The translations under genes were made by a program, and so were the position numbers. Positions 1 to 62,323 of a DNA stretch of 62,323 bases are shown here, one piece after another. The stretch is from an uncultured Bacteroidales bacterium. Lineage in GTDB: Bacteria; Bacteroidota; Bacteroidia; Bacteroidales; Muribaculaceae. Location: the NCBI GenBank assembly GCA_902792435.1, contig CADAZN010000009.1:1-62323 (forward strand), in the 5' to 3' direction. A model generated the notes under the pieces. That model did not search any database. It saw only the letters and a program-made list of their open reading frames with translations, and was not told the origin of the DNA. Every line of letters starts with the position of its first letter. Position 1 is the first letter of the stretch.

Positions 1-109
1 TAAAAACCAGCGCTCCAATATACATAACAAACATAACAAGTAGCCAAGTGACTACAGTGATGAGATAAGCACGCACAAAATGCCAGAACTTCAACTTTTC
101 CTCAGCCAT
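1..109 (-). CDS. Membrane protein, N-terminal fragment cut by the window edge
   Basis: An open frame starts at the ATG at 107-109 and runs off the left edge after 36 residues. The visible part begins MAEEKLKFWHFVRAY and continues into one strongly hydrophobic stretch (residues about 14-36), so an N-terminal membrane segment is likely. A Bacteroidota-type promoter (TATCTTTG on the minus strand, complement of 136-143) lies about 25 nt upstream of the ATG. The promoter and start codon are inside a 40-bp direct repeat that recurs at 4122-4161. The family is not recognisable from so short a fragment. Confidence 0.6.
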   Translation of the reverse strand, partial: MAEEKLKFWHFVRAYLITVVTWLLVMFVMYIGALVF

Positions 110-145
110 AATTCAATCTGTTTTCTGCCATCCGCAAAGATAGCG
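106..145 (-). repeat. 40-bp direct repeat, copy 1: promoter plus start codon
   Basis: These 40 bases are identical to 4122-4161 in the same orientation. On the minus strand they contain the promoter element TATCTTTG followed by the ATG of the edge-truncated gene. Flanking bases upstream of the promoter are similar but diverged between copies. The two copies bracket about 4 kb of envelope-type genes. Confidence 0.85.
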
Positions 146-185
146 GTTTTTTGGTGAAATCATTCAAATATTGGCCAATGAAGAA

Positions 186-557
186 CTATTTTTGAAAATA
201 TACTTTTCTCATTTTCATTTCTTTTCCATTTAAAAGAATTATCTCATTTTTAAAATGATCAAAGTAGTTAATACTATCAATAATATTGTCTTCATATCCT
301 GGCGAATAAAAATCGGCATCAAGTATCATCTTATCATCATAATCATTGTAAATCCTGAATCTTATTGCGCTGTCATCGCTCGACACCTTTTGTATCCAAA
401 AAGCTTCTTTGCTATTGCCTTTCCAAACAGCATCATCCGGCACGTTAATAGTCCGAATGTCAAAAATACATACAAAAGCAATAATTAGCACTATAAGAAT
501 TGTGGCAATTATTGAAAACCACAAAAACGATTTCTTATGTTTTTGAATATTTTTCAT
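186..557 (-). CDS. Small single-pass membrane protein, unknown function
   Basis: This frame gives 123 residues from the ATG at 555-557; a TTG at 603-605 would add 16 residues. The ATG is preferred because MKNIQKHKKSFLWF followed by a hydrophobic segment (residues about 10-35 of the shorter form) is a normal N-terminal anchor with a positively charged start. The remainder is acidic and polar (an ISTNVPDD-like linker, then repeated D/Y residues), probably extracytoplasmic. It lies just downstream of the TonB-like gene fragment on the same strand, so the two are probably co-transcribed. No family was recognised. Confidence 0.6.
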   Translation of the reverse strand: MKNIQKHKKSFLWFSIIATILIVLIIAFVCIFDIRTINVPDDAVWKGNSKEAFWIQKVSSDDSAIRFRIYNDYDDKMILDADFYSPGYEDNIIDSINYFDHFKNEIILLNGKEMKMRKVYFQK

Positions 558-611
558 TTTTTCTTCTTTAAGTTGTGGAACAATGGTGTCGTTTTGAAAA
601 AACAAGCAGTT

Positions 612-1103
612 TTACTCACTGTCCTTGCTTTTAACTGTAATAGGGATTGTAAGCCAAGTTGTCACAGGATCACCATTCGCATAATGTCCAGGTTTTGAAA
701 ACTTCGGAAGTTTGCGGATGGCATCAATGATATATTTGTCAATTGCTGGATTTGTAGACTTTTCTATTTTTACTTTGCCTATGCTACAATCCGTTGAAAT
801 GCTGAACATTACTACCACTTTTTCATCGGAACTTCCAATCAATTCTTTGGGAATTTCTATGTTTTTTACAATAGAATCCAATAAAGCTTGTTGACCGTTA
901 GGAAACTCAGCTGTTTCATATAATGATGTTACTTGCCCTTCAACCACATTCCCTACTATAGGTAAAACATCATTATAATTTTTATTTTTCTTCTGTTTAT
1001 GCGTCCGATGTTGCTTCACGTTCTTTTTCCTGTCACTTGGCACTGGAGATGGACTTGGACTTGCCGTTGCAACGCCGCTCAATGCCAGGCTTAGCCAGGA
1101 CAC
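612..1103 (-). CDS. TonB C-terminal domain protein, probably the 3' part of a broken gene
   Basis: The last 110 residues resemble the TonB C-terminal domain (PF03544 type), which contacts outer-membrane receptors: GQQALLDSIVKNIEIP, then VVMFSISTDCSIGKVKI and an AIRKLPKF motif. Before it lies a basic, proline/serine-rich linker. The only available start is a GTG at 1101-1103, directly after an in-frame stop, and the first residues (SWLSLALSGVATAS) look like an internal hydrophobic segment rather than a natural start. The missing N-terminal part appears to be encoded just upstream in another frame (1091-1222). What is seen is a TonB_C-like domain; that the gene is an interrupted version of a longer TonB family protein is inference. 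Confidence 0.65.
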   Translation of the reverse strand: MSWLSLALSGVATASPSPSPVPSDRKKNVKQHRTHKQKKNKNYNDVLPIVGNVVEGQVTSLYETAEFPNGQQALLDSIVKNIEIPKELIGSSDEKVVVMFSISTDCSIGKVKIEKSTNPAIDKYIIDAIRKLPKFSKPGHYANGDPVTTWLTIPITVKSKDSE

Positions 1104-1222
1104 GTGCCAGCGCAGTCACCATTGTGCGAGCACTCAATTGGAGTGTAGTCAATATCATTAGCCTGGGCAATTTCTTTACGAATGCCCTTCAGCGTCTCAC
1201 AAATATGCTTTCCTTGTTTCAT
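1091..1222 (-). pseudogene. Detached N-terminal piece of the TonB-like gene (cysteine-rich, 43 aa)
   Basis: A 43-codon frame runs from the ATG at 1220-1222 to TAA at 1091-1093, overlapping the start of the TonB-domain ORF in another frame. It begins MKQGKHICETLKGIRKEIA and ends with a cysteine cluster, C-x5-C-x3-C-P. From memory, Bacteroidales TonB-family proteins often begin this way, with the sequence continuing through a conserved cysteine/glutamate stretch into a membrane segment. Here the frame stops right after the third cysteine and the membrane segment resumes in another frame, which suggests a deletion of some tens of bases plus a frame change. The start is well supported by its conserved look; the pseudogene status is inferred. 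Confidence 0.6.
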
Positions 1223-1273
1223 CTCAATAAATTTTTGTTCTCAAAGCTGTGCTTCTATTGAGGGCGGCGTTTC

Positions 1274-2747
1274 TCACTTAAATTTCTTGAACTCCTCTGC
1301 GAGGGTGTTGCGCAGAGTGGCGCCGTCCATATCGAGGTATTTCTCCATTGATTCGACAGTTCCGAGCACGTCTTTGTTGCGCTTGTAGTAGTCGATGACT
1401 TGCAGCATTACCTCGCAGTGCATTGCCTCGTCGGTCTTTTTCACGTTGAACTCGATGGCATGCTCGGTCATTGCCGCCATGTAGGCAACCATAAGTTCCA
1501 CATGCGTCACTGGCACGCAGTCACTTATAGTAAACGAGAACTCGTCGGTGTTAGTCATCCAAAGAATTAAGAATTGCATGACCTGTTTTTGAGTGATGTC
1601 ATCGGGATTGACAGGCTGCTCGAGGTACCATTTCGCTAGCCGCAGGGCGTCATTGCGGTGCTGGCGGCAACCCTCGGCGGTCTCTATCTCTTTTATGCTC
1701 GGGATATTCATTTCATGGGTTTTGAACAGCTTTGTCATCACTGTTGGTTTTTCCTCTGTGGGAACGAAACGGTTTTGTCCAAACCATTTGTCAAACTCCA
1801 CGAGCTGTGCCTCACCTCCTTTGCTGAAGACCCATTGGTTTGTCTCTTCTTCAGCCCCAGGCGACATGAGCCACATGTTGTAGGCCTCCCAGTGTCCGTC
1901 ATTTATGAGCTTGCGGTGATAGTCGAGCAGCGAGAGGTTATAATAGCCTGGAGCCACCGAGTCGATGTGAGCGAGCGCATCTTTGCGCAGGTCGGCAATC
2001 ATCGCTACGGTGAGCTTCTTGGTCTTCATGAACTCGGTAAGCGCTGGCGACTTCATGGTTCCCATCTCATACATCAAGGGGAAAGGCACCTGAATGTCGG
2101 TAGTGTCGCTATCAATATAAATGTTGTTATTCTTAGTCAAAGTGACATGCACCTTGTTATCGCCTTCTATCTTTATGTTCTCTTGGAAGAGGTCGTAGAT
2201 GAGTTTGCCCATCTCGTTGCCACGCTCAGTGCCAGGCTGCATATTGCACACAACCTCGCCATAAACGATGGCCCATAGTGGCTCGGTAGATTTGGCATAG
2301 AGCAGTGCCAGACGGTAGTAATTGCTGGCAAAGTCGGGCTGCACCTCCACTCCACGCATATAACACTCGACCGCCTCGTTGTAGCGCTGATGCATCATGT
2401 GGATGTTGCCCTTCTCGAGATAGAGGTAGCCCGAATTGGGGAAACGCTTGAGACCTTCATCATAGGTCTTCACTGCCGCTTCGGGATCACCCAGCACATC
2501 CTGTGCGTTTCCCACCAGCTGATAGAGCTGAGGCTCACTTTCGGGATGCTTATAGAGCTTGGGGCCATCCTTGACTATGCGCTTGAAGTCGCCAGCGAGA
2601 TAGTAGGCATAGAGCCGTTCCAATAGCCTCATCAAGCTGCACACGGTCATTGTCGTTAATCAGGTCAATAGACCTCTGCGCCTGCGCCCCAAGCGACCAA
2701 ACCAGGGCGCAGATTATAATCAAAATGCGAAGAAAGGATGTTTTCAT
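1274..2747 (-). pseudogene. TPR-repeat protein with signal peptide, frameshifted near 2626
   Basis: The N-terminal 40 residues (start ATG 2745-2747, MKTSFLRILIIICALVW..., cleavage after AQA) are a clear lipidless signal peptide plus a short mature start ending VQLDEA. That frame then degrades. The protein resumes in the next frame as LLERLYAYYLAGDFK and continues for about 450 residues to a stop at 1274. Adding one base after GATGAGGC (about 2626) restores a single frame across the junction. Residues about 50-160 contain tetratricopeptide-like helices (GNAQDVLGDPEAAVKTY, then YNEAVECYMRGVEVQP), typical of periplasmic scaffold proteins. The C-terminal 300 residues match nothing I recognise. 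It sits 16 bp downstream of the Sel1 gene and is probably co-transcribed with it. The single-base lesion could be real or an assembly error. Confidence 0.7.
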
Positions 2748-2763
2748 AATTGTTTCTTATTAG

Positions 2764-3969
2764 TTATTCTTCTGTTGGATATTTTGTCTCTCCCATTGGG
2801 GTGGGCTTCTTTGATTTACTTAAAAAGGCGAGAATGAAGTCGACGAACTGCTGCTCGGTGACATCACCCGTCAGTCCATCATAGCTCACATGGCTCGCAT
2901 TGTCACGTGTCATGCCACCAAACACCCAGCACTTTTCAAGATTAGTGATGTCACCAAAGTTCATTGTCTTCTCAAGGGTGTAGTAGAAACACTCTTTGGT
3001 CTTAGAATTTATCACCGCTGCCGAGTAGAGGCACAATGGCATTCTCGAAGGGTCTGGGAAACGATAAACAATAATTTCTATCGAGTCGTTAAGATGGTGG
3101 ACATTCGAAGAAATGTCCTTCCAATCCCACTCGTAGTGAGTAATGAATTGGGAACCAAAAAAGATTTGCCATTCCATTACGTCTATAAGTGTGCTTTTTT
3201 CAAGTTTGCCCTTCTCATAATCCCACAACATGGCAGGGATGGTGCGGAATTGAAACTCATACATTCTTAATGTGTCACCTTCCTCGATAGTGTTTAATAT
3301 TTGCCTTATCTCAGTTGCAGCTCTACCATCACTGATGCTTTCAAGAAGACTGCGGGCCTTGTCACGGTCAACATCTGTTCCCCAACCGTTAAAATAATAC
3401 CTGGCAAGGTAATAATTGGCTGGTTCTTCGGTATCTTCATTCTCGGCCGCCATCTTAAAGTAACGGAATGCCTGATTCAAATCACGATTAATAACACCGC
3501 CTTCCTCATAGGATGCAGCTACCTTGAGTTGAGCAGGGAAAAATCCTTTGTCGGCAGCCTGCTTGTAGAGGTTGAAAGCTTGGAGCGAATCGACTTCCAC
3601 GCCATCACCGTCCTCATAGCTCACAGCGAGGAGAGACATAGCTGTGACATTGCCTTTTTGCGCCGAGCTTTTAAACCACTTGACGGCCTCCTGGTGATCT
3701 TCGGCAACGCCCACACCGTCATGATAACAAATTCCTAGCCACAACTCACCATAACGGTTACCTTTGTTTGCTGCATCTTTTATAAGCCTAAAAGCTTCAT
3801 CCATATTCTGCTCAACACTATCGCCCTCAATGTAGTGACAAGCTAAATCCACTTGGCTATTAAGGTTTCCCATTGCCATCGAGTCGCGCAACTCCTGTAT
3901 CGATTGTGCATTGGCATTAAAACTAAATGCCAGCGCCAGAAAAGCAAATATCAAAAGAATCTTTTTCAT
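2764..3969 (-). CDS. Secreted Sel1-like repeat protein
   Basis: A signal peptide (MKKILLIFAFLALAFSFNANA, residues 1-21) is followed by about five Sel1-like repeats (residues about 35-215). These show the pattern A..WY/LG..Y..G.GV..D...A..WF..AA.KGN, for example YHDGVGVAEDHQEAVKWFKS. The last 165 residues have no recognisable domain. Sel1 repeats form alpha-solenoids that mediate protein contacts, so a periplasmic or surface scaffold role is likely. It leads a two-gene unit with the TPR gene 16 bp downstream. Its transcript probably starts at the promoter in 4122-4161, which gives a leader of about 150 nt containing two hairpins and a six-codon upstream ORF. Confidence 0.75.
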   Translation of the reverse strand: MKKILLIFAFLALAFSFNANAQSIQELRDSMAMGNLNSQVDLACHYIEGDSVEQNMDEAFRLIKDAANKGNRYGELWLGICYHDGVGVAEDHQEAVKWFKSSAQKGNVTAMSLLAVSYEDGDGVEVDSLQAFNLYKQAADKGFFPAQLKVAASYEEGGVINRDLNQAFRYFKMAAENEDTEEPANYYLARYYFNGWGTDVDRDKARSLLESISDGRAATEIRQILNTIEEGDTLRMYEFQFRTIPAMLWDYEKGKLEKSTLIDVMEWQIFFGSQFITHYEWDWKDISSNVHHLNDSIEIIVYRFPDPSRMPLCLYSAAVINSKTKECFYYTLEKTMNFGDITNLEKCWVFGGMTRDNASHVSYDGLTGDVTEQQFVDFILAFLSKSKKPTPMGETKYPTEE

Positions 3970-3990
3970 ATCATTTTTGTTTTAGGTCGT

Positions 3991-4033
3991 TAATATATAT
4001 TTTCAACGCTAATAACTCTGTGATTATTACTGG
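3991..4033. repeat. Dispersed repeat, copy 1 (partner near 60549-60594)
   Basis: About 43 bases centred on attttcaacgctaataact recur at 60549-60594 with a few substitutions and in the same orientation. Here the repeat lies in the 5' leader of the Sel1 gene; in the other copy it lies just 3' of a barrel gene. Both copies sit near an element of the paired-hairpin family. Confidence 0.7.
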
Positions 4034-4059
4034 GAAAAACAAATTTTAATTCTTGTTTT

Positions 4060-4107
4060 CACAAAGCGGCACCTATCGGTGTCGAAAAGCTGGCTTACGC
4101 CAGATTA
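4060..4107 (-). repeat. Paired-hairpin element, copy A
   Basis: Two short inverted repeats sit 8 nt apart: CACC-TATC-GGTG at 4070-4081 and CTGGC-TTAC-GCCAG at 4090-4103. Read on the minus strand the loops are GATA and GTAA (GNNA type). Copies with the same 8-nt spacing lie at 4563-4596, 60430-60463 and 62209-62242. This copy is in the 5' leader of the Sel1-repeat gene. Confidence 0.8.
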
Positions 4108-4121
4108 TAAATATTTTCTTT

Positions 4122-4161
4122 CCATAATTCAATCTGTTTTCTGCCATCCGCAAAGATAGCG
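4122..4161 (-). promoter_or_regulatory. Promoter in copy 2 of the 40-bp direct repeat, plus six-codon upstream ORF
   Basis: This is identical to 106-145. On the minus strand TATCTTTG is preceded by TTG at a 20-bp spacing, a full match to the Bacteroidota housekeeping promoter. The ATG at 4123-4125, which opens a membrane protein in the other copy, here opens a six-codon ORF (MERKYL, stop at 4105-4107) and then the hairpin element. The promoter most likely drives the Sel1/TPR genes. Confidence 0.7.
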
Positions 4162-4377
4162 TTTATTTTAGTGGTATACAAGTGTTTTTATCAAAATAAT
4201 GCTCGCTGCTTTTCGAGAAAATAACAATATCCCACATCACATAATTTGTGAGACAAACCTTTTGATTTGTAAATATTTGTTCAACACCGCAGACTACTAG
4301 TCCGGTATCAGTCGCCACATTCGTGCATAAATCAAGGCGCAACCACTCTCTCCCCTCTCACCTGATTTCTTTTAATG

Positions 4378-4408
4378 TTGAAAACCAAATTAGTAATTAT
4401 ATACCTTT
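4378..4408 (+). promoter_or_regulatory. Promoter reading into the repeat mosaic
   Basis: TTG at 4378-4380, a spacer of exactly 20 bp and TACCTTTG at 4401-4408 form a full Bacteroidota promoter on the plus strand. No protein-coding gene follows on this strand before the 3' end of rlmH, so the expected transcript consists of the 9-bp repeats and hairpins. Confidence 0.7.
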
Positions 4409-4428
4409 GCCCTAACATTACAACAAAA

Positions 4429-4440
4429 AGTTCTTTGACA
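4429..4440 (+). promoter_or_regulatory. boxA-like antitermination motif
   Basis: The sequence GTTCTTTGACAT, 20 nt after the promoter, resembles the boxA element (consensus TGCTCTTTAACA) and, from memory, the leader found upstream of Bacteroidota 16S rRNA genes. boxA recruits NusB/NusE to untranslated transcripts. No rRNA gene follows here. The resemblance is visible; the function is inference. Confidence 0.4.
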
Positions 4441-4497
4441 TGCTGCCACCTAGTTATTCCTAGTAGTTCCTAGCCATTCTTATTCCTAAATAAAGTT

Positions 4498-4545
4498 GAT
4501 CGATTCCACCGATTCCACTGATTCCAGTGATTCCAGTGATTCCAT
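4498..4545. repeat. 9-bp tandem repeat, gattccact type
   Basis: About five consecutive units of gattccacc, gattccact and gattccagt with a strict 9-bp period. The third and ninth positions of the unit vary while the GATTCC core is fixed. Confidence 0.85.
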
Positions 4546-4550
4546 GTTCT

Positions 4551-4600
4551 CTCGCAAAGTTGCACCTATTGGTGTCGCAAAGCCTCGCAAGCGAGGAGTT
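4551..4600. repeat. Paired-hairpin element, copy B
   Basis: CACC-TATT-GGTG at 4563-4574, 8 nt, then the perfect inverted repeat CCTCGC-AA-GCGAGG at 4583-4596. The first hairpin and the 8-nt spacer match copies A, C and D. The second hairpin is a different sequence that is still self-complementary. Confidence 0.75.
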
Positions 4601-4698
4601 TTTAATTTCCAGACAGTCCAAAAAACCAGCATCAGTGCAATTTTCCATCAAATTTTCAATAAATTTTAAGCGCAGCGCCCCTCCAGCCTCAAGGCAAA

Positions 4699-4775
4699 CT
4701 GATTCCACTGATTCCACTGATTCCACTGATTCCACTGATTCCACCGATTCCACTGATTCCACCGATTCCACCGAC
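4699..4775. repeat. 9-bp tandem repeat array, gattccact type
   Basis: Eight units of gattccact or gattccacc in perfect 9-bp register, without indels. Arrays of this exactness usually change copy number readily. Confidence 0.9.
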
Positions 4776-5073
4776 AATAAAAATCTTAGCCCGCATCCAA
4801 ATAATTATCAAAATTTTAGAGCCCCAGGCTCAATAATTTCCACTCCGCAGGAGTGGCAAAAGTTGATTCCACCGATTCCATGACTTGTCCTGAAATGAGT
4901 TTACAAAGTAGTAAACAAAAAACAGGATTAAAATGAAGTAGTTTAGTGTTTTTCCAAGTCAATTGTCATTAATAACCAATAGTCGCAAGACTTAGAAGGA
5001 ACAATCAAATGAAAAACCTTCTTTTGTCCTTAATTGTCTTAAAAACTGAGTCAACTGAGTCAGAGATTCCACC

Positions 5074-5193
5074 GATTCCATGCACAGCGACATCTTAGCG
5101 CGCCAGCGCAAAAATAAATATTAGTGCCGTAGGCACCACACTACCAATCTTAGTCCGAAGGACAACAATCTTTAGCGCGCAGCGCGGCCCAAC
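5074..5193 (+). repeat. 120-bp four-hairpin block, copy 1 (inverted partner at 59898-60016)
   Basis: Four short hairpins are spaced about 22-28 bp apart: GCGC-GCCA-GCGC (5098-5109), GTGCC-GTA-GGCAC (5124-5136), GTCC-GAA-GGAC (5153-5163) and GCGC-GCA-GCGC (5175-5185). AT-rich linkers separate them. The whole block recurs as a reverse complement at 59898-60016 with few changes, and in hairpin 3 a T:A pair here is a C:G pair there. The loops are mostly GNA. The block is flanked on both sides by 9-bp repeats in both copies. Confidence 0.85.
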
Positions 5194-5245
5194 TGAGTCA
5201 ACTGAGTCAACTGAGTCAGGCGAAACAGGTGAAACAGGTGAACCA
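5191..5245. repeat. 9-bp tandem repeats, actgagtca and ggtgaaaca types
   Basis: Three units of actgagtca are followed by units of the gaaacaggt type, keeping the 9-bp period while the unit sequence changes. This forms the right border of the mosaic, 28 bp before the end of rlmH. Confidence 0.8.
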
Positions 5246-5272
5246 TCTTAGTCCATAAAGTATTTAATAAAA

Positions 5273-5746
5273 TTATTCGTGATGATAGGGCTCACCGCGG
5301 AGGATGGTCATGGCGCGGTAGAGCTGTTCGGTGAAGATGAGGCGTATCATCTCGTGGGAGAAGGTCATCGTGGAAAGGGAAATCTTCTCGCTAGCGCGAG
5401 CGTACACCTCAGGGGAAAAGCCATAAGGTCCTCCAACGACGAAGACAAGTCGGCGTTGCACTGTGCTCATCTTCTTCTCGATGTAGCGTGAGAATTCCAT
5501 TGATGTGAACTGCTTGCCATGCTCGTCAAGCAAAACCACATGGTCGCTCTTGTCGAGAGCGGCAAGGATATTACGGCCCTCGGCATCCTTTTGTTGTGCC
5601 TCGGTGAGATTCTTGGTGTTCTTGGCATCGGCGATGTACTGGATTTCAAAAGGCACATAATGCTTGAGCCTCGAGGTGTATTCCTCGATTCCCTTGCTCA
5701 GATAGCCTCCTGCCATCTTGCCCACAACTGCCAGAACGATTTTCAT
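5273..5746 (-). CDS. rlmH: 23S rRNA (pseudouridine1915-N3)-methyltransferase
   Basis: This 157-residue SPOUT-class enzyme methylates N3 of pseudouridine 1915 in helix 69 of 23S rRNA, using S-adenosylmethionine as a homodimer on the 70S ribosome. Visible family marks are the start MKIVLAVVGKM, the knot motif FVVGGPYGFS (GGPYG at residues 105-109), the SLSTMTFSHEMIRLIF helix and the C-terminal signature LYRAMTILRGEPYHHE. The length is normal for the family. It follows the lipid-kinase-like gene by 9 bp and is probably translated from the same mRNA. Confidence 0.95.
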   Translation of the reverse strand: MKIVLAVVGKMAGGYLSKGIEEYTSRLKHYVPFEIQYIADAKNTKNLTEAQQKDAEGRNILAALDKSDHVVLLDEHGKQFTSMEFSRYIEKKMSTVQRRLVFVVGGPYGFSPEVYARASEKISLSTMTFSHEMIRLIFTEQLYRAMTILRGEPYHHE

Positions 5747-5755
5747 AGTTAGATT

Positions 5756-6634
5756 TTATACAAAAAACTTTATGCCGCCGGGATGGCAAGTCACTGTCAT
5801 GTCGGTAATCATCGACATCGGTTCGCCATCAATGTGATAGACACGTGGCAGCGATGCATGAATCTTGACTTGACGGGCGCGGAAAGTGTCGACGTGACGG
5901 TTCTTGTCGACGGTCTTGGTGAAAAGGCTTCCGCCAACGATAGCGCTCTCAAGCGGACTGAAGGGCTTGATGATTGTCACATCGAGCAGACCGTCCTGCA
6001 AACTAGCATGGGGCGCGATAAAAGCGTTGTTGCCATACTGCGAGGCGTTGGCGCAAGTGATGACAAAGACGTCCTCGTCAATTACCTTTCCGTCAATATC
6101 GATGGTGCAATGTATTGGTTTATAGCGCGCGTAAACCTGGAAAGCGGTCTTCACATAGTTGAGGGCACCGCGCTTAGTGCGCTGCGCATATCGGTCGGCG
6201 ATATCGGCATCGAAGCCCATACCTGCTGTGCAAACGAAAGTGTCGTCGTTGAGGGTACAATAGTCGCACTCCTCGATATGGTCGCGGTTGATGACCTCGA
6301 TGGCTCGACGCATGTTCATGGGAATCTCGAGGTGACGAGCCAACCCGTTGCCCGATCCACATGGGATGATGGCAAGCGCCACATCACTGTCTTTGAGAGC
6401 TGTGGCAGCACCGTTGACCGTGCCATCGCCACCCACGGCTATCACACCGTAGTAGCCCTGCTCTACTGCCCTTGACGCAAGGTCGCTCACCCGCAGCTCA
6501 CGGGTGACAAGTGCCACCTCCACGTCGAAACGACTGTGGTCGATGACCTCATCTAAGAGTTGTGGAAATCGCTCCTTCTTGCTGTTGCCAGAGTAAGGAT
6601 TGACGATTGCCATTAGTTTCTTGCGCTGTTCCAT
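5756..6634 (-). CDS. YegS/DgkB-type lipid kinase family protein
   Basis: This 292-residue protein has the diacylglycerol kinase catalytic fold (DAGK_cat): an N-terminal AIVNPYSGN loop, the nucleotide-binding GGDGTVNG at residues 68-75, the IPCGSGNGLARHLEIP motif and a C-terminal beta-sandwich ending HIDGEPM...CHPGGIKFFV. Members phosphorylate lipids such as diacylglycerol or undecaprenol-like substrates; the true substrate here is unknown. The ATG at 6632-6634 lies only 4 nt after a perfect promoter -7 box, so the mRNA may be leaderless; Met8 (6613) is the alternative start. rlmH follows after 9 bp. Confidence 0.88.
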   Translation of the reverse strand: MEQRKKLMAIVNPYSGNSKKERFPQLLDEVIDHSRFDVEVALVTRELRVSDLASRAVEQGYYGVIAVGGDGTVNGAATALKDSDVALAIIPCGSGNGLARHLEIPMNMRRAIEVINRDHIEECDYCTLNDDTFVCTAGMGFDADIADRYAQRTKRGALNYVKTAFQVYARYKPIHCTIDIDGKVIDEDVFVITCANASQYGNNAFIAPHASLQDGLLDVTIIKPFSPLESAIVGGSLFTKTVDKNRHVDTFRARQVKIHASLPRVYHIDGEPMSMITDMTVTCHPGGIKFFV

Positions 6635-6638
6635 AATG

Positions 6639-6670
6639 CAAAGTTACTAATTTCTCACAAAACTGACAAA
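6639..6670 (-). promoter_or_regulatory. Promoter of the lipid kinase-rlmH unit
   Basis: On the minus strand TTTG (complement of 6667-6670), 20 bp, then TAACTTTG (complement of 6639-6646). This is a complete consensus. Only four bases separate it from the ATG. Confidence 0.8.
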
Positions 6671-6709
6671 TATAGTGAGAAAAAGGAATGTTATAACGAC
6701 ATATGGCAA

Positions 6710-6757
6710 AAAACAAACCACGGCTACTCTACTCAGAGTTACCGTGGCTAATTTTTC
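6710..6757 (-). terminator. Terminator of rpmE2
   Basis: On the minus strand a stem of about 15 bp with a few wobbles (agccacggtaactct, loop gagt, agagtagccgtggtt) is followed by a T-rich tract. It lies 17 bp after the rpmE2 stop. Confidence 0.75.
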
Positions 6758-6773
6758 TAAAGCGTAGAAGAGA

Positions 6774-7028
6774 TTATTTCTTCTTGCGATTACCGTAACG
6801 GCTCAAGAACTTATCAACACGACCTGCGGTATCGACGAGCTTCTGCTTGCCGGTAAAGAATGGGTGTGATGAGCTGGTAATCTCAAGTTTTACCAGGGGA
6901 TAAGTCTTGCCATCAACCTCAATAGTCTCCTTAGTGTTGACTGTTGAGCGAGTGATGAAGATCTCTTCATTCGACATGTCCTTAAAAACAACTTCGCGAT
7001 AGTTGTCAGGATGAATACCTTGTTTCAT
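6774..7028 (-). CDS. rpmE2: Ribosomal protein bL31, type B (zinc-free form)
   Basis: The 84 residues begin [17 protein letters not shown] and include the type-specific [12 protein letters not shown]. The CxxC zinc ligands of the C+ form are absent, as expected for type B. The protein bridges the 50S and 30S subunits. It is a single-gene transcription unit: a consensus promoter lies at 7111-7142, a leader of about 75 nt carries two adjacent hairpins, and a terminator follows at 6710-6757. The basic C-terminus (RYGNRKKK) is normal. Confidence 0.95.
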
Positions 7029-7060
7029 TTTAAATATATATTTAATTTGTTATACAATAA

Positions 7061-7092
7061 CAGTGTTGGTAAGACACTGGAGGCAACGCCTC
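7061..7092 (-). promoter_or_regulatory. Two-hairpin 5' leader of rpmE2
   Basis: Between promoter and start codon are two adjacent perfect inverted repeats: gaggc-gtt-gcctc (complement of 7080-7092) and cagtgt-cttacca-acactg (complement of 7061-7079). Ribosomal protein L31 genes in several phyla carry structured autoregulatory leaders. The pairing is seen here; a regulatory role is inference. Confidence 0.5.
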
Positions 7093-7110
7093 TAAAATTG
7101 TAATGGCGCG

Positions 7111-7142
7111 CAAAGGTACAACAATTATTTGGACTGACCAAA
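7111..7142 (-). promoter_or_regulatory. Promoter of rpmE2
   Basis: On the minus strand TTTG (complement of 7139-7142), exactly 20 bp, then TACCTTTG (complement of 7111-7118), a complete Bacteroidota promoter. Confidence 0.85.
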
Positions 7143-7225
7143 TTTTTGTGTTTTAAAACCTAAATATTTAATTACCTTTAATCTTTAAAGCGGTAGCATG
7201 GGCTGCTGAACTAGTCAAAAAGTGT

Positions 7226-8089
7226 TTAGAAGTTGTAACCCAAGTTGATTGAGAATGAACGATTCTTAATGCTATTGTGGTCAAAGGCGAGTGCGCGCTT
7301 GCCGTTCACATTGAGCAAGCCTAAATCGTAGTTTAAACCAAGAAAATACTTTTTGTTTAAAGTTATGCCTGCTCCAAAAGCGACACCCACGTCAAATGGT
7401 TTTACATAGTTGCTGTTACTGTCATTAATGTTGGCCTCGCCAAGAATCTTAACCTCGTCGCACTCGGATTGAGAAGGGTCGAGCATCGAAGATCCATCAT
7501 AGTCATCCATCGGGGTGATATAGTTGAATTGAGGATTGCCAGTAAGGTCGATAGCACCTATTCTCACCTTTTGCTCGTCGTTGTGAATATAGGCCTTACC
7601 TCCAAAGCCATAGGCGAAGTATGGACCCAGGTTCACTTGAAGCTGGAAATTGTTGTTGATGTTGTAGCGATAGGAAGCCTGAACTGGCACGCGCACGTTG
7701 TGCATAGTCACATTAGCAGTGTAGTTGTCGATTGTGACACCTTCCTCAACCTTGCTGTTGTCCGGCTTGAAGGTGAATTTTGCACCAGTGGATTTGTAAT
7801 ATACTCCGGTGTTGAGCCACAAACTCTTGAATAAAGGAATTTCAACACTCACGCCAAAGTTGAGTCCCATCTTATTGTGAACATCAAGTAGGCATGGACG
7901 GCCACCGAAGATTTCAGAAGCCTCATTATTGCCAATGTTGTTACTCATGCCGTTGATGCTTAGCCCAAAACGGAATCCAAAAGTGACAGCATCACTGGAT
8001 TCCTCGTTGGAGATGGGCTCTTCAGGTGCCTGTGCCGACATGCTAAACGTAGTGATAACGGCAATGGCCAGTAATAATATTTTATTCAT
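7226..8089 (-). CDS. Outer-membrane beta-barrel protein (porin-like, PorT/OMP_b-brl type)
   Basis: The 287 residues carry a signal peptide (MNKILLLAIAVITTFSMSAQA). The mature part consists of alternating hydrophobic/polar strands such as FGFRFGLSINGM, LNFGVSVEIPLF, SLWLNTGVYYKSTG and VNLGPYFAYGFGG. It ends in SFSINLGYNF, the aromatic-terminated last strand recognised by the BAM complex. The pattern fits the small 8-10-strand barrels common in Bacteroidales; the cargo or role is unknown. A 75-aa gene lies 14 bp upstream on the same strand, so the two form an operon. Confidence 0.8.
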   Translation of the reverse strand: MNKILLLAIAVITTFSMSAQAPEEPISNEESSDAVTFGFRFGLSINGMSNNIGNNEASEIFGGRPCLLDVHNKMGLNFGVSVEIPLFKSLWLNTGVYYKSTGAKFTFKPDNSKVEEGVTIDNYTANVTMHNVRVPVQASYRYNINNNFQLQVNLGPYFAYGFGGKAYIHNDEQKVRIGAIDLTGNPQFNYITPMDDYDGSSMLDPSQSECDEVKILGEANINDSNSNYVKPFDVGVAFGAGITLNKKYFLGLNYDLGLLNVNGKRALAFDHNSIKNRSFSINLGYNF

Positions 8090-8103
8090 TTAGCTATAAT
8101 TTT

Positions 8104-8331
8104 TTAATCGCCATCTACTACATCGTCGATGCTCTCATGATAGTTGTGGTACTCGCTATGCGGGTTGTATAAGGCCGCATCGTCTACATCTTGAGCGGGA
8201 TTTTGACTCGGACGTGTGAAGTTGACAGGTTTTGGTCGTGCCCATGATTCAAAACCTCTCCTTTTGTTTGATGTATTGCTGTTATCGCTCTCACTATGCG
8301 CCCAGCTCTCAAAGTTTTTTAATATTCCCAT
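8104..8331 (-). CDS. Small hydrophilic protein with a duplicated FESWA motif
   Basis: The 75 residues have no signal peptide or membrane segment. The motif NFESWAHSE near residue 6 recurs as GFESWARPK near residue 27. The rest is rich in Asn, Asp and His. It precedes the barrel gene by 14 bp and has a TAACTTTG box upstream (complement of 8357-8364). The clean start, tight spacing and internal duplication support a real gene. No family was recognised. Confidence 0.6.
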   Translation of the reverse strand: MGILKNFESWAHSESDNSNTSNKRRGFESWARPKPVNFTRPSQNPAQDVDDAALYNPHSEYHNYHESIDDVVDGD

Positions 8332-8466
8332 ATTTATATTATTTATCTTCAGTCTCCAAAGTTACAACTATTTTTGAAATGAGCATTAAAAGAGCACATA
8401 AAAATCGCCCAAGGAGAGTTTTGATTTTTTAGCATTTTTATTGCTATAGTTCAATATAATGTTACG

Positions 8467-8474
8467 TATATTTG
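8467..8474 (+). promoter_or_regulatory. -7 box of the thioredoxin-fold gene
   Basis: TATATTTG ends four bases before the first ATG (8479). A TTG lies upstream at 8441-8443 with a slightly long spacing (23 bp). The position implies a leaderless mRNA or use of a later start codon. Confidence 0.6.
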
Positions 8475-8478
8475 CAGC

Positions 8479-9312
8479 ATGATAATATTCCGTAGGCATA
8501 TCATGATAATGGCTTTTGTGCTGATGGCAGTGCTCACAACATCGGCGGTCAAAGCTCAGACGACAACGCCCGACAAGACGCTTGCCACAATTGAGGCTAT
8601 GCCACGCACGAAAGCTAAAGCCGAGATGGAAAAGTGGCTGGACGCTACTGCACAAACGGGCGGAAAACAGTACAAAGCATTGATTGCTAGCCTTGAAGAA
8701 ATGCTAAGCGAACCCACCTGGGACTATCACAACGAGGAGCTCTTTGCCAAAGTCATGGAACATGCCTCCACTGCATCGTGCCTAAGTGACAACGAGCGCC
8801 TGCGTCCAAAGTCGATGCTTGAGGTTGTACGCAAGAATGCACCCGGCACTGTCGCTAACGAAATCAACTATGAGACCCTTGACGGTTCTCGCCACAAGCT
8901 GAGTGACATTTCCACACCTTTCACCTTAATTTACTTCAATGATCCCGAGTGCTTGTCGTGCGCCAAGGTTAAGGAGCGATTAGACACCACTACCCTACTC
9001 AAAAGCATGGTTAGCGACAGCACATTGACCGTAGTGGGCATCTATCCTTTAGACAACGTGGAAGAGTGGAAATCAGAACCGTTCCCTAGCTATATCATCA
9101 ATGGCTGGGATTATGATCAAAAGGTAGAAGGAGAAGGAACCTACGACTTGATGACAATGCCCATGTTCTATCTTCTCGACCGCGACAAGCGCGTCATCCT
9201 TAAGAATGAGGCGAGTCTGAACCGAGTGCTTAAAGTGATGGGTAAACTTAAAGGAATGGGAAATAGCGACATTGAAGCCAAGCTTGATGCCGCTTGGGAA
9301 AATAGGCACTAA
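8479..9312 (+). CDS. Secreted thioredoxin-fold protein (DUF5106-like)
   Basis: Up to 277 residues. An N-terminal hydrophobic signal (IMIMAFVLMAVLTTSAVKAQ) is followed by a helical region (residues about 30-125). A thioredoxin-like domain (about 125-265) then carries a CxxC redox centre in NDPECLSCAKV and the cis-Pro region MTMPMFYLLD. The architecture matches the Bacteroidales DUF5106/thioredoxin-like proteins, placed in the periplasm. The promoter box ends 4 nt before the first ATG, so Met9 (8503) or Met11 (8509), which give cleaner signal peptides, are possible starts. The 3' end overlaps convergent tilS by 4 bp. Confidence 0.8.
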   Translation: MIIFRRHIMIMAFVLMAVLTTSAVKAQTTTPDKTLATIEAMPRTKAKAEMEKWLDATAQTGGKQYKALIASLEEMLSEPTWDYHNEELFAKVMEHASTASCLSDNERLRPKSMLEVVRKNAPGTVANEINYETLDGSRHKLSDISTPFTLIYFNDPECLSCAKVKERLDTTTLLKSMVSDSTLTVVGIYPLDNVEEWKSEPFPSYIINGWDYDQKVEGEGTYDLMTMPMFYLLDRDKRVILKNEASLNRVLKVMGKLKGMGNSDIEAKLDAAWENRH

Positions 9313-10640
9313 TTACTACTGATTATCAGATAGTTTGTAGAATCTTTCGGCACTTTAAATGCCTGAGCTGCGCGATGCCCCACTACCCATAGGATTTCGC
9401 CGTCGGCCTCAAGAATCCAAGTATTGTTTTTCTCTTTTTCTGACAGTTTTAGGTCGGTGAACAAGTCACTGATCAATTTACTGCCATGCATGCCAAACGG
9501 CTTGAAGCGGTCGCCCTCGCGCCAATGCCGCAGCACCACCTCAGAGCACTGCAAAATGTCATTGTTGAAAGCCACCACATTCTTACCATCGACCATGGCT
9601 GGCGAGAACTTATTGCCATGCACATGAGTGATTGTCAGCTTAATTGGCTCAGTGACAATCTCGTCATCAAGGTCGATAATATGGATTTCTTCTTTATACT
9701 CGGCTAGAGGCTCAACCTCAATTGTTGTGCGGTTAATAGCCAACTTGTGAGTGGATGATGTGAAATGCCTACCCACAGCGCTAGTGAGCATATCGCGGCA
9801 TTGGTCATAGTTGAAACCCAGAGGTTTAAGAATCTCATAAAGCAGCATCTCGCAATTGTCGAAACTGCCCAGAATCTCGGTGTCGATTGTCAAAGTGTCG
9901 CCCTCACGTTCGCTCACGATGTTTCGCATTACGCCCACACTCTCATTATACAGGTCATTGCAGCGTGTCATGTTCTCAATGGTTTTGAGCAAGGAATCCT
10001 TGGAGCCTTCAAACTCGCTGTAAATTGTAGGCAACACCACGTTGCGCAAGCGATTGCGACGAGCATCGTTCTCGAGGTTAGTACTATCGGTGACAAAGTC
10101 CTGATGGAGCGATTCAAGCCACTCGAGGATTTCATTTCGTGAAACGCAGAGCAACGGCCGCACCACGTTGGCGTTGCGTGGCTTCATACCGGTAAGGCCG
10201 GCAATGCCTGTGCCACGAAGGGCATTGAGAAAGAACGTTTCGATGTTGTCATCACTGTGATGAGCCACAGCAATGTATTGGCAACCATGCTCAAGACGCA
10301 GCTGCTCAAACCACTCATAGCGCAGCTCACGACATGCCATCTCGAGTGAGACACCATGCTCCTTCATATAGTATGGCACGTCGAAGTGCTTGACGTCGAA
10401 TTTCACACCAAGAAGCTGGCACAACTCAGTGACAAAGCGCTCATCGCGGTTGCTCTCGTCACCACGCAAGTGGAAGTTACAATGAGCAGCACGGCAGTCG
10501 TAACCCAAAGCAAGCAGCACTCGAAACAGCGCCACCGAGTCGGCCCCACCGCTCAGCGCCACCAGCACAGGCACCGATGCGTCGATGCCGCAATCGCTGT
10601 CGATGAATGCTTTGACCTTATTTAGAAAACGTTCTTCCAT
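9309..10640 (-). CDS. tilS: tRNA(Ile)-lysidine synthase
   Basis: This 443-residue enzyme ligates lysine to C34 of tRNA-Ile(CAU) with ATP, changing both its decoding and its charging. The PP-loop VALSGGADSVALFRVL (residues about 27-42) binds ATP. The conserved HCNFHLRGDES and VAHHSDDNIETFFLNALRGTG motifs follow, and the C-terminal substrate domain includes LRHWREGDRFKPFGM and KLISDLFTDLKL. Length and domain order are normal for the family. It lies downstream of spt, separated by a strong terminator, so it is probably transcribed separately. No clear promoter box was found in the short gap. Confidence 0.95.
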   Translation of the reverse strand: MEERFLNKVKAFIDSDCGIDASVPVLVALSGGADSVALFRVLLALGYDCRAAHCNFHLRGDESNRDERFVTELCQLLGVKFDVKHFDVPYYMKEHGVSLEMACRELRYEWFEQLRLEHGCQYIAVAHHSDDNIETFFLNALRGTGIAGLTGMKPRNANVVRPLLCVSRNEILEWLESLHQDFVTDSTNLENDARRNRLRNVVLPTIYSEFEGSKDSLLKTIENMTRCNDLYNESVGVMRNIVSEREGDTLTIDTEILGSFDNCEMLLYEILKPLGFNYDQCRDMLTSAVGRHFTSSTHKLAINRTTIEVEPLAEYKEEIHIIDLDDEIVTEPIKLTITHVHGNKFSPAMVDGKNVVAFNNDILQCSEVVLRHWREGDRFKPFGMHGSKLISDLFTDLKLSEKEKNNTWILEADGEILWVVGHRAAQAFKVPKDSTNYLIISSN

Positions 10641-10644
10641 CTAT

Positions 10645-10677
10645 AAAAAAGGATGTGACAAGAGTGGCACATCCTTA
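10645..10677 (-). terminator. Terminator of spt
   Basis: A perfect 9-bp stem (aaggatgtg / cacatcctt) with a 10-nt loop, followed on the minus strand by a T6 run, lies just after the spt stop codon and before tilS. Confidence 0.85.
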
Positions 10678-10702
10678 ATATCGTGTTAAGCAGCAACCTT
10701 CA

Positions 10703-11890
10703 TCAAGGAATGAGATTGTGGCTGCGGAATACTTTCTGAATCTTCTCAAGAGCGGTGGTCACCTGCTCACGAGTGTGGGTTGCCATGAGGCTGAAGCGGA
10801 TGAGCGTGTCGTTAGGAGCAACGGCAGGCGATACCACTGGGTTGACGAAGATACCCTCGTCGAGCAACTCACGGGTGATGAGGAAGGTGAGATTGTTGTC
10901 GCGAATGAACAATGGGATAATTGGAGTCTCGGTGTGGCCAATCTCGCATCCCATCTCACGGAAGCCCTCAAGAGCATAGTGAGTGTTCTCCCAAAGGCGC
11001 TCCTGACGCTCAGGCTCGGCAATCATGATGTCGAGAGCCGCGCTCACTGCTGCTGTTGAAGCGGGCGTAATGCTAGCGGTGAAAATGTAACTGCGGCTGT
11101 GGTGACGCAGATAGTTGGTAATCACCTCGTCGGTAGCGATGAAACCTCCAAGCGATGCAAACGACTTGCTGAATGTACCCATGATGAGGTCAACCTCGTC
11201 GGTCAAGCCAAAGTGGTCGCAAACACCGCGTCCACCCTTGCCAAACACGCCTATACCATGAGCCTCGTCAACCATGATGCTAGCATCGTACTTGCGCGCC
11301 AGTTCCACGATGTCGGGGAGCTTGCACACATCACCCTCCATCGAGAACACACCGTCGGTAACGATGAGTTTCACCTTGTCGGGCTTACACTTCTGCAACT
11401 GAGCTTCAAGCGAAGCCATGTCGTTGTGCTTGTACTTGAGCGATTGCGAGAACGAGAGGCGACGACCCTCAATAATCGAGGCGTGGTCCTGCTCGTCCCA
11501 GAGGATATAATCCTCACGTCCAGTAAGACACGAAACAACACCTAAATTAACCTCAAAACCTGTGCTGTAAATCATGGCATCTTCCTTGCCTGCATAATCG
11601 GCAAGTTTCTTCTCCAAGTCTTTGTGAATGTCAAGTGTTCCATTAAGGAAAGGAGAACCAGCAAGACCAGTACCATATTTCATAGTTGCCTGAATAGCTG
11701 CCTCACGAACTCGTGGATCGTTGACAAGTCCCGAATAGCAGTTAGAGCCAAACATAAGCACCTTCTTGCCATTGATGATGACCTCGGTGTCTTGCTCGCT
11801 CGAGATAGCACGGAAATAAGGATAAATACCTGCTGCCTTGGCCTTTTGCGGCTCGGTGTAGCTTGCTAGCTTCTGTTGTAGTAGCTTCAT
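10703..11890 (-). CDS. spt: Serine palmitoyltransferase (sphingolipid synthesis)
   Basis: This 395-residue PLP enzyme of the alpha-oxoamine synthase family closely resembles the Bacteroides serine palmitoyltransferase. Shared segments include AGSPFLNGTLDIH, EGRRLSFSQSLKYKHNDMA, DGVFSMEGD, VDEAHGIGVFG, GRGVCDHFGLT and the PLP-lysine motif GTFSKSFASLGGF (Lys242). It condenses serine with a fatty acyl-CoA to 3-ketosphinganine, the first step to the dihydroceramide lipids of Bacteroidales. The paralogue glycine C-acetyltransferase (Kbl) is the alternative; the FSQSLKYKHNDM segment argues for Spt. It is monocistronic, with a promoter box TAATTTTG at 11943-11950 and a terminator at 10645-10677. Confidence 0.87.
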   Translation of the reverse strand: MKLLQQKLASYTEPQKAKAAGIYPYFRAISSEQDTEVIINGKKVLMFGSNCYSGLVNDPRVREAAIQATMKYGTGLAGSPFLNGTLDIHKDLEKKLADYAGKEDAMIYSTGFEVNLGVVSCLTGREDYILWDEQDHASIIEGRRLSFSQSLKYKHNDMASLEAQLQKCKPDKVKLIVTDGVFSMEGDVCKLPDIVELARKYDASIMVDEAHGIGVFGKGGRGVCDHFGLTDEVDLIMGTFSKSFASLGGFIATDEVITNYLRHHSRSYIFTASITPASTAAVSAALDIMIAEPERQERLWENTHYALEGFREMGCEIGHTETPIIPLFIRDNNLTFLITRELLDEGIFVNPVVSPAVAPNDTLIRFSLMATHTREQVTTALEKIQKVFRSHNLIP

Positions 11891-11942
11891 ATTATCTTTT
11901 ATTGCGGTAGTATTTTATATTATTACCTAATGTTTCAGCTTG

Positions 11943-11950
11943 CAAAATTA
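11943..11950 (-). promoter_or_regulatory. -7 box upstream of spt
   Basis: TAATTTTG on the minus strand about 50 nt before the ATG. No matching TTG is at the right distance, so the -33 side is weak. Confidence 0.5.
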
Positions 11951-12125
11951 CAAAAAAAATTGTTATAACTATAATATATCTTAATCTTTTCATGTAAAAA
12001 AGTATTAACGAGGCTTTAAGCAATGCTGAATGCTCAACACACAATCTTGGCTGCGCCTTTTTAAATGAAAATTCATAATGCAATCCTCACCTATCACTTG
12101 AAAATGCCTTTACCAACAAACAAAC

Positions 12126-12160
12126 AAGCACCGCAACCGTGGTGATGGGTTGCGGTGCTT
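12126..12160 (-). terminator. Terminator after the cohesin/dockerin gene
   Basis: A perfect 13-bp stem (aagcaccgcaacc / ggttgcggtgctt) with a 9-nt loop. On the minus strand it lies 18 bp after the stop at 12179 and is followed by a T-rich tract. It closes the surface-protein unit. Confidence 0.85.
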
Positions 12161-12178
12161 TATGGATTTGAATTGAGA

Positions 12179-13453
12179 TTAATTCCCAAGTATGTAGTTA
12201 TATATAACAGTAATGTCTGCCGAAGTAATATATCCATCACCATTAACGTCAAGAGAGTTGCCTGACTGCTGTGCCTCAGTGACGTTGATGACGTAGCTGA
12301 TGGCGATGTTGCTGCCATCGGTGGTGGTAGCCGTAATGGTCACTGTTCCCATTTCGAGTGTTTCGATAGTGCCGTCGGCCGCCACAGTGGCGATGCTGTT
12401 GTCGCTTGAAGTCCATGCCAGAGTCTTGTTTGTTGCATTACTTGGATTGATGCCCACGTTGAACTTCACTTTTATTCCCTTGGGAATGTCGCATGATGTG
12501 GTCACGAGCGAGGTCACGTTCACTGGACCTGTTGATCCACCGCTATTCACCGTGCAGGTGGTGTTGGGGAAATAATGCTTGACACGCGCATCGTCGGTGG
12601 CAATGATATTCCTCATCTGTATTGTCTTCGGTCCACTGAAAGAGTTATCGGCAATGATGTTGAAAGTCACCAGTGCACCACTGTTATTTTTGAAGGTTTT
12701 AAGCGTCTGCGAGGCAATCAGTATGCGAATTGCGCCACTAGAGAGCATAGTGCTCGCAATGGTATGGTCACGACCCTTGCGGTCGGTGAGCTCGAAAAGA
12801 TAGTCTCCATCTTCCTGCTCGATTGTCAAACCCTCGGGCAGATATATGTCGGCTTGCAGAGCAGTATAAACGCTATCGTTGTCGAGATTTATCTCAATCA
12901 GTTTTGTCTCACCTGGATTAATTGAGAGATCGTTGATGTAGAAGCAATCGGCTTCTCCTGTTGGTGTTGGTGGAGTATATCCATCCTGTGTCACGGTCGT
13001 TGCCTGATTGGGCATATAGTGTTTAACACGCGCATCATCGGTAGCAATGATGTTTTTCATCTCTATCGTCTTGCTTCCGCTGAAGGAGTTGTCGGCGATG
13101 ATGTTGAAAGTCACCAAAGCACCGCTGTTGTTTTTGAAGCTCTTGAGTGTCTGCGAAGCTATTAGGATGCGAATTGCACCACTTGAGAGCATGGTGCTCG
13201 CTATGGTGTGGTCGCGCCCTTTACGGTCGGTCAAGTCGAAAAGATAGTCTCCGTCTTCTTGCTCGATGGTCAAGCCCTCAGGCAGATAGATATCGGCTTG
13301 AAGAGCTGTATAGACGCTGTCGTTGTCAAGATTAATCTCAATCAGTTTTGTTTCGCCGGGATTAATTGTGAAGTCGCTGATGTAGAACGTGTCAACTGCA
13401 GCTGCGCTCAATGAGGCAACCATGCATAAAGCCATTAATAAAAAATTCTTCAT
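12179..13453 (-). CDS. Secreted protein with duplicated cohesin-like domain, Ig-like domain and dockerin
   Basis: The 424 residues start with a signal peptide (MKNFLLMALCMVASLSAAA). Two nearly identical cohesin-like beta-sandwich domains follow (residues about 23-149 and 170-296), each running from NPGETKLIEINLDND through YLPEGLTIEQEDGDYL to NIIATDDARVKHY. A bacterial Ig-like (BIG2) domain comes next (about 310-395, WTSSDNSIATVAADGT). The end is a single dockerin-type repeat with calcium-loop residues (DVNGDGYITSADITVIYNYILG). The two cohesin-like units differ at only a few residues, which points to a recent duplication of about 380 bp. It follows the giant surface protein by 52 bp and probably shares its mRNA. 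It is likely a surface adhesive or scaffold component; the ligand is unknown. Confidence 0.82.
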   Translation of the reverse strand: MKNFLLMALCMVASLSAAAVDTFYISDFTINPGETKLIEINLDNDSVYTALQADIYLPEGLTIEQEDGDYLFDLTDRKGRDHTIASTMLSSGAIRILIASQTLKSFKNNSGALVTFNIIADNSFSGSKTIEMKNIIATDDARVKHYMPNQATTVTQDGYTPPTPTGEADCFYINDLSINPGETKLIEINLDNDSVYTALQADIYLPEGLTIEQEDGDYLFELTDRKGRDHTIASTMLSSGAIRILIASQTLKTFKNNSGALVTFNIIADNSFSGPKTIQMRNIIATDDARVKHYFPNTTCTVNSGGSTGPVNVTSLVTTSCDIPKGIKVKFNVGINPSNATNKTLAWTSSDNSIATVAADGTIETLEMGTVTITATTTDGSNIAISYVINVTEAQQSGNSLDVNGDGYITSADITVIYNYILGN

Positions 13454-13505
13454 GATCTTATTATTTTAATGGTGAGGCGAACGAGCCGCCCCACCAAATT
13501 ATTTA

Positions 13506-16500
13506 TTAGAATTGGAGTTTCTTAGCCTCGTTGCCCATCTTCACGATTATCAGTCCTGTTGCAGGTGCTGGATAAACGTTGCGGCCAGCGTCAACTCTAA
13601 CTGTCTTATACATACCGTTTGGCAAAGCAAGCTGAGCCTCCCCATCGTTCGGCGACACGATGACGATGTTGTTACCCTCGTTATATATGCGGGCTTCGGT
13701 TGTTACATTGTCAACACCTGTTGGGCTGAAGCTCAACTCAATGTCACCGATGCCGTAGCAAGTCACTGAAGGAGAGGCAAGCTTGATGCCGCTAAGGCTG
13801 CCGTTGCCATTTGGCTCACCAGCGAGGGTGAGAGTGAGCACTGTGCCGTCATTGTTCTTGAAGCTCTTAAGCGCGCTCGATGCAGCGAGCAGGCGATAGC
13901 CACCGCTGTTAAGTTCACGGAACTGAACTTGATGGCTTGCACTTGCGCGGTCGCTGAGAGTTGCGTCAACAAGCGTCATGCCCTGAGGCAGGTTGATATC
14001 CATCTGCATTGCAGTGAGGCTGACATTGTTGCTCAAATTGACGGCAACTTCATATTGTCCACTGGCTGTGTTGTTGACAGTAGCATCCATAGCAATGCTT
14101 GGATTTCCAATTGTAACTGCTGGTGCTAATTGTGGAGCACCCTCATAGTTCAATGCCAGATAAGCCACACCCACAAGGTCTCCAACGTCAATAGTGTTGT
14201 CCTCATCAAGGTCGGCAGCGGCGAAGTTGAATGGTTGTGGATCCTGCTCAAGAATATAGCTTGCAACGTCAACATAGTCGGCAACATCGATAGTGCCGTC
14301 GTCATTCACATCACCAGGAGTAAAGGGCTGTGTTGGTTCTTCAACCAAAGCAAGAAGATAAGGATAACCTATACTCTCTTCAATGCCCCAAGTCTCAGTG
14401 AAATCCCAACTTTGGGCGGTGTAAGTTGCCTGTTGCTTGAGCGTGGCATCTGTCACGCCTATTCCTTCAAGGATGTCATCGTAGATTATTTGAGTGACAT
14501 CATTAACCGAAACCACCATCGATTTTAAAGCATAATTGTTGGCTTGCGGAGTAGGTGCTCCGTTTTTGAAGCCGCCAATCACACGCATGGCTGTGCCATT
14601 CTGATCACTCACGTCAATCTTGTTGTTGATAGCGAAACAGTTGTTGACCGATGCTGAACTACCATCAAGATAGCCCACAATACCACCGCCGAAGTTGGTG
14701 GCATATAAGTCTCCATTGGAGTAACACTTGTCAATCGCCCCAAAGCTATAACCAGCAATACCGCCAGCATAGAGACCACCCTTGGTGTAAGCACTGCTAT
14801 AGCAGTTAGAAATATTACCTGTAGTATAACCCACAATACCTCCAGCACGGCAATTCGTCAAGTCGGTTGTTATCACCGACCCTGAAGCAGCACTCCTTGT
14901 AATTGCACCAGTGGAGTTACCAGCAATACCACCTATGTAATCAACACCTGTCAAGGTCACATTAGCCTTTGAAAGGTCAATGCTATTTGTCATCTTTCCA
15001 ACAATTCCGCCAACATAGTTTCCTGTGGCTGTAATAGTTGAACCTGTAACAGAAAGTCCAGTAACTGCATTCGACAATTGACCTGTGATGCCACCCACAA
15101 AAGAAGCTCCACCAATTGTTGAGTTTTCGACCGAGCATCCAATGAAATTATTATTTGCGCTTGAGCCAGAAGCAATACCTCCCGCATAATCACCACTTGC
15201 TGTTAAATTAAGATTTTTAACTGAAATATTTGAGAAAGTGCCATCGGTTGATGAGCCAGCAATTCCACCAACGTTGCTAATTCCCGTCAAGTTTCCTTCA
15301 ACAGCAATATTATCGAAAGAACTGCCTATTGACTTACCAACTATGATGCCAGTATAGCTTTGTCCGTTAACTGCTTTACCAGATGCCACATTGACACGAA
15401 GATTCTTAACAGTAGCATTTTCCATACTTGAAATCAAAGCGGTATTATTGAGCGAACTTTCAATCCATAAACCATTAATGGTATGATTGCCTCCATCGAG
15501 TTGCCTCATTGTACCGCCACCTGTCTTGCCAATAGGCACCCATCCCTCATTGGGACTGTTGGTTTCAATCCATTGGGTGAGGTCAATATCATTCATTATC
15601 TTATAATAAGAGTAACTATTGATGCTTGCCAAGTCTTCGGCGGTATAGATGAGATAAGGATCATCTTCGGTACCGCTGCCGGCATAACCCACAACAGCGG
15701 TTACAAAATAGGAATGAACTAAATCGTCGGTTTCGGCCCAAACTTTGACAGTTGAGCCTGATTGGAGTGCATCGACTGTAGCTGTCCACTCGGTACCGTC
15801 AACCACTGCCTGATAGACACCTCCATCAGTCATCACATATACTCTCGCGCCTGTTGCGCATCTTCCTTGAACAGTTGTTCCTCCCGACACTAATGTGTTA
15901 GTAAACTTGGGTGGAGCACACTGAGTAGGTTTGTATGGGAAACTCTCGGTTTCAAGAATCGTCCAGTCGGTACTGAAGTTCCAGCCAAGGCCTTGATAAC
16001 TACTCTTGTAACGCAGCATTGATGAGCCCAAATTAGTGCCATGTTGAGGTCCATCGTTAGCAGTTATCTGCAAGCCCTCGGAGATGACTTTCATCGTAGT
16101 CATGCCTCGGTTAGCCTGGCTTGTGCCCGAAGAGCCAATTGTTATTGAAGAGCCACTTACGGCTCCATAGATGCGCCCCACATCACCGCTGACAGAATTT
16201 ACCACATCTTGCGCCGCAACATTTGACGTTATAGTTGTTGCGCCTCCTGCATATCCTATTATACCTCCTACATATTGATTACCGAACACAGAGCCGTTGC
16301 TGTAGTTCTTGTCGAGCGTTACATTAAAGCCATAACCTACAAGACCACCGATGTTGGAACTTTGAGAAATTATCGTGCCACTGTAATAACTGTTGTTGAT
16401 GCTTACATTATTATTTGTGGTTCCTGAAATGGAGCCGGTAAGTCCACCAACCTTGGCATCAGAGACATTAATGTCACCAACAGCAAAGATGTTGCTAAGT

Positions 16501-18356
16501 GTGCCTTGAGAGGAATATGGCACTTCTATAATGCCAGCAAATCCACCTGCAAGCGATTGTCCTTTCACGTCGCCGACAGAGCCACAATTACCTATCAATA
16601 ATGCTCCTGTGTGAAAACCAACAAAGCCGCCGACGTAAGTTGACGTGCTCTTGACATCACCTATAGTATAGCAACTATCGGCAGTCAAACCAGACGAATA
16701 ACCAATCATTCCACCCACATAAGATGTTCCCGTTACTCTGCCGCTGATACTACAGCCTGTCAACGTTGCTGCTGAGGCTTTTCCAATACCACCCCCAACA
16801 TTTCTGGTGCCGGTAACATTGCCTGAGGTTATGGCATGATTAATATTACTTCCTTCTAAATAGCCTGCAAAACCACCACAAAAGTCAGTTCCGCTTATCT
16901 CACCATCATGTGAGCAATCGGAAAAAACTCCACTCGCAACATAGCCAGCAATGCCGCCACAATACTGAGCTCCTGTAACGTGTCCTGCATGGCTTACATT
17001 AGTTAAATTATCATTTAGACTATATCCAATCACGCCACCTGAACTGTAACCGTCACATGTGACAGAACCATCAACATTGCAATTAAGGAATTCACTTTGT
17101 AGAGATTCTCCACATAAGCCACCGGTTTTCTCTGATCCTTCTACTGATAAAGTGACATTTATATTATTGAATGTTGAAATAATGGCATGACCACACAAAC
17201 CTCCATTATAAGTGTTCCCTTTGATATTTGTTCCTACTATATTGAGATTGCTGATATTGGCAGATTCAGCAAATGCTATAAATCCGTTATAATCATTGTT
17301 GCGGTTTATTTTAAAACCTGATAATGTGTGACCTTCACCAAGGAATGTACCCATAAAAGGAGACTCCTCAGAACCTATTGGTTCCCATCCTTCAGTGGGA
17401 TTATTGTCGGAAATGAAAGCAGTAAGGTCAATATCCGACATAAGTTTAAACACTACATCATTGTATCCTGTATAATTCCTAACATCATACAACTGAACAG
17501 GATTAAAAATTAGGTACGGGTCATTTGCTGTTCCTGAGCCAGAACCACTGAAACCGCCAGGACCTTGGTCTGGGAAAAAAATATTAAAGTTTTTCCAGTA
17601 ATCGGTTGTTAAATAAGAAGAAGAAAAGACTCTCAATCTGACAGAACCAGTAGAAACACCAGAAAATGTGTTTGATGAAATAGAGGGAGGAACCAGTGGT
17701 TTGCTAATGATTGTATACAAGTTAGTGCAATTACTGAAAGAATATTCACTAATCGAGGTAACAGAGTTACCTATGCTCACCGAGGTCAAACCACTGCAAC
17801 CATAGAAGGCACCTATGCCAATCGAAGTCACCGAGTTGGGGATGGTCACCGAGATCAAGCTGGTGCAACGATTAAAGGCGTAACTACCAATCGAAGTCAC
17901 CGAGTTGGGGATAATTGTATTCTTGCAACCATAGATTAAAAAGTTAGTTGCAGTCTCTATTATAGCGTTACAGTTGTTGCGGGAATCATATCTTGTGTTT
18001 CCGCTCTCTACAACCATTGAGGTCAAGCCACTGCATTCCTCAAAGGCATGGTTGCCAATCGAAGTCACCGAGTTGGGGATGGTCACAGAGGTCAAGCCAC
18101 TGCAACCAGAGAAGGCATACAGTCCAATCGATGTCACAGAGTAGGTTGTGCCATTATAGGTTACAGTTGAGGGTATATTCACGGCACCAGTGTATTCGTT
18201 TGAATAAGAATTAGAATTGCCTCCTCTATATGTCACAGTAGCATTATTACCGTTTATCAAGTAATAAATGCCACCCACCTCGAAGTCATGGGCACTAGCT
18301 GAAAAAGTGATGCTGAGATACACTAGCAGCAGTAAAAAAATTTTTAAATGTTTCAT
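13506..18356 (-). CDS. Giant surface protein: BspA-type LRRs, about 20 GLUG repeats, dockerin, cohesin-like domain
   Basis: The start at the ATG 18354-18356 gives 1,616 residues with a clean signal peptide ([22 protein letters not shown]); an ATG 24 bp upstream would overlap the abiH stop. Domains in order are: BspA/LRR_5 repeats (about 50-220, [13 protein letters not shown]); two GLUG regions (about 300-750 and 900-1290), each opened by a DIDLT...EGWxPIG segment and carrying GGIxGY/GGLVGY motifs; a paired dockerin (about 1320-1380, [20 protein letters not shown] then [19 protein letters not shown]); a cohesin-like domain (about 1395-1525); and a C-terminal beta-rich segment ending [16 protein letters not shown], possibly a secretion signal. 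BspA and GLUG proteins are surface adhesins. It starts 4 bp after abiH and precedes the related cohesin/dockerin gene. Confidence 0.85.
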
Positions 18357-18360
18357 AACT

Positions 18361-19152
18361 TTAGCTTTTATAAAGTTCAAAATATTTTATATTTAATCGA
18401 CTAATACTACTTAGTTTTGAATAATAATCTCTGCAATCAAAATAGAATATATACCATTTCGATTCAGGAAAGTGTTCATTTATAATGCTAAAATATTTGT
18501 CATCAACTGGGCTCATTGAGTGGCCCAAAACAACAATTTCCAAGTTTCCATCAGATGGTATATTTTTTTCCACCCACACTTTTAGATTATCATCTTTATA
18601 ATTTTTTTCAAAATCATTAATGAAAATATTTATATCGTCATTAACATTGTTTTGTTTCTTTCCACTATGGCCATAAATATATCCAACAAAGAATTCTTCG
18701 TCATCTTTCTCAACATAATCATGAATATGGAGAACTATTGACTTTGATTTTATACCATAAAGAGTTTCAAGTAGATCAGTATAGTTAAAAGATAAAAAAT
18801 AACAATCTTTATCAAATAAGTAACGTTTATCTAATAATAGAGTTAATCTTCTGATTGATATAACCCAATCTCTAAATGCTTCATCGAGTGATGATTTAAG
18901 ATATAAAGAATAGTCTTGGATTGATTTATCTCCAAAGAGGCTATAACAAGACTTAATTGCAAATTGGTCAGGAGTTCCTAAACCTTCCTCAAAATTTGAC
19001 CACAAACTATCTGTTGTAATATTAGGGAAAGTTTTATTGATCAACTGAAAGAGTTTAGGGTCTTTGATTTTGCAAAAGGCAGCAAAATCGGAATATCTTG
19101 CAGGCAATCCGTGCGCCAAGTCAAAACCGTTTCCTATGATGTATAGTTTCAT
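18361..19152 (-). CDS. AbiH-family phage abortive-infection protein
   Basis: From the ATG at 19150-19152 the protein has 263 residues; a further ATG 36 bp upstream would precede the conserved start and overlap the upstream ORF. It opens [20 protein letters not shown], the signature of the AbiH family (PF14253), and contains [15 protein letters not shown] and [15 protein letters not shown], both typical. AbiH proteins abort phage infection; their biochemical activity is not established. The gene is strikingly AT-rich next to its neighbours, suggesting transfer. It sits between a disrupted small ORF (10 bp upstream) and the giant surface protein (4 bp downstream). Confidence 0.88.
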
Positions 19153-19162
19153 GATTAATATT

Positions 19163-19497
19163 TCAAATAATATGTTCTTTTTTATCATCTATCATATCAA
19201 TTGCCTTATTGACATCTTTAATATTTGCATTACATGCTGCTTTTATTGTAATAAAAAAGTAATTCTCCTCTACAGTAATTGTCAATGTCATAACCACTTT
19301 GTCCCCAACAATATCTGCATATTTTTTATAATACTGTCCTTAGGAACAGAGCTTTCCCATCTTATCAGCAATTCCTCTAATTCTTTTTTATTATCCACAG
19401 TTACATTGGTTTTCCTCTTTAGTCTCCCGAATTGAGGTGGTTTCGTTAATGGTGAGTACAAAAAGATAGCGTGGAGACTTGTCTGGTTTATTATCAC
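19163..19497 (-). pseudogene. Disrupted small ORF directly upstream of abiH
   Basis: The 5' part (from about 19497, GTG at best) reads NVTVDNKKELEELLIRW and SSVPKDSIIK. The frame then fails at a run of six T (19322-19327). In the neighbouring frame the protein continues sensibly as YADIVGDKVVMTLTITVEEN through IKDVNKAIDMIDDKKEHII to a stop at 19163-19165. One extra base in the homopolymer joins the two. The combined product is about 110 residues and AT-rich like abiH, to which it is spaced 10 bp. No family was recognised and the true start is unclear. The lesion may be biological or a homopolymer sequencing error. Confidence 0.55.
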
Positions 19498-19935
19498 TAA
19501 GGCATCGCCAAACGCCCACGCAGAAATAAACAGTCATCCCCCACGCGATGCCATATACTGTTCCCGCCAATGGGGATGATGTATTGGCACACGGAAGGCG
19601 CTTTTAACTGCTTTATCTTTCTGCTAAATATTTTGGCGATTTTTAGTGATAAGATAACGCAAAAACGCTTCTTTATGTCATCAAGCAGTTTGTTCAACCT
19701 CTGTTACCTGCTTGAATTGGATAAATTAGGCTACGTCTCGGAAAAACTCAAATAAATTTGTTTTTCTCTCAACTTGCACTAATATTGTTGCAAAATTAAG
19801 CATAATTTTCAAAAAACACAAATTATTATGGCAAATAGTAGTGTTTTTGTTTGTATGTATTAGAATATGATTTAATCAATGTACAATCTTGACTAGGCCT
19901 TAGAGCAAATCAAAAACGAGTTTTTGGGCATAGGG
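19498..19935. other. Gene-poor stretch upstream of uvrB
   Basis: About 440 bases with no convincing gene. Short opposing frames overlap each other here (19497-19697 minus, 19570-19755 plus) without recognisable features. Near 19735-19800 is a module (ctcggaaaaactcaaat, then a TTG-rich stretch) of a kind I recall as common in intergenic Bacteroidales DNA. It may hold remnants of a lost gene. Confidence 0.4.
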
Positions 19936-19966
19936 TTGGTTATATTGCGGGAATTTAGTATTTTTG
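19936..19966 (+). promoter_or_regulatory. Promoter of the uvrB operon
   Basis: TTG at 19936-19938, a 20-bp spacer and TATTTTTG at 19959-19966, followed by the uvrB ATG 22 bases later. No LexA-type box is visible. Confidence 0.8.
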
Positions 19967-19987
19967 TGGCTGTAAAATTGATGGTAG

Positions 19988-22069
19988 ATGGATTTCAAGT
20001 TAGTCTCTCAATATGAGCCTACAGGCGACCAACCGCAAGCAATCAAGGAGCTTGTGGATGGTGTGAACAGCGGCCTTCCGTGCCAAACGTTGCTTGGTGT
20101 AACTGGCTCGGGCAAGACGTTCACAATGGCCAACGTGATAGCGCAGACCAACCGCCCCACCCTCGTGCTGTCGCACAACAAGACGCTAGCTGCACAGCTA
20201 TACGCCGAGTTTAAAGCGTTTTTCCCCGAGAATTCGGTGCAGTATTTTGTGTCCTACTACGACTACTACCAGCCCGAGGCTTACCTGCCATCGAGCGACA
20301 AATACATTGAGAAAGACCTCGCAATCAACAAGGAGATTGACCGCCTGCGTCTTGCCACAGTAACCGCCCTGCTCTCGGGCAGGCGCGACGTGATTGTGGT
20401 GTCGAGTGTGTCGTGCCTATACGGCATGGGAAACCCCGAGAACATCGAGGCAAACATCGTGCGATTGAAAGTGGGAGACCGCCCGGGGCGTGACGCTTTC
20501 CTGCGACGCCTTGTCGATGCCCTTTACAGTCGCAACGAATATGAGCTCTCGATGGGCACCTTCCGCGTGAAAGGTGACACTGTCGACGTAATGATTGCCG
20601 ACACCGACGCCGTGTTGCGCGTTATCTTCTGGGGCGATGAGATTGAGAGCATGGAGCTGCTTGACCCATTGACCATGTTGCCTCGCGAGAGTGTAGAAGG
20701 TTTCAACATCTACCCCGCCAACATTTTCGTCACCACCAAACAGAGCATGGCGCAAGCTTTGGGTAAGATTGACGTAGACTTGGGCACACAGGTCGATATG
20801 TTCTACCGCGAAAACAGACCTGTTGAGGCCCGACGCCTCAAGGAGCGTGTGACCTATGATTTGGAGATGATTCGCGAGGTTGGCTACTGTTCGGGTATCG
20901 AGAACTATTCACGCTACTTCGATGGCCGCGAGCCCGGCGCGCGCCCCTACTGCCTGCTCGACTACATGCCCAAGGACTTCTTGACCATCATCGACGAGAG
21001 CCACGCCACAGTGCCGCAAGTGCGCGCAATGTATGGCGGTGACCGCTCCCGCAAGGACACGCTGGTGAACTACGGTTTCCGTCTCGACGCCGCTCGCGAC
21101 AACCGTCCGTTGACGTTCAACGAGTTTGAGGCGTTGACCCATCAGACCATATATGTTAGCGCTACACCTGCCGACTATGAGCTGGAACGTTGTGAAGGTA
21201 TCGTCACAGAGCAGATTCTGCGCCCCACCGGACTTCTCGACCCCAAGATTACAGTTCGACCATCGTTGGGTCAAATCGATGACCTTATCCATGAGATAGA
21301 GTTGCGTGTTGAGAACCGTGAGCGTGTGTTGGTTACCACCCTTACAAAAAGAATGGCCGAAGAATTGACCAACTATTTGGCAAAAATCAACGTCAAATGT
21401 GCCTATATGCACAGCGACGTTGAAACAATGGACCGCATACAGATTATCGACGACCTGCGACTTGGAGTTATTGATGTGCTCGTGGGTGTCAACCTGCTGC
21501 GTGAGGGTCTTGACCTGCCTGAAGTGTCGCTCGTAGCTATCCTTGATGCCGACAAGGAAGGATTTCTGCGTTCACACCGCGCCTTGACTCAAACGGCAGG
21601 CCGTGCTGCCCGTAACCTCAACGGTGAGGTTATTATGTATGCCGATAAGATTACCGACTCAATGCAGCGCACAATCGATGAGACCGAGCGTCGTCGCACC
21701 ATGCAACTCAAGTATAACGAGGAACACGGCATCACGCCACAGGCTATTGTTAAGGCCAGGAACGCAATTATTGGTGTTGACACCAACATGAGTGCGAGCG
21801 ACGATACTCGTCAGCATGCACGCCGCTATGAGAGCAACGTAATCAACACATCATCGCTCAAGCAGCAAGTGGAGGCCGAATTTGACCACACTGCCGGCAT
21901 TGCCGCCGACCCAGTGATTGCCTATATGAAACCACAAGATCTTGAGAAAACCATTGAACACCTGAAGAGCCAGATGGTGGCTGCGGCCAAGAATATGGAG
22001 TTCGTTGCCGCAGCACAATTCCGCGATGAGATACTGAAACTGCAGGAGAAACTAGATAATAGTAAGTAA
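19988..22069 (+). CDS. uvrB: Excinuclease ABC subunit B
   Basis: This 693-residue helicase-like subunit of nucleotide excision repair is loaded by UvrA at damage and positions UvrC. Visible are the Walker A motif GVTGSGKTFT (about 38-47), the damage-probing beta-hairpin region YYDYYQPEAYLPSSD (about 92-106), the DEAD-like IIDESH, motifs V/VI (VGVNLLREGLDLPE and QTAGRAARN) and a C-terminal UVR domain for UvrC contact (about 650-690). The length is normal. It leads an operon with the radical SAM gene 24 bp downstream. Confidence 0.97.
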   Translation: MDFKLVSQYEPTGDQPQAIKELVDGVNSGLPCQTLLGVTGSGKTFTMANVIAQTNRPTLVLSHNKTLAAQLYAEFKAFFPENSVQYFVSYYDYYQPEAYLPSSDKYIEKDLAINKEIDRLRLATVTALLSGRRDVIVVSSVSCLYGMGNPENIEANIVRLKVGDRPGRDAFLRRLVDALYSRNEYELSMGTFRVKGDTVDVMIADTDAVLRVIFWGDEIESMELLDPLTMLPRESVEGFNIYPANIFVTTKQSMAQALGKIDVDLGTQVDMFYRENRPVEARRLKERVTYDLEMIREVGYCSGIENYSRYFDGREPGARPYCLLDYMPKDFLTIIDESHATVPQVRAMYGGDRSRKDTLVNYGFRLDAARDNRPLTFNEFEALTHQTIYVSATPADYELERCEGIVTEQILRPTGLLDPKITVRPSLGQIDDLIHEIELRVENRERVLVTTLTKRMAEELTNYLAKINVKCAYMHSDVETMDRIQIIDDLRLGVIDVLVGVNLLREGLDLPEVSLVAILDADKEGFLRSHRALTQTAGRAARNLNGEVIMYADKITDSMQRTIDETERRRTMQLKYNEEHGITPQAIVKARNAIIGVDTNMSASDDTRQHARRYESNVINTSSLKQQVEAEFDHTAGIAADPVIAYMKPQDLEKTIEHLKSQMVAAAKNMEFVAAAQFRDEILKLQEKLDNSK

Positions 22070-22093
22070 GAAGTATCAAAAATTATAAACGAT

Positions 22094-23986
22094 TTGAATA
22101 ATAGCCGACATATTGAGGGACAATGGTTGCCAACCACCAAGAAAGAAATTGAACATCTAGGGTGGGATTACATCGACGTGATACTTTTCACGGGCGATGC
22201 TTATATCGACCATCCATCAATGGGCACGGCAGTGATTGGGCGCACCCTCGAGGCTCACGGATACAAAGTGGCAGTGGTGCCCCAGCCCAACTGGCGTGAC
22301 GATCTGCGCGATTTCAAGAAACTGGGACGCCCCAGACTGTTTTTTGGCGTCTCAGCGGGAGCGATGGACTCAATGGTGAACCACTACACTGCTAATAGAC
22401 GCCGTCGCAGCGATGACGCCTATACCCCTGACGGCCGTGCTGGAGCACGCCCTGACTACCCAACCATCGTCTATAGCGAAATCCTCAAGAGATTATTCCC
22501 CGACGTGCCTGTTGTGGCTGGCGGCATCGAGGCATCTCTCAGACGCTTATCTCACTACGACTACTGGCAAGACCGCCTAATGCCATCGATAATGGACAGC
22601 ACACCAGTCGATATGGTGTGCTACGGCATGGGCGAACTTGCGACTGTTGCCATTGCCGACGCTCTGAGTGCCGGAGCCAAGATTGAGGATTTAACCTATA
22701 TTCCTCAAACTGTTGTACGCCGCCCTTTGAGTGAGATTCCCGCCGAGAACGACGATGACAACATCGTGCTGCATTCATTTGAACAATGCAAGCAAAGCAA
22801 ACGCTGCCAAGCTGAGAACTTTAAAAATATCGAGATAGAAAGCAACCGCTGGCATGGCCACACCCTGTGGCAAGCCACCGGCAATGTGGCAATCAAGGTC
22901 ACCCCCATGAATCCACCCATGACTACCGAGCAAGTAGATGCATCGTTCGATCTGCCCTATACTCGCCTTCCTCATCCTCGCTACCGCGGCAAGCGCATTC
23001 CCGCCTATGAAATGATTCGCCACTCGGTATGCATGCACCGCGGCTGCTTTGGCGGTTGCGCATTCTGCACCATAAGCGCGCATCAAGGCAAGTTCATCGC
23101 TTCGCGCAGCAAGGAGTCTATTATGCGCGAAGTAAAGCAAGTGACTCAGATGGAGGATTTCAAGGGTTACATCAGTGACTTGGGTGGACCTAGCGCCAAC
23201 ATGTACGGTATGCACGGTCACGACCTTGAACGCTGCAAGCGTTGCACCCGCCCATCGTGTCTACACCCCAAGCCCTGCCCCAACCTAAACAATGACCACC
23301 GAGCCTTGCTCGATATCTACCACAGCGTTGATGCGCTGCCCGAGGTCAAAAAGTCGTTTATTGGTAGCGGTGTGCGCTACGACCTCTCGATGCATCGCAG
23401 TGGCGACCCCGAAGTTGACCGAGCCAATGCTCAATATAACGAGGAGCTTATTCGCTTCCATGTGTCGGGCCGGCTGAAAGTAGCACCCGAGCATACCAGC
23501 GATGAAGTTTTGAAAGTGATGCGCAAGCCGTCGTTCCAGCAGTTTGTACAGTTCAAGCGCATCTTTGACCGCGTAAACGCCAAGTATCATCTTAATCAGC
23601 AACTTATACCTTATTTTATATCGTCGCATCCCGCATGCCACGAGATGGATATGGCGGAGCTTGCTTCACTTACCAAAGAACTCAACTTCCACTTAGAACA
23701 AGTGCAAGACTTCACCCCAACGCCCATGACAGTGGCTACCGAAGCATTCTACACGGGCTTGCACCCCTACACTCTGCAACCCATCTACACCGCCCACAGC
23801 AAAGAGGAGAAACTAGCACAACGCAAGTATTTCTTCTGGTACGACAAGAAGTACAAGGCCGACATCATCAAGTCGCTCAAGAAAATGCACCGCAACGACC
23901 TGATTAGGAAACTGTACCCCAATGGCAATGGTACTGCCACTACAACCATTACACCAACCAAACACCCCAATAAGCACCGTAAATAA
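22094..23986 (+). CDS. ygiQ: YgiQ-family radical SAM protein
   Basis: The 630 residues belong to the UPF0313/YgiQ family. The N-terminal cobalamin-binding-like domain contains LGWDYIDVILFTGDAYIDHPS and VVPQPNWRDDL. The radical SAM core carries the [4Fe-4S] motif CFGGCAFC (about 317-324), and a further cysteine-rich segment (KRCTRPSCLHPKPCPN, about 390) follows. The reaction is not established for the family. The best start is TTG at 22094, since no in-frame ATG precedes the conserved region and the spacing to the uvrB stop fits. The basic Lys/Asn/Thr tail is normal. Confidence 0.9.
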   Translation: MNNSRHIEGQWLPTTKKEIEHLGWDYIDVILFTGDAYIDHPSMGTAVIGRTLEAHGYKVAVVPQPNWRDDLRDFKKLGRPRLFFGVSAGAMDSMVNHYTANRRRRSDDAYTPDGRAGARPDYPTIVYSEILKRLFPDVPVVAGGIEASLRRLSHYDYWQDRLMPSIMDSTPVDMVCYGMGELATVAIADALSAGAKIEDLTYIPQTVVRRPLSEIPAENDDDNIVLHSFEQCKQSKRCQAENFKNIEIESNRWHGHTLWQATGNVAIKVTPMNPPMTTEQVDASFDLPYTRLPHPRYRGKRIPAYEMIRHSVCMHRGCFGGCAFCTISAHQGKFIASRSKESIMREVKQVTQMEDFKGYISDLGGPSANMYGMHGHDLERCKRCTRPSCLHPKPCPNLNNDHRALLDIYHSVDALPEVKKSFIGSGVRYDLSMHRSGDPEVDRANAQYNEELIRFHVSGRLKVAPEHTSDEVLKVMRKPSFQQFVQFKRIFDRVNAKYHLNQQLIPYFISSHPACHEMDMAELASLTKELNFHLEQVQDFTPTPMTVATEAFYTGLHPYTLQPIYTAHSKEEKLAQRKYFFWYDKKYKADIIKSLKKMHRNDLIRKLYPNGNGTATTTITPTKHPNKHRK

Positions 23987-24009
23987 CAATATATTATAAT
24001 ACGATATTA

Positions 24010-24960
24010 ATGGCAAAAAACTTATTCGCTCGCTACTTATGGGAAATCAACACGCTCTATGAGCGCGGCAACATCACTCTTAAAGAATTAAATCAACTGT
24101 ATCGCGACAGTTACCTCTATGACGAGGCCGACGAGGAGGCACGCTTGGAGCGACGCACCAGCGCCAACGATGACGATGGAGCCATTCCACGACGCACGTG
24201 GGATAACCACCGCCGTGAGATAGAGACTATATTTGACGTTAACATTGAGTGCCACAAGAGCGACAACACCTATTATATAGATGATGACGAGGGCTACATG
24301 GCAAGCAAGATGACGCACATGGTGTGCAACCACTTTGCCGTGAAAAACATGCTGGGCGAGGCTAAAAACCTCAAGCAGCGAGTGCTCTATGAGGACATAC
24401 CTTCGGGCTTCAACCACTTGACAACCATAATACAAGCCATGCGCGAGAACAAAGTGCTCAACATCACCTATCAAAGCTTCGTGCGCGATGATGTCACGCA
24501 ATTCTGCCTACACCCTTATTGCCTCAAGGTGTTCAAGCAGCGGTGGTATGTGGTGGGATGGCATGAGCCCACTAGCGACATCCGCATCTATAGCCTTGAC
24601 CGCATTAGCAACATAGAAATTTTGAAGAAAAAATTCAAAATGCCAACCGACTTTGATGCTCAAGAATATTTTGAAGACAGCTATGGCGCTTTCCGCAACG
24701 ATGGTGTGTCGCCAACCACTGTTAGAATAAAAGCTAATGCCGAGGAACGGGAATACCTGCGTACCTTGCCGTTGCATCACTCGCAACAAGAGGTGGAAAC
24801 AGCACAGGATTTCTCGGTGTTTGAATTGCATATAAGGCCGTCATTCGACTTCAAGCAGGCGATCCTTGCCATGGGAGCCAACGTGGAAGTGCTTGAACCA
24901 CAAACGTTGCGTGACGAAATAAAATCCATTCTCACCGATATGATGCAGAAATATGTGTGA
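24010..24960 (+). CDS. WYL-domain transcriptional regulator
   Basis: The 316 residues have an N-terminal winged helix-turn-helix-like region (about 1-80, RRTWDNHRREIETIFDV) and a WYL ligand-sensing domain (about 130-225, KVLNITYQSF then RWYVVGWHEPTSDIRIYSLDRI). A C-terminal WCX-like extension follows. WYL proteins sense nucleotides or single-stranded nucleic acid, and several control defence islands (BrxR, CapW). The next gene downstream has its own sigma-54-type promoter. The start is the ATG 23 bp after the radical SAM gene. A link to the unknown genes that follow is suggested only by position. Confidence 0.85.
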   Translation: MAKNLFARYLWEINTLYERGNITLKELNQLYRDSYLYDEADEEARLERRTSANDDDGAIPRRTWDNHRREIETIFDVNIECHKSDNTYYIDDDEGYMASKMTHMVCNHFAVKNMLGEAKNLKQRVLYEDIPSGFNHLTTIIQAMRENKVLNITYQSFVRDDVTQFCLHPYCLKVFKQRWYVVGWHEPTSDIRIYSLDRISNIEILKKKFKMPTDFDAQEYFEDSYGAFRNDGVSPTTVRIKANAEEREYLRTLPLHHSQQEVETAQDFSVFELHIRPSFDFKQAILAMGANVEVLEPQTLRDEIKSILTDMMQKYV

Positions 24961-24983
24961 TTTCTTGCCACTGCACCATGATT

Positions 24984-24999
24984 TGGCACAGTTTTTGCC
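24984..24999 (+). promoter_or_regulatory. Sigma-54-type (-24/-12) promoter, site 1
   Basis: TGGCACAGTTTTTGCC has GG and GC elements at the exact spacing of the RpoN consensus (TGGCAC-N5-TTGC). It lies 54 bp before the ATG of the unknown gene at 25054. The site and its 5' flank (catgattt) closely match site 2 at 28120. Confidence 0.65.
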
Positions 25000-25053
25000 T
25001 TATTTTGCAATGAAAGAATCAATTCTGACAATTTTTTAAAAAAAATTAATACT

Positions 25054-25995
25054 ATGACACTAAAAGAATTAAAAGAGTTAATTAAAGGCAAGCGTATTGA
25101 CCGCATTGCTGGATTTTGCGACAGCTATGAGCAGATGATTGACCGCTGTCGCTTGGATGTTCACAATGGCTCAGTCGTAATCGACACCAGTGATGATGGT
25201 GACAATGATGATCAGTTTGAGCCTGTGCCCAAAGTGATTGACCAACTGCTAGCAATGCCCAGCGAGTATGATGACTATCCTATCTTGAAATCTGGTTTCG
25301 ACAACAACAATGACAATGGACTACTTGTGCGTCAAGTAATTTGCGTCAGGTTTGAGCACTCACACAGTGGTGGCACGGGGCTGAAACTTCTTGGTCGCGA
25401 GTCTTTGAGATTTATCGACGATGTTGATGACGATGAATTTCTCTATTATGAAAGTGTGTATCATGTGGAATTTATCATTGAAGACCCCAGAGCCCAGAAT
25501 CTGAATGAGAAGTTCATGGATCTTATCTATGCCAACTGCAATTGGCCTCCTTCTTGCAAGCGACTCAACGAGGACGCGATGTATTTCTTCTATGGCGATG
25601 ATGCCACTTTCTTGTCATTTGTCACCAATGAGGGCACTAGTGCTAATCTTATTGCTCTGATTGCGGGCGCTTTTGATGGTGCCTATTTCACCCGCACGCC
25701 ACTAACACCTGATTCCGAGGTGGAACGCTTGAGCAACGACCGTAATGGCAAGTACTTTGGCCCTTGCCAGGCTGTGGTATATCCGGCATATATCCCCGAT
25801 GATAACGCTCCACACTTAACAGTGATTGCCACCGCAGCCTGCTACGCCAAGGAGTGCGCCAGCAAGGATGAAATGGAGCAATTTATTGCCAGTCTAAACC
25901 CCGATGAGGCTGTGGGCGACCTGGTGCGCCGCGTCACCACACGCTACATCGACGACCCAATTGACTTAATTACTGAAGCGATAACAATCCAATAA
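25054..25995 (+). CDS. Unknown acidic protein behind a sigma-54-type promoter
   Basis: This 313-residue protein has no signal peptide or membrane segment and starts MTLKELKELIKGKRIDRI. It is strongly acidic with Asp-rich stretches (SDDGDNDDQFE near 50 and FIDDVDDDEFLYY near 130). Residues about 150-313 look like a globular alpha/beta region (CNWPPSCKRLNEDAMYFFYG and AACYAKECASKDEMEQFIASL). I do not recognise the family. The neighbours are a WYL regulator upstream and an AT-rich gene pair downstream. Base composition matches the chromosomal background, unlike the pair. Confidence 0.75.
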   Translation: MTLKELKELIKGKRIDRIAGFCDSYEQMIDRCRLDVHNGSVVIDTSDDGDNDDQFEPVPKVIDQLLAMPSEYDDYPILKSGFDNNNDNGLLVRQVICVRFEHSHSGGTGLKLLGRESLRFIDDVDDDEFLYYESVYHVEFIIEDPRAQNLNEKFMDLIYANCNWPPSCKRLNEDAMYFFYGDDATFLSFVTNEGTSANLIALIAGAFDGAYFTRTPLTPDSEVERLSNDRNGKYFGPCQAVVYPAYIPDDNAPHLTVIATAACYAKECASKDEMEQFIASLNPDEAVGDLVRRVTTRYIDDPIDLITEAITIQ

Positions 25996-26085
25996 AAAAA
26001 CATACAAGAGACAGCCGAAACGCTTGAAAGGGAGTAGGTGAAAAAATAACTTGTTTTTGTTAGTATCCTTTCAATTAATAAATAT

Positions 26086-27204
26086 ATGTTATACTTTAAT
26101 AAACAAGGGTTTAAAGATTATTTGAGGGGCAAAAATTATCCTCCTAAGTATGCTGGTTATATAGATACTATATATGAAAAAATCCTTAAACCCAATAAGC
26201 TCGAATTGTTGTTTGGCGATTTGGAAAAATGCTTAGGCAAAGATCGTAATAAAGCAATAACTGGATTGGAAATTATTTATAATTTTATAACACGCACTTA
26301 CTCTATTTCAAAACAACCCAAAATTGGAGAAAAGGCAAAATTGTTTATTTGTAGTCATAATATGAGCTTAAGGTCATTTAATGACTATGCAACTGGCCTA
26401 AATAAATATATTGAGTACATAAAGTCCATTAGTAGTCCTAAGCAATATAATAGTTATCTAGTAACACCATGGAACAAAGCTTGCAACAAGCTTAATCTAA
26501 TGTTTTACAACAATATATCTTTAAATGGCATTAATTCTTTAATGTGTCGCTTTAGCGACAATCAAGATTTTATAAAATACGTGATTGAGAATTCTTTTTT
26601 CTTCTCAAAAAATATGGCGCAGGATAGATTCAAAACAATAGTTGATACAATAATAAATAAAGATGACTCAGTGCCTGCACGCAAAAGTGGAGACAAACAA
26701 AAATCAGAAAATGGTACTGACTATTTTATTTGTGAAAATGAAAATAAAAATCAAATTAAATTTAAAATAACAATTGATAGGGATGGGAATAGAGCTGTAC
26801 GTGATTTGATTAAAAATAAAACAGGTTATACACTCAGTTCAGGAGAAGATAGCTTGTTTACAAACTATATTATTTCTCATATTTGGGGTGACGCTTTTGA
26901 TCCACGTAATTTTACAAATTTTTGGAATCTTGCTATTGTCCCTGCATGGGCAAACTCATTGTTGGACAAAACAAATTCAAAAGACTTACTTACCAAACAA
27001 TTAATTAATACATTTAAAGCTGTTTGTTATAAAAATTACAACTTGAAAAGCAACACCTATAAATGGAACGACATATTTATGAAATCACCACAGATCGAGG
27101 ATGATTATGTACTAAAAGGCGATTATGAAATTTATATCATAAACAAAAAAAGAAAAAATAGCGAATATGGTATCATAAAAAAAGAAAAAATCACAATAAT
27201 ATAA
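26086..27204 (+). CDS. Unknown AT-rich gene 1 of a two-gene cassette; possible HNH-like C-terminal region
   Basis: The 372 residues are lysine- and asparagine-rich, with no signal peptide or membrane span, and the codon use is markedly AT-rich compared with uvrB or the nuo genes. The N-terminal half is helical (FKDYLRGKNYPPKYAGYIDTI). A middle linker (residues about 200-225) is rich in K, S and E. The C-terminal third contains ISHIWGDAFDPRNFTNFW followed by NLAIVPAWANSLLDK. The order His, Asn, Asn, Lys resembles the beta-beta-alpha metal nuclease (HNH-like) layout, but the similarity is weak. The next gene is 45 bp downstream with the same composition. Restriction or defence is one possibility; nothing proves it. 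Confidence 0.7.
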   Translation: MLYFNKQGFKDYLRGKNYPPKYAGYIDTIYEKILKPNKLELLFGDLEKCLGKDRNKAITGLEIIYNFITRTYSISKQPKIGEKAKLFICSHNMSLRSFNDYATGLNKYIEYIKSISSPKQYNSYLVTPWNKACNKLNLMFYNNISLNGINSLMCRFSDNQDFIKYVIENSFFFSKNMAQDRFKTIVDTIINKDDSVPARKSGDKQKSENGTDYFICENENKNQIKFKITIDRDGNRAVRDLIKNKTGYTLSSGEDSLFTNYIISHIWGDAFDPRNFTNFWNLAIVPAWANSLLDKTNSKDLLTKQLINTFKAVCYKNYNLKSNTYKWNDIFMKSPQIEDDYVLKGDYEIYIINKKRKNSEYGIIKKEKITII

Positions 27205-27249
27205 GAAATATTTTATAATTCACTTTTTCTAATTAAAACATTCAAGAAT

Positions 27250-27975
27250 ATGATTGACTTTATCAAAACAAATGACATTTTCAATAAAATGTCACAGTTA
27301 ACACCCGAGAAGTACAATTTTAAAGATTGTCTAATTCCAGTTGCCATAAATAAAGATGAAGTTACCGCTAAAGAACTGATTGCTTTCTGGAAGTTATGGC
27401 AGCATTTTGGTGAAAATCAAGAAATTCTAGCACAAGCTTTTTTTGATGGCAGATGCCCAAACAGGTTTCCTCAAGACAACAATACTGAACTTATTCAATT
27501 GATAAAGAAAGCAGCAAAATTCATGATGGATAGTTATCCTTACATTGAAATGCAAAGCGACCTATCAGAAGAGGAAGAAATCTTAATTGATAAAAATCTT
27601 TCTTCACTAGAGAAGAAATTTGCACCTATACCTCATGGGTATACAAAAGAACTTAAGCAAGCTCAAGTCTGCGGTAATCATGAGCTTACGTTTTATTACT
27701 ATTTTCTCAACAAGTATGTAAATGGACATTATTACAAAGAATCTGTTAAATCTATTTCAAATTGGCAAAAAATGGCAGAATTGCATGCAAATCCAATTCC
27801 AGGGTCATCAGCCAGCATAGAGGCTAAATTTAGAGATCTTCGATCTATCTGCAACTCTTTATTTATTGAGAACACACCATATTCTATTGGTGATATTTAT
27901 GGAATACTTTATCAAGGCCGCACCATAACGGATGAGACAAAATCAAAATTAGAATCTATCGCCAAAAGACTTTGA
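27250..27975 (+). CDS. Unknown AT-rich gene 2 of the two-gene cassette
   Basis: The 241 residues show no signal peptide or membrane segment. The N-terminal part (LIAFWKLWQHFGENQEILAQ) and the middle are predicted helical. The C-terminal part contains GSSASIEAKFRDLRSICNSLF, distantly like the SxSxKLxNL segment found before HNH domains in some restriction-type proteins. I cannot assign a family. The gene follows its partner by 45 bp, shares its AT-rich composition, and is closed by a hairpin terminator at 28012-28047, so the pair forms a self-contained unit. Confidence 0.7.
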   Translation: MIDFIKTNDIFNKMSQLTPEKYNFKDCLIPVAINKDEVTAKELIAFWKLWQHFGENQEILAQAFFDGRCPNRFPQDNNTELIQLIKKAAKFMMDSYPYIEMQSDLSEEEEILIDKNLSSLEKKFAPIPHGYTKELKQAQVCGNHELTFYYYFLNKYVNGHYYKESVKSISNWQKMAELHANPIPGSSASIEAKFRDLRSICNSLFIENTPYSIGDIYGILYQGRTITDETKSKLESIAKRL

Positions 27976-28011
27976 CGTGTAGACAATATTCGCATTTATT
28001 TGATTTATTAA

Positions 28012-28047
28012 CTGTGGTAGCGCTTCATTTCTGAGGCACTACCACAG
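28012..28047 (+). terminator. Terminator of the AT-rich cassette
   Basis: A perfect 9-bp stem (ctgtggtag / ctaccacag) with an 18-nt loop, followed by cttgtttt. It lies 36 bp after the stop of the second cassette gene. Confidence 0.75.
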
Positions 28048-28119
28048 CTTGTTTTATGGGTTTAGTAATTAGTAAGAGGTGTGGCAAGTCGCGCTTTTTT
28101 TCATTACTGTGCATGGTTT

Positions 28120-28135
28120 TGGCACAGTTGTTGCT
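28120..28135 (+). promoter_or_regulatory. Sigma-54-type (-24/-12) promoter, site 2
   Basis: TGGCACAGTTGTTGCT fits the RpoN consensus at exact spacing and differs from site 1 (24984) at two positions. It lies 41 bp before the ATG of the unknown gene at 28177. Confidence 0.65.
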
Positions 28136-28176
28136 GTAATTTGCATCAGAAACATTAACTAAATCATTTTAAAACT

Positions 28177-28533
28177 ATGGCAACAACGTTATTACAAAAA
28201 CTGAAAGACGCTCATAAGAAGGACGATTTGAATGCAGACGTGAAAGGCGACGTGTTAGTTGAAATGCTTACAATCATTGTATCCAACAACTGCTGCAGTA
28301 TGGGCCTTGGATATGAGAAGAAAATTGATGCAGCCGAGCGCGCGTTAAAGCTGTTCATTGCTGGCTGGAAAAGTCTAGTAGAAAAAGCAGATAGCATGGA
28401 CGCGCTTCACAGCAAACTAAAAGTTCTGTGCCTAAATGCATGCCAGATTGAGAGGCGCACGACACGAGGCATCAGTGATGCCCCTATGGGAGTGAGAATG
28501 GGCGATAACTTTCCATGCACATGGGAAATATAA
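28177..28533 (+). CDS. Unknown 118-aa protein behind a sigma-54-type promoter
   Basis: The N-terminal 80 residues look like soluble helices (LLQKLKDAHKKDDLNADVKG, AAERALKLFIAGWKSLVEKA). The end is a conserved-looking tail containing five cysteines across the protein. There is no signal peptide or membrane span. No family was recognised. A 47-aa membrane peptide follows 12 bp downstream. The promoter type is shared with the gene at 25054, so the two are probably co-regulated. Confidence 0.65.
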   Translation: MATTLLQKLKDAHKKDDLNADVKGDVLVEMLTIIVSNNCCSMGLGYEKKIDAAERALKLFIAGWKSLVEKADSMDALHSKLKVLCLNACQIERRTTRGISDAPMGVRMGDNFPCTWEI

Positions 28534-28545
28534 AAAGGTAAGGCT

Positions 28546-28689
28546 ATGTTCTCGGTAATAGGCGGATTTATATTGGGTTTTGTAACCACCTTTATTGTGG
28601 GTGGGCTTGCTGTGCTCGCAATAGCCGGCATAGGATGGCTATTGATAAAGCTGCTTGAGTGGTTCTTCTTTGACTACCTCAACATCTAA
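28546..28689 (+). CDS. 47-aa membrane peptide
   Basis: The ATG at 28546-28548 opens MFSVIGGFILGFVTTFIVGG, continuing hydrophobic to residue 40 (two short or one long membrane span) and ending FFFDYLNI. It lies 12 bp after the preceding gene and just before a terminator. Its length, composition and position favour a real small membrane protein co-transcribed with the 118-aa gene. Confidence 0.55.
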   Translation: MFSVIGGFILGFVTTFIVGGLAVLAIAGIGWLLIKLLEWFFFDYLNI

Positions 28690-28707
28690 ACTAGAGCATT
28701 ATTAAAG

Positions 28708-28743
28708 AACAGGGGAGGCTGTGATGTGACCGTCTCCCCTGTT
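28708..28743. terminator. Hairpin between convergent units
   Basis: The stem aacaggggaggc / gtctcccctgtt (near-perfect, 12 bp) lies between the end of the small membrane peptide gene and the 3' end of nuoN. It can serve both strands; the T tract is weak. Confidence 0.65.
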
Positions 28744-28767
28744 GTTATGATTAATTTAAAATGAATA

Positions 28768-30228
28768 TTAAATCATTGAGAACATGCTGGTGAGTGATGT
28801 GGTGATGTCGCTGAGGCTGGTGTAGATGCAGCTGACGAGGCCGATGAGGATAATGCCTAGTGTGCAAATTATCAAACCAGCTTTTTCGGTCCAGTGTGAC
28901 TTGAACGCTGGAATTGCGCATTCGTCCTGACGGATGAACATCGCCTTAACCACGAGCAGGTAGTAGTAGAGTGAAACGATGGTGTTGACCAACGCAATGA
29001 ACACGAGCACGTAGATAGCCACGTTGTGTGTTTGTGCTGCACCCAAGAAGATGAAGAACTTGCTGAAGAAGCCTGCAAATGGTGGAATGCCACCAAGTGA
29101 GAACATCGCAAGCATCATCACAAATGCCAGCCATGGATTGGTCTTGAACAGGCCGTTGTAGTCGTCGGTTGTCACCTTGCCAGTCTTGCGCTCAATAACT
29201 GCGATTACACCAAATGCAGCAAGGTTGCTGAAGATGTAGACCAGGATGTAGTACATCATTGATGCCATACCCACTGCGTTGGCAGCAACCACACCAAGCA
29301 TTATGTAACCAGCCTGCGAGATTGACGAGAATGCCAAGAATCGCTTGAGGTTGCGCTGACGGATTGCAAAGAGGTTACCAACTGTGATAGTGATAACGAT
29401 GATGGCATAGAGCATCCACTCCCAAATTTGTGCATAGGCAGCGCCAAACACCTGAACCATAATCACGAAGAAAGCAAACGCTGCCGATCCTTTACTGATT
29501 ACCGAAAGATAACTGGTGACCATTGTGGGAGCACCTTGGTAAACGTCGGCAGTCCACAAGTGGAAGGGAACCAGTGAGAGCTTGTAGCCCACACCTGAAA
29601 TAAGGAATGCCAGCGCCACGATGAGTAGCAACGAATTGTCGCCTTGCACGCTTGAAGCAATCTCACTAAAGTAGAGTGTTCCTGTAATGCCATATACGAA
29701 TGAGAGTCCAAGCAGCATAATAGCTGACGAGAATACTGCAGTAAGTACATACTTAGCAGCAGCCTCGTGGCTCTCGTAGTACTTCTTCTCAAATGCCACG
29801 AGTGTAGCAAGAGGCAGAGAAGCAGTCTCCAAACCAATGACAAATACCAAGAAGTGGCGACCCGAAATCATCAGATACATGCCAAAGAGAGTCAAGAGCA
29901 TCAACTCATAGAACTCGCCACGGCGAATTGCCACAAAGTCGCTATTGGCCCACTTGATGGACTGCAAGAGCACGATGAACATGCCAATGTTGAGGATGTT
30001 CTTCATCGCCCATGTGGCTTTGTTTGACTCAAACATATCGCCAAACGCCATTCCGTCCTGCACTGGGAAGAAGCTGAATATCGTGAAAATGCCAAACACA
30101 ATGGTCGCAAACAAGGGCAGCCCCTTGAGAGTCTTGGATGGCATGAAAGTGTCATATAAGAATACAAGCAAGAAGACTACCAAAAGTCCTATCTCTTGCG
30201 GCATCATTAAAAATTGAGAATAATCCAT
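28768..30228 (-). CDS. nuoN: Complex I subunit N (antiporter-like proton channel)
   Basis: This 486-residue membrane subunit of the proton-pumping quinone oxidoreductase has about 14 hydrophobic segments. Family marks are the VIGLETASLPLATLVAF segment with the conserved Glu, LVPFHLWTADVYQGAPT with the conserved Lys/His region, and a discontinuous helix near GIPPFAGFFSKFFIF. It is the last gene of the nuo-atp-nuo block, 35 bp after nuoM and followed by a hairpin. The length is normal. Confidence 0.95.
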   Translation of the reverse strand: MDYSQFLMMPQEIGLLVVFLLVFLYDTFMPSKTLKGLPLFATIVFGIFTIFSFFPVQDGMAFGDMFESNKATWAMKNILNIGMFIVLLQSIKWANSDFVAIRRGEFYELMLLTLFGMYLMISGRHFLVFVIGLETASLPLATLVAFEKKYYESHEAAAKYVLTAVFSSAIMLLGLSFVYGITGTLYFSEIASSVQGDNSLLLIVALAFLISGVGYKLSLVPFHLWTADVYQGAPTMVTSYLSVISKGSAAFAFFVIMVQVFGAAYAQIWEWMLYAIIVITITVGNLFAIRQRNLKRFLAFSSISQAGYIMLGVVAANAVGMASMMYYILVYIFSNLAAFGVIAVIERKTGKVTTDDYNGLFKTNPWLAFVMMLAMFSLGGIPPFAGFFSKFFIFLGAAQTHNVAIYVLVFIALVNTIVSLYYYLLVVKAMFIRQDECAIPAFKSHWTEKAGLIICTLGIILIGLVSCIYTSLSDITTSLTSMFSMI

Positions 30229-30263
30229 AAGTATATTATCTGTTTTTTAATTCAACACTATTA

Positions 30264-31784
30264 TTACATAACACTTGTCAAAGCCTTCACTACTGGAGTG
30301 AAGCTATCACGGATGATATCGATGAAGAAATTGGGGAAACAGCCAATGATTGCAACCGCCAAGATGAGCGTAGCTGTAGAGATGCGCTCGGTAGCATCGG
30401 CATCGGTGAGGGTGCGGTGATGCTCGTCCTGAACGGCTCCATAGAGAAGCTTGCCCACAACACGCAGGATGTAGACCGCTGTGATAACAATCGATGTAGT
30501 AGCAGCAATTGTAAGCACGCGACGGAACATATCCTGATGCTCAAACGAGCCAACGAATATTGTCATTTCGGCAACAAATCCGCTCAATCCAGGCAGACCT
30601 AACGAAGCGAAACCGGCAATCACATATCCCACGCCCAGATAAGGCATAATGTGCATCAAGCCTCCCATCTCGCGGATGTCGCGAGTGTGGGTGCGACCGT
30701 AAATCATACCGATGAGGGCGAAGAACAAGGCTGTCATCAAACCATGCGAGAGCATCTGCAACACAGCACCTGTCATCGCAGTCTTGTTGAACATCAAGAT
30801 TGCGAAGAGCACCATACCGCAGTGACTAACCGACGAGTAAGCGTTGATATACTTGAGGTCGGTTTGCACACATGCGCTGAATGCGCCATAGACAATACTG
30901 ATACCTGTCAAAGTCAGGAATATCCAGCCCAGCTGCTGAGCAGCAAATGGCATCAAGAAGATGGCGATGCGGAAGCAACCATAACCTCCCAACTTCATAA
31001 GCACACCGGCATGAAGCATCGACACAGCAGTGGGCGCACTAGCATGACCATCGGGCGACCATGTGTGGAATGGGAACATGGCACCAAGCACACCAAATCC
31101 CACAAATGTGAGTGGGAACAGATAGTACTGCCACTGATGAGGAATAGCGTCGTTCTTGGCAATCTCAAGGATATTCATAGTGAGAGGCTGACCTTCGGGA
31201 GCCGAGTGGAAATAGATACCAATAAGACCCAGCATCAAGAATGCTGAACCACCCATAAGCATTAGGGTGAGCTTCATTGCGCTATAGGTCTTGTTACCAC
31301 TACCCCACACACCAATGAGCAAGTACATTGGGATAAGAGCCACCTCATAGAACATGAACATGGTGAACAGGTCAACGCTGATAAAGAAACCAAACACACC
31401 TGTTGACAAGAGGAAGAACCAGAGGAAGAACTGCTTGGGCAGTGGATCCATCTTCCACGAAGCGAAGACGCCTGCAAAGACGATGAACGCCGAAAGTAGA
31501 ATCATCACTACCGAGACTCCATCAACACCAAGCGCCAGCTTGATGTTGAGCGGCTCATACCAGGTAACGCTAGTTTGCAGAATCATGTCGCTGGTGTCGC
31601 CTGCTGCACGAGCATGCAGGAAAACAACCACCAGATATATCGCCAGAGCCACAAGTGCTGTAGCGCCAGTGACGGCAACGGCTCTAATCGCATCGATACC
31701 CTTGTTCTTGGTCAAGGCAAGGCCTGCCAGTGTGAGCACCGGGATTATCACGAAATAAATAAGCATATTAGAGAAAATTTCCAT
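30264..31784 (-). CDS. nuoM: Complex I subunit M (antiporter-like proton channel)
   Basis: The 506 residues resemble Mrp-type antiporter subunits. Key marks are MFYEVALIPMYLLIGVWG (channel Glu), FPFHTWSPDGHASAP, VSMLHAGVLMKLGGYG (conserved Lys) and GLPGLSGFVAEMTIF. It conducts one of the pumped protons across the inner membrane. It lies 28 bp after nuoL and 35 bp before nuoN, in the conserved L-M-N order. Confidence 0.95.
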   Translation of the reverse strand: MEIFSNMLIYFVIIPVLTLAGLALTKNKGIDAIRAVAVTGATALVALAIYLVVVFLHARAAGDTSDMILQTSVTWYEPLNIKLALGVDGVSVVMILLSAFIVFAGVFASWKMDPLPKQFFLWFFLLSTGVFGFFISVDLFTMFMFYEVALIPMYLLIGVWGSGNKTYSAMKLTLMLMGGSAFLMLGLIGIYFHSAPEGQPLTMNILEIAKNDAIPHQWQYYLFPLTFVGFGVLGAMFPFHTWSPDGHASAPTAVSMLHAGVLMKLGGYGCFRIAIFLMPFAAQQLGWIFLTLTGISIVYGAFSACVQTDLKYINAYSSVSHCGMVLFAILMFNKTAMTGAVLQMLSHGLMTALFFALIGMIYGRTHTRDIREMGGLMHIMPYLGVGYVIAGFASLGLPGLSGFVAEMTIFVGSFEHQDMFRRVLTIAATTSIVITAVYILRVVGKLLYGAVQDEHHRTLTDADATERISTATLILAVAIIGCFPNFFIDIIRDSFTPVVKALTSVM

Positions 31785-31812
31785 AATCTTTACTGTATTT
31801 TAGAACCGTTGA

Positions 31813-33795
31813 TTAAACAAACAATATCACTATACCGGTGATTGCTGCTAGTAGCACTGCACCAATGATATAATAGGAAACATAACCCTGAACATTACCC
31901 GACTGCATCTTGCGGATGCCGAAGGATGCGCTGTTGGTGACATTACCAAGCAGGTTGAAGAAACCATCGATGATGGTGCGGTCGAACCAGGCAATGGGCT
32001 TGCTGATGCCCTGGAAAATAATCTTGTGGGTAATGAACTGATAGAGCTCATCCATGTAGAAGCGCTTGTAGCTTGCAGTCCACAGGCCTTTGAACATTGT
32101 CGCGAGCTTGTCGGGCAGCGGATTCTCTTTCCAGTACATTACTGTTGCAAGACCTATACCGATGAGAGCAATACCCACACTAGCACATGCCACTGGCAAG
32201 TTCAAGTGAGTCTCGAGCTGAACACCGTCCCAAGTAACAAGTTTGCCGAAAGGCACAAATCCTGCCACACAAGAGATGAGAGCCAGCACAATGAGAGGCA
32301 CTGTCATGGTCCAAGGCTGATCCTTGGGCTTGTGTTCACCGTGAACCTCATGTTTCTTCCAGAAGAAGATAAGGTAGTAGATGCGGAACATGTAGAATGC
32401 TGTCATACCTGCCACCATACTCATCCAGAGGCCCCATCCAATGCCCTTCTCATAGCAAGCCACGAGAATCTCGTCCTTACTGAAGAATCCTGCAAATGGA
32501 GGAATACCTGCGATTGCCAAGCAACCAATGAGGAATGCAATGCTAGTGATTGGCATGTACTTGTGCAAACCATGCATCTTGCTGTTCTCGTTGCTGTGTA
32601 CTGCGTGAATGATAGCACCAGCGCAAAGGAAGAGCAACGCCTTGAACATAGCGTGAGTGAACAAGTGGAACATCGAAGCCATGTAGCCCAAACCTGCCTC
32701 GTGACCACCAATGAGCTCACCCTTAGCCGAGCTAACAGCAAGTGAGGTCATCATGAATGCGATTTGAGAAATGGTCGAGAACGCAAGTGCGCGCTTAATA
32801 TCGCTCTGTGTGCAAGCTACTGCTGCTGCATAGAACGCTGTGAAAGCACCCACCACGCAAATGATGTCCATAGCACCCTGTTCAAGCACATAGAGTGGGA
32901 ACATGCGAGCTACCAAGAACACACCAGCCACAACCATTGTAGCAGCATGGATAAGAGCCGAAACTGGGGTTGGACCCTCCATTGCATCGGGCAGCCAGAT
33001 GTGCAGTGGATACATAGCACTCTTACCAGCACCGCCAATGAAGATGAATGTCAATGCCCATCCAGTTACCGAGCAACCCATAAATGTGAGTCCCTGAGCG
33101 CTAGTAAATGCGTTGCACACGTCGTGTCCATTGGCCCCCATAATCTCCTTGAAATCGAATGTCTCGGTGTAGAACGAGAGAATAAGGATACCAATGAGGA
33201 AGAACAAGTCGGCAAGACGCGTAACGATAAACGCCTTCTTCGACGCGTGGTTGGCTGGTTGCTGACCATAATAGAATCCAATGAGCAAGTAGGACGAAAC
33301 ACCCACCATCTCAAAGAAGATGAACATCTGGAAGATGTTGGTCGAAACAACGAGACCGAGCATTGAGAATGTGAACAACGCCAAGTCGGCATAGTAACGT
33401 TGGAAGCCTTTCTCGGGGTTACCATCGTGGTCGCTCATATAGCCAAGGCTATATAAGTGCACCATGAAAGACACTGTGCTGATAACAATCAGCATCATTG
33501 CCGAGATTGGGTCGAGCAAGACTCCAAGTCTCACAACTAGTTTGTCGGCATAGAACGATAGCCACGTCCAATCGGTGGTAACGATCTGCTGCCTTACTCC
33601 GTCAAGCATTTGCCCCTCGCCATTGCCAAAGAAATAAGTAAACGCTATGGCATAGGCCCATACTGTTGTAACGGCCATTCCCAACACACCTATTACACCT
33701 GTAATCTTGCGAGGCATTTTAACACCCACAAGTCCCAGGAACAGGAACATGAAAAATGGGATGGCTAGAACGTATATTGTACTACTTAATGGCAT
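31813..33795 (-). CDS. nuoL: Complex I subunit L (antiporter-like proton channel, lateral helix)
   Basis: The 660 residues include the channel motif FFEMVGVSSYLLIGFYYG, then LPDAMEGPTPVSALIHA, AMFKALLFLCAGAIIHAVHS and the PPFAGFFSKDEIL segment. The C-terminal 130 residues contain the long lateral helix and last membrane span. This distal subunit couples redox change to proton movement. It starts 6 bp after nuoK. The length is slightly above the E. coli protein, as is common. Confidence 0.95.
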   Translation of the reverse strand: MPLSSTIYVLAIPFFMFLFLGLVGVKMPRKITGVIGVLGMAVTTVWAYAIAFTYFFGNGEGQMLDGVRQQIVTTDWTWLSFYADKLVVRLGVLLDPISAMMLIVISTVSFMVHLYSLGYMSDHDGNPEKGFQRYYADLALFTFSMLGLVVSTNIFQMFIFFEMVGVSSYLLIGFYYGQQPANHASKKAFIVTRLADLFFLIGILILSFYTETFDFKEIMGANGHDVCNAFTSAQGLTFMGCSVTGWALTFIFIGGAGKSAMYPLHIWLPDAMEGPTPVSALIHAATMVVAGVFLVARMFPLYVLEQGAMDIICVVGAFTAFYAAAVACTQSDIKRALAFSTISQIAFMMTSLAVSSAKGELIGGHEAGLGYMASMFHLFTHAMFKALLFLCAGAIIHAVHSNENSKMHGLHKYMPITSIAFLIGCLAIAGIPPFAGFFSKDEILVACYEKGIGWGLWMSMVAGMTAFYMFRIYYLIFFWKKHEVHGEHKPKDQPWTMTVPLIVLALISCVAGFVPFGKLVTWDGVQLETHLNLPVACASVGIALIGIGLATVMYWKENPLPDKLATMFKGLWTASYKRFYMDELYQFITHKIIFQGISKPIAWFDRTIIDGFFNLLGNVTNSASFGIRKMQSGNVQGYVSYYIIGAVLLAAITGIVILFV

Positions 33796-33801
33796 AACTG
33801 T

Positions 33802-34113
33802 TTAGAATTTCATTTTGGTTATTTGGTTGATGTCAACATTCTTGGCAAGACGATAAACATTGATGATGATTGCGATGGCTACCGCAGTCTCGGCAGCAGC
33901 TATAGCAATAGCAAACAATGTGAAGAACATACCCTCATGTTGTGCAGGGAACAAATAACGGTTAAACACTACAAAATTGATGTCGACTGAGTTGAGCATC
34001 AACTCCAGCGAAATCAACATTGCTATCATATTCTTGCGGGTAATGAACCCATAGACACCGCAGCCAAACATTATAAGACTGGGGACGATATACATTAATA
34101 ATGTCAAATCCAT
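33802..34113 (-). CDS. nuoK: Complex I subunit K
   Basis: The 103 residues form three membrane segments. The conserved Glu-containing stretch SLELMLNSVDINFV and AAAETAVAIAIIINVYR carry the membrane carboxylates of the proton path. The size is typical. It lies 17 bp after nuoJ and 6 bp before nuoL. Confidence 0.95.
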   Translation of the reverse strand: MDLTLLMYIVPSLIMFGCGVYGFITRKNMIAMLISLELMLNSVDINFVVFNRYLFPAQHEGMFFTLFAIAIAAAETAVAIAIIINVYRLAKNVDINQITKMKF

Positions 34114-34130
34114 TTCTTATCCTCCTTTCT

Positions 34131-34646
34131 TTAACGTTTGCGTGCTATTACTACGCCACCAATGATGCAAGCAAGCAACAATACACTCACTGCCTCAAAT
34201 GGTAGCAAATATCCAAATTTATCGGTACTTAGCAGTGCTTGGCCCAGCTTATCGATGGTGAAATCATCCATCGAGGGAAGAGACTTGCTAGCAAACTTAG
34301 CAAATCCAAAGAGTGCTACGCCACACAAAATAACACCTAGGCCACAAGCTGTCAATCCAAGAATACGCTTGTTGGAGGTGAGAGGTGCAGCGTCTTCACC
34401 AGGTTTGTGAGTAAGCATAATCGCAAACACAAACAAGACGACGATACCACCTGCATAGACGGCAATTTGTGTCGCACCCAAGAACTCATAATCCATCTGG
34501 AAATAGATGGCTGCTGTAGCAAGAAGCACAAACAGCAGATAGGTTGCTGAGCGCAAAATCTTCTTTGTCGTCACCGCAAGCACCGAAAACACTATAATTG
34601 TCAAAGCAATTATAACATACATGATTACATTTCCGAGTGACTCCAT
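34131..34646 (-). CDS. nuoJ: Complex I subunit J
   Basis: This 171-residue protein has five hydrophobic segments, including the bulge-helix region LGATQIAVYAGGIVVLFVFA that rearranges during coupling. It begins one base after the nuoI stop, so translation is probably coupled. The segment after the third span (AKFASKSLPSMDDFTID) is a soluble loop, as in relatives. Confidence 0.93.
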   Translation of the reverse strand: MESLGNVIMYVIIALTIIVFSVLAVTTKKILRSATYLLFVLLATAAIYFQMDYEFLGATQIAVYAGGIVVLFVFAIMLTHKPGEDAAPLTSNKRILGLTACGLGVILCGVALFGFAKFASKSLPSMDDFTIDKLGQALLSTDKFGYLLPFEAVSVLLLACIIGGVVIARKR

Positions 34647-34647
34647 A

Positions 34648-35268
34648 TTATTCTGTTTCTTTTTGTTCTACATTAGGTTGAACATCATTGGAATCCTCAA
34701 CTTTGGGCTCGGCCTTTGGTTCCTCAACCTTTGGTTCGGGTTTAGGTTCCTGTGCAGCAGGTTTTGCCGCCTCGAGCTTAGGTGCCGGAGCTGGTTTAGG
34801 CTCGGGTGCTGGCTTCTCCTTCTCGGGCAGATAGTTGAGCTGCTTGAGAAGAGCCTCACGACGGAACACCGCCTGCTCAAAGTCGTTGGAGAACTCAATG
34901 GCATCGGTAGGACAAGTGCTCACACAAAGTCCACAGAATGTGCAGCTTCCCAAGTCATACATGTACTTGTCGAGCTTCATCTTCTTCTTGCCATTGGGCA
35001 GATCAACCATACGAGTGATGATTTGGATTGTTCCATTTGGGCAGTTTCGCTCGCAAGTCTTGCAGGCGATGCACTTGTGGTAACCCTCCTCGTCATAGAT
35101 GAACTGCAACGTAGCTCTAAATCTCTCGGGGATTTTCAGCTCAGCCCTATTCTCAGGATACTGCTCGGTGACTTTCTTGGTAAAGAGCTCTTTACCTGTC
35201 ACCTCCATACCCTTGATGAGGCTGTGCGTTCCCTCAAATAGTGAAGAGAAATACTCCTTGATGTTCAT
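34648..35268 (-). CDS. nuoI: Complex I subunit I (2x[4Fe-4S]) with a proline/glutamate/lysine-rich tail
   Basis: The 206-residue iron-sulfur subunit passes electrons toward NuoB. Two ferredoxin motifs are present: CIACKTCERNCP (about 62-73) and CTFCGLCVSTCP (about 105-116). The core ends near residue 145. A low-complexity tail of about 60 residues follows, built from PEPK, PAPA and EEPKAEPK-like repeats; the E. coli homologue lacks such a tail. The gene is 130 bp after atpG, the largest gap in the block, with a hairpin but no recognisable promoter in the gap. It restarts the nuo series after the atp insertion. Confidence 0.95.
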   Translation of the reverse strand: MNIKEYFSSLFEGTHSLIKGMEVTGKELFTKKVTEQYPENRAELKIPERFRATLQFIYDEEGYHKCIACKTCERNCPNGTIQIITRMVDLPNGKKKMKLDKYMYDLGSCTFCGLCVSTCPTDAIEFSNDFEQAVFRREALLKQLNYLPEKEKPAPEPKPAPAPKLEAAKPAAQEPKPEPKVEEPKAEPKVEDSNDVQPNVEQKETE

Positions 35269-35352
35269 ATCATTATGTTTATTTCGGTGCTGTGTTAAAG
35301 CAACACTCTAATAACTACTTTATGCCTTTATTAAAATATTTTGGTGCCGTAT

Positions 35353-35381
35353 AGCGCAAACAGGCATAAACAATTTGCGCT
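35353..35381 (-). other. Hairpin in the atpG-nuoI gap
   Basis: A perfect 8-bp stem (agcgcaaa / tttgcgct) with a 13-nt loop; after a small internal loop the pairing extends outward (tgcc / ggca). No T run follows on the minus strand, so it is unlikely to be a simple terminator. A processing site, mRNA stabiliser or attenuator at the atp/nuo boundary is possible. Confidence 0.6.
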
Positions 35382-35398
35382 GGTGGCATCTATTTCTT

Positions 35399-36286
35399 TT
35401 ATCGTTCAACTTGTCCTCCCAATATGTCGAGAAGCTCGGTCGTGATGCTTTGTTGCCTTAACTTGTTATACTCCAAGTTAAGTTCCTCGAGAAGCTCGGC
35501 GGCATTGTCGCTAGCCGTCTGCATCGCCATCACACGTGAAGCCTGCTCGGAAGCAGTGCTTGACACAAAGATCTCCTGCATGGTTGAGCGCAGATGCAAT
35601 GGCAGCACACTGTTGAAGATGCTATTGGCATCGGGCTCAAAGATGCAAGGGCTCGCGGCGGCCTTTGGATCGACGTTCTGAGCCAAAGCCTCGGCGCTGA
35701 GTGGCAACAACTGCTCTTGCTGCATCACTTGACGGCTGGAGCTCACATATTGCATATAGGCAACGTCCACACGGTCGTAAACGTGGTCGACAAAGCGGCT
35801 GCGCAACAATTCGGTGAAATCGGTGAGTTGCTCCATAGTGCTGCGAGTGCTCATGTAAGGTACACTCTCAACCTTGAGGCTGCGCGACTCAATCTTTTGA
35901 ACAGCCTTCATCATCTTCTTTCCAATAGGTATCACAGTGATTACCACATTCTTTCCATACTGCTTGCGCAAATTCTCGATCGCTATGAGCAGTTGCTTGA
36001 AGATGTTGATATTGAATGCTCCACACAAGCCGTCGTCGCTTCCGTAGGCCACAAGTGCCACACTCTTCACTTCGCGCGACTCGATTAAGGGCGACGAGAA
36101 TTCCTGGTCGGTGACGAGCAGGTGGCTGAGCACGTTACGCACCATGCCACGATAGGGCTTGAGGCGCTGCAACATGCCAACTGCCTTGTGCATCTTGGCC
36201 GACGAAATCATTTTCATCGCGCTCGTAGTCTTCTCGGTCGAAGCTACCGAGCTAATGCGTCCTTTAAGTTCTCGAAGTGTTGCCAT
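35399..36286 (-). CDS. atpG: ATP synthase F1 gamma subunit
   Basis: The 295-residue central-stalk subunit has the N-terminal coiled-coil motif RISSVASTEKTTSAMKMISS and the C-terminal helix ASRVMAMQTASDNAAELLEEL...YNKLRQ, which turn inside the alpha-beta hexamer. The Rossmann-like middle region is present. It is the last atp gene of the block, 22 bp after atpA. Confidence 0.95.
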   Translation of the reverse strand: MATLRELKGRISSVASTEKTTSAMKMISSAKMHKAVGMLQRLKPYRGMVRNVLSHLLVTDQEFSSPLIESREVKSVALVAYGSDDGLCGAFNINIFKQLLIAIENLRKQYGKNVVITVIPIGKKMMKAVQKIESRSLKVESVPYMSTRSTMEQLTDFTELLRSRFVDHVYDRVDVAYMQYVSSSRQVMQQEQLLPLSAEALAQNVDPKAAASPCIFEPDANSIFNSVLPLHLRSTMQEIFVSSTASEQASRVMAMQTASDNAAELLEELNLEYNKLRQQSITTELLDILGGQVER

Positions 36287-36308
36287 TTATAAGCTAAAAA
36301 CTTAAAAA

Positions 36309-37886
36309 TCAAACTTTATACTTACCTGCTATCTCGGCCGCAGCATCTTTGAGCTTGCCCATCACGTCGTCATCGATTTTGCCGCTCTTGAGCACATCGA
36401 GAACGTCGGCTTGATGCTTGGCATGCAAGTATTGTATGAGCAACTGCTCAAACTCGGCGACCTTATCCATTGGCACATTCTCAAGCAGGCCGTTAACACC
36501 GCAGTAAATTACTGCAATCTGCTCCTCAACGGGAACAGGCAAGTATTGCGGCTGAACAAGCAATCGCTCGTTCTTGCGACCAGTATCGATGGTGCGTGCG
36601 GTTACGGGGTCGATATCGCCACCAAACTTGGTGAACGACTCCAGTTCACGGAACTGTGCTTGAGCAATCTTGAGCGTACCAGCCACCTTCTTCATCGCCT
36701 TGATTTGGGCGTTACCACCCACACGCGACACCGAGATACCCACATTCACCGCTGGACGAATACCATTGTTGAACAACGCCGTCTCGAGGTAAATCTGACC
36801 GTCGGTAATAGAAATTACGTTGGTGGGAATATAGGCACTCACATCGCCCGCTTGGGTTTCAATGATGGGAAGCGCTGTTAGCGAGCCACCACCCTTCACC
36901 TTGCCCTTCAAAGCAGCAGGAAGGTCGTTCATCGCCTCGGCAACCTTTTGGTTCTCGTTAATCTTGGCTGCACGCTCAAGCAAACGGCTGTGCAGGTAGA
37001 AGATATCGCCTGGATAAGCCTCACGTCCCGATGGGCGCTTGAGAATCAGCGAGATCTCGCGGTAGGCAACAGCCTGCTTCGATAGGTCGTCATATACCAC
37101 CAATGCATCACGGCCTGTGTCACGGAAGTACTCACCAATGGCAGCACCGGCAAAAGGAGCATAGTAACGCATCGACGCCGAATCGGCAGCTGTAGCAGCA
37201 ATCACCACGCTGTAAGGCATAGCGCCATGCTGGTTGAGCTGGTTGACAAGAGCAGCTACAGTTGAAGCCTTCTGGCCAATAGCCACATAGATACAGTATA
37301 CTGGTTTTCCTGCTTCGTAACCTGCTTTCTGATTGATTATAGTGTCGACAGCAATCGCGGTCTTACCAATCTGGCGGTCACCGATGATGAGCTCACGCTG
37401 GCCACGGCCAATGGGAATCATCGAGTCGATGGCCTTGAGACCAGTCTGCAGCGGCTGATTCACTGGCTGACGGAAGATAACACCAGGAGCCTTGCGCTCA
37501 AGAGGTAATCGCACGAGCTCGCCCTCGATTGGCCCCTTGCCGTCGAGTGGCTCACCAAGGACGTTGATAACACGTCCTAACAGTCCCTCGCCCACGGGAA
37601 TCGAAGCGATTTCTCCAGTGCGTCGCACCTTCATACCCTCGGCAACGCTGTCGACTTTGTCCATAAGAATCACACCCACGTTGCTCTCCTCAAGGTTCAT
37701 GGCAACGCCTGTAACTCCATTCTCAAACTCGACAAGCTCGTTGGCCTCGACGTTCTCCAGTCCGTAGACGTGAGCCACGCCGTCGCCCACCTCAAGCACT
37801 GTGCCAACCTCCTCAAACGACACCTTGCTCTCAATGTCGCTCAGTTGCTGTTTCAGTATTTCAGATATTTCACTTGGGTTTATCAT
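36309..37886 (-). CDS. atpA: ATP synthase F1 alpha subunit
   Basis: The 525 residues include the P-loop [11 protein letters not shown] (about 170-180), the conserved [17 protein letters not shown] and the alpha/beta signature [17 protein letters not shown] with the arginine finger nearby. It provides the non-catalytic nucleotide sites of F1. It begins 10 bp after atpH and keeps the Bacteroidota order H-A-G. Confidence 0.97.
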
Positions 37887-37896
37887 CTCACTCTTA

Positions 37897-38436
37897 TTAA
37901 CTTAGGAGTTTTAAACGCAATTTTTCTAATTGACTTCTCACCGATGCGTCAAGCACTCGTGAATCGACACTGACCGTGAAGCCACCAATGAGGTCGGGGT
38001 TGACACTCTTGGTGAGCTCTATAGTCTTGCCTCCAAGCTGCTCTTTTACTACATCGACGATATTTTGTATCTCGTCATCACCAAGATTAGTGGCAGTGAC
38101 GACCTCAACTTTTGCTATACCGTTAAGCTCTCTATACTGTTTCATAAAAGCTAGAGCTATGGGTCGCAAGAAGTCGATACGGTTGTTCTTGATAACCAAC
38201 TCCATGAACCTCGACGACGTTGAGTCGTCCTTTGCCCCCGAAGCCGCACACAGCAGTTTAAGCTTATCGGCAATAGGCAAGAACGGATTGTTAACAGCTT
38301 TTTTCAAACCAGCCTCAGCCGCGTAGGCAACATCAAGCTGTTTCATCTCTTGATATACAACAGCTGTGTCGTCACGCTCCTGTGAGAGCTTGAAAAGCGC
38401 TTTAGCATATCGGTTTGGAATAAGTCCGTCGTTCAT
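37897..38436 (-). CDS. atpH: ATP synthase F1 delta subunit (OSCP)
   Basis: The 179 residues begin [19 protein letters not shown], the conserved N-terminal helix that caps F1. They end with the OSCP signature region [29 protein letters not shown]. It links F1 to the peripheral stalk. It lies 8 bp after atpF and 10 bp before atpA. Confidence 0.95.
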
Positions 38437-38444
38437 TGCGGTGA

Positions 38445-38942
38445 TTAGTTTCTTGATTCAACCTCGTTAAGTAGTTTCTTCACCAGGTCGCGCTGAGCCT
38501 GGTCATCGCTCATGTTTCGGCGAATCACCTGCTCGGCAATCTCCAGTGCATAGGCACCAACATCCTGGCGCAGCTGATGCTCACTCTCCTTACGCGATTG
38601 TTCTATCGACAATTGAGCGGCATCAGTAACTTTCTTAGCCTCGACAGCAGCCTCGGCCTTAGCCTGCTCGATGATTTCGGTTTTCATCTTGGCTGCGTCG
38701 CGCAAAATGTCGGCCTGCTGCTTGCGAGCGTCGGCTACAAGAGCGTCGGCGTCGCGCTTGGCATTGTCAAGCTTCGACTTAGCTTCCTGTGCATAGGCCA
38801 CACCTTTATCTATCAAGGCAGCACGTTCGTCCATGCTCTTGATGATAAAAGGCCAAACCCATTTTGCCAGGATGAAGTAGAGGCAAGCAAATGCCAAAAA
38901 CATCCAGAACACCAGGCCAAATTCAGGCTTAAACAGTTCCAT
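38445..38942 (-). CDS. atpF: ATP synthase Fo subunit b
   Basis: The 165 residues have an N-terminal membrane span (FGLVFWMFLAFACLYFILAKWVW) followed by a long charged coiled coil (residues about 35-160, rich in A, K, E and D), the peripheral stalk. The length is typical. It lies 27 bp after atpE. Confidence 0.93.
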   Translation of the reverse strand: MELFKPEFGLVFWMFLAFACLYFILAKWVWPFIIKSMDERAALIDKGVAYAQEAKSKLDNAKRDADALVADARKQQADILRDAAKMKTEIIEQAKAEAAVEAKKVTDAAQLSIEQSRKESEHQLRQDVGAYALEIAEQVIRRNMSDDQAQRDLVKKLLNEVESRN

Positions 38943-38969
38943 CTAAAAACCTTTCTTTTAAAAGGGTTA

Positions 38970-40351
<1,382 letters not shown>

Positions 40352-40375
40352 AAAAGAGAGTTATAATCCATTATA

Positions 40376-40609
40376 TCAGTAAAGACACACACTCACAACA
40401 TTATCTTTAACGTCGACAATGCCGCCTTTTATCTCTCGCTCCTCGGTTGCCTCACCAACCACATAACTCATGGTGCCTGGCACCAGCGACGAGATTAGTG
40501 CAGCATGATTATTGAGAATCTGGAAAGAGCCTAACGCTCCAGGCAAAGTTACTTGGTCTACTTCGCCCTCAAATTCGATTTGCTCAGCCGAGATAATTTT
40601 CAGTGTCAT
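40376..40609 (-). CDS. atpC: ATP synthase F1 epsilon subunit, short form
   Basis: At 77 residues only the N-terminal beta-sandwich is present (LKIISAEQIEFEGEVDQVTL, PGALGSFQILNNHAALISSL). The C-terminal helical hairpin that inhibits ATP hydrolysis in E. coli (138 aa) is missing. The short form is common in Bacteroidota. It lies 39 bp after atpD. Confidence 0.92.
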   Translation of the reverse strand: MTLKIISAEQIEFEGEVDQVTLPGALGSFQILNNHAALISSLVPGTMSYVVGEATEEREIKGGIVDVKDNVVSVCLY

Positions 40610-40648
40610 AGTGTCTTTGAGTTGTCAGTTTTTCGTTTTTGATTTCTT

Positions 40649-42163
<1,515 letters not shown>

Positions 42164-42193
42164 TTATTTATGCTGTATTGTTTTATTACGATA

Positions 42194-43276
42194 TTATCCT
42201 GCAAAATGCCATCCCATGCTCACGATTACAGCCATAAGCACTAGGTTGAAGAGCCCTATGGGCATCAGGTAGCGCCACTCCAAGGCAAGCATCTGGTCGA
42301 TGCGCACACGTGGGAACGACCACTTGAACCAGATGATGATGAACGACACGAATATCGCCTTGCCCAAGAACCACAATGTGGGAGGTATGTAATCCATCAC
42401 GGCGTTGAAACCGTCCCAACCGCTCACGTGCAATGGCATCCAGCCACCCAAGAAGAGCAACGAAGCGATACCCGACACGATAAACAGGTTCAGATACTCG
42501 GCAAGATAGAAGAAGCCAAAGTGGATACCCGAATACTCGGTGTGATAACCTGCAGTGAGCTCGTGCTCTGCCTCAGGAAGGTCGAATGGGCCACGGTTGG
42601 TCTCGGCAGTAGCTGCAATTACATAGATGATGAAAGCGATGATTGCAGGAATGTGGCCAGTGAAGATGAACCATCCATTCTGCTGTGCCTCAACAAGACC
42701 TGTCACGCTCATGGTGCCAGCAAGGCACACGATGGTGAGCATGGCGATGCCTATCGAGAGCTCATAGCTAATCATCTGGGCACCACTACGCATGGCACCA
42801 ATCATTGTGTATTTGCTATTGCTCGACCAGCCAGCAAGCAGGATTCCAACCACGCCAAGCGACGACACGGCGGTCATAAAGAACACGCCAATGTTGAAGT
42901 CAATGGCCTGCAGACCCTTACCCCAAGGAAGGCATGCAAAAACTACCACCGATGCAACCAACACGAAGTAGGGAGCCAACTTGTGGAGGAAATTATCGGT
43001 CTTCCACAGCCCCACCACTTCCTTGATGAGCATCTTGATAACGTCGGCAAAAATCTGCAATGAGCCCCATGGTCCCACACGCAGTGGGCCGCGACGGCAC
43101 TGGAACCAAGCGCATACCCATCGTTCATACATGATGTAGAACATCGCCAGCACGGTATAGGCGAGCAGCAGTAACACTGCTACAATCACACACTCGATAG
43201 TCGTGGCCAGCCATTGCGGCATCACGCCAAGGAGCAGGTCGTTAAACCAATTGGTGACTACACTGAAGTCAAACAT
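42194..43276 (-). CDS. nuoH: Complex I subunit H (quinone-site membrane subunit)
   Basis: The 360 residues have eight or nine membrane spans and the conserved loop FDLPEAEHELTAGYHTEYS that lines the quinone chamber entrance. RVRIDQMLALEWRYLMPIG near the end is typical. It links the hydrophilic arm to the membrane arm. It lies 56 bp after nuoCD. The next gene is atpD rather than the expected nuoI. Confidence 0.96.
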   Translation of the reverse strand: MFDFSVVTNWFNDLLLGVMPQWLATTIECVIVAVLLLLAYTVLAMFYIMYERWVCAWFQCRRGPLRVGPWGSLQIFADVIKMLIKEVVGLWKTDNFLHKLAPYFVLVASVVVFACLPWGKGLQAIDFNIGVFFMTAVSSLGVVGILLAGWSSNSKYTMIGAMRSGAQMISYELSIGIAMLTIVCLAGTMSVTGLVEAQQNGWFIFTGHIPAIIAFIIYVIAATAETNRGPFDLPEAEHELTAGYHTEYSGIHFGFFYLAEYLNLFIVSGIASLLFLGGWMPLHVSGWDGFNAVMDYIPPTLWFLGKAIFVSFIIIWFKWSFPRVRIDQMLALEWRYLMPIGLFNLVLMAVIVSMGWHFAG

Positions 43277-43332
43277 AATCTATATATATAATATGTGTGT
43301 TTATAATCTTTTTCTTTTCTCGGAAGCTATTA

Positions 43333-44982
43333 TTACCTGTCGATGTCGGGAATCACATAGTCAATCGACGCTGTGATGGTAATAAGGTCGGCTATCAGGT
43401 TATCCTTGCAAGTGAGGTCAACTACACCCACTAGGTTAAAGCAAGGACTCTGGAAGTGCAGACGGTAAGGCTTCTGGAAGGGCTTTGGATCGCCATCGCT
43501 CTCCAGATAAACACCAAAGGCGCCACGACTTCCCTCTACCTGCTGATACCAGTGACCTGCAGGAAGCTTGATGAGCTTGGGAACCTTGGCGATGTACTCG
43601 CCCTCGATACCCTCTTTCTCAAGCATGTCGCAGCACTGACGCAGTATCTTTATGCTCTCTTCCATCTCCTTCATACGCACCATGTAGCGGTCCATAGAGT
43701 CACCAGTCTCGTACATTACCTCATCAAACTCAACTTCATTGTAGAGTGAATAAGGATGGCACTTGCGAACGTCGCAGTGGTGACCACTAGCGCGTCCCGA
43801 AGGACCAGTGATAGCATAGTTAATAGCATCTTCTTTGCTCAGATTGCCCACTCCCACCATTCGGTTGCGAGCAATGATATTGCCAGTGAAGAGCTTGTGA
43901 TATTCTTTAAGTTTCTCGGTCACAGTGTCGCACACGTTGCGCACGTCGTTGATAAACTCAGGATGAACGTCGGCCTTTACACCACCTATGGTGAGGTAGC
44001 TCATAGACATGCGGGCGCCGCAAGTCTTATCGAAGATGTCATAAATCAACTCACGCTCACGGAATCCATAGAAGAACGCTGTTGTAGCACCCTGGTCCAT
44101 AGTCAAACAGCCATAGCTCAGCAAGTGGCTCGAGAGGCGCATCAGCTCGTCCATCATCATGCGGATAAGCTCAGCGCGATGAGGAACCTCAAGGCCCATA
44201 GCCTTCTCAATGCACAAGCACAGGCAGTGGCGGTTGATATGGGCCGACATATAGTCTAAGCGCTCGGTGTAAAGCAGGGTCTGTGAATAAGTGAGGCTCT
44301 CACACATCTTCTCAATGCCTCGATGAATGTATCCGCTCACCACGTCAACTTTCTTTACCAACTCACCCTCGATTGATGCACGATAACGCATCACACCGTG
44401 AGTTGAAGGATGCTGAGGACCAACATTGATGACATACTCGTCATCACCAAACACCTTGCCATCGATTCGAGTAACGTTGCCGTTCTCATCTTCCACCAGG
44501 CGATAGGTGTTGTCTTCGTTCTCCTCATCCTCGAGGCGCAGTGGGTTCTTCTCGGGATCATCGTCATAGTCCTTGCGCAAGGGGTAGCCTACCCAGTCGT
44601 TGCGCAAGAAGAAGCGACGCATATCAGGATGGTTGATAAACTCGATGCCGTAGAAGTCATACACCTCGCGCTCCTGATAATTGGCAACTGCCCACAGGTC
44701 GCTAACGCTGTGCAAACGAGGCTGCTCACGATCGGTAGTAGCGACCTTGACGTGTATCATCTCCTGAGTCTCGGTATTGGTCAAGTAATACATCACTCCA
44801 AGCTCCTCTTTCCAGTCAACACCTACGAGTGCTGTCAAGTAGTCGAAATGAAGCTCTTCCTTGAGCGATTTTGCAAGAGCGTGCCACTGTGCATCGGGCA
44901 CGGTAACCAGCAAGAACTCGCCGCTGGCATCGCATTGAGCCTCGGGACATAGCTTACCGATTTTTTCTTGTATATCTGCCAT
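43333..44982 (-). CDS. nuoCD: Complex I fused subunit CD
   Basis: The 549 residues combine NuoC (about 1-145; LTALVGVDWKEELGVMYYL, REVYDFYGIEFINHPDMRR) and NuoD (about 175-549; NVGPQHPSTHGVMRY, QTLLYTERLDYMS, GVGNLSKEDAINY, ending SIDYVIPDIDR). The fusion is usual in Bacteroidota. NuoD forms the quinone site with NuoB. It lies 29 bp after nuoB. Confidence 0.96.
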   Translation of the reverse strand: MADIQEKIGKLCPEAQCDASGEFLLVTVPDAQWHALAKSLKEELHFDYLTALVGVDWKEELGVMYYLTNTETQEMIHVKVATTDREQPRLHSVSDLWAVANYQEREVYDFYGIEFINHPDMRRFFLRNDWVGYPLRKDYDDDPEKNPLRLEDEENEDNTYRLVEDENGNVTRIDGKVFGDDEYVINVGPQHPSTHGVMRYRASIEGELVKKVDVVSGYIHRGIEKMCESLTYSQTLLYTERLDYMSAHINRHCLCLCIEKAMGLEVPHRAELIRMMMDELMRLSSHLLSYGCLTMDQGATTAFFYGFRERELIYDIFDKTCGARMSMSYLTIGGVKADVHPEFINDVRNVCDTVTEKLKEYHKLFTGNIIARNRMVGVGNLSKEDAINYAITGPSGRASGHHCDVRKCHPYSLYNEVEFDEVMYETGDSMDRYMVRMKEMEESIKILRQCCDMLEKEGIEGEYIAKVPKLIKLPAGHWYQQVEGSRGAFGVYLESDGDPKPFQKPYRLHFQSPCFNLVGVVDLTCKDNLIADLITITASIDYVIPDIDR

Positions 44983-45011
44983 ATATAATAATGTGTATAT
45001 GTTATTTCTTA

Positions 45012-45614
45012 TTATTCTGAAGTCTCACTGCTCTTGCCAAAGAACTTCTTGCGGCTCTCCTTGCGGTTAACACCACCAAAGAACTTCTGCACCTTGATCT
45101 TGCGTTGTAGCTGCATAAGGGCATAGAACATTGCCTCGGGACGAGGAGGACAACCAGGAAGATAAACATCTACTGGGATAATCTCGTCGATGCCCTTAAC
45201 TACGCAATAGCTGTTCTTGAAAGGACCACCACTAACGGTGCACGCGCCACAAGCAATAACATACTTGGGCTCGGCCATCTGCTCATAGAGGCGCTTCAAG
45301 GCTGGTGCCATACGGTAGGTAATAGTGCCCTGGCACATGATGTAGTCGGCCTGACGTGGTGAGTTGCGGGCCACCTCAAAGCCAAAGCGGGCCATATCGT
45401 AGCGCGCTGCTCCAAGGCACATGAACTCGATGGCGCAACAGCTGGTACCAAAGCAGAATGGCCACAGAGAGTTGCTGATACCCCAATTTATCAACTGGTC
45501 GAGCTTGCCAACAACCACGTTGGTGCCGCTGGCATTTAACTCCTGCACGAGCTGGTCGATATACTCGTTGTCCTTGAAGTCCTCGTGCTTCATGCTCTTG
45601 ATCTTTACTTCCAT
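45012..45614 (-). CDS. nuoB: Complex I subunit B ([4Fe-4S] cluster N2)
   Basis: The 200 residues contain the tandem cysteines of cluster N2 in FGTSCCAIEFMCLGAARYD, plus GACTVSGGPFKNSYCVV and VYLPGCPPRPEAMFYAL. This is the terminal cluster that reduces quinone. It overlaps nuoA by 10 bp, so translation is coupled. The short basic C-terminal extension (NRKESRKKFFGKSSETSE) is unremarkable. Confidence 0.96.
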   Translation of the reverse strand: MEVKIKSMKHEDFKDNEYIDQLVQELNASGTNVVVGKLDQLINWGISNSLWPFCFGTSCCAIEFMCLGAARYDMARFGFEVARNSPRQADYIMCQGTITYRMAPALKRLYEQMAEPKYVIACGACTVSGGPFKNSYCVVKGIDEIIPVDVYLPGCPPRPEAMFYALMQLQRKIKVQKFFGGVNRKESRKKFFGKSSETSE

Positions 45615-45973
45615 CGCAGTGCTCCTTTCTTCCAGGCATAAGCCAGACCTAAAACAAGTATAAACAAGAATGTTCCCACAGCAAGCAGTGCCGTAGAGCC
45701 TATCGTCTTAGCAATCGATGCCCATGGGAACAGGAAAACTGTCTCCACGTCAAACATCAGAAACAGGATTGCAAACAAATAGTAACCCACATGGAACTGT
45801 GCCATGCTTTCACCACGAGTGGGAATACCACACTCATAGGTCTCACCCTTGCGCTTGGTGAAGCTGCGAGGACCTATCAATCGGGCTATAAGCAATGCGG
45901 CAAACACCAGCACAACGCCGGTGAGCACCGCTGTAATAGCCAGTGTAGTATTTTGAATACCAAGTAAAACCAT
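45605..45973 (-). CDS. nuoA: Complex I subunit A
   Basis: The 122 residues form three membrane spans. The conserved loop YECGIPTRGESMAQFHVGYY and the FLMFDVETVFLFPWA span are diagnostic. It is the first gene of the nuo-atp-nuo block. A promoter box (TATATTTG) lies about 265 nt upstream, so the leader is long. No nuoE, nuoF or nuoG occurs in the window, so the electron donor is probably not NADH directly, as in other Bacteroidota. Confidence 0.95.
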   Translation of the reverse strand: MVLLGIQNTTLAITAVLTGVVLVFAALLIARLIGPRSFTKRKGETYECGIPTRGESMAQFHVGYYLFAILFLMFDVETVFLFPWASIAKTIGSTALLAVGTFLFILVLGLAYAWKKGALRWK

Positions 45974-46237
45974 AAAAATAACTGTTTATGTGGTTAATTA
46001 TTATTTCCAAAAAATTAAAAAGAGCCGATGCTAGCAGCTGTATCTCAGCCTTGCAACATGGCTCGATAAAATCATGTGTAAAAACAAGAGAGCACAATAA
46101 CACACGCTTGGCGACATGCATCAAGCTTAAGTTTAAAATCATTATTTAAGGCTTCTCTCATTAATTGCAATTAATTCTTGCCAAGCACACAGAGCTACAC
46201 ATAACCTAAATCAGTTCTTCTGGGTGCTTTTGCGGTG

Positions 46238-46245
46238 CAAATATA
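46238..46245 (-). promoter_or_regulatory. -7 box of the nuo-atp-nuo operon
   Basis: TATATTTG on the minus strand, about 265 nt before the nuoA ATG. The -33 side is AT-rich without a clean TTTG. Confidence 0.55.
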
Positions 46246-46348
46246 GTAATATTTTTTTAATAATAAAACTTATTATAGAATATAGTTATTAACAAGTAAA
46301 CTTTAATCCCATAATAGACAACGTGAAAAACAAATAAAAAAATTATTG

Positions 46349-46379
46349 TTTGTGATTTCAACTTTTTTATATATATTTG
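46349..46379 (+). promoter_or_regulatory. Upstream promoter on the M23 peptidase side
   Basis: TTTG (46349-46352), 19 bp, TATATTTG (46372-46379). It lies about 315 nt before the peptidase start, ahead of a second box at 46556. Confidence 0.65.
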
Positions 46380-46555
46380 CATTCTGCATTAAAAAGCACA
46401 AAAAAGCAGGGTCTCAGGCTCGTGATTTAAGCACCGAAAAAGCCTCTATTGACAAAGCGTTGTTTAACAGTGAGTTATGAATTTATTTTTAGATATAGAG
46501 ACACATTTTTACACTTTTTATCACGAATTATTGCTTCTATGTCGTAATAAATGCC

Positions 46556-46563
46556 TACTTTTG
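46556..46563 (+). promoter_or_regulatory. Proximal -7 box of the M23 peptidase gene
   Basis: TACTTTTG about 130 nt before the ATG at 46696. A TTG lies 22 bp upstream of it (46531-46533). Confidence 0.6.
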
Positions 46564-46695
46564 TGCGTTCAAATTTATGTAGTGACCCATTTTTGAGGTC
46601 AACAAGAAGCTCGAGAACAGGCTTTACAAACTGTGTCTGAACTCTCCACAACATACTATTTTTTTATGCTTCTTGAAATTTTTAAAAAGAAAGAT

Positions 46696-47481
46696 ATGAA
46701 GTTTTCTAATAGTCTTAAACTTGGCTTGATCGGTATGGCTTTAATATCGGCAAGTTTTGTTACAAGCGCACAATCTATCAGTGACTATCGACAAAAACAC
46801 AAAAACCTTCTCGCGAAACAAAATCGCGTTCAAGACAAAATCAAAGTAGAGGAAGCACAAAATTATGCACGTGACCTCTATGGAGACAAAAGATCAAACA
46901 ACAACACAAACTCCGACCTCGACATCTACAGCGAAGGATGGAACAGTGGCAAAGTAAATTCTTACAACGGAGCTACTATCCCTGCAACAAAATCAATCGA
47001 CGTTTCTAAATATGCTATGCCTGTTAAGCACAGAGTGATTAACTCGCACTTTGGCTATCGCAAGCAATTTGGCAGAATGCATAAAGGCACTGACCTCAAA
47101 GCTAATGTAGGCGACACTATTTATGCAGCATTCACCGGCAAAGTTCGCATCACCAAGTTTGAGCGTAACGGATACGGATTTTATGTAGTTTTACGTCACG
47201 ACAATGGCCTCGAGACTGTTTATGGCCACCTTTCGAAGTTCCTTGTTAAGGAGAACCAATATGTGAAAGCCGGCACACCTATTGCATTGAGTGGTAACAC
47301 CGGACGCAGCACTGGCCCACACCTCCACTTCGAGACTCGTTTCATGGGCGTTGCCATTAACCCCGAGAAGATTTTCGACTTCGTTAACGGATCAACCCAT
47401 CGCGACCACTACACATTCAACCGCAACAGCAGCGACAACGCCAGCAATGGCCAAAGCGCTAGCGCTAGCAAGCGTCGCTAA
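46696..47481 (+). CDS. Secreted M23-family zinc endopeptidase (LytM-like)
   Basis: The ATG at 46696 gives 261 residues with a normal signal peptide (MKFSNSLKLGLIGMALISASFVTSAQS); an upstream ATG at 46633 would bury it. A helical, charged region (about 25-75) is followed by an M23 domain (about 110-235) with the zinc motifs MHKGTDL (HxxxD) and GPHLHFE (HxH), plus the GHLSKF loop. It likely cleaves peptidoglycan cross-bridges or serves as a cell-wall hydrolase in the periplasm. The Ser/Asn-rich tail ends in KRR. It is monocistronic, with a strong terminator 33 bp downstream. Confidence 0.88.
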   Translation: MKFSNSLKLGLIGMALISASFVTSAQSISDYRQKHKNLLAKQNRVQDKIKVEEAQNYARDLYGDKRSNNNTNSDLDIYSEGWNSGKVNSYNGATIPATKSIDVSKYAMPVKHRVINSHFGYRKQFGRMHKGTDLKANVGDTIYAAFTGKVRITKFERNGYGFYVVLRHDNGLETVYGHLSKFLVKENQYVKAGTPIALSGNTGRSTGPHLHFETRFMGVAINPEKIFDFVNGSTHRDHYTFNRNSSDNASNGQSASASKRR

Positions 47482-47513
47482 ACAATCTAGAAAGAGAAAT
47501 TTACAACAATATT

Positions 47514-47550
47514 AAGACCAACGTGCCAATAGCATGTTGGTCTTTTTTTT
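47514..47550 (+). terminator. Terminator of the M23 peptidase gene
   Basis: The stem aagaccaac / gttggtctt, extended by a few imperfect pairs, is followed by a run of eight T. Confidence 0.88.
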
Positions 47551-47554
47551 GACC

Positions 47555-47590
47555 TTTTGCCACAAAACTGAAAAAAACTCGCTACCTTTG
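47555..47590 (+). promoter_or_regulatory. Promoter of the pseudouridine synthase gene
   Basis: TTTTG ending at 47559 and TACCTTTG at 47583-47590, a slightly long spacer (23 bp), 25 nt before the ATG. Confidence 0.65.
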
Positions 47591-47615
47591 CACTCATCAA
47601 CAACAACTATTCAGC

Positions 47616-48329
47616 ATGGAAGTAGTCTACGAGGACAACCACATCATCATAGTCAACAAGGCTTGCGGAGAAATCGTACAAGGTGATCGCACTGGCGACG
47701 AACCTCTCGTCGAGACTCTAAAGCAATGGATTAAGGTGAAATATAATAAGCCGGGAAATGTTTTCTGCGGCGTGACTCACCGCATCGACCGACCCACCTG
47801 TGGGTTAGTGGTATTTGCTCGCACCAGCAAGGGTTTGTCACGTATGAATGACCTCTTCCGCCGGGGCGAGGTCCACAAGACCTACTGGGCCATCGTCAAA
47901 AACCGTCCACCCAAGGAAGCCGACACACTCACCGATTATCTTGTAAGCGTAGAGCGTAATAACAAGACCCATGTAGTTAAGCCTGACACTGCGGGAGCAC
48001 AGAAGGCGGTACTAAACTACCGAATAATAGGTCATAGCAACAACTATTTCTTGCTTGAGATTGATTTGCTCACTGGACGCAAGCATCAAATCAGGGCACA
48101 GCTAGCTAACATTGGATGTCCTATCAAGGGGGACCTGAAATATGGTGCACCACGTAGTAACCCCGACGGAGGCATATCGCTGCAGTCACACCACATCCAC
48201 TTTATCCATCCTGTGTCGAAAATAGAAATCGACGTCACAGCACCACTCCCCCACGACACCCTGTGGCAAGCGCTAGCTGCACAAGTGAGTGAGAATCAGA
48301 CATCGTGTGACCAATCTCTAACAACTTAA
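47616..48329 (+). CDS. RluA-family pseudouridine synthase
   Basis: The 237 residues contain the catalytic motif GVTHRIDRPTCGLVVFARTS (Asp in HRIDR), the conserved KTYWAIVKN, LLEIDLLTGRKHQIRAQLA and LQSHHIHFIHPVS. It isomerises uridine to pseudouridine in rRNA or tRNA; the target (RluA, RluC, RluD or TruC type) cannot be told. There is no N-terminal S4 domain, so it is nearer the short RluA/TruC forms. It is convergent with apbE, 28 bp apart. Confidence 0.9.
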   Translation: MEVVYEDNHIIIVNKACGEIVQGDRTGDEPLVETLKQWIKVKYNKPGNVFCGVTHRIDRPTCGLVVFARTSKGLSRMNDLFRRGEVHKTYWAIVKNRPPKEADTLTDYLVSVERNNKTHVVKPDTAGAQKAVLNYRIIGHSNNYFLLEIDLLTGRKHQIRAQLANIGCPIKGDLKYGAPRSNPDGGISLQSHHIHFIHPVSKIEIDVTAPLPHDTLWQALAAQVSENQTSCDQSLTT

Positions 48330-48357
48330 TCACAACCTCTATTTTGCTTTGGAATTA

Positions 48358-49371
48358 TTAATTAACTACCAGGTCGGCAAATCGTTTGTTGGACCACACT
48401 ACGAAATTTCCGTCATCGTCGGTGCTGATAGTCATCACGCCCAGTGAGGTGTTCTTCTCCATCATAGATTGAGTCTTTTCCAGACCCATTGCCATACACG
48501 CAGTAGCCCATGCATCGGCACTCATGCAGTCGGGAGCCACTATAGACACACTCAACAAATTAGACGTTTCGCTGCCTCCTGTTTTGGGATTGACGATGTG
48601 GCTAACTTTCTTTCCATCAACTTCCTTAAATTTGCGGTAACTACCACTGGTAGCAACAGCTAAACTATCGAGAGTGAGCACAACGGCATTTTGGTGGACA
48701 GCCCCTTTCTTATTATCGGCGACGGGAAGGTCGACCGACACATGCCATGGTTTTCCTCGCTCGTTAACTCCTTGAGCAACAACCTCGCCTCCAATCTCAA
48801 CCATATAGTTCACAGCACCATTACGCGCAAGCATCGCAGCCACTTCGTCACAAGCCAGCCCCTTAGCAATAGAACTGAAGTCAAACTGAACACGAGGATC
48901 ATCTTTTACCACCTTATCGCCATCAAGACGAGTGTGCTCCACGCCCACAAAGGCAAGGATACTGTCGAGCTGCTCCTGAGTGGGCATCTGGCCACTCTTG
49001 TAACCAAAACCCCAAGCATTAACCAGCGGCATCACCGTTGGATCATAAACTCCACCGCTAGCCTTATTTACTTCTATTGCCTTATTATACAAAATCTTAA
49101 ACAATCGGTCAGCCACATTAGTACGCCCCTCATTAATAGCTGACACAAGCGACTGCTTGTTAAACGCCGATGCACTATTATCAATCATAGAAAACACATG
49201 CTGAATGGAGTCATCGAGATTTGTTCTAGCCTCATAGGTGATGTGGTACTCAGTTGTCCAAACCACGCCGGTGTTTTTCACAAATTTCTTCCTGCTTCGC
49301 ACAAAGGGCAATGCCACCAGCGCCACCAGCAGCAACAGAAGAACGGCATAATATTTTCTAGATTTAATCAT
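48358..49371 (-). CDS. apbE: FAD:protein FMN transferase
   Basis: The 337 residues have an N-terminal membrane anchor (YYAVLLLLLVALVALPFV). The ApbE domain shows SAFNKQSLVSAIN, VYDPTVMPLVNAWGFG, DFSSIAKGLACDEVAAML, YMVEIGGEVVAQG and SHIVNPKTGG, and the Mg/flavin site region SADAWATACMAMG follows. It attaches FMN to Thr of Na+-NQR or Rnf subunits in the periplasm, which links it to respiration. The promoter box TAACTTTG lies at 49398-49405. Confidence 0.92.
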   Translation of the reverse strand: MIKSRKYYAVLLLLLVALVALPFVRSRKKFVKNTGVVWTTEYHITYEARTNLDDSIQHVFSMIDNSASAFNKQSLVSAINEGRTNVADRLFKILYNKAIEVNKASGGVYDPTVMPLVNAWGFGYKSGQMPTQEQLDSILAFVGVEHTRLDGDKVVKDDPRVQFDFSSIAKGLACDEVAAMLARNGAVNYMVEIGGEVVAQGVNERGKPWHVSVDLPVADNKKGAVHQNAVVLTLDSLAVATSGSYRKFKEVDGKKVSHIVNPKTGGSETSNLLSVSIVAPDCMSADAWATACMAMGLEKTQSMMEKNTSLGVMTISTDDDGNFVVWSNKRFADLVVN

Positions 49372-49500
49372 ATCTGTTACATTTTAACACGATGTCACAA
49401 AGTTACAACTAAAAATTATTAAGACGACTACAACAGACAACAAAAAATTGGATTTCTCGTTTTTTTTCTTTTACTTTGCCACAAATAAACTCATTAACTC

Positions 49501-50097
49501 ATGAAACACATCACAAAAATAGCTATCATTATAGCCATAACCGTAATAGCCAGCGCTTCGGCTCAAGCACAAGTTAGATTTGGTGTCAAAGGCGGTATCA
49601 CAATCAATGAGCTCAAGTGGGACCGAGATATCGTATGCAAGGAAAATAGAGCAGGTTTCACTGCTGGACTAATGATTGAAGCCGGTCTGCCAGTAGTGGG
49701 ACTGGGCCTTGACGCTTCGGTTCTCTATGCTCACAGGCAGGAAGATTTATATCTTGATGACACTAAGCTTAAGCGTGACTATCTCGACATACCTCTTAAC
49801 GTTAAGTACAAGATTCAAATTCCTGTGCTATGCAAGATTATAACACCGTTTGTTACTACAGGACCAGACTTCTCCCTTCTGCTCGGCGACACCGACAAGG
49901 GCGACTTCAAAACACGCAAGTGGAACACTTCATGGAACGTGGGATTTGGCGCCGAACTATTCCGCAAAGTGCAAATTCACGCTAACTACGGAATAGGCCT
50001 CACCAAAGCCTTCGAATACATAGGAAAAGAAGTAGACTCCAAGCCAATTAAAGGAAAAGACAAACTTTGGACCATTACTGCTGCCTACTTGTTCTAA
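49501..50097 (+). CDS. Small outer-membrane barrel, paralogue 1
   Basis: The 198 residues carry a signal peptide (MKHITKIAIIIAITVIASASAQAQ) and alternating strands: VRFGVKGGITINELKW, GFTAGLMIEAGLPVVGLGLD, YLDIPLNVKYKIQ, FVTTGPDFSLLLG and a final KLWTITAAYLF. The layout is the PorT-like outer membrane protein family (OMP_b-brl_2). The downstream gene at 50250 encodes a relative with the same strand order, suggesting a duplication. The ligand or role is unknown. Confidence 0.82.
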   Translation: MKHITKIAIIIAITVIASASAQAQVRFGVKGGITINELKWDRDIVCKENRAGFTAGLMIEAGLPVVGLGLDASVLYAHRQEDLYLDDTKLKRDYLDIPLNVKYKIQIPVLCKIITPFVTTGPDFSLLLGDTDKGDFKTRKWNTSWNVGFGAELFRKVQIHANYGIGLTKAFEYIGKEVDSKPIKGKDKLWTITAAYLF

Positions 50098-50186
50098 CCC
50101 ACGTTTTTCAAAATGAAACACACTCTCGTTACTCACCCTCACCCCATAGAAATGGGTGTGTAAAATGTGTTATAAAAATTGAAATC

Positions 50187-50218
50187 TTTGGTTGTGACGG
50201 GAAAATGTGTTAGTTTTG
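50187..50218 (+). promoter_or_regulatory. Promoter of barrel paralogue 2
   Basis: TTTG (50187-50190), 20 bp, TAGTTTTG (50211-50218), a full consensus 31 nt before the ATG. The two paralogues are therefore separately transcribed. Confidence 0.82.
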
Positions 50219-50249
50219 CAGTCTGAAACGTTAAAAACCGATATTTGAG

Positions 50250-50882
50250 ATGAGAAGTTACATTAAATACCTAATCATATCAGTAGCTTTGTTAAGTGCT
50301 TTGTCTTCTTGGGCTCAGCCAGTTAGGCGCTGGGGTGTCACAGTAGGCGGCAACTATAACGAAATTCACTTCAAGCAAACCGACATTTTTGAAAGTGACC
50401 GCATGTTTGGCGGTTCTGTTGGTATTACCGGCGACATGATGATACCTGGAGTGGGATTTGGCATCGACGGCTCTATCCTCTACACGTTGCGTCAGGGACG
50501 CCTGCACTTGGGCGACAAGAGAATTTGGGAATCACAGGGCATAGAGACACAAGTTGCTCGTCAGCACTACATCGACGTTCCACTCAACCTCAAGTTCCGT
50601 TACAGCAACTTGGGTGGACTAGAAAGTACTATCATGCCATTTATTTACGCTGGTCCCACGTTCTCATTCTTAGTTGGACATAACAAGGTGGGCAATGCCC
50701 TCAAGTACACCACTGTGAATGTGCTGCTCCACGCCGGCATTGGCGCGGAACTGTTTAACAAGGTTCAGATTAGTGGCGGTTATTGTTTCAGCGTGGGCCA
50801 GAATTTGGGCACGAAACTCCTTGACGACCATGTTGCCAAGCACCGCACCTGGTTTATCCAAGCAACCTATTTCTTTAAATGA
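50250..50882 (+). CDS. Small outer-membrane barrel, paralogue 2
   Basis: The 210 residues have a signal peptide (MRSYIKYLIISVALLSALSSWAQ). The strand order matches the preceding gene: WGVTVGGNYNEIHF, GSVGITGDMMIPGVGFGIDG, YIDVPLNLKFRYS, MPFIYAGPTFSFLVG and the final RTWFIQATYFFK. The shared GLD/GIDxSxLY...R.G.LxL block shows common ancestry with paralogue 1. A bidirectional hairpin terminator follows. Confidence 0.82.
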   Translation: MRSYIKYLIISVALLSALSSWAQPVRRWGVTVGGNYNEIHFKQTDIFESDRMFGGSVGITGDMMIPGVGFGIDGSILYTLRQGRLHLGDKRIWESQGIETQVARQHYIDVPLNLKFRYSNLGGLESTIMPFIYAGPTFSFLVGHNKVGNALKYTTVNVLLHAGIGAELFNKVQISGGYCFSVGQNLGTKLLDDHVAKHRTWFIQATYFFK

Positions 50883-50898
50883 TTAGGAATTAGAGAAA

Positions 50899-50933
50899 AA
50901 AAATCGTGAGGACTTTCGTCTTCACGATTTTTT
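50899..50933. terminator. Bidirectional terminator
   Basis: The stem aaaatcgtgagga / tcttcacgatttt with a 6-nt loop and A/T runs on both sides serves barrel paralogue 2 and the convergent DJ-1 gene. Confidence 0.85.
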
Positions 50934-50954
50934 ATATATCATACAACAAGCCAA

Positions 50955-51503
50955 CTATATAAGCATGCCGGCAGCAACTTCGTTCGACACATCATCGCCC
51001 ATGCTGATGGCTGCGATTGTCAACGCAAACTCAGCTGCCGAGGCAGGTCCGTTACCAGTAACGATATTGCCATCAACAGCAACGCGCTGATCAAGAACAT
51101 TGGCACCCTCAAGACCATCTTCCATGCCTGGATAGCACACAGCATCACGTCCCTGAAGCAATCCCAGCGGGCCAAAAATCACTGATGGCGAAGCACATAT
51201 CGCCGCTAACTTCTCGCCTTTCTCATTCTGCTCTTTCAATATATCGCACAATGTCACATTCTCAGCAAGATTGGTAGCACCTGGCATTCCTCCTGGGCAA
51301 ATAAGCCACTCGGCATCCTCAATCATATCAGGGTCAAAAGCCTCATCAGCAACCACAGTAACTCCGTGAGCACCTATCGCTTCGGGAGCATCATAAATCG
51401 ACATGGTTACCACTGGCATGCCAGCACGACGCAGCACATCAACAATTGTCAAGGCCTCGATTTCCTCAAAGCCATCGGCAAAGAAAACATAACTTGGTCT
51501 CAT
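50955..51503 (-). CDS. DJ-1/PfpI family protein
   Basis: The ATG at 51501-51503 gives 182 residues; the longer upstream frame crosses the divergent promoter region and is rejected. Marks of the DJ-1 (YajL/ThiJ) group are YVFFADGFEEIEALTIVDVL with the conserved Glu, WLICPGGMPGATNLAEN and the nucleophile elbow AAICASPSVIFGP (Cys103). Members act as chaperone, deglycase or glyoxalase-type proteins in oxidative stress; the activity here is not determined. It is divergent from the transglutaminase gene. Confidence 0.92.
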   Translation of the reverse strand: MRPSYVFFADGFEEIEALTIVDVLRRAGMPVVTMSIYDAPEAIGAHGVTVVADEAFDPDMIEDAEWLICPGGMPGATNLAENVTLCDILKEQNEKGEKLAAICASPSVIFGPLGLLQGRDAVCYPGMEDGLEGANVLDQRVAVDGNIVTGNGPASAAEFALTIAAISMGDDVSNEVAAGMLI

Positions 51504-51650
51504 TGTAGTTATTAGTTTTTTAGTTGTTAGTATTAAGTTTTTCAGGTTGTAAAGGTAGTAAATTATCACGAGAACACAAAACAATATATGCAATTTTACA
51601 TGTTTTTGCCAATTATTTGCTATTTTTGCAACAAATAAAAACATAGTGTC

Positions 51651-54119
51651 ATGAAACTCATAACTAAGACAATTATAGCCCTTGCAATAGTGGCAACAAC
51701 GACAAGCTTGGCTGTTGCCGACAACAGCGACCTGGCGTGGAAATATGTAAAAGAACTTGGCACGCGCCTTGCAACCCCCGACAGGACCGACTACAGCGAG
51801 CAGTTCTACTACCGCAACTACCTCACCACCCTGCAGGCACGCGATGAGATGCCGTGGGGAAAGACTGTGCCAGAGCGTGAGTTCAAGCACTTCGTGCTGC
51901 CAGTGCGTGTCAACAACGAGAATCTCGACACAGCAAGGATGGTGTTCTACCGTGAGCTCAAAGACCGAGTTAAGAACCTATCAATGGAAGATGCCATTCT
52001 CGAAGTGAACCACTGGTGCCACGAGAAGGTGAGCTACCGCCCCAGCGACGCGCGCACAAGCAGTCCGCTCGCCACGATGCGCACAGCCTATGGACGCTGT
52101 GGCGAGGAATCGACATTCCTTGTGGCAGCTCTGCGCTCGGTGTGCATCCCCGCCCGCCAGGTCTATACCCCGCGATGGGCGCACACCGACGACAACCACG
52201 CCTGGGTCGAGGCTTGGGCAAATGGCAGATGGTACTTCCTAGGAGCCTGCGAACCTGAACCTGTGCTCAACCTGGGATGGTTCAACGAGAGCGCCTCGCG
52301 AGGAATGCTCATGCACACCAAGGTCATCGGAGATTATGATGGCCCAGAGGAAGTTATGAGTATAACTCCATGCTATACCGAAATTAATGTCACCAGCAAC
52401 TATGCTCCCACCACGAGAGTGAACGTAAGTGTAGTTGACGAGAATGGCATTCCCGTTAGTGATGCCACAGTTGAATTTAAGCTCTATAACTACGCTGAGT
52501 TCTACACAGTGGCCAAGAAGACAACCGACAAAAATGGAACCACCTTTCTCACTGCAGGACGAGGCGACTTGCTAGTTTGGGTGACTAAGGGGGATAAAGT
52601 GGCAGTGAAGAAAATCTCCTGGACTAGTGACCACCATGAGGTAATTACACTTAAAGACAAGTCACTGCCGCAGCACCTTGAACTAGACATAGTGCCACCA
52701 CCATTGAGTGCAGTACTACCAGAGATCTCCGACGAGCAACGTGCACTCAACGACCGCCGCAAGGCGCAGGAGGACTCCATCCGCCAAGCCTACGAAGCGA
52801 CTATGCCAGTAGAAGCGTGGCGAGGCAACCACCGCACCATACAGCAGTTCCTTGATGAAGCAAAGAACAAGGTAATGGCGCACAAACTCCTTGATGTGCT
52901 CAGCGAAAAAGACCTGCGCGACATAAAGCTTGATGTGCTGCGCGACAATGAAGCGGCAGTGACCGACACCAGCGAAATCTACTACCGCTATGTACTGAGC
53001 CCACGAGCTGAGAATGAATGGTTAACACCTTATAAAGAATTCTTCCATAGGGAATTGAGCAACAAAATAAGTAATATTGACAACTTAATCGTTTGGACAA
53101 AAGCAAACCTCACAATTGACAACGAGCACAATCCTCAGCGCTTGCGCCAGCAACCTATGAGTGTGTACCGCACCCAAACCACCGATGAGCTGGGACGCGC
53201 CATCTTCTTCGTGAGCGCCGCACGCAGCATGGGTTGGCCCGCACGCATCAACGAGGTGAACGGCAAGCTCGAATACTTTACAAATAACGCTTGGCATGAG
53301 GTAAAATTTGAGGAAAGCGAATCGCTCAAAACCGAACCTTCGGGAATGCTTCGACTGAATTTCACACCCAGCGACACCCACAACGACCTCGCCTACTACA
53401 CTCATTTCACACTCAGCAAGATAGCGGACAACAAACCGCAGTTGCTCACCTACCCCGAAGATGCCACCTGGAGCAATTATTTCAAAAACGGAGTGCAACT
53501 TGAGCCAGGAACCTACATGCTCACCACTGGCAACCGCCAAAGTGACGGCAGCGTGCTGGCTAGCATCACGACTTTTGAAATTGAAAGCAACAAAGAAAGC
53601 GATATTGACCTTTCTCTGCTTAACAAAGATAATGCGTTGAGTATTATTGGAACGTTACGTTTAGATAGCTATTATTCTAATGGAGAAAGGAGACTAATTC
53701 TTGACAATGACTGCTATCACATCGTGGGATTTATAGCTCCAAGTAACGAGCCTACCACTCACGCGCTGCACGATATCGCTACCTGTGCTAGCCAAATTGA
53801 GGCATTAGGATGCGATATAACTCTGCTAACTCTAAACGATGAACAAGAGCAACGCTTCGACAAGTCACAATTCAGCGATCTTCCCGCTTATGTGATTTGG
53901 GGCATTGACAAAGATAGACTGGAGGGCACAGACAGATTCGTTTATGGAACAAATATGGAAGATCTTATCAGGGAAACAAAAGCCAACGAAAAAACTATGC
54001 CTATTTTTGTTGTGACCGACAGTAAAGGAAACATCTTCTTTACACAACAAGGATACACCATCCATCTGGGAGAGCAAATCCTCAAAGCCATTAAAATCCA
54101 CACCAACAAGTACAAATAA
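51651..54119 (+). CDS. Secreted transglutaminase-like protein with Ig-like and C-terminal domains
   Basis: The 822 residues begin with a signal peptide (MKLITKTIIALAIVATTTSLAVA). A transglutaminase-like core (about 100-215) has the catalytic Cys in AYGRCGEESTFLVAALR and His in HTDDNHAWVEAW, followed by the WYFLGACEPEPVLNLGWF segment. A carboxypeptidase-regulatory-like fold (about 250-330) comes next, then a second degenerate transglutaminase-like region (about 440-560; TTDELGRAIFFVSAARSMGWPARI) and a thioredoxin-like C-terminus (about 700-822). The family acts on proteins or peptidoglycan peptides in the envelope; the substrate is unknown. A TATTTTTG box is at 51621-51628. Confidence 0.82.
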   Translation: MKLITKTIIALAIVATTTSLAVADNSDLAWKYVKELGTRLATPDRTDYSEQFYYRNYLTTLQARDEMPWGKTVPEREFKHFVLPVRVNNENLDTARMVFYRELKDRVKNLSMEDAILEVNHWCHEKVSYRPSDARTSSPLATMRTAYGRCGEESTFLVAALRSVCIPARQVYTPRWAHTDDNHAWVEAWANGRWYFLGACEPEPVLNLGWFNESASRGMLMHTKVIGDYDGPEEVMSITPCYTEINVTSNYAPTTRVNVSVVDENGIPVSDATVEFKLYNYAEFYTVAKKTTDKNGTTFLTAGRGDLLVWVTKGDKVAVKKISWTSDHHEVITLKDKSLPQHLELDIVPPPLSAVLPEISDEQRALNDRRKAQEDSIRQAYEATMPVEAWRGNHRTIQQFLDEAKNKVMAHKLLDVLSEKDLRDIKLDVLRDNEAAVTDTSEIYYRYVLSPRAENEWLTPYKEFFHRELSNKISNIDNLIVWTKANLTIDNEHNPQRLRQQPMSVYRTQTTDELGRAIFFVSAARSMGWPARINEVNGKLEYFTNNAWHEVKFEESESLKTEPSGMLRLNFTPSDTHNDLAYYTHFTLSKIADNKPQLLTYPEDATWSNYFKNGVQLEPGTYMLTTGNRQSDGSVLASITTFEIESNKESDIDLSLLNKDNALSIIGTLRLDSYYSNGERRLILDNDCYHIVGFIAPSNEPTTHALHDIATCASQIEALGCDITLLTLNDEQEQRFDKSQFSDLPAYVIWGIDKDRLEGTDRFVYGTNMEDLIRETKANEKTMPIFVVTDSKGNIFFTQQGYTIHLGEQILKAIKIHTNKYK

Positions 54120-54204
54120 TACTATATTTCAAATCCCAAAAAGCAGAAAAAAATCAGCAAAAACACCATTTATTGAACTTTTTTTCGAAAAAAGTCACGA
54201 AAAA

Positions 54205-54236
54205 TTTGCACAGTTCAAAATCTTGCCGTACCTTTG
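54205..54236 (+). promoter_or_regulatory. Promoter of tRNA-Val
   Basis: TTTG (54205-54208), 20 bp, TACCTTTG (54229-54236), a full consensus 22 bp before the tRNA. Confidence 0.85.
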
Positions 54237-54258
54237 CAACGCTTTTCGAAAAAAGCAC

Positions 54259-54333
54259 GGGTGCTTAGCTCAGCTGGTTCAGAGCATCTGCCTTACAAGC
54301 AGAGGGTCGGCGGTTCGAATCCGTCAGCACCCA
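54259..54333 (+). tRNA. tRNA-Val (anticodon TAC)
   Basis: The complete cloverleaf comprises acceptor GGGTGCT/AGCACCC, a D arm with AGCTGGTT, anticodon stem TCTGC/GCAGA with loop CTTACAA (anticodon TAC), and a T arm with GGTTCGAATCC. CCA is not encoded. It is a single tRNA unit with its own promoter and terminator. Confidence 0.97.
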
Positions 54334-54344
54334 CACAGCAACTA

Positions 54345-54370
54345 GGACGACGCAAGTCGCCCTTTTTTTG
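54345..54370 (+). terminator. Terminator of tRNA-Val
   Basis: A short stem (ggacgac / gtcgccc with one mismatch, loop gcaa) is followed by seven T. Confidence 0.75.
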
Positions 54371-54447
54371 TATACTTATTCCCCAATTTATCTAGCAAAT
54401 ATACTAAAGCAAAACGGCCCGCAGAAATCAGCGAGCCGCTTTGTGTG

Positions 54448-54520
54448 TAGTGGTACGGGGAGTCGAACCCCGGTTTCCGGCGTGAGAGGCCAGCGTCCTG
54501 GGCCACTAGACGATACCACC
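54448..54520 (-). tRNA. tRNA-Glu (anticodon CTC)
   Basis: On the minus strand: acceptor GGTGGTA/TACCACT (one G.T pair), the D arm CGTCTAGTGGCCCAGGACG typical of tRNA-Glu, anticodon stem CTGGC/GCCGG with loop CTCTCAC (anticodon CTC), and a T arm with GGTTCGACTCC. CCA is not encoded. The CTC isoacceptor is additional to the usual TTC form. Confidence 0.95.
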
Positions 54521-54668
54521 CTTTCGGAATTGCGGTGCAAAGTTACTACAATTTTCTTAACCACCAAAACTTTTGTCGATTTTTTTCAAAAAAAAGTGCA
54601 TTTTCTTCATTTTTTCTAATATCACGCCCATTTCAGTATTAAATAAGGTGCGTTTTTCGATAAATCTT

Positions 54669-54699
54669 TTTGTTGTTTGCAGTGTAATAGCTAATTTTG
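54669..54699 (+). promoter_or_regulatory. Promoter of the GH84-M16 unit
   Basis: TTTG (54669-54672), 19 bp, TAATTTTG (54692-54699), 30 nt before the ATG. Confidence 0.75.
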
Positions 54700-54729
54700 T
54701 AACCTATAAATAATCTGCATTCATTAAAA

Positions 54730-56670
54730 ATGATAAGAGCCTTTTTCTTAACCTTGGCATTGATGTCTGTAGCTATACTAGGTGCCACCGAGGTCTACAA
54801 CATATACCCCGTTCCACATGAGCAGGTGATGAATCCTGGCACGGCATCCTTTTCTCAGAGAGTATTTATATTTCCTCAAGATGGGATTGACATTGCAACA
54901 ATAAATCGCGCAAAGCAGATACTCAGCGACCATGGTCTTGTTCCAGTGGTGATTATGGCTGGCACTCCTAACAACTGTCCGTCTTTCGTGCATCTTAGTG
55001 TAAACAATCCAAAAGAAAAGATTGGTGATGAGCATGATGCCGTGTTGCGTGTCGACCGAAGCATCTTCAATTTGCCAAAATATGACCGTCATATCTTGAA
55101 TCTTAAATCAGATAGTAAAGGTCAAGCTAATGTGGCAATCATTGGTGAAGACACTGACGCTGTGTTCTGCGGACTGGCATCTCTTGAGCAGATGCTCGAT
55201 CAAGGCACAACCGACTTGCCATGCGTCACAATCTACGATTATGCCGATGTCAAGAACCGCGGCATAATCGAGGGCTACTATGGCGTGCCTTATAGCGCCG
55301 AGGTGACTAAGGACCTGTTTCGCTTCATGGCCCGATACAAGATGAACACCTATATGTATGGCGCAAAGAGCGATCCATATCATTCCCGTTATTGGGGCGA
55401 CCCCTACCCTACAACTATTACTGAAGACCAACAGCGCATTGGCTATCTTAACCAAGACATGATGCGCGACATCACAAAGGTTGCCAGCGAGACTAAGGTC
55501 AACTTCATCTGGGCAATCCACCCCGGCAAGGCATTTGCTAATGCCGAAGACCCTCAAGTGCTCGACAAGATAATAGCGAAGTTTGAGAGCATGCACGAGC
55601 TGGGTGTGCGTCAGTTTGGAGTATTTGTCGATGACGTGGGCGTGCCAAGCGACCCTGCCATCATGAAGCTTTGTGCCGATAATCTCACTGCGCTCCAGCA
55701 GCGCATAGATGACAAATGGAACAAGAAGGGTGCAGCAGCGACCAATACTGTTAAGCCACTGCACTATGTGCCACAGCTTTATGCTCACGGATGGGTAAGC
55801 CTGGAGCGTGCCCGTGAGTTTTATGAGTCGCTTAGCACGACTCCCGAGAAGATCAGCATTTATATCACTGGCCGCGATGTTTGGTCGGTGCCTAATAACG
55901 GAGATTTGAAATTGGTGAGCAGCTGGCTTGGCCGCGACTTGAGCTGGTGGTGGAACTACCCCTGCAACGACCAGGACCCTACCAAACTATTTGTGATGGA
56001 CACCTACAGCAACTTCCGTGACGAGACCCATATCGATAACCTGTCACACATCGAGAAGCGCCTCAAGGGGCTCAACACCCTTATCATCAACCCCATGCAG
56101 CAAGGTGAGCTATCGAAGGTGGCGCTTTTCGGCGTTGCCGACTATACTTGGAACAACGCTGCATTCGACAACTACGAGAGTTGGGAAGCAGCGATACCAG
56201 CCGTTGTGGGTAAGGAGCGTGCCAAAGCGTTCAAAAAGTTGGCTCCCTATCTGCGCTATTACGACAATGACGCGATAGGCTACAGGATTGACAATTATCT
56301 GGCCTCAGTGAAACGTGGGTCGCCAAGGCCTAACAGCCTTCTTGCTGAGTTACGAGAAGTTCACGAGGCTTGCCTGGTAATAAAAACGATGAAAAACTCC
56401 CCAAACGAGAGTGACCGACTACTCTACAACGATGTGCGGCCCTGGCTGTTGAAACTAGAGGCTATGACAGTCGAGGCAATTGCACTGTTAGAAGGTAAGC
56501 AGCAACCTATCACCGACAACAACAATCCTGACTTCCAGTTTGAGACACTTGGTGGCATGGGCGAAGAAATCTCGCTCAGGGTGCTCACTGCCGAGCCATC
56601 GAATGAGCGACTGATGCCATTTCTGGAATGGCTTCGGAATCAAAGTAGCATTAAAGCAAAAAAAGAATAA
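54730..56670 (+). CDS. GH84 family beta-N-acetylglucosaminidase
   Basis: The 646 residues have a signal peptide (MIRAFFLTLALMSVAILGA) and an alpha/beta N-domain (about 20-165, starting YNIYPVPHEQV). The catalytic TIM barrel (about 170-450) opens KNRGIIEGYYGVPYSAE, with KMNTYMYGAKSDPYH and the paired catalytic aspartates in FGVFVDDVG (about 300-301). A helical C-domain follows. This layout matches Bacteroides O-GlcNAcase-like GH84 enzymes, which remove terminal GlcNAc from host glycans or proteins by substrate-assisted catalysis. The lead gene of a pair, 27 bp before the M16 peptidase. Confidence 0.9.
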   Translation: MIRAFFLTLALMSVAILGATEVYNIYPVPHEQVMNPGTASFSQRVFIFPQDGIDIATINRAKQILSDHGLVPVVIMAGTPNNCPSFVHLSVNNPKEKIGDEHDAVLRVDRSIFNLPKYDRHILNLKSDSKGQANVAIIGEDTDAVFCGLASLEQMLDQGTTDLPCVTIYDYADVKNRGIIEGYYGVPYSAEVTKDLFRFMARYKMNTYMYGAKSDPYHSRYWGDPYPTTITEDQQRIGYLNQDMMRDITKVASETKVNFIWAIHPGKAFANAEDPQVLDKIIAKFESMHELGVRQFGVFVDDVGVPSDPAIMKLCADNLTALQQRIDDKWNKKGAAATNTVKPLHYVPQLYAHGWVSLERAREFYESLSTTPEKISIYITGRDVWSVPNNGDLKLVSSWLGRDLSWWWNYPCNDQDPTKLFVMDTYSNFRDETHIDNLSHIEKRLKGLNTLIINPMQQGELSKVALFGVADYTWNNAAFDNYESWEAAIPAVVGKERAKAFKKLAPYLRYYDNDAIGYRIDNYLASVKRGSPRPNSLLAELREVHEACLVIKTMKNSPNESDRLLYNDVRPWLLKLEAMTVEAIALLEGKQQPITDNNNPDFQFETLGGMGEEISLRVLTAEPSNERLMPFLEWLRNQSSIKAKKE

Positions 56671-56697
56671 ATTATACATTTTATTAAATACAGTTCT

Positions 56698-59607
56698 ATG
56701 AAACATTTCAAAAAAATCGCATTGCTTGCCATGGTAGCCGCAACAGCATTCATGGCACAGGCGCAACTGCCCAAGGCAGTAACCTATGAGGGAGACCCCA
56801 TGCACACGCAGTGCTACACTCTGCGCAACGGCATGAAAGTTTTCCTTAGTGTAAACAATCAATCTCCACGCATTGCTGCACACATCGCAGTGCGCACTGG
56901 CTCGCGCAACGACCCTGCCGAGACCACAGGTCTGGCTCACTACCTAGAGCACTTGATGTTTAAGGGCACCAAGCAGTTCGGTACCAGCGACCCAGTGAAA
57001 GAGGCACCCTATCTCGATGAGATTGAGGCCCGCTACGAGCAATACCGCAAGGTCACCGACCCTGCCAAGCGCAAGCAGCTTTATCATGAGATTGACAGTG
57101 TGTCGCAAATTGCAGCACAGTACAACATCCCCAACGAGTATGACAAACTCATGGCGGGCATTGGCGGCATTGGCACCAACGCCTACACCAGCACCGATGT
57201 GACTTGCTACACCGAGGACATCCCTGCCAACGAGGTGGACCGCTGGGCACGCATCCAGAGCGACCGCTTCCGCAACATGGTTATTCGTGGTTTCCACACC
57301 GAGCTCGAGGCTGTGTATGAGGAAAAGAACATTGCCATGGCCAAGGATATGCGGAAACTCGAGGAGGCACTCTATGCCAAGGCATTCCCTACTCATCCTT
57401 ATGGTACTCAGACCACTATCGGTACCCAGGAACACCTTAAGAACCCATCAATCACCAACATCAAGAACTATTACAACAACTACTATTGTCCCAACAACAT
57501 AGCCATCTGTATGGCTGGTGATTTTGAGCCCGACAAGGTAATTGCCACTCTCGACAAGTACTTTGGTGACTGGCAGCCCAACAAGAACCTCTCGAGACCA
57601 GAGTTTGCTCCTCTCAAGCCCATCACCGCACCGGTTGATACCACAGTGCTTGGCCAAGAGGCAGAATTTGTGACTCTGGCATGGCGCTTCGAAGGTGGAC
57701 CTTCATTGCAGAACGACACCCTTGAGGTAATCTCTGAAATGCTCAGTAACGGTACTGCAGGCCTTATGGACCTCAACCTTAACCAGCCACAAAAACTTAT
57801 GACATCGGGATGCTATGCCGATGAGATGGCCGACTACTCACTTCTCATGCTTATGGGTTATCCCAATGAGGGTCAGAGTCTTGAGAATGTTCGTGACCTG
57901 ATGCTCGGTGAAATTGAGAAGCTGCGCAATGGCGACTTCGACGACGATTTGCTCGTCAGTGTGGTCAACAACACCAAGCTGCAATATTTAAGAGGCTTAA
58001 ACAACAACGGAGCACGTGCTAGATACCTTGTTAATGCCTTTATCAACGGCATTGAATGGGAGCAGGTTGTGGGCCAACTTGACCGAATGGGCAAGATGAC
58101 CAAGCAGCAGATAGTTGATTTTGCAAATCGCCATCTGCTCAACAACTTTGTGTGTGTTTACAAACGTGAGGGCATTGACAACTCGGTCAAGAAAATTGAG
58201 AAACCTGAGATTACTCCTATCCCAACTAATCGCGACAAGCAGAGCGACTTCGTCAAGAACCTTATGGCAGAGACTGTGGAGCCCATTCAACCTCGATTTG
58301 TCGACTTCAAGACCGACATGAACGTGTCGGAGACTAAGGCTGGTCTGCCACTGCTTTACAAGCAGAACACCGACGACGACCTGTTCACCCTGGCTTATAA
58401 ATATGACTTTGGCAACACAGCCGACCTTAAGTACAGCTTGGCACTGTCTTTACTCGACTATCTTGGAACCAAAACCCTTACCCCACAGCAATTCAAGCAG
58501 AAACTTTACAAGCTCGCTTGTAACTTCTCGACATCGGTAGATGACAACTACACCTTCATCACCATAAGCGGTCTTAACGAGAATATGCCTGAGGCAGTAG
58601 CTCTCATTGACGACCTGCTCAAGAATGCCACTGTCGACACCGAAGCCTACAACCGCCTTGTTGACCAAATTCTCAAGGCTCGCGCCGACGCCAAGAGCAA
58701 CCAGGAGCAGTGCTTCGCTCGCTTGATGGCCTATGGCCAGTATGGCCCCAACAATTCCTACACTAACATCTTGAGCGAGAAAGAGCTTCGTGACATCAAC
58801 CCTAGCGACCTCATCGAACTCGTGAAGAACCTGAGCAACATGAAGCATGATGTCATGTACTTTGGCCCCATGAGCGAGAAAGACTTCTCGTCAACTATCT
58901 CTAAGCTGCACAAGACTCCAAAGGACCTGATGGATGTGCCATTCGGCATGGACTATATGGAGCAGCCCACTCCCGAGACCGAGATTCTGCTTGCTCCCTA
59001 CGACGCAAAGAACATCTACATGGTGCAGTACACTAACAACGAGCGCGACTGGGAACCAGATCATGCTCCTGTTATCAGCATGTTTAACGAGTACTTTGGC
59101 ACCGGAATGAATGGTATCGTATTCCAAGAGTTGCGTGAGGCACGTGGTCTGGCCTACTCGGCAGCCGCTCGTTACAACCAGCCTGCCCGCCTTGGCCACA
59201 AAGAGGATGCTTACACCTACATCATCACCCAGAACGATAAGATGATGGACTGTGTTGACGAGTTCAACAAACTTATCGCCAACATTCCAGAGAGCGAGGC
59301 AGCATTCAACCTCGCCAAGGAGTCGCTCATCAAGAAGTACGCTAGCCGTCGCACTACTCGCTTTAACGTGCTCAACAGCTATGTATGGGCTCAGGAGCGT
59401 GGTCTTGACTATGACATCTCGGCAAAGATTTATGAGGCACTTCCCAAGTTGTATCTCTTCGACATCGTAGACTTTGAGAAGGAGAACATGGCAGGCAAGC
59501 CTTATCGTTACATGATTCTCGGTAATGAGAAGGAACTTGAGATGGACCGTCTGCAGAAGATTGCTCCCGTTAAGCGCGTATCTCTCGAGGAAATCTTTGG
59601 ATACTAA
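56698..59607 (+). CDS. Secreted M16-family zinc metallopeptidase, two-lobed
   Basis: The 969 residues have a signal peptide (MKHFKKIALLAMVAATAFMAQAQ) and two M16 halves. The first contains the inverted zinc motif HYLEH (His81, Glu84, His85) in TTGLAHYLEHLMFKGT and the downstream ELEAVYEEKNIAM Glu. The second (about 530-960) lacks that motif and contains VFQELREARGLAYSAAARY, the substrate-binding signature of the inactive lobe. It degrades peptides in the periplasm or at the surface. The downstream terminator is at 59672-59707. Confidence 0.92.
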   Translation: MKHFKKIALLAMVAATAFMAQAQLPKAVTYEGDPMHTQCYTLRNGMKVFLSVNNQSPRIAAHIAVRTGSRNDPAETTGLAHYLEHLMFKGTKQFGTSDPVKEAPYLDEIEARYEQYRKVTDPAKRKQLYHEIDSVSQIAAQYNIPNEYDKLMAGIGGIGTNAYTSTDVTCYTEDIPANEVDRWARIQSDRFRNMVIRGFHTELEAVYEEKNIAMAKDMRKLEEALYAKAFPTHPYGTQTTIGTQEHLKNPSITNIKNYYNNYYCPNNIAICMAGDFEPDKVIATLDKYFGDWQPNKNLSRPEFAPLKPITAPVDTTVLGQEAEFVTLAWRFEGGPSLQNDTLEVISEMLSNGTAGLMDLNLNQPQKLMTSGCYADEMADYSLLMLMGYPNEGQSLENVRDLMLGEIEKLRNGDFDDDLLVSVVNNTKLQYLRGLNNNGARARYLVNAFINGIEWEQVVGQLDRMGKMTKQQIVDFANRHLLNNFVCVYKREGIDNSVKKIEKPEITPIPTNRDKQSDFVKNLMAETVEPIQPRFVDFKTDMNVSETKAGLPLLYKQNTDDDLFTLAYKYDFGNTADLKYSLALSLLDYLGTKTLTPQQFKQKLYKLACNFSTSVDDNYTFITISGLNENMPEAVALIDDLLKNATVDTEAYNRLVDQILKARADAKSNQEQCFARLMAYGQYGPNNSYTNILSEKELRDINPSDLIELVKNLSNMKHDVMYFGPMSEKDFSSTISKLHKTPKDLMDVPFGMDYMEQPTPETEILLAPYDAKNIYMVQYTNNERDWEPDHAPVISMFNEYFGTGMNGIVFQELREARGLAYSAAARYNQPARLGHKEDAYTYIITQNDKMMDCVDEFNKLIANIPESEAAFNLAKESLIKKYASRRTTRFNVLNSYVWAQERGLDYDISAKIYEALPKLYLFDIVDFEKENMAGKPYRYMILGNEKELEMDRLQKIAPVKRVSLEEIFGY

Positions 59608-59671
59608 TTTAGTTTATAGTTTAGAGTTCATAGTTTTTATTGTCTGTAGTGAGGCTCTAAACATCTGAAAC

Positions 59672-59707
59672 AAAAATCCTGCTCAGCAATTCTGGGCAGG
59701 ATTTTTT
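59672..59707 (+). terminator. Terminator of the GH84-M16 unit
   Basis: The stem aatcctgctcag / ctgggcaggatt (one G.T pair), loop caatt, followed by a T tract, 65 bp after the M16 stop. Confidence 0.9.
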
Positions 59708-59849
59708 CACAAATTACCGTGAATTGCCCGTGAATTATCAATTAAAGTTGTCGGTTCACATGATTTCAAACAACTGTAACAACAGATTAACAACTTGAAA
59801 AAAATTTTTTATTGTTGTTCTTGTCAGGCTTAGTTTATTTTATTTGATT

Positions 59850-59898
59850 CTCATGGAATCGGCTGGTTCAGTTGGTTCGGTTGGTTCAGCTAGTTCGG
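59850..59898. repeat. 9-bp tandem repeats, ggttcagtt type
   Basis: Five units in 9-bp register with changing sequence (gctggttca, gttggttcg, gttggttca, gctagttcg). This is the distal border of mosaic 2. Confidence 0.8.
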
Positions 59899-60016
59899 TT
59901 GGGCCGCGCTTCGCGCTAAATATTACTGCCCTTCGGGCTAAGATTGGTAGTGTGGTGCCTACGGCACTAATATTTATTTTTGCGCTGCGCGCTAAGATGT
60001 CGCTGTGCATGGAATC
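59898..60016 (-). repeat. Four-hairpin block, copy 2 (inverted relative to 5074-5193)
   Basis: The reverse complement of this stretch aligns with 5074-5193 over its full length with few differences. Hairpin 3 reads GCCC-GAA-GGGC here against GTCC-GAA-GGAC there, a paired change; hairpin 4 has loop GAA here against GCA there. Hairpin 1 has lost one loop base. The GTGCC-GTA-GGCAC hairpin is identical. Confidence 0.85.
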
Positions 60017-60116
60017 GATGGAATCGGTGGAATCAGTGGAATCAGTGGAATCAGTGGAATCAGTGGAATCACCTGACTCACCTGGTTCACCTGGTTCACC
60101 TGACTCAGTTTTATCA
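60008..60116. repeat. 9-bp tandem repeat array, ggaatcagt and ggttcacct types
   Basis: About eleven units in strict 9-bp register: tggaatcgg, tggaatcag (several), then ctgactcac, ctggttcac, ctggttcac and ctgactcag. The first half is the reverse complement of the gattccact unit in mosaic 1. Confidence 0.88.
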
Positions 60117-60233
60117 AACAACAAGAACAATTGAATAACAAACATAACAACTGTTGTTTTGCCACTCCTTGCTAGATTTTTATTTTGTATTCTTTGTTTC
60201 ATGGTTATATTTTTAATAATGTACGTGTGTGCG

Positions 60234-60265
60234 CAAAGGTAAGGGATGGCATGGTGGATAGGCAA
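60234..60265 (-). promoter_or_regulatory. Promoter reading into repeat mosaic 2
   Basis: On the minus strand TTG (complement of 60263-60265), 21 bp, TACCTTTG (complement of 60234-60241). As in mosaic 1, the same -7 box precedes the 9-bp repeats and then the four-hairpin block. Confidence 0.65.
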
Positions 60266-60411
60266 CATTAAAAAACGGCGAATTATCCATGAATTATCAA
60301 ACAACTAAAACAACCCAATAACAACCAAAACAACTGTTTTTGTTAATCTCAAAAAGCCATTAATCAATGCACAAAGCATAATGCATAATGGGGGCTGCGC
60401 GCGGATGCTTT

Positions 60412-60470
60412 GTTAATCTCACAAAGTTGCATCTATCGATGTCGCAAAGCTGGCTTACGCCAGATTATTT
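60412..60470 (-). repeat. Paired-hairpin element, copy C
   Basis: CATC-TATC-GATG (60430-60441), 8 nt, CTGGC-TTAC-GCCAG (60450-60463). Compared with copy A, one pair of the first hairpin has changed from C:G to T:A on both arms. Confidence 0.8.
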
Positions 60471-60548
60471 ATTTTTGGATAAAATGCTCACGCTCGCAAG
60501 TCTTTGAGCAAGCTCAGCTTTGACTCGCTAAATCGCATTTTTCGGACG

Positions 60549-60594
60549 TTACTATATATTTTCAACGCCAATAACTCTGTGACTATTATCTGAT
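60549..60594. repeat. Dispersed repeat, copy 2 (partner 3991-4033)
   Basis: About 42 bases match 3991-4033, including tatattttcaacgc and aataactctgtga. It lies just 3' of the barrel gene at 60603. Confidence 0.7.
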
Positions 60595-60602
60595 TGAGTT
60601 CT

Positions 60603-61331
60603 TTATCTGCCAAAATTGGCAATATCGAAAGCAAATCTTATCATCAACGATATCTGGTGGTCGGCATGACCAGAATAGTTCTTAACTGGCAGTTGTGGAG
60701 GGTATTCATTATTGACGTAATTGAATGAATCCTTGAGAATAATCCTTGGAGAGTATTGCACGCCAATGTACCACTTGCGGTTGCGCCAAGTCCAGCCAGC
60801 CAACAGGTCGACACCAAGACTGTGATGAGAGTTGGTGAAGTCATTCATTCCATATTCGTCCATATAGCTGAATTCATATTCATCTTCACCAACCTGTTGA
60901 TTAAAAGGGTCATATTTCGCCTTGCGCCATTCATAGGACAGGCCAGCGCCAAGCACCAACTTGCCAAGGTACCAACGGTGCATGGCACTTGTTGTGACAT
61001 TATAAAACACAACGTGTGCATTGCCGTATTCACCTATTATCCCATCAGAGCCACCACCAGGATGAACATCTAACCCGACTGACTTATCATTGGCATAGGC
61101 ATACTCAACGCCAACTCCAAGATTAAACAGATAAAATGGCGCCAGGTCATAACTGTCGGCGTTGCCAATCTTTGTGAACAAGCCGCCTATCGCGACATGC
61201 TCAAGACTCAAGCGCATAGTGCCCTTGTGCAAAACACTGCTACTTGCAATTTCCAGGCTATCGCTCTGTGCCAGCAGCATTGCAGGAAACGCTAGCAGCA
61301 TTAAAATCAATATAGAAAGAATCTTTTTCAT
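60603..61331 (-). CDS. Outer-membrane beta-barrel protein, unknown role
   Basis: The 242 residues begin with a signal peptide (MKKILSILILMLLAFPAMLLAQ). The mature protein has alternating strands (LFNLGVGVEYAYA, VLGAGLSYEWRKAKYD, VDLLAGWTWRNRKWYIGVQY) and a last strand ISLMIRFAFDIANFGR. It follows the gene at 61398 by 66 bp on the same strand, so the two barrels may be co-transcribed. The ligand is unknown. Confidence 0.78.
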   Translation of the reverse strand: MKKILSILILMLLAFPAMLLAQSDSLEIASSSVLHKGTMRLSLEHVAIGGLFTKIGNADSYDLAPFYLFNLGVGVEYAYANDKSVGLDVHPGGGSDGIIGEYGNAHVVFYNVTTSAMHRWYLGKLVLGAGLSYEWRKAKYDPFNQQVGEDEYEFSYMDEYGMNDFTNSHHSLGVDLLAGWTWRNRKWYIGVQYSPRIILKDSFNYVNNEYPPQLPVKNYSGHADHQISLMIRFAFDIANFGR

Positions 61332-61397
61332 TATAAAAAGGTCACAAAATCTTCAATGAGAGTTCAGTCTCTTGGTGACACTTTTTTATCAACCCCT

Positions 61398-62036
61398 CTA
61401 TTTTAGCTTAAATTTATAGCCTAATGAAATCATTGCAGCGTAGTTGTTGATCTTGGCATCACCCAAGTCAAGCCTAATGCCATTAGCTTCTATGTAGGAG
61501 TTTTTCTTAAACAATGGGCACAAACCAAAGTAAGCACTTGCGCCAACCACCACGTTGCGATATTCATAAGAAACGCCAATGGGTATCGATACATCAAAGG
61601 AACGAGAAATTTTACTCGACTTCACACCAACCGAAACGCCAGCACCCCTAAAGTCGAACACTGAATTCACGACAATAGTTGGTGCGACTCCTGTGCTTAA
61701 CGACAACCCTCGCCAAACATAGCATTTTGCTGTTAAAGGGAAATAAATTCTATCGCTTTTGATTGTCATTTTCTCGGCGTTTTCAGTTACTTTTGCCCCT
61801 CCAGAGCTATATAATGCTCCCAAGGCAACACTCCAGCGATGATGGAGCTGATATTCAGCCTCCAAGCCGCCATGATATCCGAATCTAGCCTCCGAACCAT
61901 CGGCATCAGCACCCATGAAGCTGGAAACACTCATGCCAGCAAAAGGCTTTAATGACCATTGCTTCACATCATTTTGACCACTTGCAATAAATGCAATCAG
62001 CATTGACATGCAAAAAACTATTTTTCTCATAAGCAT
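61398..62036 (-). CDS. Outer-membrane beta-barrel protein, unknown role
   Basis: The 212 residues start MLMRKIVFCMSMLIAFIASGQ; Met3 (62030) is an equally good start. Strands such as FGYHGGLEAEYQLHHRWSVALGALYSSG and VVVGASAYFGLCPLF lead to a final MISLGYKFKLK. This is a typical small Bacteroidales barrel. A consensus promoter lies at 62115-62145 and the leader is about 80 nt. Confidence 0.78.
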   Translation of the reverse strand: MLMRKIVFCMSMLIAFIASGQNDVKQWSLKPFAGMSVSSFMGADADGSEARFGYHGGLEAEYQLHHRWSVALGALYSSGGAKVTENAEKMTIKSDRIYFPLTAKCYVWRGLSLSTGVAPTIVVNSVFDFRGAGVSVGVKSSKISRSFDVSIPIGVSYEYRNVVVGASAYFGLCPLFKKNSYIEANGIRLDLGDAKINNYAAMISLGYKFKLK

Positions 62037-62114
62037 AATGTGTGTTAACGTGTAAGTATAATCTTCGAAAACGTGATGTTGTTACCTGCTTTCAATTTAG
62101 AGGCTTCTAGGTTG

Positions 62115-62145
62115 CAAATTTAGATGGTTTTTTATTTAAAAGCAA
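62115..62145 (-). promoter_or_regulatory. Promoter of the two right-end barrel genes
   Basis: On the minus strand TTG (complement of 62143-62145), 20 bp, TAAATTTG (complement of 62115-62122), a full consensus. Confidence 0.8.
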
Positions 62146-62192
62146 GAGACTCATAAAAAATATGAGTCAATTTGAACAAATCGCTGTGGTGT

Positions 62193-62250
62193 GTAATCTC
62201 AAAAAATGCACCTATCGATGTCAAAAAGCTGGCTTACGCCAGATTATTTT
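62193..62250 (-). repeat. Paired-hairpin element, copy D
   Basis: CACC-TATC-GATG (62209-62220, one mismatch pair that is G.T on the minus strand), 8 nt, CTGGC-TTAC-GCCAG (62229-62242). It is intermediate between copies A and C. Confidence 0.78.
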
Positions 62251-62289
62251 TTCTTCGTAAGTCTCTTGAGGAAATATCTACGGAGTTAT

Positions 62290-62323
62290 GGAGTCATGTA
62301 AACTCCTTAACTCCTCTAACTCC
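62290..62323. repeat. 9-bp repeats at the right edge, aactcctta type
   Basis: Units aactcctta, actcctcta and actcc run into the window end with a 9-bp step, preceded by inverted ggagtt/ggagtc units. This is probably the start of a third mosaic. Confidence 0.6.

What the first reader, a model, noticed from the sequence alone, without database searches (positions are those of the whole stretch)
5074..5193. Four-hairpin block with paired base changes between two inverted copies
This 120-bp block recurs inverted 55 kb away (59898-60016). It contains four small stems with mostly GNA loops at regular spacing. Hairpin 3 changes from GTCC/GGAC to GCCC/GGGC, keeping the pair, while loops and linkers vary freely. 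Compensatory change with loop constraint points to selection on a folded RNA or single-stranded DNA. It is not a coding repeat and not a known REP layout I can name.
Basis: seen in the sequence. Interest (0 to 1): 0.8.

Follow-up and report, generated by a model that had tools for sequence, protein, structure and literature searches.

The report
Tagged mini-hairpin repeats in rumen bacteria
A short DNA block that can fold into four tiny hairpins belongs to a family of scattered repeats in rumen Bacteroidales, in which hairpin arms change in matched pairs while a lead-in sequence and the loop type stay fixed, as expected if an enzyme recognises the folded single strand.

Summary
In detail: 5074-5193 has an inverted copy at 59898-60016 and forms four stems. 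The genome has ten near-full copies, the other nine 90-98% identical to this one. Among them the paired change is one event, in the window copy only, and not significant (57 of 500 shuffles). But the block belongs to a wider family: tag ending in TTA (mostly TTTTA), 4-5 bp G/C-rich stem, loop GNA or GNNA closed by C-G. With two stem pairs left free, 73 of 79 TTTTA-tagged sites are complementary; no shuffle of 500 reaches the covariation. A GTDB scan put 43 of 47 stretches in Muribaculaceae, Prevotellaceae or unnamed Bacteroidales MAGs. The loops are known extra-stable DNA mini-hairpin motifs, so single-stranded DNA is favoured over RNA. In the genus, 25 of 25 short IS200-like Y1 transposase loci have a hairpin of this loop class within about 300 bp (random windows 74 of 1500). 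Yet none of six Y1 loci found in this genome has a TTA-tagged one. Best reading: a REP/BIME-like element without GTAG or CGTC tag, processed as ssDNA by a Y1 nuclease not yet identified.

The parts
5074..5193 (+). four-hairpin block (module M1)
   Evidence: ten near-full copies in the genome
5095..5109 (+). hairpin 1: TTA tag, GCGC(GCCA)GCGC
   Evidence: loop GCCA/GCA/GTCA/GCTA among copies
5121..5136 (+). hairpin 2: TTA tag, GTGCC(GTA)GGCAC
5150..5163 (+). hairpin 3: TTA tag, GTCC(GAA)GGAC; GCCC/GGGC in the nine other copies
5172..5185 (+). hairpin 4: TTTA tag, GCGC(GCA)GCGC
59898..60016 (-). second, inverted copy of the four-hairpin block
4814..4831 (+). TTTTA-tagged hairpin GAGCC(CCA)GGCTC, same family but loop not GNA
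   Evidence: GAGCC(GNA)GGCTC is common in relatives
4840..4856 (+). hairpin CCACTCC(GCA)GGAGTGG after AATTT, companion of the GAGCC hairpin
   Evidence: a CCACTCC/GGAGTGG companion is seen in relatives
4502..4544 (+). 9-bp tandem array (GATTCCACT type)
4698..4771 (+). 9-bp tandem array
5048..5079 (+). 9-bp tandem units abutting the block on its left
5190..5242 (+). 9-bp tandem arrays abutting the block on its right (GAGTCAACT, GAAACAGGT types)
60010..60107 (-). 9-bp tandem array abutting the inverted copy (hairpin-1 side)
59859..59902 (-). 9-bp tandem array abutting the inverted copy (hairpin-4 side)

Best explanation
The block is a composite of short REP-like elements. Each element is an A/T-rich tag ending in TTA just 5' of a 4-5 bp G/C-rich stem closed by a GNA or GNNA loop. 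Shown: the elements are repeated, mostly intergenic, tag- and loop-conserved, and their stems keep pairing while the letters change. Inferred: the element folds on one strand when the DNA is single-stranded (for example the lagging-strand template), and a Y1 (HUH tyrosine) nuclease of the IS200/RAYT superfamily binds the loop G and the fold, uses the 5' tag as guide, and cuts and rejoins nearby. That copies elements around the genome singly or in composites, so only fold, tag and loop are kept and stems drift in matched pairs. In this species a four-hairpin composite then spread together with 9-bp tandem repeats that join it to other intergenic modules. The partner enzyme for this tag was not found.
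For: Family covariation: 73 of 79 TTTTA + G-N2-C-GNA-G-N2-C sites are complementary and all six exceptions are a single GT (five) or CA (one) pair; 55 of 56 with N3; six scrambled tags give 0-2 sites each. 0 of 500 shuffles reach the covariation score. In 12 aligned G029 copies one pair is AU 6, GC 5 and GU 1. Tag and loop: 126 of 166 TTA-tagged hairpins outside ORF calls have c(GNA)g or c(GNNA)g loops, against 18 of 142 in ORFs; leaving out those that match the pattern used to choose regions, 59 of 99. In G014 the stems differ again (AATGC/GCATT, AAAAC/GTTTT, GGGC/GCCC, GCCC/GGGC) with a similar tag and the same loop class. Clusters with hairpins on both strands: G001 7 of 17, G029 6 of 18; head-to-head in the one read closely (L081). 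Y1 link at the level of loop class: 25 of 25 short Y1 loci have such a hairpin (stem 5 or more) within about 300 bp, against 74 of 1500 random windows of unselected G000 DNA and 142 of 1500 of array-bearing regions; inward on both sides 10 of 25 against 1 and 4 of 1500. TTA-GCCCC(GTA)GGGGC hairpins lie beside two short Y1 genes (L091 in G022, L092 in G024). Precedent: S. maltophilia TnpAREP needs the first G of its 3-nt loop, and Marinomonas REPs have 5-bp stems (PMC8266576, passages).
Against: No partner gene: none of the six Y1 loci found in this genome (L021-L024, L128, L145) has a TTA-tagged hairpin of this loop class within 600 bp; in the genus 3 of 56 Y1 loci examined do (L091, L092, L142). 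tblastn of five Y1 proteins over 75 sequences (1.31 Mb, including the arrays) gave two hits: one about 1.7 kb from a tagged hairpin (L195) and one about 12 kb away (L148). The long Y1 type is at most weakly associated with such hairpins (5 of 31 loci, random 68 of 1500). The tag is not GTAG. No precise element ends, empty site or transposition event was shown. In this species the sense strand is favoured between co-directional ORFs (9 of 11), as an RNA role would also give. The folding energy of the block is not exceptional (z -1.45).
Confidence: 0.55

Rival explanations
1. The hairpins act as RNA: the block is transcribed in 3' or intergenic regions and the folded RNA protects, processes or terminates messages.
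For: In G000, 9 of 11 one-strand arrays between co-directional ORFs lie in sense. Arrays are rarer between divergent genes: 20 convergent to 9 divergent pooled over genomes, against 20 to 34 for gaps of 100 bp or more in a G000 sample (p 0.006). C-G closed GNRA-type loops are also stable in RNA (recalled).
Against: Pooled over genomes, hairpins between co-directional ORFs are 50 sense to 42 antisense. Many arrays have hairpins on both strands. All 15 tagged tetraloops have a pyrimidine third base (GCCA 7, GTCA 4, GTTA 2, GCTA 1, GATA 1), so they are GNNA but not GNRA; several are copies of one block. No Rfam match at gathering score; the only relaxed one is a weak hit outside the block. No T-run follows the hairpins on the tagged strand; the one terminator-like match in the block is on the other strand.
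Confidence: 0.17
2. No recognition at all: paired changes are a by-product of hairpin-templated (quasipalindrome) mutation, and copies spread by recombination between the 9-bp arrays.
For: Copies are joined to varied neighbours through 9-bp arrays. Template switching in short inverted repeats can make matched changes without selection (recalled).
Against: It does not explain why tag and GNA/GNNA loop stay fixed on one strand while stems change, nor the same loop class beside short Y1 genes, nor the family in relatives with no or few 9-bp arrays (0 in G001 and G014, 1 in G029).
Confidence: 0.18
3. Remnants (MITE-like ends) of a particular IS200/IS605 element whose gene has been lost, no longer active.
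For: Short Y1 genes of the genus have hairpins of the same loop class beside them (25 of 25); two have TTA-tagged G-stem hairpins.
Against: IS200/IS605 left- and right-end hairpins lie on one strand (recalled), whereas 10 of 25 of these loci have inward hairpins on both sides; many stem types coexist in one array.
Confidence: 0.1

Closest known systems
REP / BIME / REPIN elements with TnpAREP (RAYT)
   Same: short intergenic hairpin repeats, conserved 5' tag at the stem foot, clusters and some inverted groups, loop G needed in one studied case (PMC8266576, passages)
   Different: tag ends in TTA instead of GTAG/GT[AG]G or CGTC; stems only 4-5 bp and of many sequences in one genome; no partner gene found beside them
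Atypical structures beside TnpAY1 subclass 2.6 of Bacteroidetes (PMC6006769, sections 12-13 and passages seen)
   Same: Bacteroidetes, lacks GT[AG]G, weaker hairpins, copies elsewhere in the genome
   Different: their sequences are in a supplement I could not read, so identity with the present family is untested; the three short Y1 proteins tested here pass the cut-off of IS200 model NF033573 and not that of REP_Tyr_transpos
IS200/IS605 end hairpins and their MITE-like derivatives
   Same: subterminal hairpin with a 5' guide, ssDNA substrate; transposases of this type in the genus have c(GNA)g or c(GNNA)g hairpins beside them
   Different: arrays of many hairpins, often inverted, no cleavage tetranucleotide identified
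d(cGNAg) and d(cGNNAg) DNA mini-hairpins (physical chemistry)
   Same: the loops of the family are these two motifs
   Different: known from oligonucleotides; here used genome-wide in tagged repeats

Membership tests
REP (GTAG or CGTC superfamilies) | multicopy, mainly intergenic hairpin repeats | tested here: met
   83 of 95 clusters outside mechanical ORF calls
REP (GTAG or CGTC superfamilies) | 5' GT[AG]G or CGTC tag at the stem foot | tested here: not met
   tag is (A)TTTTA, TTTA or CTTA
REP (GTAG or CGTC superfamilies) | stem conserved within a family | tested here: not met
   GCGC, GTGC, GCAC, GCCC, GTCC, GAGCC, GCGAC, GTGCC and others coexist
REPtron (TnpAREP gene flanked by its own REPs) | same hairpins beside a Y1 gene | tested here: not met
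   0 of 6 Y1 loci found in G000; 3 of 56 in the genus have a TTA-tagged hairpin within 600 bp, with longer stems (L091, L092, L142)
BIME / REPIN | elements in inverted groups | tested here: met
   clusters on both strands in G001 (7 of 17) and G029 (6 of 18); not in G000 (0 of 21), whose block is one-strand
TnpAREP substrate | ssDNA cleavage by a Y1 nuclease guided by the tag | not testable with these tools
   needs biochemistry
TnpAY1 subclass 2.6 atypical structures | identity with the published structures | not tested
Known structured RNA (Rfam 15) | match above gathering score | tested here: not met
Intrinsic terminator | G/C stem followed by a T-run | tested here: inconclusive
   none on the tagged strand in the block; one match on the - strand, 5138-5122

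The most novel reading that the evidence does not exclude
A class of ssDNA recognition elements defined almost only by shape: an ATTTTA lead-in and two extra-stable DNA mini-hairpin loops, d(cGNAg) and d(cGNNAg), with stem letters free. It is read by a HUH nuclease or another ssDNA-binding protein, and in one species is assembled into intergenic mosaics through 9-bp tandem-repeat hinges that let modules be recombined in varied order.
Probability: 0.22. Interest if true: 0.72.

Novelty: new variant of a known kind. Interest (0 to 1): 0.5.

Why it matters
REP elements are known mostly by the GTAG and CGTC tags; one Bacteroidetes subclass of Y1 proteins has been linked only to 'atypical' structures (PMC6006769). 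A family with a different tag and with stems that covary over several species gives a testable substrate set for that enzyme group, and a natural experiment on what a HUH nuclease reads: fold, loop G and guide, not stem sequence. It would also put extraordinarily stable DNA mini-hairpins, known from oligonucleotide chemistry, under selection in a genome.

Tried and rejected
First hairpin scan masked ORFs of 100 aa in all frames and lost most intergenic DNA; replaced. Weak matches of the block in G022 and G017 (L046, L047) looked on reading like one coding stretch in both and were dropped. The first Y1 flank test (23 of 25 against 173 of 3000) used wrong gene coordinates for L093 and L110, which lie at contig starts; with the coordinates replaces it. 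Long-type Y1 proteins (about 330 aa, L105 group) were considered as partner: 5 of 31 long-type loci have a c(GNA/GNNA)g hairpin within about 300 bp, and one (L142) has a TTA-tagged one, GCGAGCC(GCA)GGCTCGC. Neighbour proteins of arrays were clustered to look for a linked gene: one large group of mainly secreted-looking proteins, no transposase. A covariance model of the block finds arrays in G000 (21), G014 (11), G001 (8) and G010 (1) and none in the other 33 of 37 genomes searched (only 85 candidates a genome were scored, so counts are lower bounds; G029 was not among the 37); built from near-identical copies, it works mainly as a sequence profile. Rfam and terminator scans gave nothing useful. 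Paper searches (open-licence PMC papers only; listings) showed no paper on such repeats in Bacteroidales or Muribaculaceae; subscription papers were not searched.

Selection caveats. Regions were chosen by the pattern, which restricts two stem pairs to Y..R and S..S, so for those sites chance complementarity is 1 in 4, not 1 in 16; GCAC stems (18 of 79 sites) cannot have been selected by it. GAGCC stems in the loci were the query. In one search the outer G-C and inner C-G pairs were fixed by the search, and 17 of the 47 loci were left out as belonging to G001 or G029. Of 32 short Y1 matches, 25 came with a locus and were tested; four of these (L022, L023, L093, L110) lie close to contig ends. 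ORF calls are mechanical and include spurious ORFs over 9-bp arrays. Module names were chosen.

Full report
What is there. Window 5074-5193 forms four small stems, each directly after TTA. The inverted copy is at 59898-60016. The own genome (2.96 Mb, 56 contigs, 93% complete) gives 27 matches, ten near-full; the nine others are 90-98% identical to the window block. As single-stranded DNA the + strand folds into exactly the four hairpins; the - strand does not. As RNA the + strand keeps hairpins 1-3 but pairs the arms of hairpin 4 elsewhere, and the - strand folds differently. The DNA folding energy is not exceptional (15 of 200 shuffles fold as well).

Covariation inside the block. Among ten copies all 170 cells pair, but 16 of 17 pairs never vary; the one covarying pair is hairpin 3 of the window copy (57 of 500 shuffles reach it). 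What does vary is the loop: GCCA, GCA, GTCA and GCTA in hairpin 1, GAA and GCA in hairpins 3 and 4; that is, always GNA or GNNA closed by C-G.

The family. The pattern TTAGYSCGNAGSRC occurs 40 times in G000, 22 in G029, 17 in G001 and 7 in G014, all of one genus, against 0-1 for the reversed pattern in the same four genomes. Of 61 genomes searched 13 have any match; of the other nine, seven have one, G010 two and G058 three. In these relatives the hairpins form arrays with an (A)ATTTTA tag and many stems: GCGC, GTGC, GCAC, GAGCC, GCGAC and others. In G014 three-hairpin units have yet other stems, with GGGC/GCCC and GCCC/GGGC in the third place. With stem letters free, 73 of 79 TTTTA-tagged sites are complementary with two free pairs and 55 of 56 with three; the six exceptions of the first set each have a single GT (five) or CA (one) pair. 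On the 79 aligned sites (63 distinct) 99.6% of cells form a standard pair, 44 cells differ on both sides (shuffle mean 14.6, 0 of 500 reach it), and the score falls when the partner is slid. In twelve aligned G029 copies one pair shows AU 6, GC 5 and GU 1. Selection biases of these sets are stated under Tried and rejected.

Who has it. A scan of the GTDB genome collection with ATTTTAGAGCCGNAGGCTC gave 47 stretches; 43 are in records titled Muribaculaceae, Prevotellaceae or uncultured Bacteroidales (ten MAGs, some titled rumen), the other four in Pseudanabaena, Opitutaceae, Odoribacter and Sphingobacteriales. About 7 chance matches would be expected from base counts (my arithmetic). The scan sees only one stem type and may leave out the window's own genome. 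Contig lengths identify G001 with a water-buffalo rumen Muribaculaceae MAG (JAFZUL) and G029 with CAMHNO. The window's genome itself is unnamed; I take it as a Muribaculaceae relative by kinship only.

Why ssDNA. The loops d(cGNAg) and d(cGNNAg) are known extra-stable DNA loop motifs (Yoshizawa 1997 as cited in PMC6479982, Nakano 2002 as cited in PMC8373063; passages seen, originals not read). All 15 tagged tetraloops have a pyrimidine at the third base, which fits GNNA but not the GNRA rule of RNA (recalled); several are copies of one block. Clusters have hairpins on both strands in G001 (7 of 17) and G029 (6 of 18), never in G000 (0 of 21). Against this: in G000 the sense strand is favoured, 9 of 11, although pooled over genomes it is 50 to 42; and arrays are rarer between divergent genes (20 convergent, 9 divergent; G000 sample gaps 20 and 34). 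Both fit an RNA role as well as replication-strand or promoter avoidance.

Why a Y1 nuclease. All 18 congeneric genomes that I chose have a Y1_Tnp match, 17 of them over the family's cut-off. Of 25 short Y1 loci tested, 25 have a C-G closed GNA/GNNA hairpin (stem 5 or more) within about 300 bp, against 74 of 1500 random windows of unselected G000 DNA and 142 of 1500 of array-bearing regions; inward on both sides in 10 of 25 against 1 and 4 of 1500 (it replaces). The long Y1 type shows little of this (5 of 31; random 68 of 1500). Three short Y1 proteins (L021, L022, L091) score over the cut-off of IS200/IS605 transposase NF033573 and under that of REP_Tyr_transpos. At L091 and L092 a TTA-GCCCC(GTA)GGGGC hairpin lies beside the gene, and at the long-type L142 a TTA-GCGAGCC(GCA)GGCTCGC. 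A published S. maltophilia TnpAREP needs the first G of its 3-nt loop, and a Marinomonas one uses 5-bp stems (PMC8266576, passages). The missing piece is decisive: none of the six Y1 loci found in G000 has a TTA-tagged hairpin within 600 bp, and the nearest Y1 gene to a tagged array in the DNA examined is about 1.7 kb away (L195). A partner may be unassembled, lost, or act from elsewhere.

The setting. In G000 the block is bounded by 9-bp tandem arrays (GATTCCACY, GAACCAACY, GAGTCAACT types). A search with one array finds 41 matches in G000, one each in G029 and G010 and none in the other 15 of 18 genomes. Of 80 array instances (two or more units), 15 could be typed on both sides with my module names; left module 'CAAGGCAAACT' joins four right modules and 'TTGTTTGATAAAACT' three, the hairpin block being one of them in both cases, while 37 were untyped on both sides. 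In G010 the second of these left flanks joins through 9-mers to another module. The arrays therefore look like hinges of an intergenic mosaic. How they arise was not resolved.

Verdict. A real, structure-conserved, lineage-restricted repeat family; REP-like in organisation, not a member of the GTAG or CGTC families as tested; mechanism by a Y1 nuclease likely but unproven.

Noticed in passing
window 4470-5260 and 59859-60107; 41 matches in the genome: 9-bp tandem arrays join a small set of intergenic modules in varied order, like hinges; nearly confined to this species among 18 congeneric genomes.
   Followed up: partly
L021-L023, L089-L102, L106-L113: Short IS200-like Y1 genes across the genus have C-G closed GNA/GNNA hairpins beside them (25 of 25 tested), inward on both sides in 10, with stems that differ between loci.
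   Followed up: partly
L137 (G016:C125): A long-type Y1 gene has at least ten direct repeats of CGGGC(GACA)GCCCG after CCGTCCCGTAATG, four on one side and six on the other.
   Followed up: no
L024 (G000:C8) 1040-2035: A 306-aa Y1 protein is flanked by repeats holding GAACCGTCCC, reminiscent of CGTC-tagged REPs.
   Followed up: no
array neighbours, mainly G001: Genes next to arrays more often end in a dockerin-like motif (my own expression): G001 7 of 29 against 1 of 103 non-adjacent (p 9e-5), G000 2 of 20 against 8 of 417 (p 0.07), G029 0 of 23 against 2 of 118, G014 1 of 8 against 2 of 16.
   Followed up: partly
window 4077-4098, 60458, 62237 (- strand): Another repeated mini-hairpin, CTGGC(GTAA)GCCAG, at 4098 followed by CACC(GATA)GGTG at 4077; also GNNA loops.
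   Followed up: no
G000:C14:62404 and 73940; L097 about 1276: A further family: GCATAAGT then CGYGC(GNA)GCRCG then GYGTGCG, shared by two species.
   Followed up: no
G000:C6 end and C36 end (L022, L023): Two nearly identical Y1 copies each lie at a contig end (33 bases after the match), so the assembly seems to break at this repeated element.
   Followed up: no
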